A stretch of 43,808 nt of DNA from Candidatus Rokuibacteriota bacterium (GTDB lineage Bacteria > Methylomirabilota > Methylomirabilia > Rokubacteriales > CSP1-6), in assembly GCA_003220495.1 (NCBI GenBank), contig QHSP01000113.1:1-43808 (forward strand). Reading direction: 5' to 3'. The notes below the pieces were generated by a model that searched no databases, was not told where the DNA came from, and saw nothing but the letters and a program-made list of their open reading frames with translations. Shown one piece after another: positions 1 through 43,808 of the stretch (position 1 is its first letter; every line of letters begins with the position of its first letter). The translations under genes were made by a program, and so were the position numbers.

Positions 1-2
1 GA

Positions 3-1223
3 GCGTTCGAGAAGCCGGCCGGCGAGGACGATCTCGAGGCGATGGAGCGCCAGGTGCGCGACGCCATCCGCGCCGGCGCGATCGGCTTCACGACTTCGCG
101 GTCGCCGGCTCACGAGACCCCGAATGGTCAGCCGGTCGCCAGCCGTCTGGCGTCGTGGGACGAAGTGCGCCGGTTGGTCGGTGTGATGGGCGATCTGAAC
201 GCGGGTCTCTTCGAGATCGCCGGCGAAGGCGTCGACCGGGCTCCGGGCGACCCGGGGCTGCGCGAGTACCACACGCGGCTGCGCGATCTCGCCGTCGAGA
301 CCGGGCGCCCGATCACGTTTGGCGTCTTCAGCCGTCGCGGCGTGCCCGACGTCTGGCGAAAGTACCTCGCGCTACTCGACGAGACGGCCGCCGCCGGCGG
401 CCGGATGTTCGCGCAGGTGCACAGCCGCTCCTTGAGCGCGCTGCTCTCGTTCAAGACGCAGATGCCGTTCGATCGGCTCCCGGTGTGGAACGAGCTCCGC
501 GCGCTGCCGCTCGCCGAGCAGCGCCGCCGACTCCAAGACCCGCAGGTCCGCCGTCGCCTCATCGAGGCCTCGGGCGAGAAGGACGGCCGGCGCCCGGTCG
601 GGGCCGAGGCGAAACCGCCTGACTACGACTGGCTGCTCGTCTTCGACTCGGTGGAAGGACCGCACCGCACGGTCGCGGACGTCGCGCGCGAGCGCGGCCT
701 GCATCCGGCCGAGACCATGATCGACCTCGCCCTCGCCAGGGACCTCGACCTCTTCTTCCTGCAGCCTATCGCCAACGAGGATCAGGACTACGCCCTCGAG
801 CTGATGCGCCACCCGCGCGCCGTCGTCACCTTCTCCGACTCCGGCGCGCACGTCTCGCAGCTCATGGATTCGTCGCTCCAGACGCATCTGCTCTACCACT
901 GGGTGCGCCGTAAGCAGGCCTTCACGCTCGAGCAGGCCGTGCGGATGCTCACGCTCGTGCCGGCCACGCTCTGGGGCTTCGCCGACCGGGGGCTGGTTCG
1001 CGAAGGCATGGCGGCGGACCTCGTCGTGTTCGATCCGGAGACGATCGCCGCGGAGATGCCGGAAGTCGTGGACGATCTGCCGTCCGGCGCGCGCCGGCTC
1101 GTGCAGCGCACGCGCGGCATCGCGGCCACGGTGGTCAACGGCGAGGTGCTGCTGCGCGACGGCAAGCACACCGGTGCGCTGCCGGGTCAGCTTCTGCGGG
1201 GGCCTCTCGCGCGGAAAGCGTAG
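3..1223 (+). CDS. N-acyl-D-amino-acid deacylase-type amidohydrolase (5' truncated)
   Basis: The frame is open from the first bases of the window, so this is the C-terminal ~406 residues of a protein that is normally ~550. The amidohydrolase-3 / D-aminoacylase family hydrolyses N-acyl-D-amino acids or related cyclic amides at a metal centre in a TIM barrel. Visible support: a GAIGFTTSRS segment near the beginning, a late SDSGAHVSQ motif carrying the conserved metal-site Asp of this family, and the typical C-terminal composite beta-sandwich (GLVREGMAADLVVFDPETI, then ATVVNGEVLLRDGKHTG). The first metal ligands (HxH) lie upstream and cannot be seen. The substrate is uncertain. It converges on the VOC gene that follows. 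Confidence 0.85.
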   Translation, partial: AFEKPAGEDDLEAMERQVRDAIRAGAIGFTTSRSPAHETPNGQPVASRLASWDEVRRLVGVMGDLNAGLFEIAGEGVDRAPGDPGLREYHTRLRDLAVETGRPITFGVFSRRGVPDVWRKYLALLDETAAAGGRMFAQVHSRSLSALLSFKTQMPFDRLPVWNELRALPLAEQRRRLQDPQVRRRLIEASGEKDGRRPVGAEAKPPDYDWLLVFDSVEGPHRTVADVARERGLHPAETMIDLALARDLDLFFLQPIANEDQDYALELMRHPRAVVTFSDSGAHVSQLMDSSLQTHLLYHWVRRKQAFTLEQAVRMLTLVPATLWGFADRGLVREGMAADLVVFDPETIAAEMPEVVDDLPSGARRLVQRTRGIAATVVNGEVLLRDGKHTGALPGQLLRGPLARKA

Positions 1224-1225
1224 AC

Positions 1226-1255
1226 GCCGAGCGCGGCTGGCGCATGCTGCTCGGC
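1226..1255. terminator. Candidate bidirectional terminator hairpin
   Basis: Seven-base arms GCCGAGC (1226-1232) and GCTCGGC (1249-1255) with a 16-nt loop lie three bases after the amidohydrolase stop, between two convergent genes. There is no T-run, so this is a weak call. Confidence 0.3.
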
Positions 1256-1295
1256 TGGCCCACCCCGCGAGACGGCTGATCCGGCGCGGTGTGGC

Positions 1296-1898
1296 TCAGG
1301 CCCGGGCGGCCGGGTGCCCCGCAGCGAACACGGGATTTTCCGTCCGGTCGACGAGCGACTCGGCGCCCTCCGTCGGAAGCATCTCCGCGTAGTTCTGGGC
1401 GCCGTCGATGTCGCCCTCCCACACCTCGCGAGGCAGCTCGTAGAGGACCTCGATGCCGTGACCGTCAGGGTCTGCGATGTACACGCTGTGCGTCATCCCG
1501 TGATTGACCCTTCGGAGAAACGGCACGCCCTTGCTCTGAAGGAAGGCCAGCTGCTTCAGCCAGGACTCGCGGTCTGGCCACGCGATCGCGACGTGATTCA
1601 ACCCGACTCGACCCGGCATCAGGCTCCACGGCTCGGGCGCGCCGCCGTTGCTCTGCGCGACCTCAGCCAGCGCCAGGTCGTGATGGGTCACGTCGCCCTT
1701 GGCGTCGAGGCCGCTATAGAACCGCATCTTCGGGCGCTGGCGCCCGGGAATCGGCTTGAGCTCGGCGACGCAGCGAAAGCCGATGACCTCGGTCCAGAAC
1801 CGGTGCGACACCTCGAGGTCTCGCACGTTGAGGACCATGTGGTTGATGCCGCGCGGCGGCAGGGCCTGCGGCGGGACGGGCGCAGCGTCTTTGGCCAT
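1296..1898 (-). CDS. VOC-fold (glyoxalase / extradiol dioxygenase-like) protein
   Basis: A 200-residue vicinal-oxygen-chelate protein. These metalloenzymes bind a divalent metal with His/Glu ligands and catalyse dioxygenation, isomerisation or conjugation. Visible: a first beta-alpha-beta module starting INHMVLNVRDLEVSHRFW, a middle segment HHDLALAEV, then GLNHVAIAW and a final GIEVLYELP that supplies His and Glu ligands. The start at 1898 is chosen because GGAGGG precedes that ATG by 4 nt; an in-frame ATG at 1964 lacks a ribosome site and adds an unconserved leader. A -10-like TACAAT (1943-1938) lies upstream. The C-terminal ~40 residues extend beyond the VOC fold. The substrate cannot be told from sequence. 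Confidence 0.85.
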   Translation of the reverse strand: MAKDAAPVPPQALPPRGINHMVLNVRDLEVSHRFWTEVIGFRCVAELKPIPGRQRPKMRFYSGLDAKGDVTHHDLALAEVAQSNGGAPEPWSLMPGRVGLNHVAIAWPDRESWLKQLAFLQSKGVPFLRRVNHGMTHSVYIADPDGHGIEVLYELPREVWEGDIDGAQNYAEMLPTEGAESLVDRTENPVFAAGHPAARA

Positions 1899-1937
1899 GG
1901 TGCCCTCCATGAACTGGCTCCCGGAAACGGTACGAGC

Positions 1938-1943
1938 ATTGTA
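1938..1943 (-). promoter_or_regulatory. Candidate -10 element of the VOC gene
   Basis: TACAAT on the minus strand (five of six matches to TATAAT), 40 nt before the chosen ATG, leaves a ~33-nt leader that contains the GGAGGG site. No convincing -35 is seen at 16-18 nt. Confidence 0.35.
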
Positions 1944-2000
1944 CGGCACCGGGCACCCCGGCACCAGGCAGGGCGAGCGCGCGGCCGCGACGCCGACCGT

Positions 2001-2342
2001 CTAGAGATCGCGGGCGGGGCGGAACAGGCGCCTGTAGACGTCCAGCCGCTCCATGGTCTCCGCATCGAGCTGGCCGGTCACTGACAGCTTCTCGGACATC
2101 TGGTATTTCTCCAGCGCCGCTCGCGTCTGGGGACCGAATGTCCCGTCGATCGGGCCCGGATGATAGCCGAGATCCCGAAGCGCGCGCTGGGCCTCTCGCA
2201 CGAACGGCAGCCGCTGCGTCTGAGCGTCTCTCGCTGGTGCTCCGCCTCCCACGGCAGGCGCGGTCGGGTCCGACCGGCGCTGGGGATCGAGATCGTCGTC
2301 ACCGGACGGGCCGATCACCACCGCGCTCCAAATGGCTTGCAT
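2001..2342 (-). CDS. Peptidoglycan-binding domain protein
   Basis: 113 residues. The C-terminal ~70 form a PG_binding_1 type three-helix module: VREAQRALRDLGYHPG, then PIDGTFGPQTRAALEKYQ, then a third helix ending near RLDVYRRLF. Such modules bind cell-wall peptidoglycan. The first ~45 residues are Pro/Asp/Ala-rich and look unstructured; no signal peptide is seen from this ATG. The ATG at 2342 has GGAGAGGGG about 12 nt upstream. A start further upstream, coupled to the previous gene's TGA (CTG at 2424), is possible. It is the last gene of the minus-strand BON / zinc-finger operon, which suggests an envelope-stress or cell-wall role. Confidence 0.7.
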   Translation of the reverse strand: MQAIWSAVVIGPSGDDDLDPQRRSDPTAPAVGGGAPARDAQTQRLPFVREAQRALRDLGYHPGPIDGTFGPQTRAALEKYQMSEKLSVTGQLDAETMERLDVYRRLFRPARDL

Positions 2343-2419
2343 CTGTTCAACCTGCCCCTCTCCGCGTAGCTCCACGTTCCGTGGTCTGAAACGATCATCG
2401 ATGTTTTCGACGCCGGTTA

Positions 2420-2671
2420 TCAGTAGAGCTCGAACGCTCCGGATTGGAGAATCACGCTCGCGTCCAGCAGCGCCGTCGCGCAGCCCAGGCAATAGGCGAC
2501 CGACTCCAAGTTGATGGCACACGCCGAGCAGCAGGGCGCTCCGCACTCGAGACACCCGAAGTGAGCCGCGGTCGCGGCGCTGGCGCAGTGACAGCGGGCG
2601 ACCCCCTCGATGCCGATGACAGGCGCCGTGTGAGACACCGATCTCCGCTCCGAGGGGGATCGCCCGAGCAT
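2420..2671 (-). CDS. Small Cys-rich B-box-like zinc-finger protein
   Basis: 83 residues. A dense Cys/His segment occupies residues ~27-70: CHCASA, then HFGCLECGAPCCSAC, then YCLGC. It resembles the B-box type zinc-binding fold that occurs at the N-terminus of some bacterial membrane proteins. Its ATG shares one base with the stop of the BON gene (TGATG at 2671), so translation is coupled. No membrane segment or catalytic motif is visible. Inferred role: a structural or protein-contact module working with the membrane-anchored BON protein and the peptidoglycan-binding protein downstream. The coding call rests on the coupling and the Cys pattern, since the gene is short. Confidence 0.6.
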   Translation of the reverse strand: MLGRSPSERRSVSHTAPVIGIEGVARCHCASAATAAHFGCLECGAPCCSACAINLESVAYCLGCATALLDASVILQSGAFELY

Positions 2672-3177
2672 CAGGCCGACCGCCGAGCCATCGTCGGCAC
2701 CACACCGATTCTCGACTCGACGCGTACCTCCGGCCCCAGCTGCGAGGCTTCTCGCTCGATGAGGCCGAGCGCCGCGTCGCGAAGATCGTCGGACGGAACC
2801 TGGCCGGCGACCTCCACCGTGACCGGCGTGCCTTTCCACAGCGGCACGTGCGCGGTCGGCGTGATCGGGAGGCTGAAGAGCCTCGGATCCCGCAGCACAG
2901 CGTCGGAGATCCGCGCCTGGACGACGACGGCCTCGCCGTCACGCTTGCGCTTGAGGTCGAGCATCTTGATGAGCGCCCCGAGCACCACCAGGACCGCGAG
3001 CAGCGAGGCGACCACCACGGTCGTCGTCACCGCGCCCGACTGAGTCGCGCCACCCGACACGCTGCCGGACGCCTGCGGCCCGACCACTCCTTGAGCCCAG
3101 GCGGCCGTTGCGGGCCACGCGACGAGCGCGAGCGCAGAGGTGACGAGAGCCGAACGGGTTGTGTCGATCGTCTTCAT
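2671..3177 (-). CDS. Membrane-anchored BON-like domain protein
   Basis: 168 residues. The N-terminus MKTIDTTRSALVTSALALVA is a signal peptide ending near AWAQG. A Gly/Ser-rich stretch follows, then a transmembrane helix (~residues 50-70, TTTVVVASLLAVLVVLGALI) and a basic stop-transfer KRKRDG. The C-terminal ~100 residues resemble a BON (OsmY-type) domain: VTVEVAGQVPSDDLRDAALG, then VRVESRIGVVP. BON domains bind phospholipid or other envelope components. A GGGAGGTG ribosome site sits 6 nt before the ATG. The gene is preceded by a strong sigma-54-type -24/-12 promoter and starts a three-gene operon. The BON assignment is by pattern only. Confidence 0.7.
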   Translation of the reverse strand: MKTIDTTRSALVTSALALVAWPATAAWAQGVVGPQASGSVSGGATQSGAVTTTVVVASLLAVLVVLGALIKMLDLKRKRDGEAVVVQARISDAVLRDPRLFSLPITPTAHVPLWKGTPVTVEVAGQVPSDDLRDAALGLIEREASQLGPEVRVESRIGVVPTMARRSA

Positions 3178-3201
3178 GCTTCACCTCCCAGCCCGCCTGG
3201 G

Positions 3202-3217
3202 TGCTAAGTCCGTGCCA
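3202..3217 (-). promoter_or_regulatory. Sigma-54 (-24/-12) promoter of the BON operon
   Basis: Minus-strand TGGCACGGACTTAGCA. The -24 box TGGCACG matches the consensus exactly; the -12 box TAGCA differs from TTGCA at one base; GG and GC are exactly 10 nt apart. The predicted start, near 3191, leaves a ~14-nt leader carrying the GGGAGGTG ribosome site before the ATG at 3177. Confidence 0.65.
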
Positions 3218-3297
3218 CCGGTGCATTCGCGATTCGCCGGGGATTTACGCCCGCGGAGTCTCCCTGACAAGGCTCCCGGGGAATGGATGACGGCAAC

Positions 3298-3329
3298 TTC
3301 TACACGCCGTTCCCGTAAGTTCTACACGC
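3298..3329. repeat. Two direct repeats TTCTACACGC, candidate activator half-sites
   Basis: TTCTACACGC occurs at 3298-3307 and 3320-3329 (22-nt period, two helical turns). They are ~110 and ~130 nt upstream of the predicted sigma-54 start at 3191 and share TACACG with the palindrome at 3419-3435. Confidence 0.45.
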
Positions 3330-3418
3330 GGTGAATTCCCTCTTCGCGCTCTCCGCCGAGGGCAATGCGGGAATCACCGATCGCGACGGATGAGGGCTGC
3401 CGATTTTTTCGGCGTCAT

Positions 3419-3435
3419 CGTGTAACGGCTACACG
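3419..3435. promoter_or_regulatory. Palindrome CGTGTA-N5-TACACG, candidate enhancer site
   Basis: Six-base arms CGTGTA (3419-3424) and TACACG (3430-3435) flank ACGGC. The centre is ~98 nt upstream of the predicted sigma-54 start at ~3525, a usual position for an upstream activating sequence. Confidence 0.45.
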
Positions 3436-3498
3436 GTGCACGGGTCGAAGCGCCTCCCGCGCCACGTTGAACGATCCCCAATCTTCGATGCGTGCTCG

Positions 3499-3514
3499 TG
3501 GCACTGGGCTTGCT
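3499..3514 (+). promoter_or_regulatory. Sigma-54 (-24/-12) promoter of the 3552 gene
   Basis: TGGCACTGGGCTTGCT has a TGGCAC -24 box and a TTGCT -12 box with GG-N10-GC spacing, a near-perfect match to TGGCACG-N4-TTGCW. The predicted +1 is near 3525, giving a ~27-nt leader that includes AAGGAGG (3539-3545) before the ATG at 3552. Confidence 0.75.
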
Positions 3515-3551
3515 CGACGTGGGGCTGAACCCAACACGAAGGAGGATGCAC

Positions 3552-3869
3552 ATGATTCGTGTGCTGGCAGTCGGGGTCGCGGTGCTCCTGACGGCCTCGA
3601 TCGGTGTCACTGGGTTGTCGGCCCAGATGAAGACCGATCCGGCCCAGCCGAAGATGGAGCAGAAGTCCAACAAGATGGGCCAAAGGGTGGAAGGTACGAT
3701 CAAATCGGTGCGCGGCAACATGGTGACGCTCGAGGACGGGACCGAGCTCTCGATTCCGACCTCGGTCAAGGTCATGAAGGACCAGCTGAAGCCGGGCGCG
3801 GAGATCAGCGCCGAGTACGAGGAGAGAGCAGGCCAGAAGGTCGCCAAGTCCATTCAGATCAAGGGATAG
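3552..3869 (+). CDS. Small secreted protein with a beta-barrel-like C-terminus
   Basis: 105 residues. A clear signal peptide (MIRVLAVGVAVLLTASIGVTG, cleavage near LSAQ) is followed by a Lys/Gln/Met-rich linker. The C-terminal ~60-residue module runs VEGTIKSVRGNMVTLEDGT, then a DQLKPGAEISAEYEER segment, and resembles DUF1344/DUF5666-type small periplasmic beta-barrel domains of unknown function. The ATG at 3552 is chosen over in-frame ATGs at 3492 and 3546 because AAGGAGG ends 6 nt before it and the signal peptide starts there. The sigma-54 promoter at 3499-3514 lies directly upstream. The lipoprotein gene follows 33 nt later with its own ribosome site and probably shares the transcript. Confidence 0.75.
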   Translation: MIRVLAVGVAVLLTASIGVTGLSAQMKTDPAQPKMEQKSNKMGQRVEGTIKSVRGNMVTLEDGTELSIPTSVKVMKDQLKPGAEISAEYEERAGQKVAKSIQIKG

Positions 3870-3902
3870 GGGTTCTCCCCGCTCCCCGGAGGACACAAGA
3901 CC

Positions 3903-4130
3903 ATGAAAAAAGTTCTTTCCGGACTCTGTGCGTTCGTCCTACTCACCGGACTCGCCGCCGCATGCGATTCGAACCGCGTCGGCGAGAGTCCGAGCCGTGA
4001 TCGGACACCGTCGGCATCGCCGCCGACTTCACCGGATACCGGCAGCACCCCGGGATCCGCACCGAGCGGCAGCTCGGCTCCCGGCAGCGAGGCTCCGAAG
4101 AGCACGCCCTCGATGCCGCCGACCCGGTAG
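3903..4130 (+). CDS. Small Pro/Ser/Thr-rich lipoprotein
   Basis: 75 residues. The signal sequence MKKVLSGLCAFVLLTGLAAAC ends in a lipobox-like LAAAC with Cys21 as the lipidation site; the -3 position is Ala rather than the usual Leu/Val. The rest is low-complexity Pro/Ser/Gly/Thr with scattered acidic residues, which suggests a flexible surface tether rather than an enzyme. GGAGG precedes the ATG by 10 nt. A strong hairpin terminator starts 8 nt after the stop. It is probably cotranscribed with the secreted protein from the sigma-54 promoter. The coding call rests on the lipobox, the ribosome site and the tightly placed terminator. Confidence 0.6.
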   Translation: MKKVLSGLCAFVLLTGLAAACDSNRVGESPSRDRTPSASPPTSPDTGSTPGSAPSGSSAPGSEAPKSTPSMPPTR

Positions 4131-4137
4131 TCTTGCC

Positions 4138-4170
4138 GGAGCCTCGCGGCGATACCCGCCGCGAGGCTCC
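4138..4170 (+). terminator. Perfect hairpin terminator after the lipoprotein gene
   Basis: Arms GGAGCCTCGCGGC (4138-4150) and GCCGCGAGGCTCC (4158-4170) pair perfectly over 13 bp with a GATACCC loop. No T-tract follows; GC-rich hairpins without a U-run are usual in this window. The 140 nt between this and the next gene show only a ribosome site. Confidence 0.6.
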
Positions 4171-4297
4171 TCCGCCCGCCCGTCGTAACCGTCCCGCGAA
4201 TCACTTCTCAGACTCGCCGAGAATGTGTCACAATCCGTTCGACGTAGGGAACGCGGCAGCTCTCAGCTCCGCTCGACTCCCTCGACCCGTCTCACCC

Positions 4298-4304
4298 GGA
4301 GGAG
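4298..4304 (+). promoter_or_regulatory. Ribosome binding site that points to a CTG start
   Basis: GGAGGAG is followed after 6 nt by CTG at 4311, in frame with the peptidase gene. The only other usable start is TTG at 4350, 45 nt from this site. Confidence 0.5.
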
Positions 4305-4310
4305 ATCGTA

Positions 4311-5168
4311 CTGGCCACGCTGCGTCGAGCTGCGGTCACCGCGGCCGTCTTGTGTGTCGTCGCGGTGCTCGCGGGCGGCAGCGACGGCCGAGTCATCGTC
4401 CCGCTCTGGCTCGATCCCCTCTCGTTGACGGCTCCCACCGACGCGCGAACGCTTCGCACCACCGACGAGGCCGTGCGCGGGATCGCGGCGATCATGGCGA
4501 AAAGCTTCGGGCTCCCGGTTCCGCATCGCGTCGTGGTGCACGTCTATGGCGGGCGCCGCGCCTTCGAGCAAGGATTGATGCGGGATGCCCGCGTCTCGCC
4601 GGTCCAGGCCGCGACGCTGAGCGACTTCGCGATCGGCGTGGGCACGCGCGGGCAGATGCTCCTGAACGATCAGCCGGCGGATCGAACCGAGCGCGAACGG
4701 TTGCGCTTGATCGCGCACGAGCTCGTCCACGTTTCGCAGATCGAGCTGGCCGGCGGCGAGGGACGCGGCGAGCAGTGGCTGGCCGAAGGCATGGCGGAGT
4801 GGGTCGCGTTCTCGACCCTCGAGCGCCTGGGCGTCGATACGCTTGAGCGCCGCCGTCAGGCGGCAATGGCCGGCCTTCGTACACGCGCGACGCTACTCCA
4901 GCGGGGGCTCGACCTCGAGGCGCATGGAACTCCGCAGGGCTTCACGGCGTGGCATCTGCGCGAGGGCTCGGTGCCGGTCTACCAGCTCGCGTTTCTCATC
5001 ACCGACTATCTGATCGAGCGTCGCGGATTCGATCGGACTCGAGGGTACTTCGCGTCGTTCAGACGCTCGGGCGACCGGGGGAAGAATTTCGACGCCGCCT
5101 TCGGGAGCAGTCGCGTCGACTTCGAGGCGGATGTGCTCGTGCGTCTGAAGACCGCGTCCGCTCTCTAG
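4311..5168 (+). CDS. Secreted gluzincin-type metallopeptidase (MA-like)
   Basis: 285 residues from CTG 4311. This start gives a proper signal peptide (basic LRR, then AAVTAAVLCVVAVLAGG) and a GGAGGAG site 6 nt upstream. TTG 4350 would cut off the basic n-region. The zinc motif HELVH (His136, Glu137, His140) is followed ~20 residues later by WLAEGMAEWVA, which supplies the third, Glu ligand, as in gluzincins. The C-terminal half (WHLREGSVPVYQLAFLITDYL, then a GYFASF segment) matches the helical part of peptidase-MA-like proteins. Likely a periplasmic or secreted protease of unknown substrate. Its TAG stop abuts the stop of the convergent regulator gene with no gap. Confidence 0.8.
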   Translation: MATLRRAAVTAAVLCVVAVLAGGSDGRVIVPLWLDPLSLTAPTDARTLRTTDEAVRGIAAIMAKSFGLPVPHRVVVHVYGGRRAFEQGLMRDARVSPVQAATLSDFAIGVGTRGQMLLNDQPADRTERERLRLIAHELVHVSQIELAGGEGRGEQWLAEGMAEWVAFSTLERLGVDTLERRRQAAMAGLRTRATLLQRGLDLEAHGTPQGFTAWHLREGSVPVYQLAFLITDYLIERRGFDRTRGYFASFRRSGDRGKNFDAAFGSSRVDFEADVLVRLKTASAL

Positions 5169-6530
5169 CTACGTTCTCTCGCTATCAGGGCCCGGCTCGT
5201 CGTCCTCGCCGCGGATCTTGCGGTAGAGCGAGGCCAGGCTGATCCCCAGCACGCGTGCCGCCTTCCGCTTGTCGGACTGGGTGGCGGCAAGAACCTCCAT
5301 GAGGTGCTGGCGCTCGAACCGGCGGACCGCCCCGCGTAAATTCTGAGGCGGCGCGCCCTGGCCGGTCGCGGGCTCCGCGGACAGGTCGCGCATCGAGATG
5401 AGATCGTTGCCGCCGAGGACGATCGCGCGTTCGAGGACGTTCTCGAGCTCGCGGACGTTCCCCTTCCAGGGCCGCCCGATGAGCGACCAGAGCGCGGCGC
5501 GCTCGACGCCGAGGCAATGGGTGCCGAGCTTGGCGTTGAGCCGGTGAACGAGATGGTCGACCAGAACCGGAATGTCGCCCCGACGCTCGCGCAACGGCGG
5601 CACGGCGAGGTGGACGACGTTGAGCCGATAGAACAGATCCTCGCGGAAGCGCCCGGCCTCGACTTCGCGCTCCAGATCACGGTTCGTGCTGGCGATGATG
5701 CGGGTGTCGACCGGCAGCGGTTTGGTCCCACCGACCGGCAAGACGCTCTTGTCTTCGATCACCCGGAGCAGCTTGACCTGGAGCGGCAGCGGCATCTCGC
5801 CGATCTCGTCGAGAAACAGCGTGCCCTGATTCGCCGCGACGAACAGCCCTTGATTGGCTTGCACGGCGGTCGTGAACGCGCCGCGCACGTGGCCGAAGAG
5901 CTGGCTCTCGAGCAGCGCTTCCGGAATCGCGCCGCAGTTGATCGCCACGAAGGCGGCATCGTGGCGCGCGCCCTCGGCGTGAACCCCGCGCGCGACCAGC
6001 TCCTTGCCGACCCCGCTCTCTCCGGTGATCAGCACGTTGCTCGGTGTGCGGGCGGCCAGCATGATCTGTTCGTGGAGCGCGCGGATCGCGTCGCTCTCTC
6101 CGACGAGCGAGCCGGCTGGCCGCGGCTGCATCGCCCGCTGGACGAGCCGGTCCTTCCAGAGCGTTTCCCGATACTGGAGCAGCCGCTGCACACGCTCCTT
6201 CAGGAGGTCGACCGAGAACGGCTTCTCGAGATAGTCGCTGGCGCCCCGGCGGAGCGCGGTGATCGCGGTGTCGAGCGCGGCGTACGCGGTCATCACGATG
6301 ACGGCGGCTCGCGGGCTGAGCACGCGCGACCGCTCGAGCACTTCCAGCCCGTCGAGGCCCGGCATCACGATGTCGGTGACGATGACGTCGAAGTCCTCTT
6401 CTTCGACACGGGCCAGGGCTTCCTCGCCGCTCCCGGCCGTGGCGACCCGGTATCCCTCGGCGGACAGAGCCCAGGTCAGGATGTCCTGGATCGCGGGCTC
6501 GTCGTCAACCACGAGGATCGACGCGGTCAT
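5169..6530 (-). CDS. NtrC-family sigma-54-dependent response regulator
   Basis: 453 residues, full length for the family. Receiver domain (1-120): acidic pocket Asp9/Asp10, phosphoacceptor Asp53 in TDIVMPG, Thr81 and Lys103. Central AAA+ domain (~143-375): Walker A GESGVGKE at 170-177, Walker B LFLDEI near 238-243, arginine finger region [12 protein letters not shown]-terminal Fis-type helix-turn-helix (~405-440, [19 protein letters not shown]). When phosphorylated, such proteins bind enhancer DNA and remodel sigma-54 RNA polymerase. The sigma-54 contact loop reads GAFTTA (217-222) instead of GAFTGA. The start at 6530 gives the canonical receiver N-terminus, with AAGGTG upstream. No histidine kinase is in view. 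It is divergent from a gene with a sigma-54 promoter. Confidence 0.93.
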
Positions 6531-6558
6531 AGCTGGGATCACCTTATGCTCTAGCTGA

Positions 6559-6578
6559 TCGCAGCCCTGGTGCTGCGA
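6559..6578. promoter_or_regulatory. Inverted repeat upstream of the regulator gene
   Basis: Arms TCGCAG (6559-6564) and CTGCGA (6573-6578) with an 8-nt spacer, 29-48 nt before the regulator ATG. It could be an operator for autoregulation. No direct evidence beyond symmetry. Confidence 0.3.
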
Positions 6579-6747
6579 GAACCGCCGGTCGCTGGCGGAC
6601 ACGCTCCGCTCGGCGAGGGAGCCGCCGGAGCTTGCGCCCGGCGGAGTCCCCGCTCGGGCGCGACTGTACCACATTAGCAGCTTGAATCGTCAGCCTGGGA
6701 ACAACATCGGCTCTCGTTCACTCATTTTTGAGAATTTCAAGCCCAGA

Positions 6748-6763
6748 TCAATCGCACGATTGA
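6748..6763. promoter_or_regulatory. Palindrome TCAATCG-CA-CGATTGA, candidate upstream activating site
   Basis: Perfect 7-bp arms separated by two bases, centred ~110 nt upstream of the predicted sigma-54 start (~6866), in an AT-rich stretch between the activator gene and its presumed target. Confidence 0.5.
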
Positions 6764-6839
6764 GAATCGGCTTCTCCTCTGCGGAACAGCCATTCCAGAT
6801 ACTCATTTGTTTTCAGCGTCTTACTGATCGTAATCGCTC

Positions 6840-6855
6840 TGGCACTCCGCTTGCG
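6840..6855 (+). promoter_or_regulatory. Sigma-54 (-24/-12) promoter of the di-heme oxidoreductase gene
   Basis: TGGCACTCCGCTTGCG: TGGCAC and TTGC boxes with exact GG-N10-GC spacing (GG 6841-6842, GC 6853-6854). The predicted +1 is near 6866, leaving a ~57-nt leader to the ATG at 6923. Confidence 0.75.
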
Positions 6856-6922
6856 CCCTTGCTGGCCGCTCGTTCAACCGTGCGAGCCGTTGCGAGCCAT
6901 GCATTTCGCGCAAGGAGCAGAA

Positions 6923-8266
6923 ATGAGCAGAGTGAAGTGGCGAGTCTTGGCGGCGCTCACGATCATGCTCTGCCTCGGACTGTCCCAGAGCCTCACGGCG
7001 CAGTTCCGAGGCGCCCGAGACCCCGGCGTGCGGAAGGGACCGGACGGAGCTGGAGGGATGTTGCCGGGCCTGACGGCCGAGCAGATCGAGATGTTCAACA
7101 CGGGACTGGATGAGTTCGTCGAAGAGGAGACGGTGGACGACGGACTCGGCCCGCGGTTCAATGCCGTGGGCTGCGCGGTGTGCCATGTGCAGCCGGCCAC
7201 TGGGGGCACGAGCCCGGCGGTGAATCCCCTGCTCCGCGTGGGCGAGGGAGGGGATCTCGGGTTCAAGAACGCCATGCCGTCGTTCATCACACCGAACGGG
7301 CCCATCCGCGAGGCGCGCTTTCAGTACAAAGCGGATGGCTCCCGCGACGGCGGCGTCCACGCCCTCTTCGTGATCAGCGGGCACGCGGCGGCCCTAAGCT
7401 GCACCATCAAGCAGGAGAATTTCGAGACTCAGGTCATCAATCGCAACATCATTTTCCGGATTCCCACGCCGCTCTTCGGCGCGGGACTCATCGAGAGCAT
7501 CACCGACCACGCGATCCTCGCCAACTTGAGCTCCAGCTCGTTCACCAAGACTAGCCTCGGCATCAGCGGTCGGCCCAACCGGAACGGGAACGACGGGCGC
7601 ATCAGCCGGTTCGGCTGGAAGGCGCAGAACCCGTCGTTGCTCGTGTTCTCCGGCGAGGCGTACAACGTCGAGATGGGCATCACCAACGAGGGGTTCCCAA
7701 TCGAGCGTGACGAGACGCCGAGCTGTCAGTACGCGACGGTGCCCAACACCGTGACCCCGAGCGTCGGTGAGATCAGCCCCATCGAGAATTTTGCGAACTT
7801 CCAGCGCTTCCTGGCGCCGCCCACTCCCGTGTCGAGCTTCACGGGTGCGTCGCCGTTCTCGATCGTCCGGGGCCGTCAGCAGTTCACGAACCTCGGCTGC
7901 GCCCTCTGCCACACCCCGCAGCTACACACCAACCACAAGGCCACCGTCACCGCGCTCGCCAACAAGACGGCGGCCCTCTACTCCGACCTGTTGCTGCACC
8001 AGATGGGCCCCGGGCTTGCCGACGACATCCTCCAGGGGGCGGCCCGTGGCGACGAGTTCCGGACCGCGCCGCTGTGGGGCCTCGGCAAGCGGATCTTCTT
8101 CCTCCACGATGGCCGGACCGACGACCTCGAGACAGCGATCAAGGCCCACCGGAGCGACGGAAACCAGAAGTTCGGACCTTCGGAGGCCAACCGGGTGATC
8201 GACAACTACAACCGGCTCAGCGAGGGCGAGCAGCAAGACCTGATGAACTTCCTGCGGTCGTTGTAG
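6923..8266 (+). CDS. Secreted di-heme oxidoreductase (DiOHpr/DUF1111-type c-type cytochrome)
   Basis: 447 residues. The signal peptide (VKWRVLAALTIMLCLGLSQSL, cleavage near TAQ) sends it across the membrane. Two heme c attachment motifs are visible: CAVCH (Cys84, Cys87, His88) and CALCH (Cys326, Cys329, His330). Family landmarks include FITPNGPI, IPTPLFGAGLIE and near the end RIFFLHDGRTDDLETAIKAH. The family, often annotated as di-heme or thiol oxidoreductase, is related to bacterial di-heme peroxidases; its substrate is not settled. The ATG at 6923 has AAGGAG 5 nt upstream. Transcription likely depends on sigma-54 and the divergent NtrC-type regulator. A bidirectional hairpin follows the stop. 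Confidence 0.88.
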   Translation: MSRVKWRVLAALTIMLCLGLSQSLTAQFRGARDPGVRKGPDGAGGMLPGLTAEQIEMFNTGLDEFVEEETVDDGLGPRFNAVGCAVCHVQPATGGTSPAVNPLLRVGEGGDLGFKNAMPSFITPNGPIREARFQYKADGSRDGGVHALFVISGHAAALSCTIKQENFETQVINRNIIFRIPTPLFGAGLIESITDHAILANLSSSSFTKTSLGISGRPNRNGNDGRISRFGWKAQNPSLLVFSGEAYNVEMGITNEGFPIERDETPSCQYATVPNTVTPSVGEISPIENFANFQRFLAPPTPVSSFTGASPFSIVRGRQQFTNLGCALCHTPQLHTNHKATVTALANKTAALYSDLLLHQMGPGLADDILQGAARGDEFRTAPLWGLGKRIFFLHDGRTDDLETAIKAHRSDGNQKFGPSEANRVIDNYNRLSEGEQQDLMNFLRSL

Positions 8267-8277
8267 GCTCGCAGTCC

Positions 8278-8310
8278 CGCGCCGGGGCGCTACGAAGGCG
8301 CCCCGGCGCG
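8278..8310. terminator. Bidirectional terminator hairpin
   Basis: Perfect 13-bp arms CGCGCCGGGGCGC (8278-8290) and GCGCCCCGGCGCG (8298-8310) with loop TACGAAG lie between the convergent di-heme oxidoreductase and VOC genes. Confidence 0.6.
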
Positions 8311-8314
8311 CGCG

Positions 8315-8785
8315 TTACGGCAACGCCAGGCCGCGCCTCGTGAGCTCGCCCTCGAGATCGAGCTCGGTCGTCCGAGCCGAGACACCGCCGGGCACCGTCC
8401 AGAACATCTCGAATTCGAGCCCGTCCGGATCCTTGGCGTAGAGCGACAGGCTCACGCCGTGATTCGACGATCCGACCAGGGCACCGGCGTCGACGAGCCG
8501 CCGGCGCGCGCGCGCCAGGTCGGTCAGGTCATCGACCTCCCAGGCCGAGTGATACATGCGCGCGACGCGCTCGTCGGGGCGCGGCACGCCCGTCTGCTCG
8601 AACAAGCCGAGGTTGTGATCGTCCGCGGTGCCCGGAATCTTCAGGAACGCGGCGGCCGGATGACGTCGCTGGACCTCGAAGCCCACGACGTCGCAGTAGA
8701 ACCGCACACTGCGCTCGACGTTCGAGACCCAGAGAACCAGGTGCTGCAGCCGCTTGAGCCCCGTGCCGGTCTTCGTCACGCTCAT
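8315..8785 (-). CDS. VOC-fold dioxygenase/glyoxalase-like protein
   Basis: 156 residues with one complete VOC unit of two beta-alpha-beta modules: LKRLQHLVLWVSNVERSVRF with a His ligand, then HNLGLFEQ, then MYHSAWEVDDL with a second His, then DPDGLEFEMFW with a Glu. This arrangement resembles catechol 2,3-dioxygenase-type and related proteins, but the substrate is unknown. The ATG overlaps the stop of the Lin0512 gene by 4 nt (ATGA, 8785-8782), so it is coupled to the hpnR transcript. A link to hopanoid or other lipid chemistry is inference from this neighbourhood only. Confidence 0.87.
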   Translation of the reverse strand: MSVTKTGTGLKRLQHLVLWVSNVERSVRFYCDVVGFEVQRRHPAAAFLKIPGTADDHNLGLFEQTGVPRPDERVARMYHSAWEVDDLTDLARARRRLVDAGALVGSSNHGVSLSLYAKDPDGLEFEMFWTVPGGVSARTTELDLEGELTRRGLALP

Positions 8786-9126
8786 CGCGAGGCGTCCTGG
8801 GGATACTCGACGCTGACGGTGATGGCGGCGCAGGCGATGAGCGTATCCGAGGTCGGCGAGCGAAGCCCGCCGTTGACGGCGTGGACGGTCACCTCGCCGT
8901 GCGGGAGCTCCCGCCGGACCACGTCGAGCTTGACCGAGTCGGGATCGGGAACGCCGATGGTCACGTCCACCAGCATCCGCCCGCCGCGCTCACGAACCTC
9001 CTGGAAGAGCGGCAGGCTCGAATGCCGGATCGCGTCCGACACCGCGCGACAGGCCGCCTTCGTGGAGTCTCGACCGTGCACGTCGACACCCATCCCGAAT
9101 TCCAGCACGCACGGCTTTGCGCTCAC
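8782..9126 (-). CDS. Lin0512 family protein
   Basis: 114 residues from a GTG start with GGAGGT 6 nt upstream. The pattern VLEFGMGVDVHGRDSTKAA, the IRHSSLPLFQEV region and a C-terminal segment with SDTLIACAAITVSVEY match what I know of the Lin0512 family. These are small conserved proteins, reminiscent of ring-forming enzymes of cofactor metabolism, with no established function. It sits 17 nt after hpnR and overlaps the VOC start by 4 nt, so the three form one transcription unit. The GTG is preferred because no nearer ATG preserves the conserved N-terminal strand. Confidence 0.78.
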   Translation of the reverse strand: MSAKPCVLEFGMGVDVHGRDSTKAACRAVSDAIRHSSLPLFQEVRERGGRMLVDVTIGVPDPDSVKLDVVRRELPHGEVTVHAVNGGLRSPTSDTLIACAAITVSVEYPQDASR

Positions 9127-9143
9127 GGTGCTACCTCCAAGCC

Positions 9144-10688
9144 CTATTCGCTCGTTCCCATCCGGGTCGCGTCGACGAACTGCTCGGTCGCATCGTCGAT
9201 GGCGCGGCCCTTGCGGCCTGGCGCCTGCAGAACATAGAGCAGCTTTGGATCGACCTTCGCCTGTGCGGGCGGCGGCAGCTTCATCTCGTAGGTGACGGGA
9301 CGGTGATGGTCGGCCAGCAGGAGCTTGGGATCGAACACGCGGTCGAACTTCCACAGGCTCCTGAAGAAGTTCGTCTGCCCCCGCGCGAGGTGGCCGAGCA
9401 CGATGGTCGTCAGATCTCGGAGCGCGGCCCATCCCATGTGCTTCATCGCCAGCACGCGCTGGGTGCGGACGAGCTCTTCGTAGAAGTCCGCGAGCGGCAG
9501 CCGCGTCGGCAGCACCGCGTGCTGGATGTCGTAGAGCCGATAGTCGCGCGTGTGGATGCGCCGCGCCTCGGTGCGCCAGGTCTCCGTGCCCGGATACGGC
9601 GTGTTGACCGAGATGTTCACGATCTCCGGGATCTCCAGACACCACTGGCGGACGACCGCGAAGCGCTCGCGGTCCCACTCGGGGTCGGCGATCAGGTTGA
9701 TGGCGACCTGGATGCCGAGCGAGCGCGCGAACTCGAGGGCCTCGAAGGCGTGGCCGAGCGAGATCCGCTTGCGGTACTTGCGCAGGCCCTCCTCGTCGAT
9801 GGCCTCGAGGCCGAGGAACATGTACTGCAGGCCCAGACGCGTCCACATCCGGAAGACGTCCTTGTTGCGGAGGAGCACGTCGCCGCGCGTCTCGAGGTAG
9901 TACTGCTTGCGAATCCCGCGGCGCGCGATCGCTTCGCCGATCTCGAAGCCGTGCTTGGCCTGCACGAAGGCCACGTCGTCGACGATGAAGACGCCGGGCT
10001 CTCGGATCGAGGCGAGGTCTTCGACGGCCCGCTCCGGGCTGACCATGCGGTAGCTCCGGCCGTAGAACGTCCAGGCGCTGCAGAAGGCGCAATCCCACGG
10101 ACAGCCCCGCGCGAACTCGATCGACGCGCACGGGTCGAGCGTGCCGAGGAAGTAGCGCCGGCGGCGCCGCAGCAGATCGCGCGCGGGGACGAGCGCATCG
10201 AGGCTCTCGACCAGGCGCGCGGGCGGTCCTTCTCCGTCCAGGCTGACGACGCCGGGGACCTGGGCGATCGATCGGCGATCGTGCTCGACGGCCTCGAGCA
10301 GCTCGGCCACCGAGGCTTCGCCCTCGCCCTTGAGGATGCAGTCGATGGCGCCGCCCGCGTGCTCGAGCAGCTCCTGCGCGGTAAAGGAGGCGCTGTGGCC
10401 CCCGACGAAGATGAATGTGTCGGGCCGTCGAGCGCGGGTCAGCTTGGCCAGGTCCACGACCTCGGGGACGTTCGCCAGATAATTACAGGAGAACGCGACC
10501 ACATCCGGCTGCCAGTCGTCGACGAGCCTGAAGTAATCCTTGTGCGTGCCGGCCTGGAGGTCGATGAGCTGGACGTCGTGGCCGGCCCGGCGGACGGCCG
10601 CGGCGACCAGCTCGAGCCCGAGCGGCTCCAGCCGGAGGAAGATCTTCGTGTACATCAGCGGGCCGGGGTGAACGGCGAGGACTCGCAT
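9144..10688 (-). CDS. hpnR: Hopanoid C-3 methylase, B12-binding radical SAM enzyme
   Basis: 514 residues. An N-terminal cobalamin-binding Rossmann domain (~1-140: VHPGPLMYTKIFLRLEPLG, VVAFSCNYLANVPEV, FVGGHSASF) is followed by a radical SAM barrel with the cluster motif CPWDCAFC (Cys196, Cys200, Cys203). Then comes the family C-terminal region (NISVNTPYPGTETW, DIQHAVLPTRLPL). HpnR adds a methyl group to C-3 of the hopanoid A ring. Length and these segments agree closely with my memory of methanotroph HpnR. Other hopanoid genes (shc, hpnC-H) are not in the window. It heads a minus-strand unit with Lin0512 and VOC genes. The start gives the conserved lxVHPGP N-terminus; no clear Shine-Dalgarno is seen. 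Confidence 0.85.
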   Translation of the reverse strand: MRVLAVHPGPLMYTKIFLRLEPLGLELVAAAVRRAGHDVQLIDLQAGTHKDYFRLVDDWQPDVVAFSCNYLANVPEVVDLAKLTRARRPDTFIFVGGHSASFTAQELLEHAGGAIDCILKGEGEASVAELLEAVEHDRRSIAQVPGVVSLDGEGPPARLVESLDALVPARDLLRRRRRYFLGTLDPCASIEFARGCPWDCAFCSAWTFYGRSYRMVSPERAVEDLASIREPGVFIVDDVAFVQAKHGFEIGEAIARRGIRKQYYLETRGDVLLRNKDVFRMWTRLGLQYMFLGLEAIDEEGLRKYRKRISLGHAFEALEFARSLGIQVAINLIADPEWDRERFAVVRQWCLEIPEIVNISVNTPYPGTETWRTEARRIHTRDYRLYDIQHAVLPTRLPLADFYEELVRTQRVLAMKHMGWAALRDLTTIVLGHLARGQTNFFRSLWKFDRVFDPKLLLADHHRPVTYEMKLPPPAQAKVDPKLLYVLQAPGRKGRAIDDATEQFVDATRMGTSE

Positions 10689-10737
10689 GGCTCGGGCTCA
10701 CAGAGTACCCCGATTGCCTCGCCTCGGCCATCCGGAC

Positions 10738-12321
10738 TTAGCCGCGGACTGCGCCGGGCCGCCCATCTTCGACCACGAAGGTCGCCAGCGTATCCGCCTC
10801 GGCGCCGGGCTGGGTGACGCTGCGCACCGTGCGCAGGTCGGCGCGGAGCCGCTGCCGCGTGATCTCCATCCGCACGTAGCCGCGCCGCGCGCCGTTTCCG
10901 AGCCGGATGTGCGGGTTGTCGGGCAGCAGCGCGTCGACCTCCTCCTGACGGCGCCTGAACTGCGACGTGATCGACGTCCCGACGAACTCCGTGCCGACCA
11001 CCGGCGAGCGCGGGTCGTCGAAGTCTGGCTTGAGGTCCGCGACCCAGAACGCGTGCACGTCGCCGCCGAGCACGATCGGGTTGGCCGGCTTCCGCTGGCC
11101 GAGATAGTCGAGTAGACGGCGCCGCGCCGCCGGATAGCCATCCCATCCGTCGGTCCAGAATCGCTGGCCCGGCCCCGGCTTGCGATCGAGCTGGGCCATG
11201 AGGGTCTGCTGGCCGATCAGGTTCCAGCGCGCGTTCGACTGGTCGAGCCCCGCCGCGAGCCATCGCTCCTGCACGTCGCCGAGCATCGTGAGGCGCCGAT
11301 CGAGTCGCGCCTCGCAATCTTCGACGACGCTGGCGCCCCCCCGGCCCGGTGGGGCGCACGGCTGGTGCGAGCGGTACTGGCGATCGTCGAGCATGTGAAA
11401 CTGCGCGAGCCGGCCGAACGCGACGCGGCTGAACAAGCGCATGTGCGGCCCGAACGGCACCATGTGACGGCGCAGCGGCATGTGCTCGTAGTAGGCGCGG
11501 TAGGCGGCGGCGCGACGCTCGAGGAACCATTCCGGCGTGTCCAGATGCTCCGAGCGATCGTTCGCGTAGTCGTTCTGGACCTCGTGGTCGTCCCACGTGA
11601 AGAGCCACGGACAGGCCGCGTGCGCGGCGCGGAGATCGGGGTCGGTCTTGTAGAGCGCGTGCCGGATCCGATAGTCCTCGAGCGTGTGCGGCTCGGGGGC
11701 GCCGTGCTTGCGCACGTGGTCCTGACCCCAGGAGGCTTCGTAGATGTAGTCGCCGAGGTGAACGATCAGATCGAGGTCGTCGGCCAGCATGTGGCGGTAC
11801 GCGGTGAAGTAGCCTTGCTCGTACTGCTGGCACGACGCGAAGCCGAACCGCAACCGCTCGGCGCTTCCGTTCGCGGTCGGCGCCGTCCGCGTGCGGCCGA
11901 CCGCGCTCGCCTCACCGCCCGCGCGAAATCGATACCAGTACCAGCGTGCCGGCTCGAGGCCTTCGACCTCCACGTGCACCGCATGCGCGAAGGCGGGTGT
12001 CGCGCCGGCGACGCCGCGCTGGACGATCCGCCCCATGCCTTCGTCGGTCGCCACCTCCCATTCGACCGGCACGACCTCGGGCGGCATGCCACCACCGGGC
12101 ATGAGCGGAGAGGGCGCCAGACGCGTCCAGAGCGCCACCCCCGACGCGGTCGGGTACCCGGATGCGACACCGAGCGTGAACGGCGGCCCGGGCAGCCGCG
12201 GCTGGGCCGCGACGCGTCGGATGAACCATGGCGCCGAGCTCACGGCGCCCAGCGCGAGCGCGCCCGACAGGAATTCCCGGCGCCCGCTATGCGAGTGTGC
12301 CGCCGTCCGGATCTGCGTCAT
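10738..12321 (-). CDS. phoD: Tat-exported PhoD-type alkaline phosphatase
   Basis: 527 residues. A twin-arginine signal (SGRREFLSGALALGAVSSAP) marks it for folded export. A fibronectin-like N-domain starts at FTLGVASGYPTASGVALWTRL. The metallophosphoesterase core shows FGFASCQQYEQGYF, LIVHLGDYIYE, FTWDDHEVQNDY, then NPIVLGGDVHAFW near the C-terminus, the Asp/His/Asn metal ligands of PhoD phosphatases and phosphodiesterases. The role is phosphate release from organic esters outside the cytoplasm. I prefer the second Met (12321) because the first ATG (12336) falls inside a good -10 element TATGCT. No Pho box was recognised. Its stop is 49 nt upstream of hpnR. Confidence 0.9.
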   Translation of the reverse strand: MTQIRTAAHSHSGRREFLSGALALGAVSSAPWFIRRVAAQPRLPGPPFTLGVASGYPTASGVALWTRLAPSPLMPGGGMPPEVVPVEWEVATDEGMGRIVQRGVAGATPAFAHAVHVEVEGLEPARWYWYRFRAGGEASAVGRTRTAPTANGSAERLRFGFASCQQYEQGYFTAYRHMLADDLDLIVHLGDYIYEASWGQDHVRKHGAPEPHTLEDYRIRHALYKTDPDLRAAHAACPWLFTWDDHEVQNDYANDRSEHLDTPEWFLERRAAAYRAYYEHMPLRRHMVPFGPHMRLFSRVAFGRLAQFHMLDDRQYRSHQPCAPPGRGGASVVEDCEARLDRRLTMLGDVQERWLAAGLDQSNARWNLIGQQTLMAQLDRKPGPGQRFWTDGWDGYPAARRRLLDYLGQRKPANPIVLGGDVHAFWVADLKPDFDDPRSPVVGTEFVGTSITSQFRRRQEEVDALLPDNPHIRLGNGARRGYVRMEITRQRLRADLRTVRSVTQPGAEADTLATFVVEDGRPGAVRG

Positions 12322-12331
12322 TACCGAGCGA

Positions 12332-12361
12332 AGCATAGACGTCCGCGGGCGCCGAGGACAA
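12332..12361 (-). promoter_or_regulatory. Candidate promoter of phoD
   Basis: Minus strand TTGTCC (12361-12356), 18 nt, TATGCT (12337-12332), then 10 nt to ATG 12321: a ~4-nt leader without Shine-Dalgarno. It excludes the ATG at 12336 as start. Confidence 0.45.
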
Positions 12362-12369
12362 GAAAGATG

Positions 12370-12393
12370 AGGGGCGCCGCGGTGGACGCCCCT
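12370..12393 (-). terminator. Terminator after the 12405-12944 gene
   Basis: Minus-strand arms AGGGGCG and CGCCCCT (7 bp, 10-nt loop) are followed by a T-rich TCATCTTTCTTGT stretch, so this fits an intrinsic terminator separating this gene from phoD. Confidence 0.55.
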
Positions 12394-12404
12394 TCGTCAC
12401 GGAT

Positions 12405-12944
12405 TCAGCTACGCTGGTATACGGTCTTCATCGCGCGATCGCCGCGCGAGCTGTGCATCGTGGTGTCGATCGTCAGAACGCGCCCATCCGGGGAGAGCGT
12501 CCAGACGGACTGCCGGGACATCGTCTGCTCGCCCTGGTCGGTCTTCTTCGTGCGCGTGTGCGTGACGACCAGCCGGTCGCCCTCGAAGGCGGAGCGGGTG
12601 ACGACGTTGCCGCGGTAGCCCTGCTGGACCTGGTCGGAGCCATCGGCGACGATCATATCGGTCATCGAATGCTGACGCGTCCCCATCGCGACGGTCCGGG
12701 TGACCTTCAACGTATTGCCCTGTTGAGCGACCACGAGCGTGACCTGAGGCGGCTGGTGCTGAGCGGGCGGCTGCTCCTGGGCGTCAGGCGCCTTCTGGGT
12801 GCGACCCTCGTGTGCCGGGAGCTGGCTCTGCGAGCGGTCGAGCACCCACGAGCCGCCGAACTGGGGTTCGGCCTGGGCAGCGGCCACGGCGATCCCGAGC
12901 AGGAGCAAGGCTGTCGTTGCAATCGTGCGCTGCAGACGTTTCAT
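12405..12944 (-). CDS. Secreted protein of unknown function
   Basis: 179 residues. A signal peptide (MKRLQRTIATTALLLLGIAV, cleavage near AAAQA) is followed by FGGSWVLDRSQSQLP, a Gln/Pro-rich segment (~50-68), then a beta-rich domain with repeated VTRT/VVTRS/VVTHTRTKKT strands. The pattern (a short GxWxLD-type opening, then strands that end with TIDTTMHSSRGD and Lys-Thr-Val-Tyr) resembles lipocalin-like or uncharacterised periplasmic proteins common in soil bacteria. No catalytic motif is visible. The start is supported by AAGGAGG 9 nt upstream. It is divergent from the ThDP enzyme gene and terminated by its own hairpin, so it is probably monocistronic. Confidence 0.75.
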   Translation of the reverse strand: MKRLQRTIATTALLLLGIAVAAAQAEPQFGGSWVLDRSQSQLPAHEGRTQKAPDAQEQPPAQHQPPQVTLVVAQQGNTLKVTRTVAMGTRQHSMTDMIVADGSDQVQQGYRGNVVTRSAFEGDRLVVTHTRTKKTDQGEQTMSRQSVWTLSPDGRVLTIDTTMHSSRGDRAMKTVYQRS

Positions 12945-12997
12945 TGTGGGACCCTCCTTGCAAGCTATCTGGCCGTACGACGATTCGCCGTCCCACT

Positions 12998-13025
12998 TTG
13001 TTTACGGCGAGTCAGCCGGTATCCT
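12998..13025 (+). promoter_or_regulatory. Candidate near-leaderless promoter of the ThDP enzyme gene
   Basis: TTGTTT (12998-13003), 16 nt, TATCCT (13020-13025), then 9 nt to ATG 13035. The predicted +1 is 3 nt before the start codon, and no Shine-Dalgarno is present. Confidence 0.4.
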
Positions 13026-13034
13026 GTGGCGCAC

Positions 13035-14711
13035 ATGGACGACTGGACGGGTGGACGGGCCGTCGTAGAGCTGTTGAAGACCGAGGGGGTCCGCCACATT
13101 TTCGGAATCGTTGGCTCGACGTTTCTGGATGTCCTCGATCGCCTCTACGACGATTCGAGCGTCGAATACATCAACGTTCGCCACGAGCAGGCCGCGGCCT
13201 TCATGGCCGACGGCCTGGCGCGCGTCACCGATCGTCCGGGTGTCTGCCTGGTCACGAGCGGTCCCGGCGCCACGAATCTACTCACCGGCGTGGCCGCGGC
13301 CTACGTCGCCCATTCGCCGGTGGTGGTCCTCGTCGGCGGAATCGCGCTCGATCACTATCAGAAGGACGCCTTCCAGGAGTTCGACCTGATCAGCATGTTC
13401 CGGCCGGTGACGAAACAGGCGATCCTGATCAACAAGCCGGAGCGTATTCCGGAGCTCGTGCGGGGCGCCCTCCGGGCGGCCATGACTGGTCGGCCGGGTC
13501 CGGTGTTCGTCGAGATCCCGCGCGACGTGCTGAGCGGCAAGCTGCCGTCGGTGCCGGCGCTGGCGCCCGACGCCTACCGCGTGACCCACGCGCAGCCGCC
13601 CCACGCGGACGCCGTCCGCGAGGCCGCGCGACGGCTACGGCAGGCCGAGCGTCCGCTCATGATCGTCGGCGGCGGGGCGAGCCGCGCCGGCGCGAACGAG
13701 CTCGTCGTTCAGCTGAGCGATCGCTACGGGATCCCGATGATCACGGCCTACGGTCGAAACGACGCGGTGCCTAACGCGCACCCCTTGTACCTCGGCCCGC
13801 TGGGGCGCGCCGGCGCGCCGGAGGCGGCCGCCGCGTGCCGTCGGGCGGACGTGATCGTGGCCGTCGGCTCGCGCCTCGCCCAATTCACCACCCAGTTCGA
13901 CGACCGTTACATCCGGCCGAGCGCGGCGCTCATCCAGATCGACATCGAGGCGCGCGACATCGGACGGCACTATCCCGTGGCCGTCGGCCTTCACGCCGAT
14001 GCGCGTGAAACGTGCCAGGCTCTGCTGAGCGCGCTGGCCCAGGATGGCGGGCCCACGCCCAACCCGTCCTGGCTGAAGGAAGCCGAGGCGTTGCGCGCGC
14101 AGCGCCAGGCGCGGCTGGCGGCCGAGGAGCAGCTGGCGGCCCGGCCGATGAAGCCGCAGCGCGTCTACGCGGAGCTTCGCCGCGCGCTCCCGCCGGAGAC
14201 GATCGTGGCGCTCGACGCGGGAGCCGCGCCGGCCTACGGATACGATCGCCTCAGCTTCGCGCGGCCGCGGACGTTCCTGACGCCGCTCGATCTGGGCGGC
14301 CTCGGCTTCGCCTTTCCCGTCGCGCTCGGCGCCAAGCTCGGTCGTCCGGACGCCCCCGTCGTCGCGATCCACGGGGACGGCGGCTATCTGATGAACGCGC
14401 AGGAGCTCGAGACCGCGGTCAGGCACGGCATAGACGTCGTGACGATCGTCATGAACAACAACTGCTGGGGATCGGAGAAGGCATACCAGAAGCACTTCTA
14501 CGGCGGCCGCTACATCGGCTGCGACATCGGCAATCCGCGCTACGATCAGCTCGCCCGCCTGTTCGGCGCCGCCGGCTACTACGTCGAGCACCCCGACCAG
14601 GTCGGGGACGCCGTCAAGAAAGCGCTGTCCGAGAACGCCCCCGCGGTCATCGAGATCCCGATCGATCCCGACGAGTTCCCCACCCCGGTCGCCGCCATCC
14701 GCCGCGACTAG
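13035..14711 (+). CDS. Thiamine-diphosphate enzyme, acetolactate-synthase-like
   Basis: 558 residues with the three-domain ThDP fold. N-terminal Pyr domain: catalytic Glu in VRHEQAAAFMADGLAR, then CLVTSGPGATNL. Central domain starts near residue 190. C-terminal PP domain: HGDGGYLMNAQELETA followed by MNNNCWG, the GDG-N(~26)-N ThDP/Mg motif. The family covers acetolactate synthase, sulfoacetaldehyde acetyltransferase, glyoxylate carboligase and benzoylformate decarboxylase. No partner small subunit is adjacent, so a catabolic 2-oxoacid decarboxylase or carboligase is more likely than biosynthetic acetolactate synthase. The exact substrate cannot be read from the sequence. Start: the only ATG that gives the standard N-terminus, with no ribosome site but a near-leaderless promoter. 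Confidence 0.88.
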   Translation: MDDWTGGRAVVELLKTEGVRHIFGIVGSTFLDVLDRLYDDSSVEYINVRHEQAAAFMADGLARVTDRPGVCLVTSGPGATNLLTGVAAAYVAHSPVVVLVGGIALDHYQKDAFQEFDLISMFRPVTKQAILINKPERIPELVRGALRAAMTGRPGPVFVEIPRDVLSGKLPSVPALAPDAYRVTHAQPPHADAVREAARRLRQAERPLMIVGGGASRAGANELVVQLSDRYGIPMITAYGRNDAVPNAHPLYLGPLGRAGAPEAAAACRRADVIVAVGSRLAQFTTQFDDRYIRPSAALIQIDIEARDIGRHYPVAVGLHADARETCQALLSALAQDGGPTPNPSWLKEAEALRAQRQARLAAEEQLAARPMKPQRVYAELRRALPPETIVALDAGAAPAYGYDRLSFARPRTFLTPLDLGGLGFAFPVALGAKLGRPDAPVVAIHGDGGYLMNAQELETAVRHGIDVVTIVMNNNCWGSEKAYQKHFYGGRYIGCDIGNPRYDQLARLFGAAGYYVEHPDQVGDAVKKALSENAPAVIEIPIDPDEFPTPVAAIRRD

Positions 14712-14784
14712 GCGAAAGACGAACCGAAGCTTCAGCCTGCATCGACGACAAAAAATCGACGCGCCGTGACGAAACCGTCGGCCG

Positions 14785-14820
14785 GACAGTCGGCGTACAG
14801 GTGACGAACGGACGACTGTC
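14785..14820. terminator. Inverted repeat, possible terminator of the ThDP gene
   Basis: Perfect 8-bp arms GACAGTCG (14785-14792) and CGACTGTC (14813-14820), with a 20-nt loop, start 73 nt after the stop codon. The loop is long for an intrinsic terminator, so the role is uncertain. Confidence 0.35.
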
Positions 14821-14903
14821 ACGATCTGAAGAGCGCGAGGCGAGCTGCGAAACCGTGAGCACTGCCACACCGCACGTATCGCGCCGGACGCGCAACGCGG
14901 AAT

Positions 14904-15026
14904 CGGACGGGTGGCGCCGGGGTGCGCGGCCCCGCGACCGGCGGAGTGGGACCCCCTCGGCGATTCGGGCGAGCGGGTGACGGAGCCGGCCGCGGGGCCG
15001 CGCACCCCGGCGCCAGGCCCCGTCCG
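14904..15026. repeat. Very long near-perfect hairpin (38 paired bases)
   Basis: Three nested pairings: 8 bp (14904-14911 with 15019-15026), a 3-nt bulge (15016-15018), 25 perfect bp (14912-14936 with 14991-15015), one mismatch, then 5 bp (14938-14942 with 14985-14989), around a 42-nt loop. It lies between convergent genes. It may be a bidirectional terminator, a small palindromic mobile repeat or a structured RNA. No second copy was seen in this window. Confidence 0.7.
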
Positions 15027-15063
15027 GCACTAGCGATGCGGGACGACGCAGCCGAGCGGGGAG

Positions 15064-15816
15064 CTAGTACCGACTGATGTGCAGATTGACGCCGTGGCTT
15101 GAGCTCGGCTGCACGGTAACCTCGCCGGTACCGCGCAGGACGGAAGTCCCGGCGCGCGTGAAGGCGTCGATCAGCGCCGGAAAATCTTCGGCCAGCATCG
15201 AGAGTGCGACCAGCCCCTCGGTGCCGCCAACTTCCTCGGACGGCACCACCAGCACCGCGCCGCGACCGACCGCCAGCATCGAGCGCGGGCCGCCATTCAT
15301 CGCGACCTCATCGAGGCCGAAGAGCGACCGCAGCACGTCGCTCGCGCGCCTGACGTCGGATGCGCCGATCACGAGGCGCTTGAGCCGGAGCGGCGCCGGC
15401 GCGTCGGCCGCGCTCGCGGACGAGGGCGTGGCCAGCTCCACGAGCACTCCGCAGCACGCCCGCGGATGCACGAACGCGATCTGTCCGGCGAGCCCGGTCC
15501 GCGGCGTCGCGTCGAGCAGCTCGACGCGCATCTCCTTGAGCGAGGTCAGCGTCTTGACGATGTCCGGGGTGTCGAAGCAGAGGTGATGGAGCCCCTCGCC
15601 CCGCCGCGCCAGGAAGCGCCCGATACCCGACGAGGGATCGAGCGGCTCGAGTAGCTCGATCTCGCTCTCGCCGGCTCCGAGCAGCGCCGCGCGCACGTGC
15701 TGGTCGGGGATCGTCGCCTCCTTGATGAGCGGGAGCCCCAAGGTGTCGCGGTAGAAGCGGTAGGCGTCCTCGAGCCGATTCACGACGATGCCGACGTGGT
15801 GAATGCGCCGTATCAC
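15064..15816 (-). CDS. Methylmalonyl-CoA epimerase-like VOC protein with a second VOC half
   Basis: 250 residues. Residues ~1-135 match methylmalonyl-CoA epimerase: IRRIHHVGIVVNRLEDAY, GLHHLCFDTPDI and a FVHPRACCGVLVEL ending that together supply the His/His/Glu metal ligands. The epimerase interconverts (R)- and (S)-methylmalonyl-CoA in propionyl-CoA metabolism. Epimerases are usually ~135-150 residues. Here an extra C-terminal module (~147-250, LKRLVIGASDVRRASDVLRS) looks like another beta-alpha-beta VOC unit without an evident full ligand set. The methylmalonyl-CoA mutase is not nearby, so the substrate is inferred. A GAGGGGG site precedes the ATG. It follows the Nudix gene by 9 nt and is probably cotranscribed. 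Confidence 0.78.
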   Translation of the reverse strand: MIRRIHHVGIVVNRLEDAYRFYRDTLGLPLIKEATIPDQHVRAALLGAGESEIELLEPLDPSSGIGRFLARRGEGLHHLCFDTPDIVKTLTSLKEMRVELLDATPRTGLAGQIAFVHPRACCGVLVELATPSSASAADAPAPLRLKRLVIGASDVRRASDVLRSLFGLDEVAMNGGPRSMLAVGRGAVLVVPSEEVGGTEGLVALSMLAEDFPALIDAFTRAGTSVLRGTGEVTVQPSSSHGVNLHISRY

Positions 15817-15825
15817 GCGTCCCCC

Positions 15826-16284
15826 TCAGCGAATGAACGGCGCGACCTTGCGTGAGGACGCGTCGCGGATACGAACCCGATGATGCTCCAGGAGCGTGGG
15901 CGGCAGCCGCCGCAACGGAAAGTACTCGAGCGCGAGGGTCTCGTCGCAGGTCTGCAGCGACCCGCCGCGCACCGCGCACTCGAAGGACACGCTCACGTAG
16001 TGCCAGACGTTCCCGTCGGGGTAGCGGACGAGCTGGAGCGCCGGCGCCGAGTACACGCCGATCATCCGCCGCACCGCGACGATCAGTCCGGTCTCCTCGT
16101 GCACTTCGCGCGTGACGGCGTCCCGAACCGACTCGCCGATCTCCACCGAGCCGCCGGGCAAGCCCCACTGACCGCCGTCGGAGCGCTGCTGGAGCAGGAG
16201 GCGACCGCGGCGGTCGAAGATGACGGCGGAAACGGCGGGGCGAACTCCGACGGCGCGCGTGGCGTCACGCTCGAGCGTGATCAT
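15826..16284 (-). CDS. Nudix hydrolase
   Basis: 152 residues. A complete Nudix box GX5EX7REUXEEXGU is visible around residues 45-67 (it runs from GSVEIGES through REVHEETGL). The family cleaves nucleoside diphosphates linked to another group and binds Mg or Mn through the Glu cluster. The N-terminal VSAVIFDRRGRLLLQQRSDG and WGLPGG lead into the box as usual. The substrate is unknown. The gene has its own well-formed leaderless-type promoter (16319-16291) and no Shine-Dalgarno, so the ATG at 16284 would be the first codon of the mRNA. It is followed 9 nt later by the epimerase-like gene. Confidence 0.9.
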   Translation of the reverse strand: MITLERDATRAVGVRPAVSAVIFDRRGRLLLQQRSDGGQWGLPGGSVEIGESVRDAVTREVHEETGLIVAVRRMIGVYSAPALQLVRYPDGNVWHYVSVSFECAVRGGSLQTCDETLALEYFPLRRLPPTLLEHHRVRIRDASSRKVAPFIR

Positions 16285-16290
16285 CGGTTC

Positions 16291-16319
16291 ACCCTACCCG
16301 ACGCGGTTGTCCTGCGCAA
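16291..16319 (-). promoter_or_regulatory. Leaderless promoter of the Nudix gene
   Basis: Minus strand TTGCGC (16319-16314), exactly 17 nt, TAGGGT (16296-16291), exactly 6 nt, then ATG 16284, which would be +1. The same layout occurs at imuA and at the 31966 lipoprotein. Confidence 0.55.
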
Positions 16320-16370
16320 TGTTTTGCGGCCCGTCCCGTCCGCGCGGCCACGGCCTACGCGGAGCGGGAA

Positions 16371-17504
16371 TCAGCCCCCGGCGGCGCTGAAGAGCCGCTG
16401 GAACTCCTTCCAGGCCATCGGCGCGCGCGCGCCGATCGTCGCGTTCTCGTCGACGTGGGCGGGAGTCTTCATGCCGACGAGCGCCGTGCCGACGCCGGGC
16501 GTCGAGCGCACGAACTGGATCGCCCGCTGCGCGTCGGTGGTGAATCCCGGGATGAACTCCGCCATCACCGGCGGCAGCCGCATGAGCTGGCCCTGATGGA
16601 GCGAGGCCGCGGCCATCACGGAAACACCGAGCTCTCGCGCCGCCTCGAGCACGGGGACCATGCGGTCCTTCACGCGCTGATTGGCTCGCGTGAAGGCTTC
16701 GGTCATCCCGAGGTTGTACGGCAGCTGGATCACCTTGAAGTGGTGATCGGCTCCGCCGACGTCCCGGGCGGCCTCGACGAGCTCCGGGAGCGACAGATAG
16801 CCGGGGTCGCTCGGATCCACGCGATAGCCGGTCCAGGTCGCGGTCCCGTACCGCGCGATGCTCCCGGCGGCGACCGCTTCCTCGAGCGCGCCGAACGCCG
16901 CGCGCACGCGGGTCATGAACTCGGGGCGATCGACCTCGCCGAGCTGCGTCTCGGGATTGTGGACATAGTAGACGTCCAGGGTCTCGAGCCCGAGATTGGC
17001 GCGGCTGCGGTCGATCTGATCGCGCAGGTAACGCGGGGTCATACAGTGGGCGCCCTTGGCCACCTCCCCCGGCTTGACGATCCCCGTCTCGACGTATGTC
17101 GACGCGAAGTACGCGCGCGGATCGCGCGGCACCGCGCCGTCGAACGGAATGAACCCGCCCTTGGTCGCCACGATGACCTCGTCCCGCTGGACCACGGCCC
17201 GGCCGATCGCAGCGCCGAGCGCGGTCCTGATCGCGCGCTCGCTGCGCTGATGACGGTAGTTCACCGCGGTGTCGAGCACGTTGAAGCCGAGCTCCAGGGC
17301 TCGGACGATCGCGTCTTGATAGAGGACGTCCGTCGCGCCGTCCTCGGGGCCGAGATAGGTGCCGAGCCCGAGCGTCGAGGCCGACGCGCCACCGGCGAGC
17401 TCGCGGAAGTGGCCGGCCACCACGCGCCCGGCGACCTTCTCGCCGTAGCGCCGCGTCCCCTCGACTGTCGCGCGGCCCGGGAGCAAGGTACCGGCGGGCG
17501 TCAT
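16371..17504 (-). CDS. Aldo/keto reductase
   Basis: 377 residues. A TIM-barrel NADPH-dependent oxidoreductase: LGLGTYLG near the N-terminus, then LGFNVLDTAVNYRHQRSE with the catalytic Asp and Tyr, VIVATKGGF with the catalytic Lys, LDVYYVHNPE with the His position of the tetrad, and a C-terminal VGMKTPAHVDEN cofactor loop. It acts on an unknown aldehyde or ketone; the long insert after the Lys strand (~140-190) is typical of the larger bacterial subgroup. The ATG at 17504 overlaps the stop of the CopC-like gene by 4 nt (ATGA). An in-frame ATG at 17579 lies inside that gene and is unlikely. Confidence 0.88.
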   Translation of the reverse strand: MTPAGTLLPGRATVEGTRRYGEKVAGRVVAGHFRELAGGASASTLGLGTYLGPEDGATDVLYQDAIVRALELGFNVLDTAVNYRHQRSERAIRTALGAAIGRAVVQRDEVIVATKGGFIPFDGAVPRDPRAYFASTYVETGIVKPGEVAKGAHCMTPRYLRDQIDRSRANLGLETLDVYYVHNPETQLGEVDRPEFMTRVRAAFGALEEAVAAGSIARYGTATWTGYRVDPSDPGYLSLPELVEAARDVGGADHHFKVIQLPYNLGMTEAFTRANQRVKDRMVPVLEAARELGVSVMAAASLHQGQLMRLPPVMAEFIPGFTTDAQRAIQFVRSTPGVGTALVGMKTPAHVDENATIGARAPMAWKEFQRLFSAAGG

Positions 17505-17875
17505 CGCACGGCCTGAGGCGCGACCCGGAACGAGAAACGGCCACTCACGATGTGGCCATCGGTCGACAGCACCTGCCACTCGACGCGCCAGGCACCGGGC
17601 GCCAGGGCGGGGACCGTCGCGGTCAGACGATCGGCCGCGCCGTCACCCACCCGCATGGTGGCCGGCCGCGGCGCGCCGCGCTCGTCGAGGACGCGAATGG
17701 TGGAGAGGTTCTTCTCGATGCGGTTGTTGAAGCGCAGCGAGATTTGCGGCGGCCCCTCGCTCAGGGTCGCGCCCGCGGCGGGGGACGACTCGAGAAGGAG
17801 TGAGTGCGCGTCGGCGTTCGCCGTCAGCAGCAGCACGAGCATGGCGGCGGCGACACCAGAAGCGGCGCGGGTCAG
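17501..17875 (-). CDS. CopC-like copper-binding periplasmic protein
   Basis: ~124 residues. After a signal peptide ending ...NADA, the mature protein would begin with His-Ser, as in CopC-type proteins whose N-terminal His binds copper. The fold signature follows: ESSPAAGATLSEGPPQISLRF, then VEWQVLSTDGHIVSGRFSF with the second conserved His (DGH). Start choice: the ATG at 17842 leaves only 12 residues and no basic region. A CTG at 17875, overlapping the upstream TGA (CTGA), gives a normal signal peptide (LTRAASGVAAAMLVLLLTAN). I report the CTG, with 17842 as fallback. No copD-like gene is adjacent, so copper export, storage or delivery is open. Confidence 0.75.
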   Translation of the reverse strand: MTRAASGVAAAMLVLLLTANADAHSLLLESSPAAGATLSEGPPQISLRFNNRIEKNLSTIRVLDERGAPRPATMRVGDGAADRLTATVPALAPGAWRVEWQVLSTDGHIVSGRFSFRVAPQAVR

Positions 17876-18909
17876 CGCCAGTCGTCGAGCACGAGGTCCG
17901 AGGGGTCCTCGTAGTCCTCCTGCTTGCCGCGCTGCATCCGGATCATGGTGAAGTCGATCTGATATCCGCATTGGATGAGGACGTTGTACGCGGTCCAGTA
18001 GCGAGCATACACGGGGAGGATCACCCGTTGCACGCCCAGCTCCTGGCCGAGTCCCTCGATGATCGTGACGAACTGCTCGAGGTGCTCCGGCTTCTTCTGC
18101 GGCGGATCGATGGCGAGGAACTTCACGTACAGGGAGCCGGCCGGCGCCTCGCTGACGCCGGGCGAGTGGCAGATCGCGAAGCCGATGACGTCGCGGCCGC
18201 GCTCGAGCAAGAGCGTGTCGCCGAGCGCCAGGCCGTCGACGATCTCGATCTCCTTCGCGAGGTCCATGCCCCGGTACACCGCGTTGGTGATCCGGTGGAT
18301 CCGCACGAGCGCGGCCTTCTTCTTCGCCTCCTCGAGCGTCGAGAAGCGGCGCGCTGTCACCGGCGTCTTCACCCCGGCCTTCGCCAGCGTCGAGACGCGG
18401 GCCGGGCCGCGGTCGATCGCCCGGCTCATGACCGCGGTCAGGTGCTTGGGCCGGTAGCCGAACTTGTGGTAGAGGTACAGGTGCTTCGGGCTCGTGGGAT
18501 ACGTCACGCAGCCGTGGAGCGTCGCCTTGTTCTCGTCGAAGAAGTCCTGCGCCGCCCGGATCAGCTGCTGCCCGATCGTTTGATTGTGATAGTTCGTGAG
18601 CACCGCGACCGGGCCGAGCACGCCGACGGTGCCCCAGGTGACGGCGAGCACGGCGCCCACGATCTTCGAGCTGTCCTCCTCGGCGACGAAGCAGCCCCAC
18701 GGCTCCATGAGCCAGCGATGGTGGACGTACTGCGCGCCGCCGAACGCCTGGCGCGGGCGCGTCCCGAGCTGGCGCTCGAGGAAATCGCCGAAGGTCTGCT
18801 CCATGACGTCGCGGACCTTCGCCAGGTCGCCCTTCCGCACCCGACGGATTTGAACTTTGGGGAGCCGGCCCTGAGGGTCGAGCCCGGCGCGATCGACCGT
18901 GGCCCTCAC
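17872..18909 (-). CDS. GNAT-family acyltransferase-like protein (tandem)
   Basis: 345 residues from GTG 18909, which overlaps the stop of the preceding dehydrogenase gene by 4 nt (GTGA). The N-terminal half carries GNAT features: VQIRRVRKGDLAKVRDVMEQ, then VGAVLAVTWGTVGVLGPVAV, NQTIGQQLIRAAQDFF in place of the Q/RxxGxG/A acetyl-CoA loop, and LYLYHKFGYRP. The C-terminal half (~230-345) repeats a degenerate version (VKFLAIDPPQKKPEHLEQF, then a region ending in ARYWTAYNVLIQCGYQ). The acceptor substrate is unknown. No partner suggests it directly; it lies between a reductase and a CopC-like gene in an operon of overlapping genes. Confidence 0.8.
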   Translation of the reverse strand: MRATVDRAGLDPQGRLPKVQIRRVRKGDLAKVRDVMEQTFGDFLERQLGTRPRQAFGGAQYVHHRWLMEPWGCFVAEEDSSKIVGAVLAVTWGTVGVLGPVAVLTNYHNQTIGQQLIRAAQDFFDENKATLHGCVTYPTSPKHLYLYHKFGYRPKHLTAVMSRAIDRGPARVSTLAKAGVKTPVTARRFSTLEEAKKKAALVRIHRITNAVYRGMDLAKEIEIVDGLALGDTLLLERGRDVIGFAICHSPGVSEAPAGSLYVKFLAIDPPQKKPEHLEQFVTIIEGLGQELGVQRVILPVYARYWTAYNVLIQCGYQIDFTMIRMQRGKQEDYEDPSDLVLDDWR

Positions 18910-19790
18910 CGAGAGAGGCCCGCGAGATCTTCCAGCAGGGTGATCACGCCCGAGTGATCGAATCCCCCGCGCCCCTTCACACGGAGCGCACTGAACAATT
19001 CCTGAACTACGGCCGTCGCCGGCAATGGCACGCCGAGGGCACGGGCGGATTCCATGATCAATCCGAGATCCTTGTAGTGCAGGTCGATCTTGAAGCCCGG
19101 GTTGTACGTATCGGCCAGGTAGTTCGGCTTCTTCTGATCGAGGCACCTCGAGCCGGCGAGCCCGCCGGCGAGCGCGGTCAGGGTGAGCTCGCGGTCGAGC
19201 CCCGCTTTCTTCGCCAGGGTCAGCGCCTCGCCGAGCGCGGTCAGGTTGACGGCCACGATGATCTGGTTCGCGAGCTTCGTGAAACCACCGGCGCCGAGCG
19301 GCCCGAGGTGGGTGATCGTCTTGCCCATCGCCTGGAAGATCGGCAGGACCTGATCGAAGACCCCCTTGTCGCCGCCGACCATGATCGAGAGCACGCCGTC
19401 GGTCGCGCCCTTCTCGCCGCCGGACACGGGCGCGTCGAGCATCTTCACGGATTTCTCGGCGAGCGCCGCGCCGATCTTCTGCGAGACGAGCGGGGAGATC
19501 GTGGACATGTCCAGGAGGACGAGGCCCGGCCGCGCTCCCTCGATCACACCATCACGGCCAAGCACGACCTGCTCGACGTCGGGCGAATTGGGCAGCATCG
19601 TGATCAGGACGTCCGACTGTGCGGCCACATCGCGCGGTGAGGTGCCGACTTTTGCGCCGGTTCTGGCGATCTCGTCGACGGGTCCCCGGCTCCGGCTGTG
19701 GACGACCAGGGGGTAGCCCGCCTTCAATAGATTTCGGGCCATCGGGCGTCCCATAATACCAAGTCCAATAAAACCAATCACTTGCGCCAT
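18906..19790 (-). CDS. 3-hydroxyisobutyrate dehydrogenase / tartronate semialdehyde reductase-like
   Basis: 294 residues. The N-terminal Rossmann domain starts IGFIGLGIMGRPMARNLLKAG (GxGxxG). The family motifs are all present: LDAPVSGGEKGA (substrate site), GAGGFTKLANQIIVA with the catalytic Lys, then an all-helical C-domain (KIDLHYKDLGLIMESARALG). Family enzymes reduce or oxidise short beta-hydroxyacids with NAD(P). Which substrate is unresolved; the pattern is close to 2-hydroxy-3-oxopropionate reductase. The ATG at 19790 has GGGGG upstream; an ATG at 19835 would add an unconserved leader. It starts an operon continuing into GNAT, CopC-like and aldo/keto reductase genes. A second member lies at 23996. 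Confidence 0.87.
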   Translation of the reverse strand: MAQVIGFIGLGIMGRPMARNLLKAGYPLVVHSRSRGPVDEIARTGAKVGTSPRDVAAQSDVLITMLPNSPDVEQVVLGRDGVIEGARPGLVLLDMSTISPLVSQKIGAALAEKSVKMLDAPVSGGEKGATDGVLSIMVGGDKGVFDQVLPIFQAMGKTITHLGPLGAGGFTKLANQIIVAVNLTALGEALTLAKKAGLDRELTLTALAGGLAGSRCLDQKKPNYLADTYNPGFKIDLHYKDLGLIMESARALGVPLPATAVVQELFSALRVKGRGGFDHSGVITLLEDLAGLSR

Positions 19791-19825
19791 AGGACCCCCG
19801 TGATCCGTGTCGGAAGAAGTGATAA

Positions 19826-19855
19826 CAAATAGCACACCGATGCGAAGACGGTCAA
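19826..19855 (-). promoter_or_regulatory. Candidate promoter of the 19790 operon
   Basis: Minus strand TTGACC (19855-19850, five of six), 18 nt, TATTTG (19831-19826, weak -10). It leaves a ~29-nt leader with the GGGGG ribosome site, in the 105-nt gap after the AOR gene. Confidence 0.4.
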
Positions 19856-19895
19856 GAGATGACCGCTCGGAGGGTCCTGCGCGCGCGTTACCAGC

Positions 19896-21845
19896 CTACG
19901 ACTTCTTACCCCAGAGGTCCTTCGAAAGCCAGTCCAGACCGAGCTCTTTGAGGGTCTTCGGCCAGGGTTTGCCGGTCTTGCGGTCGAAGCCGACCTCGGC
20001 GTACCAGGTGTCGAGCATCTTTTCCCACTGCGCCCGGATAGCCTGCCCCTTCGCGGGGCCGTCCACCGGGGTCGAGCCATAACGCGCCGATGGATATTCC
20101 GTGGCGCCGGTGTGCCCACAGCGGAGCGCGGTCGCGCGGTTGACGCTGGCGGTGCGCTTTCCGAAGCGGAGCGCCTCCTCGACCGTGAAGGTCCAGCCGG
20201 TCGCCGCCGAGACGGCGCGGCAGATGTTCTCGAGCCGGGTCCGCGACGTGAAGATGCAGATGCCGAGCGAGTCTTCGAAGCTCCGTCGGCCGCGCAGCCC
20301 GGCGACGTACTTGGCGACTTGCTCGCCGTCGAAGGGATTGATCCGCGCGGGCTGGCCGATCTCCGTCGGGTGCACGGGGTTGCCCGTCTCCATCGTCGCG
20401 GTGGACGAGGTGCACGTGTCGAGCATCTCCTCCCACCGCGCGCGGTGATCGTGGCCGCGCGGCGTCGCGCCCTTCTCGATGTAGATCGCGCAATCCTTGG
20501 CGGGGCCGCCGAGCTTCTCGGCGGCGCGCTTGACACCCTCGGCGAGGACATCGCCGAACCCTTCGCGCCGCGACACCATCTGCAGGAGACGATGCGCGCC
20601 CTTGATGTCGCCCCACTTGAGCTCGAAGCCGAGCTGCTCGCGGGTGATGTAGCCCTTCTCCTGGCACTCCATGACCCAGCCGCAGAGCCAGCCCCACTCG
20701 TTGACGTCGACACACGCCTTGTCGCACTCGGTATTGAGCCAGGCCACGCCGTCGCGGTCGGCGGCGCCGATCGCCCAGCCGCATCCGGACCAGCCCTCGT
20801 ACTCGGGCTCGTCGACGATCTGTCCCTTCTTGTCGCCGTGACGGATCACCGACATGTGGCAGTGGTGCATGCCGCAGGCGTTGCACTGGTGACCGCGGTG
20901 GTCGAAGTTCTCGCGGAGCTTTGGCGCCTCCCACGCGGCCATGTCGGCGCCCGCGACGTTCGCGGTCAGGTTGGTCGTGTAGTTCTTGATCGGCAAGGCG
21001 CCCATCTTCGAGAGGTTCACGACACCCGGCAGGGTGCCGTACTCGTAGAGCGAGCGCGCCGAGGCGTCGGTCTGCAGATCGTGCGACATGTCCTCGGCTG
21101 CCTGCATCAAGCCCCGCGGATCGGCGGCGCGCAGCGCCTTCGTGCCCTTGACGATCGCCACGGCCTTCAGCCGCTTCTTGCCCATCGCCGCGCCGCAGCC
21201 GTTCTTGGACGCGACGTGGCCGAAATCACCCTGGATGGCGGCGAACTTCACGAGATTTTCGCCGGCGGGACCGATCGAGTAGACCGAGAGCTGGTGACCG
21301 GCGAGCCCGGTCTCGCGATAGAGCGCGTTCTGAGTTTCCCACGTGTCCAGGCCGATCAGCGACTTGGCCTCGCGAAGCTCGATGACGTCGTCGTTGATGT
21401 AGAGGTAGACCCAGTCCTTCGACTGGCCCTGGACGATGATCGCGTCGTACCCGCAATATTTCAGATTCGTGCCGAAGAATCCGTTGGCCTGCGTCGAGGT
21501 CGGGCCGTTGGTGCCCGGGCCGATGGTGCAGACGGTGAGGCCGCCGGTGCCCCATACCGGAAGACCCGCGAGCGGCCCCGTCCCCAGCACGAGCCGGTTG
21601 TCGGGATGGTCCCACGCGACGTTCTTCTTGCCGTCCTTCGTCGCGGTCTCGCGATAGAGGATCATCGCGCCGAGGCCGACGCCGCCGAGCTCGGCGCGCA
21701 TCCGGTCCGGGCCCCACGGCTCGGCCCAGCACTTCCGCCGCGTGAGGTCGACGCGCAAAAGGTTGCCGGCGAAGGCGCCGGGGCGCGCGGTCGTGGCGGT
21801 CTTCGTCTTGGATTGCTTCGGCGCGGTCGCGGCTACTGGAGTCAT
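19896..21845 (-). CDS. aorB: Tungsten aldehyde:ferredoxin oxidoreductase catalytic subunit
   Basis: 649 residues. The N-terminal AFOR domain begins GNLLRVDLTRRKC, with VGLGAMILYRE, LVLGTGPLAGLPV and TSTQANGFFG lining the bis-pterin site. GHVASKNGCGAAMGKKRLKA is the conserved cofactor region. The Fe-S ligands appear as Cys321, Cys324 and Cys329 (CNACGMHHC) plus Cys530 in DSLGICIF; the C-x2-C-x4-C spacing differs from the common C-x2-C-x3-C. The family oxidises aldehydes to acids, or reduces acids, with a W-bispterin cofactor. The ATG overlaps the stop of the FAD protein gene by 4 nt. Together with the polyferredoxin and FAD protein it resembles the three-part AorABC complex of Aromatoleum. The symbol is by analogy. 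Confidence 0.88.
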   Translation of the reverse strand: MTPVAATAPKQSKTKTATTARPGAFAGNLLRVDLTRRKCWAEPWGPDRMRAELGGVGLGAMILYRETATKDGKKNVAWDHPDNRLVLGTGPLAGLPVWGTGGLTVCTIGPGTNGPTSTQANGFFGTNLKYCGYDAIIVQGQSKDWVYLYINDDVIELREAKSLIGLDTWETQNALYRETGLAGHQLSVYSIGPAGENLVKFAAIQGDFGHVASKNGCGAAMGKKRLKAVAIVKGTKALRAADPRGLMQAAEDMSHDLQTDASARSLYEYGTLPGVVNLSKMGALPIKNYTTNLTANVAGADMAAWEAPKLRENFDHRGHQCNACGMHHCHMSVIRHGDKKGQIVDEPEYEGWSGCGWAIGAADRDGVAWLNTECDKACVDVNEWGWLCGWVMECQEKGYITREQLGFELKWGDIKGAHRLLQMVSRREGFGDVLAEGVKRAAEKLGGPAKDCAIYIEKGATPRGHDHRARWEEMLDTCTSSTATMETGNPVHPTEIGQPARINPFDGEQVAKYVAGLRGRRSFEDSLGICIFTSRTRLENICRAVSAATGWTFTVEEALRFGKRTASVNRATALRCGHTGATEYPSARYGSTPVDGPAKGQAIRAQWEKMLDTWYAEVGFDRKTGKPWPKTLKELGLDWLSKDLWGKKS

Positions 21846-23167
21846 ACGGCCACCGGGCTTTCCCCGGGCGCCTTCGACGGGCGTCCCAGGATGGTTTCGG
21901 GAAGCAAGCTGCTGGTCGTCTTGGTCGCGATGAACGCGGGCTTGATGTCGAACGGATTCTTCTTCAAATGCGCTTTCCAGGGGCCGAGCGAGACGCCGGA
22001 CTGCACGAGCCCCTTGAGCATGCCGACGTCGTTGCTCGTCCAGATGTCGCTCGACGGGCCGAGGATGATCGCGCCCGTCAGGCGATCGCCACGCCAGAGG
22101 AGCTTGCGATACGCCGGCCGGTCGGGCTTGACCCCATTTGCGGCCTCGGCCTTCGCGTCGTCCCAGGCGCCGAACGACGCGACGTCGAGATGGCAGACCT
22201 CGACGATGTTGATGATGAGGCTCCCGCGGTAGCGCACGTCCTTGCCGGCCATGTTGGCGCCGACGATGCGGCCGTGCTCCTGCGCCGTGGGCTCGATGGC
22301 GTGGACCGCGTTGGCCTGCGAGATCAGGTCGCGGCCTTCGGCGACGTCGCCGGCCGCGTAGACGTTCGGGACGCTCGAGCGAAGGTGATCGTCGACGACG
22401 ACGCCCTGGTTGATCTTCACATCCGAGCCCTTGAGCCAGTCGAGGTTCGTCCGGATGCCGGTCGCCATGATCACGACGTCGGCGACCAGGTCGCCGCCCG
22501 CGGCCATCTTGAGCCGGCGCCGACCTTTCACGTCGTCGATGCGGGTGAGCTTGGCTCCCGTGCGCACCGCGACCCCGTTCTGCTCGAGCCATGTCTGGAC
22601 GAGTCCGGCGCCCGTGTCGTCGATCATCCGCGGCAGGATACGCGGAGCCACTTCCACGATCGTCAGCTTGGCGCCGAGCGACAGGATGGAGTTGAGGATC
22701 GTGAACGCGATGAAGCCCGCTCCGACCATGACCACGTGGCTGCCCGGCTGGATCTGCGCCAGCACGCCGCGGGCCTGATCGAGGGTCCAGAAGGAGTGGA
22801 CCCCCGGTCCGTCAGCGCCCGGAACCGGCGCGCGGACGGCCGACGAGCCCGTCGCGATCAGGCAGTCGTCGTACTCGACCTTCGTGCCATCGTCGAGGGT
22901 GCACACGTTCGCCTTCGTATCGAGCGCGGTCGCGCGCTTGCCCAGCTGCGTCGTGGTCCCCCAGTCGGCCAGCACCCTCGCGGTCGCGGTGAACACGTGC
23001 GATTCGGCGATCGAGCGGTCGAGGTAGTACGGCAGGACCATCCGCGAGTACGGTTTCTCCGCGCTCACCAGCGTGATCGTCGACCGCTCGCTCTCCTCCT
23101 CGCGGATCGTCCGGATCGCGTTCATCCCCGCGGTGCCGCCCCCGATGATCAGGTGTCGGCGGGCCAT
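21842..23167 (-). CDS. aorC: FAD-dependent NAD(P)H oxidoreductase subunit of the AOR complex
   Basis: 441 residues. It has two dinucleotide-binding regions: FAD at HLIIGGGTAGMNAIRTI and NAD(P) at VVMVGAGFIAFTILNSI. CLIATGSSAV and the late VYAAGDVAEG FAD motif are also present, and the fold matches pyridine nucleotide-disulfide oxidoreductase class proteins such as rubredoxin/nitrite-reductase-type NADH oxidoreductases. No redox-active CxxxxC is seen, so a disulfide reductase is unlikely. In AorABC-type systems the FAD subunit passes electrons between the ferredoxin subunit and NAD. Its ATG shares one base with the stop of the ferredoxin gene (TGATG), and its stop overlaps the AOR start: tight coupling in stoichiometric expression. 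The symbol is by analogy. Confidence 0.85.
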   Translation of the reverse strand: MARRHLIIGGGTAGMNAIRTIREEESERSTITLVSAEKPYSRMVLPYYLDRSIAESHVFTATARVLADWGTTTQLGKRATALDTKANVCTLDDGTKVEYDDCLIATGSSAVRAPVPGADGPGVHSFWTLDQARGVLAQIQPGSHVVMVGAGFIAFTILNSILSLGAKLTIVEVAPRILPRMIDDTGAGLVQTWLEQNGVAVRTGAKLTRIDDVKGRRRLKMAAGGDLVADVVIMATGIRTNLDWLKGSDVKINQGVVVDDHLRSSVPNVYAAGDVAEGRDLISQANAVHAIEPTAQEHGRIVGANMAGKDVRYRGSLIINIVEVCHLDVASFGAWDDAKAEAANGVKPDRPAYRKLLWRGDRLTGAIILGPSSDIWTSNDVGMLKGLVQSGVSLGPWKAHLKKNPFDIKPAFIATKTTSSLLPETILGRPSKAPGESPVAV

Positions 23168-23637
23168 CAGCGGGCCTCGGCGAGAACGCGCGCGGTGCGC
23201 TCGCGGGCGAAATCGCCGAGCCAGTCGGCGGTCTCGACGTCCTCGTACGTGATGGCGGCCGTCGGGCACGCCTCGGCGCAGGCCGGGGCGCCGCCGCAGA
23301 GGTTGCACTTGAAGGCCTTGCGCGTCGCCGGATCGTAGAACATCGTCCCGTAGGGGCAGGCGATCGTGCAGAGCTTGCAGCCGACGCACCGGTCGTCCTG
23401 GACGTCCTTGGCCCCGACGGCGCTGATCGTGATCGCGCCGACCGGGCAGGCCGTCATGCACCACCCCTCGGCACACTGCGTGCACGTGTACGGCGCGTAG
23501 GAGGTGTGACCCTCGAAGGGCGAGACACGGATCACGGACTTGGCGGGCTGGTAGTCGCCGGTCTGCATGTACGAGCACGCGAGCTCACAGCGCAGACAGC
23601 CCGTGCACTTCTCCGGATGGATCTTGAGAACCTTCAA
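23167..23637 (-). CDS. aorA: Polyferredoxin subunit (four [4Fe-4S] clusters) of the AOR complex
   Basis: 156 residues with 16 Cys in four cluster motifs: KCTGCLRCELAC (11-21), then TCTQCAEGWCMTACPVG, DDRCVGCKLCTIACPYG and KCNLCGGAPACAEACP. This layout (HycB/DmsB-like iron-sulfur subunit) is that of electron-transfer subunits. It likely wires the tungsten enzyme to the FAD protein. Its ATG overlaps the stop of the GYD protein by 4 nt, and the FAD protein start shares one base with its stop. The C-terminal ~30 residues (DWLGDFARERTARVLAEAR) are helical and could form a docking contact. Cytoplasmic, as no signal is seen. The symbol is by analogy to AorA. Confidence 0.87.
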   Translation of the reverse strand: MKVLKIHPEKCTGCLRCELACSYMQTGDYQPAKSVIRVSPFEGHTSYAPYTCTQCAEGWCMTACPVGAITISAVGAKDVQDDRCVGCKLCTIACPYGTMFYDPATRKAFKCNLCGGAPACAEACPTAAITYEDVETADWLGDFARERTARVLAEAR

Positions 23638-23957
23638 CGCTTCTTCCTTTCGCCGCGTCGGCGGGCGGTGCCGCGCTCGAGCCGGCCGATGAATTCGTCG
23701 AGGGGGATCGCCGGCATCGTCATACCGGCGACGCCGCCTCGAGCGCCGAGCTCGACCGACACGCGCGAGATCGTCGCGTTGTCCGGCGCCTCGATGATGG
23801 TGACGAAATCGTACGGGCCCAGGACCGCGTACTGGCCGACGACGCGGGCGCCCATGCGCTGCACGTCGGCGTTGACCTTGCGGATCCAGCCTGGCCGCCC
23901 GCGGAGGACCTTGCGCCCCGATTCGGACAGCGTGCTCAGCATGACGTACATCGCCAC
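23634..23957 (-). CDS. GYD domain protein
   Basis: 107 residues. MYVMLSTLSESGRKVL, then QYAVLGPYDFVTIIEAPD and a MTMPAIPLDEF ending fit the GYD family, a small ferredoxin-like alpha/beta dimer fold named for its Gly-Tyr-Asp motif (here GPYDF). Its function is unknown. The C-terminus (TARRRGERKKR) is very basic and disordered-looking. The ATG at 23957 has a GGAGGCC-type site upstream, and its stop overlaps the polyferredoxin start by 4 nt, so it is made with the AOR complex. An accessory role for the tungsten enzyme, such as assembly or aldehyde sensing, is inference only. Confidence 0.8.
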   Translation of the reverse strand: MAMYVMLSTLSESGRKVLRGRPGWIRKVNADVQRMGARVVGQYAVLGPYDFVTIIEAPDNATISRVSVELGARGGVAGMTMPAIPLDEFIGRLERGTARRRGERKKR

Positions 23958-23995
23958 GATGGCCTCCCTCGGCCGTTCACGCCCGGGTCAGCATA

Positions 23996-24898
23996 TCAGA
24001 CCGGTGATTCGCGGCTTGATGCTCTCAGAAACATATAGATCGACGAGAAGTCCTTCCGCCCGAATCCGTGCGACGAGGCCAGCCGGAGCGCCTGCTGGGC
24101 CGCCGGCGCCACGACGACCGGCACGCGCAGCTCGCGCGCGGCGTTGACGACCAGCCCGAGGTCCTTCGCCATCAGGTCGGTCGTGAAGCCCGGCGCGTAG
24201 TCGCGGCTCGAGGGCGCCTTGCCGACGAGCCCTGGCACCGGATGCATGTGCTCCATCACCCAGGTGTTGCCCGACGATTTGGAGATGACGTCGGTCAAGA
24301 TCTTTGGATCGACGCCGAATCCCTCGGCGATCCTGAACGCCTCGCTCACCGCCACGGCCGCGACACCCGCGACGAGGTTGTTGCAGAGCTTGGCGACCTC
24401 GCCGGCCCCGACCGGCCCGACGTGGATGATGTTGGCGCCCATCGCCGCCAGCACCGGACGCGCCTCCTCGAAGTCGCGCGCGTCGCCGCCGACCATGATG
24501 GCGAGCGTACCGTCCGTGGCCCGCGGCACGCCCCCGGACACCGGCGCGTCGATGAAGCGCGCGCCGCGCTTGGTCACCGCCTCCGCGACCCGCCGCGACA
24601 CGCTCGGATCGATCGTCGACATGTCGATGCAGAGGCGTCCGGCGCCGATGCCCTCCAGCACGCCGCCGGGGCCCAGGTAGGCCGCCTCGACGTGCGACGA
24701 CGACGGGAGGATCGTGACCACCAGCTCGCTGTCCCGCGCCGCCGCCGCGGACGACGCGGCACGCGTGGCGCCGGCCTTGACCGCGCCGGCCAGCGCGGGC
24801 TCGACGACGTCGTACGCGACGATCTGATGTCCGTGCTTGAGGAGGTTCGCCAGCATCGGCTGGCCCATCGCACCGATTCCGATGAATCCGATCTTCAT
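23996..24898 (-). CDS. 3-hydroxyisobutyrate dehydrogenase-family protein, first gene of the AOR operon
   Basis: 300 residues. MKIGFIGIGAMGQPMLANLL (GxGxxG Rossmann), then FIDAPVSGGVPRATDGTL, then VGAGEVAKLCNNLVAGVAA with the catalytic Lys, and a C-terminal helical domain (TTDLMAKDLGLVVNAARE). These define the beta-hydroxyacid dehydrogenase family, NAD(P) dependent. A GGAG ribosome site lies upstream of the ATG. The GYD gene begins 38 nt downstream on the same strand. Its presence ahead of an aldehyde-oxidising tungsten enzyme suggests a route hydroxyacid to semialdehyde to acid, which is inference. It is a paralogue of the 18906-19790 gene on the other side of the AOR genes. Confidence 0.87.
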   Translation of the reverse strand: MKIGFIGIGAMGQPMLANLLKHGHQIVAYDVVEPALAGAVKAGATRAASSAAAARDSELVVTILPSSSHVEAAYLGPGGVLEGIGAGRLCIDMSTIDPSVSRRVAEAVTKRGARFIDAPVSGGVPRATDGTLAIMVGGDARDFEEARPVLAAMGANIIHVGPVGAGEVAKLCNNLVAGVAAVAVSEAFRIAEGFGVDPKILTDVISKSSGNTWVMEHMHPVPGLVGKAPSSRDYAPGFTTDLMAKDLGLVVNAARELRVPVVVAPAAQQALRLASSHGFGRKDFSSIYMFLRASSRESPV

Positions 24899-24969
24899 GG
24901 AGACTCCTTCGTCGCCGGCAGCGCGTCGCGATGATGTCGAGAGACCGCGAAACGACGTCGCGCCCGAGC

Positions 24970-24975
24970 TATGAT
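24970..24975 (+). promoter_or_regulatory. Candidate leaderless -10 element of the DMT transporter gene
   Basis: TATGAT (five of six), then exactly 6 nt, then GTG 24982 at the predicted +1. No good -35 is visible at 16-18 nt. Confidence 0.35.
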
Positions 24976-24981
24976 CGCGGG

Positions 24982-25887
24982 GTGCATCGAGCCCGTCAAG
25001 CCCCCCGGACCGTCGCGGGTCTGGTCCTCATCGCGCTCGCGGCGATCTCGTGGGGCACGAGCGGCTCGGTGATGACCGTGCTCGCCGAGCGCGCCGCGGC
25101 GAGCCCCCTGCTGGTCGGCGTGGCGCGGCTGTGGCTCGCCGCGATCCTCCTGGTGCTCGCGACGGCGGTCGCGGCGCGACCCTTCGCCATCGCGAAGGGT
25201 GATCGCTGGCGCTGTCTCGGGATGGGCGCGTGCATGGCCGCGTACCAGGCCGCGTACTTCACCGCCGTCACGCTCGGCGGCATCGCGGTCGTGGCGCTCG
25301 TCGCGATCTGCTCCGCCCCGCTCATGATCGCGGCGCTCGCGCCGTGGCTGCTCGGCGAGCGGCTGGCACCGCGTGTGCGCGGCGCGCTCGGGCTGGGCGT
25401 GCTGGGCACCGCGCTGCTGGTGGCGTCCCCGCCAGCGGCGCTGGACCTCTCGAACCGATTTCTGGGCGGCGTGCTGCTGGCGTTCGTGGCGGGTCTCGCG
25501 TACGCGCTCTACGTGCTCGCGGCGAAAGCGACGCTCAGGCGCTCGGCGCCGCTGCCCACGACCGCGCTGACGTTCACCATCGGCGCGTTTCTCCTGTCGC
25601 CGGCCCTCTTCTGGACCGATGGGCCGCTGACCCAGCTCGCACTCGGCTGGCCGTGGCTGCTCTATCTCGGAGGCGTGGCGACGGCGGGCGCGTACGCGAT
25701 CTATACGATCGGGCTCCGGCGGGTGCCGGCATCGGTCGCCGGCGTCACGACGTTGCTCGAGCCGCTGACCGCCACGATCCTCGGCGTGGCGCTCTTCGGC
25801 GAGCGGCTCGGCAACTCCGGGGCCGTGGGCGCAGTGCTCCTGGTCAGCGCGCTCGGGCTGTTGCTCGCCGACCGCGGCTCACCGTGA
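24982..25887 (+). CDS. EamA/DMT-family transporter
   Basis: ~301 residues, highly hydrophobic, with about ten predicted transmembrane helices in two EamA repeats: the first starts AGLVLIALAAISWGTSGSVM, the second near ALAYVLAAK-like residues ~175. The second ends with VTTLLEPLTATILGVALFGE, a classic EamA signature. Such proteins export amino acids, metabolites or drugs; the cargo is unknown. Start: GTG 24982 places the first helix 12 residues in and sits at +1 of a -10-like TATGAT. In-frame ATGs at 24931/24934 would add 17 charged residues and crowd the divergent gene. The stop is 9 nt from the stop of the convergent selenoprotein gene. Confidence 0.88.
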   Translation: MHRARQAPRTVAGLVLIALAAISWGTSGSVMTVLAERAAASPLLVGVARLWLAAILLVLATAVAARPFAIAKGDRWRCLGMGACMAAYQAAYFTAVTLGGIAVVALVAICSAPLMIAALAPWLLGERLAPRVRGALGLGVLGTALLVASPPAALDLSNRFLGGVLLAFVAGLAYALYVLAAKATLRRSAPLPTTALTFTIGAFLLSPALFWTDGPLTQLALGWPWLLYLGGVATAGAYAIYTIGLRRVPASVAGVTTLLEPLTATILGVALFGERLGNSGAVGAVLLVSALGLLLADRGSP

Positions 25888-25896
25888 TGGGGAGCG

Positions 25897-27546
25897 TCAG
25901 ATCGGACGGATCGGGCGCGACACCGCGCGACTGAACGTGCAGTTCGGGACGACCGCCGAGTGCTTGCCCGGCCCCCCGGCGACGATCACCATCACGTCCT
26001 CGGGCGACGGGACTTGCGGCAGCAAGGCGTCGTCGTCGGTGACCGCGTGCATCCAGCGCGGCCAGTCCTGGATACCCCACATCCCGCCGAGCTTCAGCGT
26101 GCGCAGCGGCAGGCGCGCGTTCTCGAACACGAAGCGCTGGACGTCGGCGCGGCTCAATCCGTCGCCCGCGATCGTCCTGGCGTGCTCCGGCCCCAGCACG
26201 ATCAAGATCTGGCTCTGCGACAAGTACCAGCCGACGTTCGAGCCGAGCGAGACGGCCGTGTCGGCCACCGTCGCGAGAATGCCGGCCGCGGTCGTCGAGA
26301 CGTGATCGTTCACGTTGTGCGGCGGCTCGCCGCCGAAGACGGTGACGACGTTGTCCTCGTGGAGCGCGCCCCACGGCGACGCGTCCGCGCGCTCGGCGAT
26401 GCAGTACGAGAATTTCGCGGGGCTCCCCTGGGTCGCCATATCGTGACGGCCCGGCCAGGCGCCGCCGACGTTCAGCAGGATGAGCCGGATCGCGCGGCCG
26501 ATCGTCGCGTTGCCGCGGAAGCCGGGGCCGAAGCACCCACTGCCCGAGTGCACGCCGAGCTCGGCCGCGATGGGGCCGTGGACGATCAGGAGCGGCGCGA
26601 CCGAGTGCGTCGTCGCCTGCACGCCGTACAGGTTGAACGATGGATCGAGCATCGCCTCGACCGCGGCGACGACGAGCGGAAACGCGGCGGGCTCGCAGCC
26701 GGCCATCACCGCGTTGACCGCCAGCTTCTCGAGCGTCGCCAGGCGCCAGAGCGGCGGCATCGCCCCGAGCGAGCGGTCGCCGGACGCGCCGCCGAGCATG
26801 GCCAGCACGCGCGCCTCGGTCGGCGGCACGATCGGCAAGCCGTCGCACCACTGCCGCTCGCAGAAGGCTGCGAGCACGGCTTCCGGCGTATCGTCGATTG
26901 TAGCGGGGTCTGTTGTAGCGGGGTCCGTGAGGTCGGCTTGGACCGCGAGTGGCCTGAGAGAGGTGCTTGCCGGCTCCGCACGCCCGGTCTCGGCCGGGTC
27001 GGTGCTTTTGATTCGGGGCGCCTGTCCTAGCAGTGCGCTGATCTGGTCGACGGCCTGGCGGGCTCTTCGGGCGATGCCCTCGCTACGCTCGCCGCCGAGC
27101 GGGTGCTCGATTGCGACCATAGGCAGTCCGGTGACGCCGAGGGCGCGCATCTCGCTCTGGGCGAGCCCCTGGAATACCGTCGTGCCGATGACCGCGCTCG
27201 GCGTTCCCGCCTTCGCCAGCTCGATGGCGTCGTGGAGACTCCACGACGTGCAGGACCCTCAGTCAGCCGAGCCGGCGAAGACGACGTCGCAGTCCTTTGC
27301 CAGGCCCCCCAGAATCTCTGGAGCGGCCGGAGTGGCGGCGTTGGCCTTGCGGCGCCGGATGACGGCCTTGACCCCGTGCTCGGCGGAGAGAATCGCGCCG
27401 ATCTCGTCGGCGAGCAGGTCGAAGTTCGCCTTCCGGTTGTCGATGAAGCCGACCGTACGGCCGGCCAGCGATCCAGGCAGCGGCGGAACGCTCACGGCGT
27501 CGGCGGCGGCCACACCGACGGGACTCAGGACGCGAATTTGGCTCAT
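25897..27546 (-). CDS. UGSC-family selenoprotein fused to a conserved C-terminal domain (TGA read as Sec)
   Basis: 549 residues if TGA 27261-27259 is read as selenocysteine. The frame is open on both sides. Residue 96 (Sec) is followed by Gly-Ser-Cys (Cys99), the U-G-S-C motif that names this family, then TSWSLHDAIELAKAG and further conserved sequence to ~175. The N-terminal domain begins at MSQIRVLSPVG (ATG 27546). A Pro/Thr linker (~176-220) joins a ~330-residue domain starting ERQWCDGLPIVPPTEARV; it has Gly-rich motifs (GSGCFGPGFRGNATIG, GGDGxxR-like AGDGLSRADV) and an unknown function. A perfect SECIS-like hairpin follows the TGA. A Sec/Cys pair suggests thiol redox or peroxide-type chemistry. 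Standard gene calling would split it at 27150/27259. Its ATG overlaps the small upstream gene. Confidence 0.85.
26898..26925. repeat. 15-bp tandem duplication in the linker coding region
   Basis: TTGTAGCGGGGTC occurs at 26898-26910 and 26913-26925 (period 15). It encodes two copies of an Asp-Pro-Ala-Thr unit in the linker between the UGSC domain and the C-terminal domain. Confidence 0.7.
27228..27261 (-). promoter_or_regulatory. Bacterial SECIS-like hairpin after the in-frame TGA
   Basis: On the minus strand, TGA (27261-27259) is followed by 10 nt and then by CGTCGTGGA (27248-27240), loop GTC, TCCACGACG (27236-27228): a perfect 9-bp stem. The loop starts 19 nt after the TGA and its first base is G, as in known bSECIS elements that bind SelB. 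Confidence 0.75.
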
Positions 27547-27761
27547 GACGTTCTCCGTTTGACCCCGGTGGATCGGGCGAGCAGTCGCCCCAGACTCTCG
27601 TGCAGCTCGGCCAGGACCGTGCGCTTGATCTCGACCGTGACCGACTCGACGGGCTCCGGGTTGCCCTCCCGATGAATGATCAGCGAGCCCACGAACTTCT
27701 CGGCGCGCTCGTCGGTGGCCGCCAGGCCCCGCAAGGTGAGAATTTCCCACGCCTCCGTCAT
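27543..27761 (-). CDS. Small conserved-looking partner of the UGSC selenoprotein
   Basis: 72 residues, not recognised as a named family. MTEAWEILTLRGLAATDERA, then FVGSLIIHREGNPEPVESVT and a C-terminal helix VEIKRTVLAELHESLGRLLA give a small alpha/beta protein with a basic tail (STGVKRRTS). No Cys, no membrane segment. Its stop overlaps the selenoprotein ATG by 4 nt (ATGA), so the two are translated together. The ATG sits exactly 6 nt after TAAGAT and has no Shine-Dalgarno, so the message is probably leaderless. The divergent kinase gene starts 17 nt away. A regulatory or assembly role for the selenoprotein is inference from coupling. Confidence 0.7.
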   Translation of the reverse strand: MTEAWEILTLRGLAATDERAEKFVGSLIIHREGNPEPVESVTVEIKRTVLAELHESLGRLLARSTGVKRRTS

Positions 27762-27772
27762 GGGGCTATCTT
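27744..27772 (+). promoter_or_regulatory. Leaderless promoter of the FGGY kinase gene
   Basis: TTCCCA (27744-27749), 17 nt, TATCTT (27767-27772), 6 nt, then GTG 27779 at +1. The -10 overlaps that of the divergent small gene. Confidence 0.5.
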
Positions 27773-27773
27773 A
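27768..27773 (-). promoter_or_regulatory. Leaderless -10 element of the selenoprotein operon
   Basis: Minus strand TAAGAT, exactly 6 nt, then ATG 27761. It overlaps the plus-strand TATCTT by five bases, so the two promoters cannot both hold RNA polymerase at once. The -35 match is poor. Confidence 0.4.
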
Positions 27774-27778
27774 ACTCA

Positions 27779-29221
27779 GTGGTCATCGCGCTCGACGTTG
27801 GGACCTCGTCCGCGCGGGCCGCGTTTTACGACGGCCAAGGTCGGCCGATCGCAGGGCGCTCCCACCAGGTGCAGTACACCCCGAGGCTCACCCGGGACGG
27901 CGGCGTCGAGCACGACCCGGATCGACTGCTGGAGGCGGTGGTCGCGTGCCTGGACGCTATTCATCCAAACAGGCCTCCCGAGGAAACCCGCGCGGTCGGT
28001 GTGGCGACATTCTGGCATGGGCTTCTCGGTTTCGATTCGGGCGGGCATCCGATCACGCCCATATATATGTGGGCCGACACTCGAAGCTTCGCCGAGGCCC
28101 AGGTGCTTCGCTCGGCGCTCGACGACGAAGCGGTTCACGCACGCACCGGCTGCCACCTGCACTCGTCGTACTGGCCCGCCAAGCTGCGGTGGCTCGCCCG
28201 CGAGCAACCCACCGAGTCCGGTCGCGTGAAGCGATGGGGCTCGTTCGGCGAATTCCTCGAGCTCAAGCTGTTTGGGGAGACAAGGACGAGCGTCTCGATG
28301 GCGTCCGGTACCGGCCTCCTCGACCAGGCGACCTCGCGATGGGACCCCGAGGCGCTGGCCGCGGCCGAGGTGGACGAGCACCGACTCTTTCCCCTCAGCG
28401 ATCGGACCGACCCGCGGCGTGGTCTGCGCGCCCCGTGGGCCAGTCGATGGCCGGCGCTCCGAACCGCGACGTGGTTCCCGGCTGTCGGCGACGGAGCGGC
28501 CAGCAACGTCGGGTCCGACTGCGTCGACCCCACGCGTATTGCTCTGAACGTGGGCACGTCGGCGGCGCTCCGGGTCGTGACTCGTCAGCCGCCCACCCCG
28601 CCGCACGGACTCTGGCGCTACCGCGTCGACCGTAGCCATGCGATCGTGGGAGGTGCGACCTCGGAGGGCGGTAACATTTATGCGTGGTCTCGCCAGGTAC
28701 TGCGGCTCGGGAGCGACGAGGAGGTCGAAGCCGCCCTGGCCGCGTTGCCGCCGGACGGTCACGGCCTCACGATCCTCCCTCACCTGGCGGGCGAACGGGC
28801 GCCGGGCTGGCGCGATGGACGGAAGGGCGCGATCAGCGGGCTTCGCCTGGACACGAGCGCCGTCGACATCGTCCGAGCCGCGCTGGAGTCGGTCGCCCTT
28901 CGCCTCGCGGTCGTGTATCGCCTCCTGGCGCCCTGCGCGTCGGACGGGCACACGATCGTCGCCTCGGGCGCGGCGCTCGGGCGCTCGCGCGTCTGGACTC
29001 AGATGATCACGGATGCGATCGGACGGCCGATCACGTGGTCGGTCGAGCCCGAGGCGACCAGCCGAGGCGCCGCCGTGCTCGCGCTCGAGGCGCTCAGGGC
29101 TCTGCCCGATCTGTCGTCGGCGCGCCGGCCCACGGGAGAAACTTTCGTGCCCCAAAAGGCACATCATGTTCGATACCTCGAAGCGCTCGAACGCCAGCGC
29201 CGGCTGGACGAGAGGGTATGA
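27779..29221 (+). CDS. FGGY-family carbohydrate kinase (gluconate-kinase-like)
   Basis: 480 residues. Two actin-like domains: VIALDVGTSSARAAFYDGQG (phosphate 1) at the N-terminus, YMWADTRSFAEA for the substrate region, ALNVGTSAALRVV for phosphate 2 at ~255, and IVASGAALGRSRVWTQMITD for the adenosine motif near the end. FGGY kinases phosphorylate sugars or sugar acids. The direct downstream neighbours are 6-phosphogluconolactonase and glucose-6-phosphate dehydrogenase, so a gluconate kinase yielding 6-phosphogluconate is plausible; xylulokinase is the alternative. The start is GTG 27779, at the +1 of a leaderless promoter with no ribosome site. The last codons overlap a -10-like element of pgl. 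Confidence 0.87.
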   Translation: MVIALDVGTSSARAAFYDGQGRPIAGRSHQVQYTPRLTRDGGVEHDPDRLLEAVVACLDAIHPNRPPEETRAVGVATFWHGLLGFDSGGHPITPIYMWADTRSFAEAQVLRSALDDEAVHARTGCHLHSSYWPAKLRWLAREQPTESGRVKRWGSFGEFLELKLFGETRTSVSMASGTGLLDQATSRWDPEALAAAEVDEHRLFPLSDRTDPRRGLRAPWASRWPALRTATWFPAVGDGAASNVGSDCVDPTRIALNVGTSAALRVVTRQPPTPPHGLWRYRVDRSHAIVGGATSEGGNIYAWSRQVLRLGSDEEVEAALAALPPDGHGLTILPHLAGERAPGWRDGRKGAISGLRLDTSAVDIVRAALESVALRLAVVYRLLAPCASDGHTIVASGAALGRSRVWTQMITDAIGRPITWSVEPEATSRGAAVLALEALRALPDLSSARRPTGETFVPQKAHHVRYLEALERQRRLDERV

Positions 29222-29222
29222 T
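29217..29222 (+). promoter_or_regulatory. Possible internal leaderless -10 element before pgl
   Basis: TATGAT, exactly 6 nt, then ATG 29229. It overlaps the kinase stop codon (TGA within TATGAT) and has no -35, so chance is possible. Confidence 0.25.
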
Positions 29223-29228
29223 CTGATC

Positions 29229-29984
29229 ATGGCCTCCGACGCGACTCTGACCGTATGCGCAGATCCCGCAGCGCTTGCCGAAACCGCCGCCAACCTCCTC
29301 ATCGACGTCGCGAGCGAAGCCGTCAGAGAGCGCGGCCGATTCATGCTGTGTCTCGCCGGCGGCGAGACGCCGCGCAAGACCTACGCGCTCCTGGCGCTTC
29401 CCGCGTTCAGCGAGCGAGTGCGCTGGGATCGGACGTGGGTGTTCTTCGGCGACGAGCGGGTCGTCCCGCCGGATCACGCGGAGTCGAACTACCGGATGGC
29501 GCACGAGACGCTGCTGTCGCGCGTCCCGATTCCGCCAGCGCAGATCGTCAGAATGCGCGGCGAGGACGCCGACGCCGAGTCCGCCGCCGCCGCGTACGCC
29601 GCGTCGCTGAACGAGGTCTTCGGCACCCGGCGCGGCGAGCTGCCGCGCTTCGATCTCGTGCTCCTCGGCCTCGGCGTCGACGGACACACGGCGTCTCTGT
29701 TCCCGGGCTCGCCGGTGCTTCGAGAGGTCTTCCGCACCGTCGCCGCGGTGCACGTCACCGCGGCCCAGATCCCGCAGCGGCTGACGCTCACGTTCCCCGT
29801 GCTCAACGCGGCCGCGCGCGTGATCTTCCTGGTCGCGGGCGCCGAGAAGGCGAAGATCGTCAAGGCGGTGCTCTCCGATCAGGCCATGCTGCCCGCCGCG
29901 ATGATCCGACCGACCGAGGGCGAGCTGATCTGGCTGGCCGATCGGGCAGCGGCAGCGCTCCATCCGATCGGCGGGGCTCGGTAA
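29229..29984 (+). CDS. pgl: 6-phosphogluconolactonase
   Basis: 251 residues. It matches the DevB/Pgl type: FMLCLAGGETPRKTYALLA near residue 40, WVFFGDERVVPPDHAESNY (substrate phosphate site), then FDLVLLGLGVDGHTASLFPG with the catalytic His in GxDGHTASLFPG. It hydrolyses 6-phosphogluconolactone in the oxidative pentose phosphate pathway, and its partner enzyme Zwf starts 2 nt after its stop. The ATG at 29229 gives the usual N-terminus (upstream in-frame sequence belongs to the kinase gene in another frame). No strong Shine-Dalgarno; a -10-like TATGAT precedes it by 6 nt. Cytoplasmic. Confidence 0.93.
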   Translation: MASDATLTVCADPAALAETAANLLIDVASEAVRERGRFMLCLAGGETPRKTYALLALPAFSERVRWDRTWVFFGDERVVPPDHAESNYRMAHETLLSRVPIPPAQIVRMRGEDADAESAAAAYAASLNEVFGTRRGELPRFDLVLLGLGVDGHTASLFPGSPVLREVFRTVAAVHVTAAQIPQRLTLTFPVLNAAARVIFLVAGAEKAKIVKAVLSDQAMLPAAMIRPTEGELIWLADRAAAALHPIGGAR

Positions 29985-29986
29985 CG

Positions 29987-31483
29987 ATGCCGGCGCTTTC
30001 CGACGAGCCCTTCACCCTGGTGATCTTCGGCGCCTCAGGCGATCTGACGCGCCGGAAGCTCGTCCCCGCGCTCTGGAGCCTCTACGCCGGGCGCACGCTA
30101 CCCGAGCCGTTCGCGATCATCGGCAGCGCGCGCAGCGAGGTGTCGGCCGACGAGTTCCGCCGGCGCATGCGCGAGGCGGTGCGCGAGTTCGCGCGGGTGA
30201 AGCCGCCGTCGGCGAATGTCTGGGACCGCTTCGCGTCGTCGCTCTCGTACGTGAACGGCAATCCGGCCGATCCGGCGCTCTACGCGTCGCTCGATCGCGC
30301 GCTGAGGGACATCGAGAAGGCGCGGCCCGGCGCCGCGAACCGTCTCTTCTACCTCGCGACGCCCCCGAGCCTCTACGACACGATCGTCGAGAACCTGGGC
30401 GCCTCGGGCCTGGCGCGCCCCCAGGGCGGCTGGACCCGTGTCATCGTCGAGAAGCCGTTCGGGCACGACTACGAGAGCGCCCGTGCGCTCAACAGCCACC
30501 TCGCCCAGGTCTTTCGCGAGGATCAGATCTACCGCATCGATCACTACCTCGGGAAGGAAACCGTCCAGAACCTCCTCGTGCTCCGCTTCGCCAACGGAAT
30601 CTTCGAGCCGCTGTGGAACCGGAGCCATGTCGCCGAGATCCAGATCACGGTGGCGGAGACGATCGGCGTCGAGACGCGCGGCGCCTACTACGAGGAGGCG
30701 GGTGCGCTTCGCGACATGATGCAGAATCACCTGCTCCAGCTCCTGTGCCTCATCGCGCTCGAGCCCCCGGTGACCTTCGACGCCGGTCCCGTCCACGACG
30801 AGAAGAACAAGGTGATGCGCGCCATCCGGCCGATCGATCCCCGCAAGGTCGACGAGGTGGCGCTCCGCGGCCAGTACGGCCCCGGGTTCGTTGGCGGCAA
30901 GCCGGTGCCGGGCTACCGGCAGGAGAAAGGGGTCGCGCCGGACTCCAGGACCGAGACGTACGCGGCCCTACGGCTCACGGTCGACAACTGGCGCTGGGCC
31001 GGTGTGCCCTTCTATCTGCGCACCGGCAAGCGGATGGCGAAGCGCGTGAGCGAGATCGCGATCCGCTTCCACCGCACCCCGCACATGATCTTCCACCGCG
31101 ACCCGGCTGGCGGTGTCGATCCCAACGAGCTCGTGATCCGCATCCAGCCGGACGAGGGCGTCGCGCTGACGGTGGCCGCGAAGGTGCCCGGGCCGGACCT
31201 GAAGCTCCTGCCGGTCGGCCTCGACTTTCGCTACGGCGAGGTCTTCGGCGCCGAGCCCCCGGAGGCGTACGAGCGGCTCCTGCTCGACGCGGTCCACGGA
31301 GATTCGACGCTCTACGCTCGGGCTGACTGGGTGGAGCAGGCCTGGGCGCTGCTCGGTCCGGTGCTGGACGCCTGGGCGCACCACGGAGCGCCCGCGCCCT
31401 ATCTCTACGAAGCGGGCAGCTGGGGACCGCCGGAAGCCGACTCGTTCATCGCGCGCGACGGAGGATCGTGGAGGACGCCGTAG
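29987..31483 (+). CDS. zwf: Glucose-6-phosphate 1-dehydrogenase
   Basis: 498 residues, normal for the family. The N-terminal Rossmann fold starts FTLVIFGASGDLTRRKLVPAL (GASGDLxxRK). The active-site signature RIDHYLGKETVQNL carries the catalytic His region and Lys. RVIVEKPFGHDYESARALN precedes it and FYLRTGKRMAKR follows, all diagnostic of Zwf. It oxidises glucose 6-phosphate to 6-phosphogluconolactone with NADP or NAD. The ATG is 2 nt after the pgl stop and no separate ribosome site is obvious. It ends ahead of a perfect 12-bp terminator. Kinase-pgl-zwf form a sugar-acid / oxidative pentose phosphate unit. Confidence 0.95.
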   Translation: MPALSDEPFTLVIFGASGDLTRRKLVPALWSLYAGRTLPEPFAIIGSARSEVSADEFRRRMREAVREFARVKPPSANVWDRFASSLSYVNGNPADPALYASLDRALRDIEKARPGAANRLFYLATPPSLYDTIVENLGASGLARPQGGWTRVIVEKPFGHDYESARALNSHLAQVFREDQIYRIDHYLGKETVQNLLVLRFANGIFEPLWNRSHVAEIQITVAETIGVETRGAYYEEAGALRDMMQNHLLQLLCLIALEPPVTFDAGPVHDEKNKVMRAIRPIDPRKVDEVALRGQYGPGFVGGKPVPGYRQEKGVAPDSRTETYAALRLTVDNWRWAGVPFYLRTGKRMAKRVSEIAIRFHRTPHMIFHRDPAGGVDPNELVIRIQPDEGVALTVAAKVPGPDLKLLPVGLDFRYGEVFGAEPPEAYERLLLDAVHGDSTLYARADWVEQAWALLGPVLDAWAHHGAPAPYLYEAGSWGPPEADSFIARDGGSWRTP

Positions 31484-31501
31484 ACACAACGCTGACTACA
31501 C

Positions 31502-31539
31502 GGGTCGGGGGAGGCACACCGGCCGCTCTCCCCCGACCC
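31502..31539. terminator. Bidirectional terminator hairpin after zwf
   Basis: Perfect 12-bp arms GGGTCGGGGGAG (31502-31513) and CTCCCCCGACCC (31528-31539) with a 14-nt loop, between convergent zwf and the lipoprotein gene. Confidence 0.6.
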
Positions 31540-31547
31540 TGACTCTC

Positions 31548-31562
31548 AGCGGCTTCGCCGCT
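31548..31562 (-). terminator. Small hairpin at the lipoprotein stop codon
   Basis: AGCGGC (31548-31553), loop TTC, GCCGCT (31557-31562) overlaps the minus-strand TAA by one base. Probably part of the terminator for the lipoprotein transcript. Confidence 0.35.
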
Positions 31563-31966
31563 TACCTAATGGCTTGTTGCTGAGAGCGGCTGGCCGTCAG
31601 CTCGACGAACGTGAACCACCAGCCATCGAGCAGACGAACCTCGAGCGAGCTCCCGGACTTCTCGTAGACCTGCGTGATGCCGTGCTCCGCGGCCGAGGTG
31701 CTGCTGACGTGGCGCCAGCTGTTCGCCTCCAGCGTGGTCCGCATCGCGACAGCCAGGCTCTCGACCTCCAGTCGGCCGCGATAGACGAGCCGCGCGGCCT
31801 TCACCGTGGGCGACTCGATGATCGTGGACTTGCTGGCCTGGTACGTGAGCCCCTTCGGTACTGGGATGTCTTCGAACTCGCTTCGAGTGGCTCTGGACGA
31901 CGTGGTAGCGCACCCGGCCGTGAGCGCGAGGACGACGAACGCGGCGACCGTACGTTTAATGCTCAT
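31562..31966 (-). CDS. Conserved-looking lipoprotein
   Basis: 134 residues. The signal MSIKRTVAAFVVLALTAGC has a good lipobox (LTAGC) with Cys19. The mature part starts FEDIPVPKGLTYQASKSTII and shows an alternating pattern (ARLVYRGRLEVESLAVAMRT, then a SWRHVSSTSA segment, then a LLDGWWFTFVEL ending). This matches the layout of a family of small outer-envelope lipoproteins in which a short alpha/beta domain follows a 'PxPxG' opening; I cannot name it firmly. Its promoter is leaderless-type (TTGCGA, 17, TAGGCT, 6, ATG), with no Shine-Dalgarno. The gene converges on zwf and probably stands alone. The 183-nt gap upstream otherwise holds nothing I recognise. Confidence 0.75.
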   Translation of the reverse strand: MSIKRTVAAFVVLALTAGCATTSSRATRSEFEDIPVPKGLTYQASKSTIIESPTVKAARLVYRGRLEVESLAVAMRTTLEANSWRHVSSTSAAEHGITQVYEKSGSSLEVRLLDGWWFTFVELTASRSQQQAIR

Positions 31967-31972
31967 GTTCGG

Positions 31973-32001
31973 AGCCTATCAGGGCCCCCACAGCGTCGCA
32001 A
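31973..32001 (-). promoter_or_regulatory. Leaderless promoter of the lipoprotein gene
   Basis: Minus strand TTGCGA (32001-31996), exactly 17 nt, TAGGCT (31978-31973), exactly 6 nt, then ATG 31966. Confidence 0.55.
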
Positions 32002-32149
32002 AGAAATTCGGGCCCGCGGGAGGCGCGCGAGCATCGGAGCTCGACTCGACGACGACGTTCGCGCGTCCGAGGAGCCGTCGATTCTCACCGCTGCGGAAGC
32101 GCGACGAAACGGTACCAGCGGTGATTTCCCATCCAGCCCCGCGTGCGAC

Positions 32150-32908
32150 TCAGCCGAGGACGGAATAGCCGCCGTCCACCGGGATGGCGGTCCCGGTGAC
32201 GAAGTCGGAGGCGGCGCTCGCCAGGAACACGGCCACGCCGGCCATGTCCTCGAGGGTGCCCCAGCGTCCGGCCGGCGTCCGCCGGAGCACGTTGTCGTGG
32301 AGCTCGGGGACCTGGCGGCGCGCGCCCCTGGTCAGATCGGTATCGATCCACCCCGGGAGCACCGCGTTCACCTGGATGTTGTCCCTGGCCCAGGCGGTCG
32401 CGAGTGATTTGGTCAGCTGGACGAGGCCGCCCTTGCTCGGGCCGTACGCGGGGGAAAACGAGACGCCGAAAATGGACATCATGGAGCCGATGTTGATGAT
32501 CTTGCCGCCCCCGACGGCCGTCATCGGCGCGTAGGCGGCGCGCGAGCACAGGAAGGCGCTGGTGAGGTTGGTGTCGAGGACCTGATGCCACTCGGCGAGC
32601 GTGTAGTCCTGGGGCTGCTTGCGGACGTTGGTGCCCGCGTTGTTCACGAGGATGTCGAGGCGACCGCACCGGTCCACCGTCGAGCGGATCAGCGCGTTGA
32701 CCGAGGCCTCGTCGGCCACGTCGACGGCGATCGAGAGCGGCTGGCCGCCGAGCTTCTCGAGCGCACGAACCGCGGCGTCGGACTTCGTCTGATTGCGGGC
32801 GGCCACGACCACGCGAGCGCCGGCGCTGGCCAGGCCCTGGGCCATGCCGAGGCCGATTCCGCCGTTACCGCCGGTGACGATCGCGACTTTGCCCTTGAGA
32901 TCGAACAT
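32150..32908 (-). CDS. SDR oxidoreductase, gluconate/glucose dehydrogenase-like
   Basis: 252 residues, classical short-chain dehydrogenase. KVAIVTGGNGGIGLGMAQGL (TGxxxGxG), DILVNNAGTN (NNAG), Ser in IINIGSM, catalytic YxxxK as AYGPSKGG, then a C-terminal FVTGTAIPVDGGYSV. The overall pattern resembles 2-deoxy-D-gluconate / gluconate 5-dehydrogenase types and glucose 1-dehydrogenase, but substrate assignment is unsafe in this family. GGAGGAATCC precedes the ATG with a TAAGAT -10-like element 18 nt before it. It follows dnaE2 by 21 nt on the same strand, so it may be read through from the mutasome operon; functional relation is not apparent. Confidence 0.87.
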   Translation of the reverse strand: MFDLKGKVAIVTGGNGGIGLGMAQGLASAGARVVVAARNQTKSDAAVRALEKLGGQPLSIAVDVADEASVNALIRSTVDRCGRLDILVNNAGTNVRKQPQDYTLAEWHQVLDTNLTSAFLCSRAAYAPMTAVGGGKIINIGSMMSIFGVSFSPAYGPSKGGLVQLTKSLATAWARDNIQVNAVLPGWIDTDLTRGARRQVPELHDNVLRRTPAGRWGTLEDMAGVAVFLASAASDFVTGTAIPVDGGYSVLG

Positions 32909-32929
32909 GGATTCCTCCGGGGCTGCATC

Positions 32930-35900
32930 TTACCCGAAGTCGTGAGACGGAACGTGGTGGCCGAGCGCGGGAACCCCCCGGGCCTTGATCGCGCGCACGG
33001 AGATGACGCCGTCTTGCCGCTGGGCGATCCCGTCGACGATGAGGTACGGCTCGGAGACCAGCGCCAGACGATGGCGCGCGAAGACCGGCGGGGTCACGAT
33101 CACGTTCGCGATCCCCGTCTCGTCCTCGAGAGACAGGAAGACGAAGCCCTTCGCGGTGCCCGGGCGCTGGCGGACGATGACGCTCCCCGCCACCTGGACC
33201 CGCGCCCCGTCCTCCACCCTGGAAAGCTCTCGCGCGCTCAGCACGCCGCGGGCCCGGAGCGCCGCGCGGCGCAAGGTCATCGGATGACGTCCGAGCGTCA
33301 CGCTGGTGCCGGCATAATCGGCGGCGAGCCGCTCGACGTCGGTCATCTCGCTCAACGGGCTCGGCTCGCGCGGCGGATCCGCGAACAACGGTCCGGGATG
33401 CGGCGCCGCCGCCGCCCAGAGGTTCGTCCGTCGCGTGCCGCCGAGCGGCGCTAGCGCTCCGATGGCCGCGAGGGTCTCCAGCTCGTCGCGATCGAGCTGG
33501 GCCCGGCGAGCGAGATCGTGGATGGAGCTGAACGGCCGCGCCGCTCGTGCTTCGACGATCGCGCGGCCCACTCGCTCGCGCAGTCCCTTGACGTACCGCA
33601 AGCCCATTCGCATCGCCGAGCCCGCTCCACCGACGGGCTCGATCGTGCACAGCCACTGCGAGCACGTGACGTCGATCGGCAAGATGCGAAGCCCGTGGCG
33701 CTGCGCGTCCTTCACGATGGTCGCCGGATGATAGAACCCCATCGGCTGATTGTTGAGGAGCGCCGCATAGAACGCCGCGGAGTGGTGGACGCGCAGGTAC
33801 GCGCTCGCGTAGGCGAGCAGCGCGAAGCTACTCGCGTGGCTCTCCGGAAAACCATACAGCGCGAACGCGGTGATGGCGTGGACGATCTCCTCGGCGGCCG
33901 CGCCGTGGATGCCCTGGCGCGCCATGCCCGCGCGCAGCTTCGTCTCGACCTCGGCCATGAGGCGCTCGCTGCGCTTGAAGCCGAACGCCCTTCGGAGCTC
34001 CTCGGCCTCGGTCGCCGTGAAGCCGGCGGTGACCATCGCCATTTTCAGGAGCTGCTCCTGGAAGAGCGGCACCCCGAGCGTGCGCCGCAGGATCGGCTCG
34101 AGGCTCGGATGCGGATAGGTCACGGGCTCGCGGCCGCGCCGGCGCCGGATGTAGGGATGGACCATGTCGCCCACGATCGGGCCGGGACGGATGATCGCCA
34201 CCTGCACGACGAGGTCGTAGAACCGCTCGGGCCGGACGCGCGGGAGCGTCGCCATCTGGGCGCGGCTCTCGACCTGGAACACGCCGATCGTGTCCGCCTC
34301 CTGCAGGCTCCGATACACGGCGGGGTCGTCGGGCGGCAGCTGCGCCAGATCGACCGAGCCGCCCGTCTCGCGCACGAGCGTCAGCGAATCCTGGAGCACC
34401 GACATCATGCCGAGCCCGAGGAGATCGACCTTGACGATGCCGAGCCCCGCGCAGTCGTCCTTGTCCCACTGGACGACGACCCGCCCCGGCATCGTCGCGG
34501 GCTCGAGCGGGACGACGTCGTCGAGCCGGCCCGCGGCGATCACCATCCCGCCCGAGTGCTGGCCGAGATGGCGCGGCAGATCCTGGATCCGCGTCCAGAG
34601 CGTCGCGAAGCGGCGGATGCGCGGCGAGGTCGGATCGCAGCCGGCCTCGGGCAGATGCTTCGTCAGGAGCTCCTCGGGGTCCTGGTAGCCCCAGTTCGCG
34701 ACGAGCATGGCGAGTCGGTCGCGCATGTCGCGCGGGAGCCCGAGCGCCTGGCCGACCTCGCGCGCCGCGCTCCGGCCTCGATACGTAATCACGTTGGCGG
34801 TCATCCCGGCGCCGAGCCGTCCGTACCGTCGGTAGACGTGTTGAATGACGGCCTCTCGCCGCTCTCCACTCGGGAGATCGAGATCGATGTCCGGCCATTC
34901 ACCTCGTGCCTCGCTCAAGAACCGCTCGAACAAGAGCTCCATGCCGACCGGATCCACCGCCGTGATCCCGAGGGCGTAGCAGACGGCGCTGTTGGCCGCG
35001 GAGCCGCGTCCCTGGACCAGGATGTCGTGGGTGCGGCAGTGCTCGACGATGTCCCAGACGATCAGGAAATACCCCGCCAGGTCGAGCCGGCCGATGAGCT
35101 CGAGCTCGTGCGTGACCTGACGCCGCGCGCGTGCGGCGAGCGAGCTCTCGCCGTAGCGCGCCCGCACGCCGCGCTCGGTCAGCTCGCGCAGGTGTCCGAG
35201 CGGAGTCTGGCCGGGGGGCAGCGGAAACTCGGGGAACCGATATCCGAGGTCCTTCAGGGTGAAGGCAAGCCGCAGCGCCAGCTCGCCTGCGTTGTCGAGG
35301 GCATCGGGCAAGTCCCGGAACAGCTCGGTCATCGCGCCCGCGCTCTTCAGCGAGCGCTCGCCGTTCGCCAGCAGACGCCGGCCGGCGTGATCGAGATCGG
35401 TCTTCTCGCGGATGCACGTGAAGACGTCGGCGAGCGGGCGGCCCTCAGGGCGCGCGAAGAGCGGCTGGTTGGACGCGACCAGCGGGACGCGGGCCGCGCG
35501 CGCGAGCGTCACCACCCGCTGGAGCATCTGCTCCTGCTCGCGGGAATAATGGCGCTGCACTTCGACGAAGCAGCTCGAGCGCCCGAAGAGCGCCACCAGC
35601 CGGTCCAGGACCTGACGGGCGCCGTCGTCGTCACCGGCCGCGAGCCTCTGCGCCAGCGGACCGCGCGCGCCGCCGGTGAGGCACACGAGCCCCGCGGTGC
35701 TCGGCTCGAGATCGTCGAGCGCGAGCGCGGCCGATCCTTTCGGGGCCCCGAGCTTCATCCGCGTGATCAGGCGGCACAGGTTCTGGTATCCCTCGCGGTC
35801 TTCCACGAGCAGCGGCAGGCGCGAGCCGTCGGCCAGGGTGATCTCGCTGCCGACGATCGGCTTCACGCCCGCCTTCGTGGCGGCCCGGGCCAGCCGGGCC

Positions 35901-36037
35901 GCGCCGTACACGCCGTCGCGATCCACCAGGGCGATCGCGGGCATGTCGAGGCGCGCGGCTTCGGCCGCGAACGCTTCGGGATGCTCGGCGCCTTCGAGGA
36001 ACGAGAACGCCGACTGCGCGTGCAGCTCGATGAACAC
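32930..36037 (-). CDS. dnaE2: Error-prone DNA polymerase DnaE2 (mutasome polymerase)
   Basis: 1035 residues, typical for DnaE2. The N-terminal PHP domain starts IELHAQSAFSFLEGA; the usual HxH reads His-Ala-Gln, a common degenerate PHP. The polymerase core has QGRGSAANSAVCYALG, PDIDLDLPSGERREAVIQ with two catalytic Asp, and WDKDDCAGLGIVKVDLLGLG. The C-terminal region has an OB-fold module (GVLSARELSRVEDGARVQVA). DnaE2 replaces DnaE during lesion bypass and needs ImuB to bind the clamp. It is the third gene of imuA-imuB-dnaE2 and starts 3 nt after the imuB stop. The ATG at 36037 gives the standard PHP N-terminus. Confidence 0.93.
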   Translation of the reverse strand: MFIELHAQSAFSFLEGAEHPEAFAAEAARLDMPAIALVDRDGVYGAARLARAATKAGVKPIVGSEITLADGSRLPLLVEDREGYQNLCRLITRMKLGAPKGSAALALDDLEPSTAGLVCLTGGARGPLAQRLAAGDDDGARQVLDRLVALFGRSSCFVEVQRHYSREQEQMLQRVVTLARAARVPLVASNQPLFARPEGRPLADVFTCIREKTDLDHAGRRLLANGERSLKSAGAMTELFRDLPDALDNAGELALRLAFTLKDLGYRFPEFPLPPGQTPLGHLRELTERGVRARYGESSLAARARRQVTHELELIGRLDLAGYFLIVWDIVEHCRTHDILVQGRGSAANSAVCYALGITAVDPVGMELLFERFLSEARGEWPDIDLDLPSGERREAVIQHVYRRYGRLGAGMTANVITYRGRSAAREVGQALGLPRDMRDRLAMLVANWGYQDPEELLTKHLPEAGCDPTSPRIRRFATLWTRIQDLPRHLGQHSGGMVIAAGRLDDVVPLEPATMPGRVVVQWDKDDCAGLGIVKVDLLGLGMMSVLQDSLTLVRETGGSVDLAQLPPDDPAVYRSLQEADTIGVFQVESRAQMATLPRVRPERFYDLVVQVAIIRPGPIVGDMVHPYIRRRRGREPVTYPHPSLEPILRRTLGVPLFQEQLLKMAMVTAGFTATEAEELRRAFGFKRSERLMAEVETKLRAGMARQGIHGAAAEEIVHAITAFALYGFPESHASSFALLAYASAYLRVHHSAAFYAALLNNQPMGFYHPATIVKDAQRHGLRILPIDVTCSQWLCTIEPVGGAGSAMRMGLRYVKGLRERVGRAIVEARAARPFSSIHDLARRAQLDRDELETLAAIGALAPLGGTRRTNLWAAAAPHPGPLFADPPREPSPLSEMTDVERLAADYAGTSVTLGRHPMTLRRAALRARGVLSARELSRVEDGARVQVAGSVIVRQRPGTAKGFVFLSLEDETGIANVIVTPPVFARHRLALVSEPYLIVDGIAQRQDGVISVRAIKARGVPALGHHVPSHDFG

Positions 36038-36040
36038 GGG

Positions 36041-37552
36041 TCAGTCGTAGAAGCCGTCGAGATACCAGTGACCGGCCAGGCGGTCGCGGGCGACCCGGCA
36101 GAGCGCGCCGTCGCCGAGCACCACGTCCCACTCGTCGCGCGCCCACGCCTCCCGATCCCACCACTCGCCCGACGCCCGCCACGGGCCGGCGGAGGCGATG
36201 ACGAGCCGCGCCTCGACGCGCACGGGGCGCTCGTCCACCGTCTCGACCTCCACGCGACGCGCCGGCCGCATCCTTCGCAGCGCGAGCCGCTGGCCGGCCT
36301 GGGGAGAATCTCCGCGCGCCGCGTGATCGCTCGGCGGCGAGAACGCGAGCATCGTGAAGGCATCGGAGCGGTGCGAATCGACGAGCACGGGCGATCCCAG
36401 ATTGTCGGCGCCCACGAGGGCCGCCAGGCGCGCCAGCACCGTGACGAGATTGCGGGGAGCGGGCGCGGGCGGCTGCCAGAGCCCTCCCTGCCCCGCTGGC
36501 GTCCGGATCGGATGCGCGCTGATCGCCACTCGAGTCACGGCGGCGGGCGGCGGATGCGCCTCGAGATCGAGGACCGCCAGGGTGAGCATCGGCTTGACCT
36601 CGCTCATCGGGTACGCGAGCGAGACGTCCCGCGCATGATGTCCGCCGGAGGCGAGGCCGAGCCGGATCTCGAGCGAATCGGCCACGAGCGACACCGCCGC
36701 AAGCCGCCGGCAGAGCCGCTCCAGCACGGTCTCGAGCACGCCCGCGAGGACTCCGAGCGAGTCGATCTCCCACTCGAGCCCCTGGGCTTCTTCCCAGAAC
36801 GGCGGCGGCGTCCAGGGACGGAACGGATCGCGGTCGAGACCGAGCGCCAGATCGTGAGCGCGGAGCCCTGGAGGCCCCAGGCGCGCGGCCAGGCCTTCGC
36901 GAGACAGCGCGGCCAGCTCGCCGAGAGTCCCCACTCCCCACCGGCCGAGGGTCGCGGCGAGATCCGGAGCGAGGTCGAGCGTGGTGATGGAGACCTTCGC
37001 GAGCGCCGCGCGCTCGCGTCCGGGCGGGATGATCGTGACGGCCCCCGACCCGTTCACCGCCGCCATCCGCGCGGCGGTGCGGCTCGCCGCGAGCCCCACA
37101 CGCGGGATCAGCCCGATGGCTCGCACCTGATGCACCAGGCGTCGTCCGATCGCCGCGGGATCGCCGATGAGCCGCTCGAGGCCGACCGTATCGACGTACG
37201 CGAGCCCCGCTCCGCCGTCCTCGATCCGCGGCGAAACAGCCAGAGCGGCCTCGAGAAGCGCGTGACGCGCGGAGGCGACGTATTCCTCGACCCACGGTCG
37301 CGTCAGCAACATCGGGCAGCGAGCTCGCGCTTCCGTTTCCGACATGCCCGGACGCACCCCTTGCTCGCGCGCGGCGGTGTTCGCTTCGATCGTCGTCATG
37401 ATCCTGGCTGTCTGGCCGCCTTCGCCCCCGACGTTCGGGCGGTCGGCCCTGGGATTGAGGATCACCAGCGGGCGCTCGCGGAGCGCGGGCTCACATCGCT
37501 CGATGGCCGCCGCGTCGAAATGCTCGACCAGGACGCAGGCGAATCGGCTCAC
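36041..37552 (-). CDS. imuB: ImuB, Y-family polymerase-like mutasome adaptor
   Basis: 503 residues from GTG 37552, which overlaps the imuA stop by 4 nt (GTGA), with GGTGGAG just upstream. The N-terminal half follows the Y-family palm/finger plan (FACVLVEHFDAAAIERCEPA, AREQGVRPGMSETEARARCP, LAYVDTVGLERLIGD, then RVGLAASRTAARMAA). The catalytic acid positions are degenerate: no DxD near the N-terminus and YVDTVGLE where polymerases have SxDE. ImuB is therefore likely inactive and acts as the clamp- and DnaE2-binding hub. A clamp-motif-like QGGLW lies near residue 353. A helix-hairpin-helix region (TTLDLAPDLAATLGRWGVGT) is visible. The C-terminal ~130 residues match the ImuB-specific tail. Confidence 0.88.
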   Translation of the reverse strand: MSRFACVLVEHFDAAAIERCEPALRERPLVILNPRADRPNVGGEGGQTARIMTTIEANTAAREQGVRPGMSETEARARCPMLLTRPWVEEYVASARHALLEAALAVSPRIEDGGAGLAYVDTVGLERLIGDPAAIGRRLVHQVRAIGLIPRVGLAASRTAARMAAVNGSGAVTIIPPGRERAALAKVSITTLDLAPDLAATLGRWGVGTLGELAALSREGLAARLGPPGLRAHDLALGLDRDPFRPWTPPPFWEEAQGLEWEIDSLGVLAGVLETVLERLCRRLAAVSLVADSLEIRLGLASGGHHARDVSLAYPMSEVKPMLTLAVLDLEAHPPPAAVTRVAISAHPIRTPAGQGGLWQPPAPAPRNLVTVLARLAALVGADNLGSPVLVDSHRSDAFTMLAFSPPSDHAARGDSPQAGQRLALRRMRPARRVEVETVDERPVRVEARLVIASAGPWRASGEWWDREAWARDEWDVVLGDGALCRVARDRLAGHWYLDGFYD

Positions 37553-38109
37553 GCGCTCCACCAGCTCGACGGCTGCCGTTCGGGCGCGCCGCGGCGGGCG
37601 CGCAGGACTCGCGTCGTCGTGCGCATGCGCGCGAGCCGTGTGGGGGCCGGCCCGGGGCCGGCCCACTCGATCCCCTCTCGGAACGTTTCGACGGCCAGCG
37701 CCGCGCTCGACCCGGTGAGCCGACGACGACCGACGATCAGCAGCGCGACGTCGGTGCGTCGGACCGCGAACTTCAGACGGAACGCCATGGTCGTCGGCAG
37801 GCGCGGCACCCGCTCGCCCAGGTCCAGCGCGACGAGCGCGAATCCCGGGCAGCGCACGAGCATGTCGGCGGCGCGAAGCGCCACCTCGCGATTGCGTCCG
37901 CAGCGGACCCACAGGAGACGGCGTAGATCGATCCCGGCCTGGGCCGCCGATCCCGGGTCGAAGATCTCTTCGGTATCCACGAGGGCCGCGGTCTCGCCGC
38001 GGCCCACGACCTCGCCGAGACACGCCAGCAGGTGGCTCGTGCGGCCCGAGGAGAGCCCGCCGACGATCTCGGTGATCTCCCCTCGTATCGGCGCCAGGCG
38101 GTCGCCCAT
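37549..38109 (-). CDS. imuA: ImuA, RecA-like mutasome component (short form)
   Basis: 186 residues, shorter than the usual ~230-270 ImuA. It is RecA-like: EIVGGLSSGRTSHLLACL near the N-terminus corresponds to Walker A but with Arg in place of the catalytic Lys, then TAALVDTEEIFDPGSAAQAG and FALVALDLGE (Walker B-like), then FAVRRTDVALLIVG. ATP hydrolysis may be weak or absent. ImuA activates and stabilises the ImuB-DnaE2 complex. The ATG sits exactly 6 nt after a -10 element and has no Shine-Dalgarno, so the operon's mRNA is probably leaderless. No LexA box resembling the E. coli, Gram-positive or alphaproteobacterial type was found upstream. Confidence 0.83.
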   Translation of the reverse strand: MGDRLAPIRGEITEIVGGLSSGRTSHLLACLGEVVGRGETAALVDTEEIFDPGSAAQAGIDLRRLLWVRCGRNREVALRAADMLVRCPGFALVALDLGERVPRLPTTMAFRLKFAVRRTDVALLIVGRRRLTGSSAALAVETFREGIEWAGPGPAPTRLARMRTTTRVLRARRGAPERQPSSWWSA

Positions 38110-38115
38110 GTCGAA

Positions 38116-38144
38116 ATGCTAATCACGTGACGAGTATCAGGCAA
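38116..38144 (-). promoter_or_regulatory. Leaderless promoter of the imuA-imuB-dnaE2 operon
   Basis: Minus strand TTGCCT (38144-38139), exactly 17 nt, TAGCAT (38121-38116), exactly 6 nt, then ATG 38109. The spacer includes the palindrome TCACGTGA (38123-38130), a possible operator. Confidence 0.6.
38123..38130. promoter_or_regulatory. Palindrome TCACGTGA in the imuA promoter spacer
   Basis: An 8-bp perfect palindrome between -35 and -10 of the mutasome promoter. It is a possible repressor or damage-regulator site, supported only by symmetry and position. Confidence 0.3.
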
Positions 38145-38218
38145 GACAAAGATGTGGGGGAACGAGCCGGGAAACGCCACTAGATGGTGGGGTACGGTCC
38201 TGGACAGACACGATCGGC

Positions 38219-38224
38219 TAGAAT
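38219..38224 (+). promoter_or_regulatory. Candidate -10 element of the 38249 SDR gene
   Basis: TAGAAT, followed by a ~18-nt predicted leader with AGGAGGAG before ATG 38249. No good -35 at 16-18 nt; TGGACA is 12 nt upstream. Confidence 0.35.
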
Positions 38225-38248
38225 GCGAGTGCGAGCCAGGAGGAGCCA

Positions 38249-39016
38249 ATGGAACTTCGCACCGTGAAAGCCGTCGTGACCGGGGGCGCTTCGGGTCTCG
38301 GGCGCGCCACCGCAGAACGCCTCCTCGCGGCCGGCGCAACCGTCGCATTGCTCGACCGCCCCGCCTCCGCGGGGGCCGAGGCCGCGAAGGCCATGGGGCA
38401 GCGCGCGATCTTCACGCCCGCCGACGTCACGAACGCCGATGAGGTCAGCGCGGCCCTCCAGATCGCCGGCGACCGTCTCGCCGGCGTCAACGTCCTCGTC
38501 AACTGCGCCGGGATCGGCACGGCGATGAAGACCTTCGGCAAGTCAGGCCCCGCGAAGCTCGAAGAATTCACCCGTGTCATCCAGGTGAACCTGATCGGGA
38601 CCTTCAACTGCATCCGCCTCACCGCCGCGCTCATGGCGAAGAACGCCCCCGGGGCCGAGGGCGAGCGAGGCGTCGTCATCAACACCGCATCGGTCGCGGC
38701 GTTCGACGGCCAGATCGGCCAGGCCGCCTACTCCGCCTCCAAGGGCGGCATCGTCGGCATGACCTTGCCGGTCGCGCGCGATCTCGCCGAGCTCGGGATC
38801 CGCGTCGTGACGATCGCACCGGGCATCTTCGACACGCCGCTTCTGGCCACCCTGCCCGATCCGATCCGCGTCTCGCTCGGCAAGCAGGTGCCGTTCCCGC
38901 AGCGCCTCGGCCGGCCGGGAGAGTTTGCGGCGCTGGCGGTCCACATCATCGAGAACGCGATGCTGAACGGCGAGACGATTCGGCTCGACGGCGCGATCCG
39001 GATGCAGCCGCGCTAG
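38249..39016 (+). CDS. SDR oxidoreductase, 3-hydroxyacyl-CoA dehydrogenase type-2-like
   Basis: 255 residues. [20 protein letters not shown] (TGxxxGxG), [22 protein letters not shown], Ser in [12 protein letters not shown], and the YSASKGG active site. A long [20 protein letters not shown] stretch and [16 protein letters not shown] follow the pattern of type-2 3-hydroxyacyl-CoA dehydrogenase (HSD10-like) proteins, so fatty acid or branched-chain acyl-CoA oxidation is likely. A strong AGGAGGAG site precedes the ATG. It is divergent from the mutasome operon and 5 nt ahead of the spermidine-synthase-like gene, so those two are probably cotranscribed. Confidence 0.87.
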
Positions 39017-39021
39017 CGCAC

Positions 39022-39786
39022 GTGGTCGCGACTCCGGAGAGCCCCACGGGGGCTGGATCTCCCGGACCCGAGGCGACCGACCACGCGAGCTCCGCGGGGC
39101 GGCGCGCGGCCCTCCGTGTGATCGAGCGCCCGCGCATCGCGTTCAGAGGCTGGTCCCGCCTGTCGGGCAAGATCCGCGTCGTCGACCGTGGCCGCGAGCG
39201 TCAGCTCATGGTCCACGGGGAGATTCTTTCGATCTATCCCCTCGACGGGAACTGGACGCGCGTGCGTCGCGAGTACTGGTGGAAGGCGCTCGCCTTCATC
39301 GAGCTGCCCCGTCGGCCGTCGGCGCTCCTGGTCGGCCTGGGCGGCGGCACGCAGATTCATCTCCTCCACCGCCTGACCTCCCCGCGACAGATCACCGTGA
39401 TCGAGCGCGACCCGGTCATCGTGCGCGTCGCCAGCGAATGGTTCGGGCTGGACCGGGTCGGAAAGCTCGAGATCGTCTGCGCGGAGGCCGAGACCGCGAT
39501 CGCGGGGCTCGCGCAGGCCGGGCGGCGGTTCGACTACGTCATGGAGGACGTCACCTACGCCGACGAGCCGGAGGTGGCGCTGCCGAAGCTCCTGGCGATG
39601 GTTCCCCTGGTGACACCGCGGGGATCGCTGGTGATCAATCGCCACCGGCACGGCGATCCCAAGCCGATGGCGCGCACCCTGCGGTTCTACTTCGGCGAGG
39701 TGAAGATTCGTCGCGTGCGGCGCACGGGCGAGAACACGCTGATCTGCTGCTCGCGCCCGCTCGTCAGTCGCGCCGCAGACGCTTGA
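39022..39786 (+). CDS. Spermidine-synthase-like SAM-fold protein
   Basis: 254 residues from GTG 39022, 5 nt after the SDR stop. The first ~35 residues are low-complexity. The core is a class I SAM/dcSAM Rossmann fold: [16 protein letters not shown] (GxGxG-like), then [19 protein letters not shown] with an acidic end of strand 2, then [14 protein letters not shown]. The fold and the pattern IERDP resemble polyamine synthase-related proteins, but the Asp of the usual catalytic motif is uncertain, and no S-adenosylmethionine decarboxylase is nearby. It might be a methyltransferase. The last 23 nt overlap the 3' end of the convergent ettA gene. Confidence 0.7.
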
Positions 39787-41443
39787 ACCGCAGCCGATGC
39801 GGCCGCTCGGCCTCGGCGCCGAGCCGCTTGCGGCGATCGGCCTCGTAGTCGGCGTAGTTGCCCTCGGACCAGACCGCCTTGCCTTCGTCCTCGAAGGCCA
39901 GGATGTGCGTCGCGATCCGATCGAGGAACCAGCGATCGTGGCTGATCACCACCGCGCACCCCGCGAAGCCGAGGAGCGCGTCCTCGAGCGCGCGCAGGGT
40001 GTCGACGTCGAGGTCGTTGGTTGGCTCGTCGAGCAGCAGGAGGTTGGCGCCGCTCTTGAGCATGGTCGCCAGGTGGAGACGATTCCGCTCGCCGCCCGAG
40101 AGCTCCGCGACACGCTTCTGCTGATCGCTTCCCCTGAAGTTGAACGAGGCGACGTAGCTGCGTGACTGCACCGTCCGGCCGCCGAGCATGATCGTGTCGG
40201 CGCCGCCGGAGATCTCTTCCCAGACGGTTCGTTTCGCGTCGAGGGCGTCCCGGCTCTGGTCGACGTAGGCCGGCTTCACCGTGTCGCCCACGCGCAGGGT
40301 CCCGGCGTCGGGCTTTTCCTGACCGACGATCATGCGGAACAAGGTCGTCTTCCCGGCGCCGTTGGGGCCGATGACGCCCACGATGCCCCCCCGGGGCAGC
40401 TTGAACGACAGGCCCTCCACCAGGACGCGATCTCCATACGACTTCCGGACGTCGTCGGCCTCGACGACGACGTCGCCGAGCCGCGGCCCGGGCGGAATCG
40501 CGATCTCGAGCGCAGATGCGCGCGTCTCGAACGATTCGTTGAGCATCGCGTCGTAGGCTTGCAGACGCGCCCGGCCCTTGGCCTGGCGGGCGCGCGGCGC
40601 CATCTGGACCCACTCGAGCTCGCGGGCGAGCGTGCGCTGGCGCGAGAGATCGGCCTTCTCCTCCTGCTCGAGGCGCTGACGCTTCTGCTCGAGCCAGGAC
40701 GAGTAGTTGCCCTCCCACGGGATGCCGTGGCCGCGATCGAGCTCGAGGATCCAGCCCGCCACGTTGTCGAGGAAGTAGCGGTCGTGGGTGATCGCCACGA
40801 CCGTCCCCGGATACTCTTTCAGGAACCGCTCGAGCCACGCCACCGACTCGGCGTCGAGGTGGTTCGTGGGCTCGTCGAGCAGCAGCATGTCCGGGCGCGC
40901 GAGGAGGAGCCGGCAGAGGGCCACGCGCCGGCGCTCACCGCCCGAGATCTTCGTCACGTCCATCTCACCGGGCGGCACCCGCAGCGCGTCCATCGCGAGC
41001 TCGACGGTGCGATCGAGATCCCAGGCGTTCGCCGCGTCGATCTTGTCTTGCAGCCGCGCCTGCTCGTCGAGCAGCTTCTCCATCTCGTCGGCGTCGATCG
41101 GCTCGCCGAGCTTCGCGCTGACCTCCTCGAATCGCGTGAGCAGCGCCCGGATCTCGGCGACGCCCTCCTCGACGTTGCCGCGGACGTCCTTGCTCGGATC
41201 GAGCTGCGGCTCCTGCGGGAGATAGCCGATCCGGAGGCCCGTCCCCGGAAACGCTTCGCCGAGGAAGTCGCGGTCGACGCCGGCCATGATCCGAAGCAGC
41301 GTGGACTTGCCGGCGCCGTTGGCGCCGAGCACGCCGATCTTCGCCCCGTGGAAGAACGAGAGCCAGATGCCGCGGAGGATCTCCCGCTTGGGCGGGACGA
41401 CCTTCCGGAGATCCTTCATCACGAACGCGTATTCGCCGGCCAT
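39764..41443 (-). CDS. ettA: EttA-type ABC-F translational throttle protein
   Basis: 559 residues, typical for EttA (~555). Two ATP-binding cassettes: Walker [10 protein letters not shown] and GPNGAGKTT, signature motifs SGGERRRVA and SGGERNRLH, Walker [15 protein letters not shown] and [11 protein letters not shown]. The opening [20 protein letters not shown] is the EttA-specific N-terminus. The linker with the PtIM-type segment ([20 protein letters not shown]) is present. No transmembrane domain. EttA binds the ribosomal E site and gates the first peptide bond according to the ATP/ADP ratio. The ATG has AGGAGG 11 nt upstream. It is the last gene of the operon with the CoA-binding protein and RNase D, and its 3' end overlaps the convergent gene by 23 nt. 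Confidence 0.93.
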
Positions 41444-41463
41444 GTGTCCGGCTTCCTCCTTCG

Positions 41464-41922
41464 TCAGTCCGCCAGCGACCCGTGTGATGTCAGCCGTCGA
41501 TGCTCGGGCATCATGCAGCGATCCTGGACCACGCGAATCCCGGCTCGCGCGAGCTTCTCGGCGGCATCGTCGTTCCTGATGCCGAGCTGGAACCAGACCG
41601 TCTTCGGCCGCCACGGCAGGGCCAGGATCTCGTCCGCGTGATCCGGCAGGTATTCGGGGCGCCGGAAGACCTCGATCACGTCGGCCGGCTCGGCGAGCTC
41701 GCGAAGCGACGCGACGGTCGCGACATCGTGCAGCCGACGCCCGGCGAATCGCGGATTGACCGGCCGGATCTGATAGCCGCACGAACGCAGATACGCCGGC
41801 ACGTAGTACGCCGGCTCGAACGAGTCCGCCTTGGCCCCGAGGACGGCCACGGTCCTGGACTCGCGGAGGATCGCGGCCAGGCCGGAATCGTCGTCGACGA
41901 GCAGAGCATGCCAGTCACTCAT
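41464..41922 (-). CDS. CoA-binding domain protein (YccU type)
   Basis: 152 residues. [23 protein letters not shown] (nucleotide-binding glycine loop variant), [12 protein letters not shown], then [21 protein letters not shown] and [20 protein letters not shown], then [11 protein letters not shown] at the end. This is the CoA_binding_2 / YccU family, a Rossmann-fold protein thought to bind CoA; the cellular role is not established. AAGGTG sits upstream of the ATG. It lies 14 nt downstream of RNase D and 20 nt upstream of ettA in a single minus-strand operon. Confidence 0.85.
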
Positions 41923-41936
41923 GGAGCTTCACCTTC

Positions 41937-43094
41937 TCACGGCGCGGCGAGCGCGGCAACGATCTCTCCGCCGAAGGTCTCGGCCCGCCAGCGGCGCACG
42001 CCGTCGAGCATCGCGAGCGCCTCGGTGTCTCGCGGCGCCGCGAGCGCAACCGCGGTGATCAGCCGGTTGGGCAGGAGCAGCCCGGGCTCGAGGCCCAAGC
42101 GCGGCGCGGCCTCCGTCCGCCACTGGCGGAGCGCCTCGATCCGACGGGCGGCGATGCCCGGGATCCGCAGGCGGGGCGAACGCTCGAGCACCGGCAGCGC
42201 GGTCTCGGGAATCTCTCGGCCGCGGGCGATGGTGGCCAGAATCGCCTCACCCCACCGTTCGATCACTCTCGGCGTGCATCCCGGGATCACGGCGAGCGCC
42301 GCCGCGTCGGCCGGCGGATTCTGCGCCAGCCGGACGAGCGTCTCTTCGGCGAGGATCTTGAAGGGCGGCCGGTCCGCCGAGCGCGCGAGCTGCTCGCGGA
42401 GCTCGTAGAGCTCGCGCAGGATCGCGAGATGCTGCGGCGGGAGGTCACGGGCGCCCTTGAGCCGCGCAAACGCGTTGGGGTCCACGATCCGCTCGACGGC
42501 GGGCTGGGCCGCGAGCGCCGCGCATTCCTCCTCGACCCAGGCGAGGCGGCCGATACGCTCGAGCTCCTCGGTGAGCCTGCGCTTGAGCGCGAAGAGATGG
42601 AGCACGTCGGACTCCGCGTAGCGGCGCTGAGCCTCGGACAGAGGGCGGCGCGACCAGTCGTCGCGCTGTCGCGAAGGCGGCAGCTCGACGCCGAGGTAGG
42701 TCCCCAGCAGCACGTCCAGACCGAGCGCCTTGGCGCCAAGAAAGCGCGCGGCGATCGAGGTATCGAACAACGCGGCGAAGCCGAATCCCCGGCGCTTGAG
42801 CTGGACCAGATCGTTGTCGCCCGCGTGCAGGACGGTGACGACGGATGGCGTGGCGAACACCGACGCGAGCGGCCCGAGATCGCCGAGCGCGATCGGATCG
42901 ACGAGCCAGACGTCGCCGGACGCCGGAGCGAGCTGGATGAGCGCGAGGCGCTCCGGATAGTGATGCAGGCTGTCGCCCTCCGTATCGAGCGCGACCTCAC
43001 CGGACGTGGCGAGGCGCTGCGAGACCTGCGCGAGGTCGGGAGCCGTCTCGACCCAGTGGGACCCGAGCGTCGCGATGGGCCGGATCCCGCTCAG
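41937..43094 (-). CDS. rnd: Ribonuclease D
   Basis: 385 residues. The DEDD exonuclease domain has VALDTEGDSLHHY (Asp, Glu), VVTVLHAGDNDLVQLKR (Asp), and RRYAESDVLHLFAL (Tyr and final Asp). Two HRDC-like helical regions follow: ~205-285 and ~300-380. RNase D trims the 3' ends of tRNA precursors and small RNAs. Start: no ATG, GTG or TTG exists between the upstream gene's end and the first active-site motif. A CTG at 43094 overlaps the SDR stop by 4 nt (CTGA) and yields a normal N-terminus (LSGIRPIATLGSHWVETAPD). I take that start; a start inside the SDR gene would be odd. Confidence 0.88.
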   Translation of the reverse strand: MSGIRPIATLGSHWVETAPDLAQVSQRLATSGEVALDTEGDSLHHYPERLALIQLAPASGDVWLVDPIALGDLGPLASVFATPSVVTVLHAGDNDLVQLKRRGFGFAALFDTSIAARFLGAKALGLDVLLGTYLGVELPPSRQRDDWSRRPLSEAQRRYAESDVLHLFALKRRLTEELERIGRLAWVEEECAALAAQPAVERIVDPNAFARLKGARDLPPQHLAILRELYELREQLARSADRPPFKILAEETLVRLAQNPPADAAALAVIPGCTPRVIERWGEAILATIARGREIPETALPVLERSPRLRIPGIAARRIEALRQWRTEAAPRLGLEPGLLLPNRLITAVALAAPRDTEALAMLDGVRRWRAETFGGEIVAALAAP

Positions 43095-43808
43095 GCCTTC
43101 GTCTCGGCGAGAGCTTGCTCGAGTCGCTCGTGTCGACGACGGAGCGCCTCGAGACCCTCCTCGTGGGTGATCACGTAGAGGCGATTCGCGCGGATCGCGG
43201 CGAGCACCATGTCGGCCACTGCCGCCGGCGCGAGCGTGCGCCCCATCAGCTCGACCGGCTCGGACGCGCTCGGCGCCTCGTTCGCCAGATCGGGCGGTCG
43301 ATTCCGGGCGCTGTCGCGGATCTGGGTCGCCACGCCCATCGGGCACAGGACCGAGACCCCGATGCGGTAGGGCCGGAGATCCTTCGCGAGAGTCTCGGAC
43401 AGGCCGACGACGGCGTACTTCGAGGTGTTGTAGACGCCCAGGCCGCGCGTCGCGACGAGGCCGGCCATCGACCCCGTGTTGACGATGTGACCGGGCTCCT
43501 TCGACGCGATCATCCGTGGCACGAACGCTTCGACGCCGTGGATGACGCCCCAGAGGTTCACGCCGAGCACCCACTGCCAGTCCCGGTGCGTGGCGGACTC
43601 GAGACCGCCCCACAGGGCCACCCCGGCGTTGTTGCAGAGCACGTTGACACGGCCGAAGGTCCTGAAGGCGGTCGCGGCCAGCGCTTGTACGGACGTGAGG
43701 TTGGTGACGTCGGTCGGGACACCCAGCGCCTCGCCGCCCCGGGTCCTGATCGACTCGACGACCGCGGCGAGGGCGCGCTCGTCGATGTCGGCGACGACGA
43801 CCTTCGCG
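43091..43808 (-). CDS. SDR oxidoreductase (5' truncated at the window end)
   Basis: ~239 residues are visible; the N-terminal TGxxxGxG nucleotide loop lies beyond the window. What is seen: AKVVVADIDERALAAVVESI, then a TDVTN segment, NVLCNNAGVALWG (NNAG), Ser in IVNTGSMAG, catalytic VYNTSKYAV (YxxxK), then a basic C-terminal helix (EGLEALRRRHERLEQALAET). It belongs to the classical SDR class; the long C-terminus and absence of a clear sugar or acyl-CoA signature prevent a substrate call. It heads the visible part of the operon with RNase D, CoA-binding protein and EttA and overlaps the RNase D start by 4 nt. Confidence 0.85.
   Translation of the reverse strand, partial: AKVVVADIDERALAAVVESIRTRGGEALGVPTDVTNLTSVQALAATAFRTFGRVNVLCNNAGVALWGGLESATHRDWQWVLGVNLWGVIHGVEAFVPRMIASKEPGHIVNTGSMAGLVATRGLGVYNTSKYAVVGLSETLAKDLRPYRIGVSVLCPMGVATQIRDSARNRPPDLANEAPSASEPVELMGRTLAPAAVADMVLAAIRANRLYVITHEEGLEALRRRHERLEQALAETKA

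Follow-up and report, generated by a model that had tools for sequence, protein, structure and literature searches.

A predicted UGSC-family selenoprotein of Candidatus Rokuibacteriota, fused to an unnamed domain and probably related to the selenocysteine domain of GrdB

The window analysed here, a stretch of 43,808 nucleotides from a Candidatus Rokuibacteriota genome, contains a long reverse-strand reading frame interrupted by a TGA codon, which raises the question of whether this codon ends a protein or encodes selenocysteine (Sec) within one, and what such a protein would do. The only in-frame TGA is codon 96 of the frame starting at ATG 27546. Sequence and translation agree with the sequence-only reading of the locus, in which the frame contains this single TGA (27261-27259), followed by codons for Gly-Ser-Cys, and remains open to 25897. 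The motif around Sec96 is D-U-G-S-C-T-S-W-S. The features of the gene are collected in Table 1. Ordinary gene callers had been expected to split the gene, and plain ORF calling does so, yielding 27259-27750 and 25897-27150. In plasmid annotations of Acidovorax (L147:8398-8688) and Paracoccus (L150:8351-8920), the UGSC gene is cut off or divided at the TGA.

Table 1 Coordinates of the UGSC gene, its parts and the adjoining upstream frame in the window.
Feature	Position	Strand	Basis or remark
Whole gene, UGSC selenoprotein (predicted) + C-terminal domain	25897..27546	-	549 residues, Sec96, stop TGA 25899-25897
In-frame TGA read as Sec96, then Gly-Ser-Cys	27259..27261	-	Sequence; homologues nearly all with TGA, haloarchaeal ones with Cys
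UGSC domain, residues 6-174; predicted Rossmann-like β/α fold, Sec96 at N-terminus of helix	27025..27531	-	Pfam PF24696; AlphaFold2 model; fold search
Linker, residues 175-215, Pro/Thr/Ala-rich; 178-207 predicted disordered	26902..27024	-	High dN
C-terminal domain, residues 216-549, without Pfam/NCBIfam family	25900..26901	-	Profile searches; AlphaFold2 model
SECIS-like hairpin, bacterial type: 9-bp stem, GTC loop	27228..27248	-	Starts 10 nt past TGA
72-residue ORF just upstream, with ATGA overlap at the UGSC start	27543..27761	-	Probable operon partner

The assignment to the UGSC family was upheld by two profiles above their curated cut-offs, Pfam PF24696 (E 1.2e-46, 159.5 bits against a cut-off of 25) and NCBIfam NF041046 (UGSC_fam, 126.9 bits, just above its cut-off of 125). 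The family, together with a UGSC/'Unknown_1' fusion (Figure S1A of that paper), was published in 2008 from the Global Ocean Sampling survey (PMC2398784), which makes this gene a new member of a selenoprotein family already known. Marine and freshwater surveys place UGSC proteins among their most abundant selenoproteins (PMC2398784, PMC9402790); no function is reported for them in the literature that we found. The nearest relatives of the protein, up to 88% identical, belong to Candidatus Rokuibacteriota. In the window's genome there are seven UGSC genes, all of them containing a single TGA. Across 59 genomes, the window's own plus 58 relatives at the level of genus, family, order or class, UGSC genes were found in 44, amounting to about 230 with up to 12 per genome, the long inventories of UGSC and GRDB genes being taken as lists rather than locus by locus. 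Exactly one TGA is present in each of the best ~150 of the about 230 matches. At loci of other organisms nearly all homologues carry TGA at the Sec96 position, and haloarchaea carry TGT or TGC, which supplies the Cys homologue at position 96 that had been proposed as a check. The U/C-G-S-C motif is encoded with TGA here and with TGA or TGC/TGT in homologues. Plasmid-borne fusions of both domains in Sporomusa (L146:8320-10044) and Vibrio (L149:8323-10008) have MGTS in place of UGSC and adjoin aconitase X and DUF126 genes, so the fold does without Sec in that branch.

Purifying selection acts on the sequence ahead of the TGA and beyond it. Values of dN are well below dS before the TGA, after the TGA and in the C-terminal domain (C-domain), and dN is high in linker residues 175-215, as would be expected of a single continuous protein whose linker is disordered. 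The hairpin described in the sequence-only reading is found in place: 10 nt after the TGA, CGTCGTGGA and TCCACGACG pair as a 9-bp stem around a GTC loop, which begins with G and lies 19 nt from the TGA. Its folding energy alone is unremarkable (z = -0.40 against dinucleotide shuffles of 55 nt), and synonymous-codon shuffles gave p of about 0.2 (same sequence in relatives), with a mean z of -2.0 over 70 TGA loci. Comparison across loci is more telling. In an alignment of 27 diverse loci, pairing holds in 88.5% of cells, three pairs are changed on both sides where shuffles give 0.6, and sliding the hairpin partner always makes the pairing far worse. Judged from these alignments, the hairpin is convincing through comparison and not as a single sequence. 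It lies near the UGA, opens its loop with G and is kept in homologues, as expected of a bacterial SECIS element. Stability by itself was discarded as proof of a SECIS element, being not significant; two haloarchaeal Cys loci also fold well at this position, so part of the stem is owed to the protein sequence. Within the window, no Rfam match at the gathering threshold and no tRNA were found.

The machinery for Sec incorporation, whose absence had been named as an argument against a selenoprotein, is present in the genome (5.98 Mb, 98% complete) with all of selA, selB, selC and selD: selB, selA and tRNA-Sec (69.8 bits) lie together on contig C152, and selD on C1. In the genome set selA exceeds its cut-off in 57 of 59. 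The selD gene (C1:77537-78481, L113) carries one in-frame TGA of its own, so the selenophosphate synthetase of this genome is probably itself a selenoprotein. The Pfam match, the Sec machinery, the conserved TGA, the haloarchaeal Cys and the dN below dS on either side of the TGA bear out the earlier claim, and the gene almost certainly encodes a genuine selenoprotein in which UGA codon 96 is decoded as Sec. Were the TGA a real stop, a truncated UGSC protein would be made and the C-domain translated from its own start. An ATG-started ORF for this does exist (25897-27150), C-domains do occur as separate genes and the hairpin alone is statistically unexceptional, but the ATG in question sits within the conserved post-TGA part, residues 97-174, which belong to the Pfam domain, show conservation and a dN far under dS, the TGA is kept across phyla with Cys instead in haloarchaea, and the genome has the complete Sec machinery. 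Moreover, no homologue was found in which the TGA is a true stop followed by a separate second start; in two-gene loci the second gene begins only after the UGSC frame, with its conserved post-TGA half, has ended at a stop of its own. A real stop is thus extremely improbable.

The selenoprotein reading leads to the question of what kind of Sec domain this is. When the profile of the UGSC alignment was compared with GRDB by hhalign, the probability was 93.4% (E 2.5e-7) over 85 columns with Sec aligned on Sec; a rerun gave 93.6-95.0%, and the value was still 85% with both Sec columns masked, against about 1% for reversed decoys. On these profiles the UGSC domain and the C-terminal, Sec-carrying domain of GrdB are very probably homologous, though divergent. 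The comparison covered GRDB (PF07355-type), and homology to the Sec domain of PrdB is what we infer from it. The UGSC-GrdB relation is new here, a limited literature search having found no published statement of it. The gene product has no PF07355 match at E up to 1, whereas the same profile finds full-length GRDB genes in this genome and its relatives. In the GRDB genes that were read, the PF07355 match stops just before the Sec codon and the post-Sec stretch falls outside the Pfam model, which may be why the profile misses UGSC. Read through the UGA, GRDB proteins continue as ...LTST-U-GTSTRCGA... or ...VAT-U-GTCNRCGATIAKEIERAGIPV.... The window's genome has three GRDB genes (C119, C144 and C59; L139, L140 and L141), all three with TGA at the Sec position and each beside a GrdE/PrdA-type gene, with PF09338 confirmed on C119 and C144. 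The C144 gene reads SG-U-GSC-HRCGA, which is the UGSC motif itself. The chain past Sec measures 78 residues in the UGSC domain, similar to C. sticklandii GrdB (436 residues, Sec350) and PrdB (242 residues, Sec152) (PMC3091704). Many ORFs of ~140-290 residues in the related genomes (G001-G058, e.g. G016:C189:27091-27513) match only GRDB positions ~200-347, and may form a stand-alone GrdB-like family.

In the AlphaFold2 model (mean pLDDT 84.1, pTM 0.85) strands and helices alternate in the UGSC domain and Sec96 opens a helix after the third core strand. The best fold matches are a designed protein, 8s7v_H, receiver domains, PurE and LarB; 8s7v_H, a chain of the methyl-coenzyme M reductase activation complex, aligned over 137 residues with Z 11.0 and rmsd 3.7. 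The order of elements in this predicted model looks Rossmann-like, unlike the fold given in PMC2398784, where UGSC is described as probably Trx-like with a role in redox chemistry. Neither thioredoxin-type nor GrdB structures were among the fold matches listed, an absence that excludes nothing.

The second half of the protein conforms to the earlier description of a UGSC domain joined by a Pro/Thr linker to a domain of about 330 residues. Sequence searches of Pfam, NCBIfam and PDB returned no match for the C-domain, which, judged from its homologues, is an unnamed family occurring in bacteria and archaea. Eight copies are present in this genome, one of which (C114:52647-53630, L108) lies on a contig without a UGSC match. 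The suggested look for separate UGSC and C-terminal proteins revealed both fused and separate forms: elsewhere the two halves are fused or encoded by adjacent genes in the same or reversed order (e.g. L071 and L096), and thus they probably act as one unit. Modelled alone, the C-domain reaches pLDDT 90.0 and pTM 0.91, and it contains one invariant Cys (MAGC). Class I fumarase chains make up all of its top Foldseek matches (E 1e-4); the TM-score is about 0.3 and, from a second aligner, the VIA Z only 4-5. The C-domain has no match to the class I fumarase alpha profile PF05681 and scores 0.3% in hhalign against two fumarases of its own genome. As a partner of the PF09338 (Gly_reductase) kind it has neither a Pfam match nor GrdE profile similarity, and kinship by profile to GRDB, GrdE or fumarase was rejected, all being under 1% in hhalign.

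The 72-residue ORF directly upstream, a probable operon partner, matches no Pfam family and is conserved ahead of UGSC genes at about 25 loci of rokubacteria. The neighbours of UGSC loci are genes of organic-acid catabolism, HpcH among them. In Betaproteobacteria the UGSC/C-domain unit lies beside TctC receptors, CoA transferases and MmgE/PrpD genes, and in haloarchaea near genes for CoA transferase, lyase and amidohydrolase. Copies in the window's own genome are near FlK-type thioesterase, amidohydrolase, LigB and CMD genes, and the seven paralogues differ in gene context. A trxB gene adjoins a Cys-type UGSC gene and C-domain in Roseovarius, both trxA and trxB do so in Arthrobacter, and trxB lies two genes upstream of the UGSC unit in Variovorax. 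In total trxB is nearby in three of eight plasmid loci, all three with Cys and not Sec, and a trxB of that type is found at none of 79 genome loci; the trxB context is therefore support, not proof, for a thioredoxin link. Grd reductases receive electrons from TrxA/TrxB (PMC8547467), and a thioredoxin link is also given in PMC3091704. The neighbours within the window were set aside as a functional clue, and no common operon with them is claimed, because an EamA gene (+) intervenes before the 3-hydroxyisobutyrate dehydrogenase/aldehyde:ferredoxin oxidoreductase cluster and the FGGY kinase gene is divergent. That cluster (18906-24898, -) comprises two 3-hydroxyisobutyrate dehydrogenase-type genes, a GYD gene, a ferredoxin-like gene, an FAD/NAD oxidoreductase and an aldehyde:ferredoxin oxidoreductase. 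A B12-binding radical SAM protein is encoded at 9144-10655 (-).

The relation to GrdB points to a reductive catabolic enzyme, not an antioxidant. UGA codon 96 is almost certainly decoded as Sec by SelA, SelB, SelC and SelD with the aid of the downstream hairpin, and the UGSC domain is fused to a partner of its own, much as GrdB pairs with GrdE and PrdB with PrdA. In the mechanism that we propose, the partner domain would bind a small organic-acid-like substrate, and the Sec96 selenolate would attack at the carbon adjacent to the leaving group, which could be an amine, halogen, sulfur or oxygen. Cys99 would then resolve the selenoether, forming an Se-S bond and freeing the reduced product, and thioredoxin with thioredoxin reductase would reset the enzyme. 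The starting points are the UGA conservation, the Sec machinery, the homology and the gene context; from the analogy with D-proline reductase as given in PMC3091704 we infer reductive cleavage, Cys99 as the resolving residue and thioredoxin as the electron donor. The chemistry need not equal that of Grd, since the partner domain shows no profile similarity to GrdE. The MGTS of the Sporomusa and Vibrio fusions also counts against a simple version of this scheme. The explanation as a whole, a genuine selenoprotein with a GrdB-like Sec domain and its own partner engaged in thioredoxin-linked reductive cleavage, has in our view an even chance of being right; the particular sequence of attack by Sec96, resolution by Cys99 and reset by thioredoxin is plausible but tentative.

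Two other roles compete with reductive cleavage. The protein could be a thioredoxin-like thiol-disulfide or peroxide-detoxifying selenoenzyme with the partner domain as a second redox site, in keeping with the fold and role proposed in PMC2398784, with the UxxC motif and trxB neighbours, and with the title of a paper cited in PMC3091704, which names a peroxidase activity of GrdB. The alternating β/α model with its matches to receiver domains, PurE and LarB speaks against this, as do the homology to GrdB, the catabolic neighbours and the differing contexts of seven paralogues, making such a role unlikely. The catalyst could otherwise be the partner domain, as a hydratase/lyase-like enzyme and distant kin of class I fumarase, with the Sec domain serving as sensor, metal ligand or substrate holder. 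The uniform Foldseek matches, the invariant MAGC cysteine and the MmgE/PrpD, lyase and CoA-transferase neighbours would suit that role, and the Sporomusa and Vibrio fusions retain the C-domain while losing the Sec and Cys of UGSC beside aconitase X. However, the structural scores are low, profile similarity to the two own-genome fumarases is absent, and that cysteine is the sole invariant one in the C-domain, whereas fumarases hold their cluster with three Cys. We give a catalytic partner domain only a minor share of the probability.

The GrdB link, the constant partner domain and the thioredoxin genes near some loci provide UGSC proteins with a testable chemistry. In one lineage as many as a dozen selenoprotein genes of a genome belong to this family, and to the published record the present analysis adds the GrdB relation, the expansion into paralogues, the genomic settings and the small gene that overlaps the start codon. 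The sequence-only reading contains neither the GrdB relation nor the seven paralogues nor the overlapping 72-residue frame. It is conceivable, though we would not yet favour it, that the UGSC domain and C-domain represent a second, separate build of a Grd/Prd-type selenium reductase with a new substrate-binding partner, outside the classical amino-acid fermenters, which in Rokubacteria radiated into up to a dozen paralogues per genome for different organic acids.

Within its own family (PF24696/NF041046) the protein is typical in profile match, UGSC motif, UGA codon and hairpin, but its fusion to a domain of 330 residues, unnamed in both Pfam and NCBIfam, sets it apart. The UGSC/'Unknown_1' fusion of PMC2398784 likewise combines UGSC with a conserved domain of unknown function, the likeness being one of description as that source gives it. 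With GrdB and PrdB of the glycine, sarcosine, betaine and D-proline reductases, the protein would share a homologous Sec-bearing C-terminal domain with a U-G-[ST]-[CS] motif, a dedicated partner subunit and a catabolic setting. In contrast, the first ~335 residues of GrdB are unmatched by the UGSC protein, and the partner of the UGSC domain is not GrdE/PrdA. The farB/farE fluoroacetate reductase of Cloacibacillus, in which a GrdB-type Sec protein is proposed to attack a C-F bond, shows the substrate plasticity of the GrdB family (PMC10838667); it differs from the UGSC protein in being of the full-length GrdB type, with a GrdE-type partner, and in serving anaerobic dehalorespiration.
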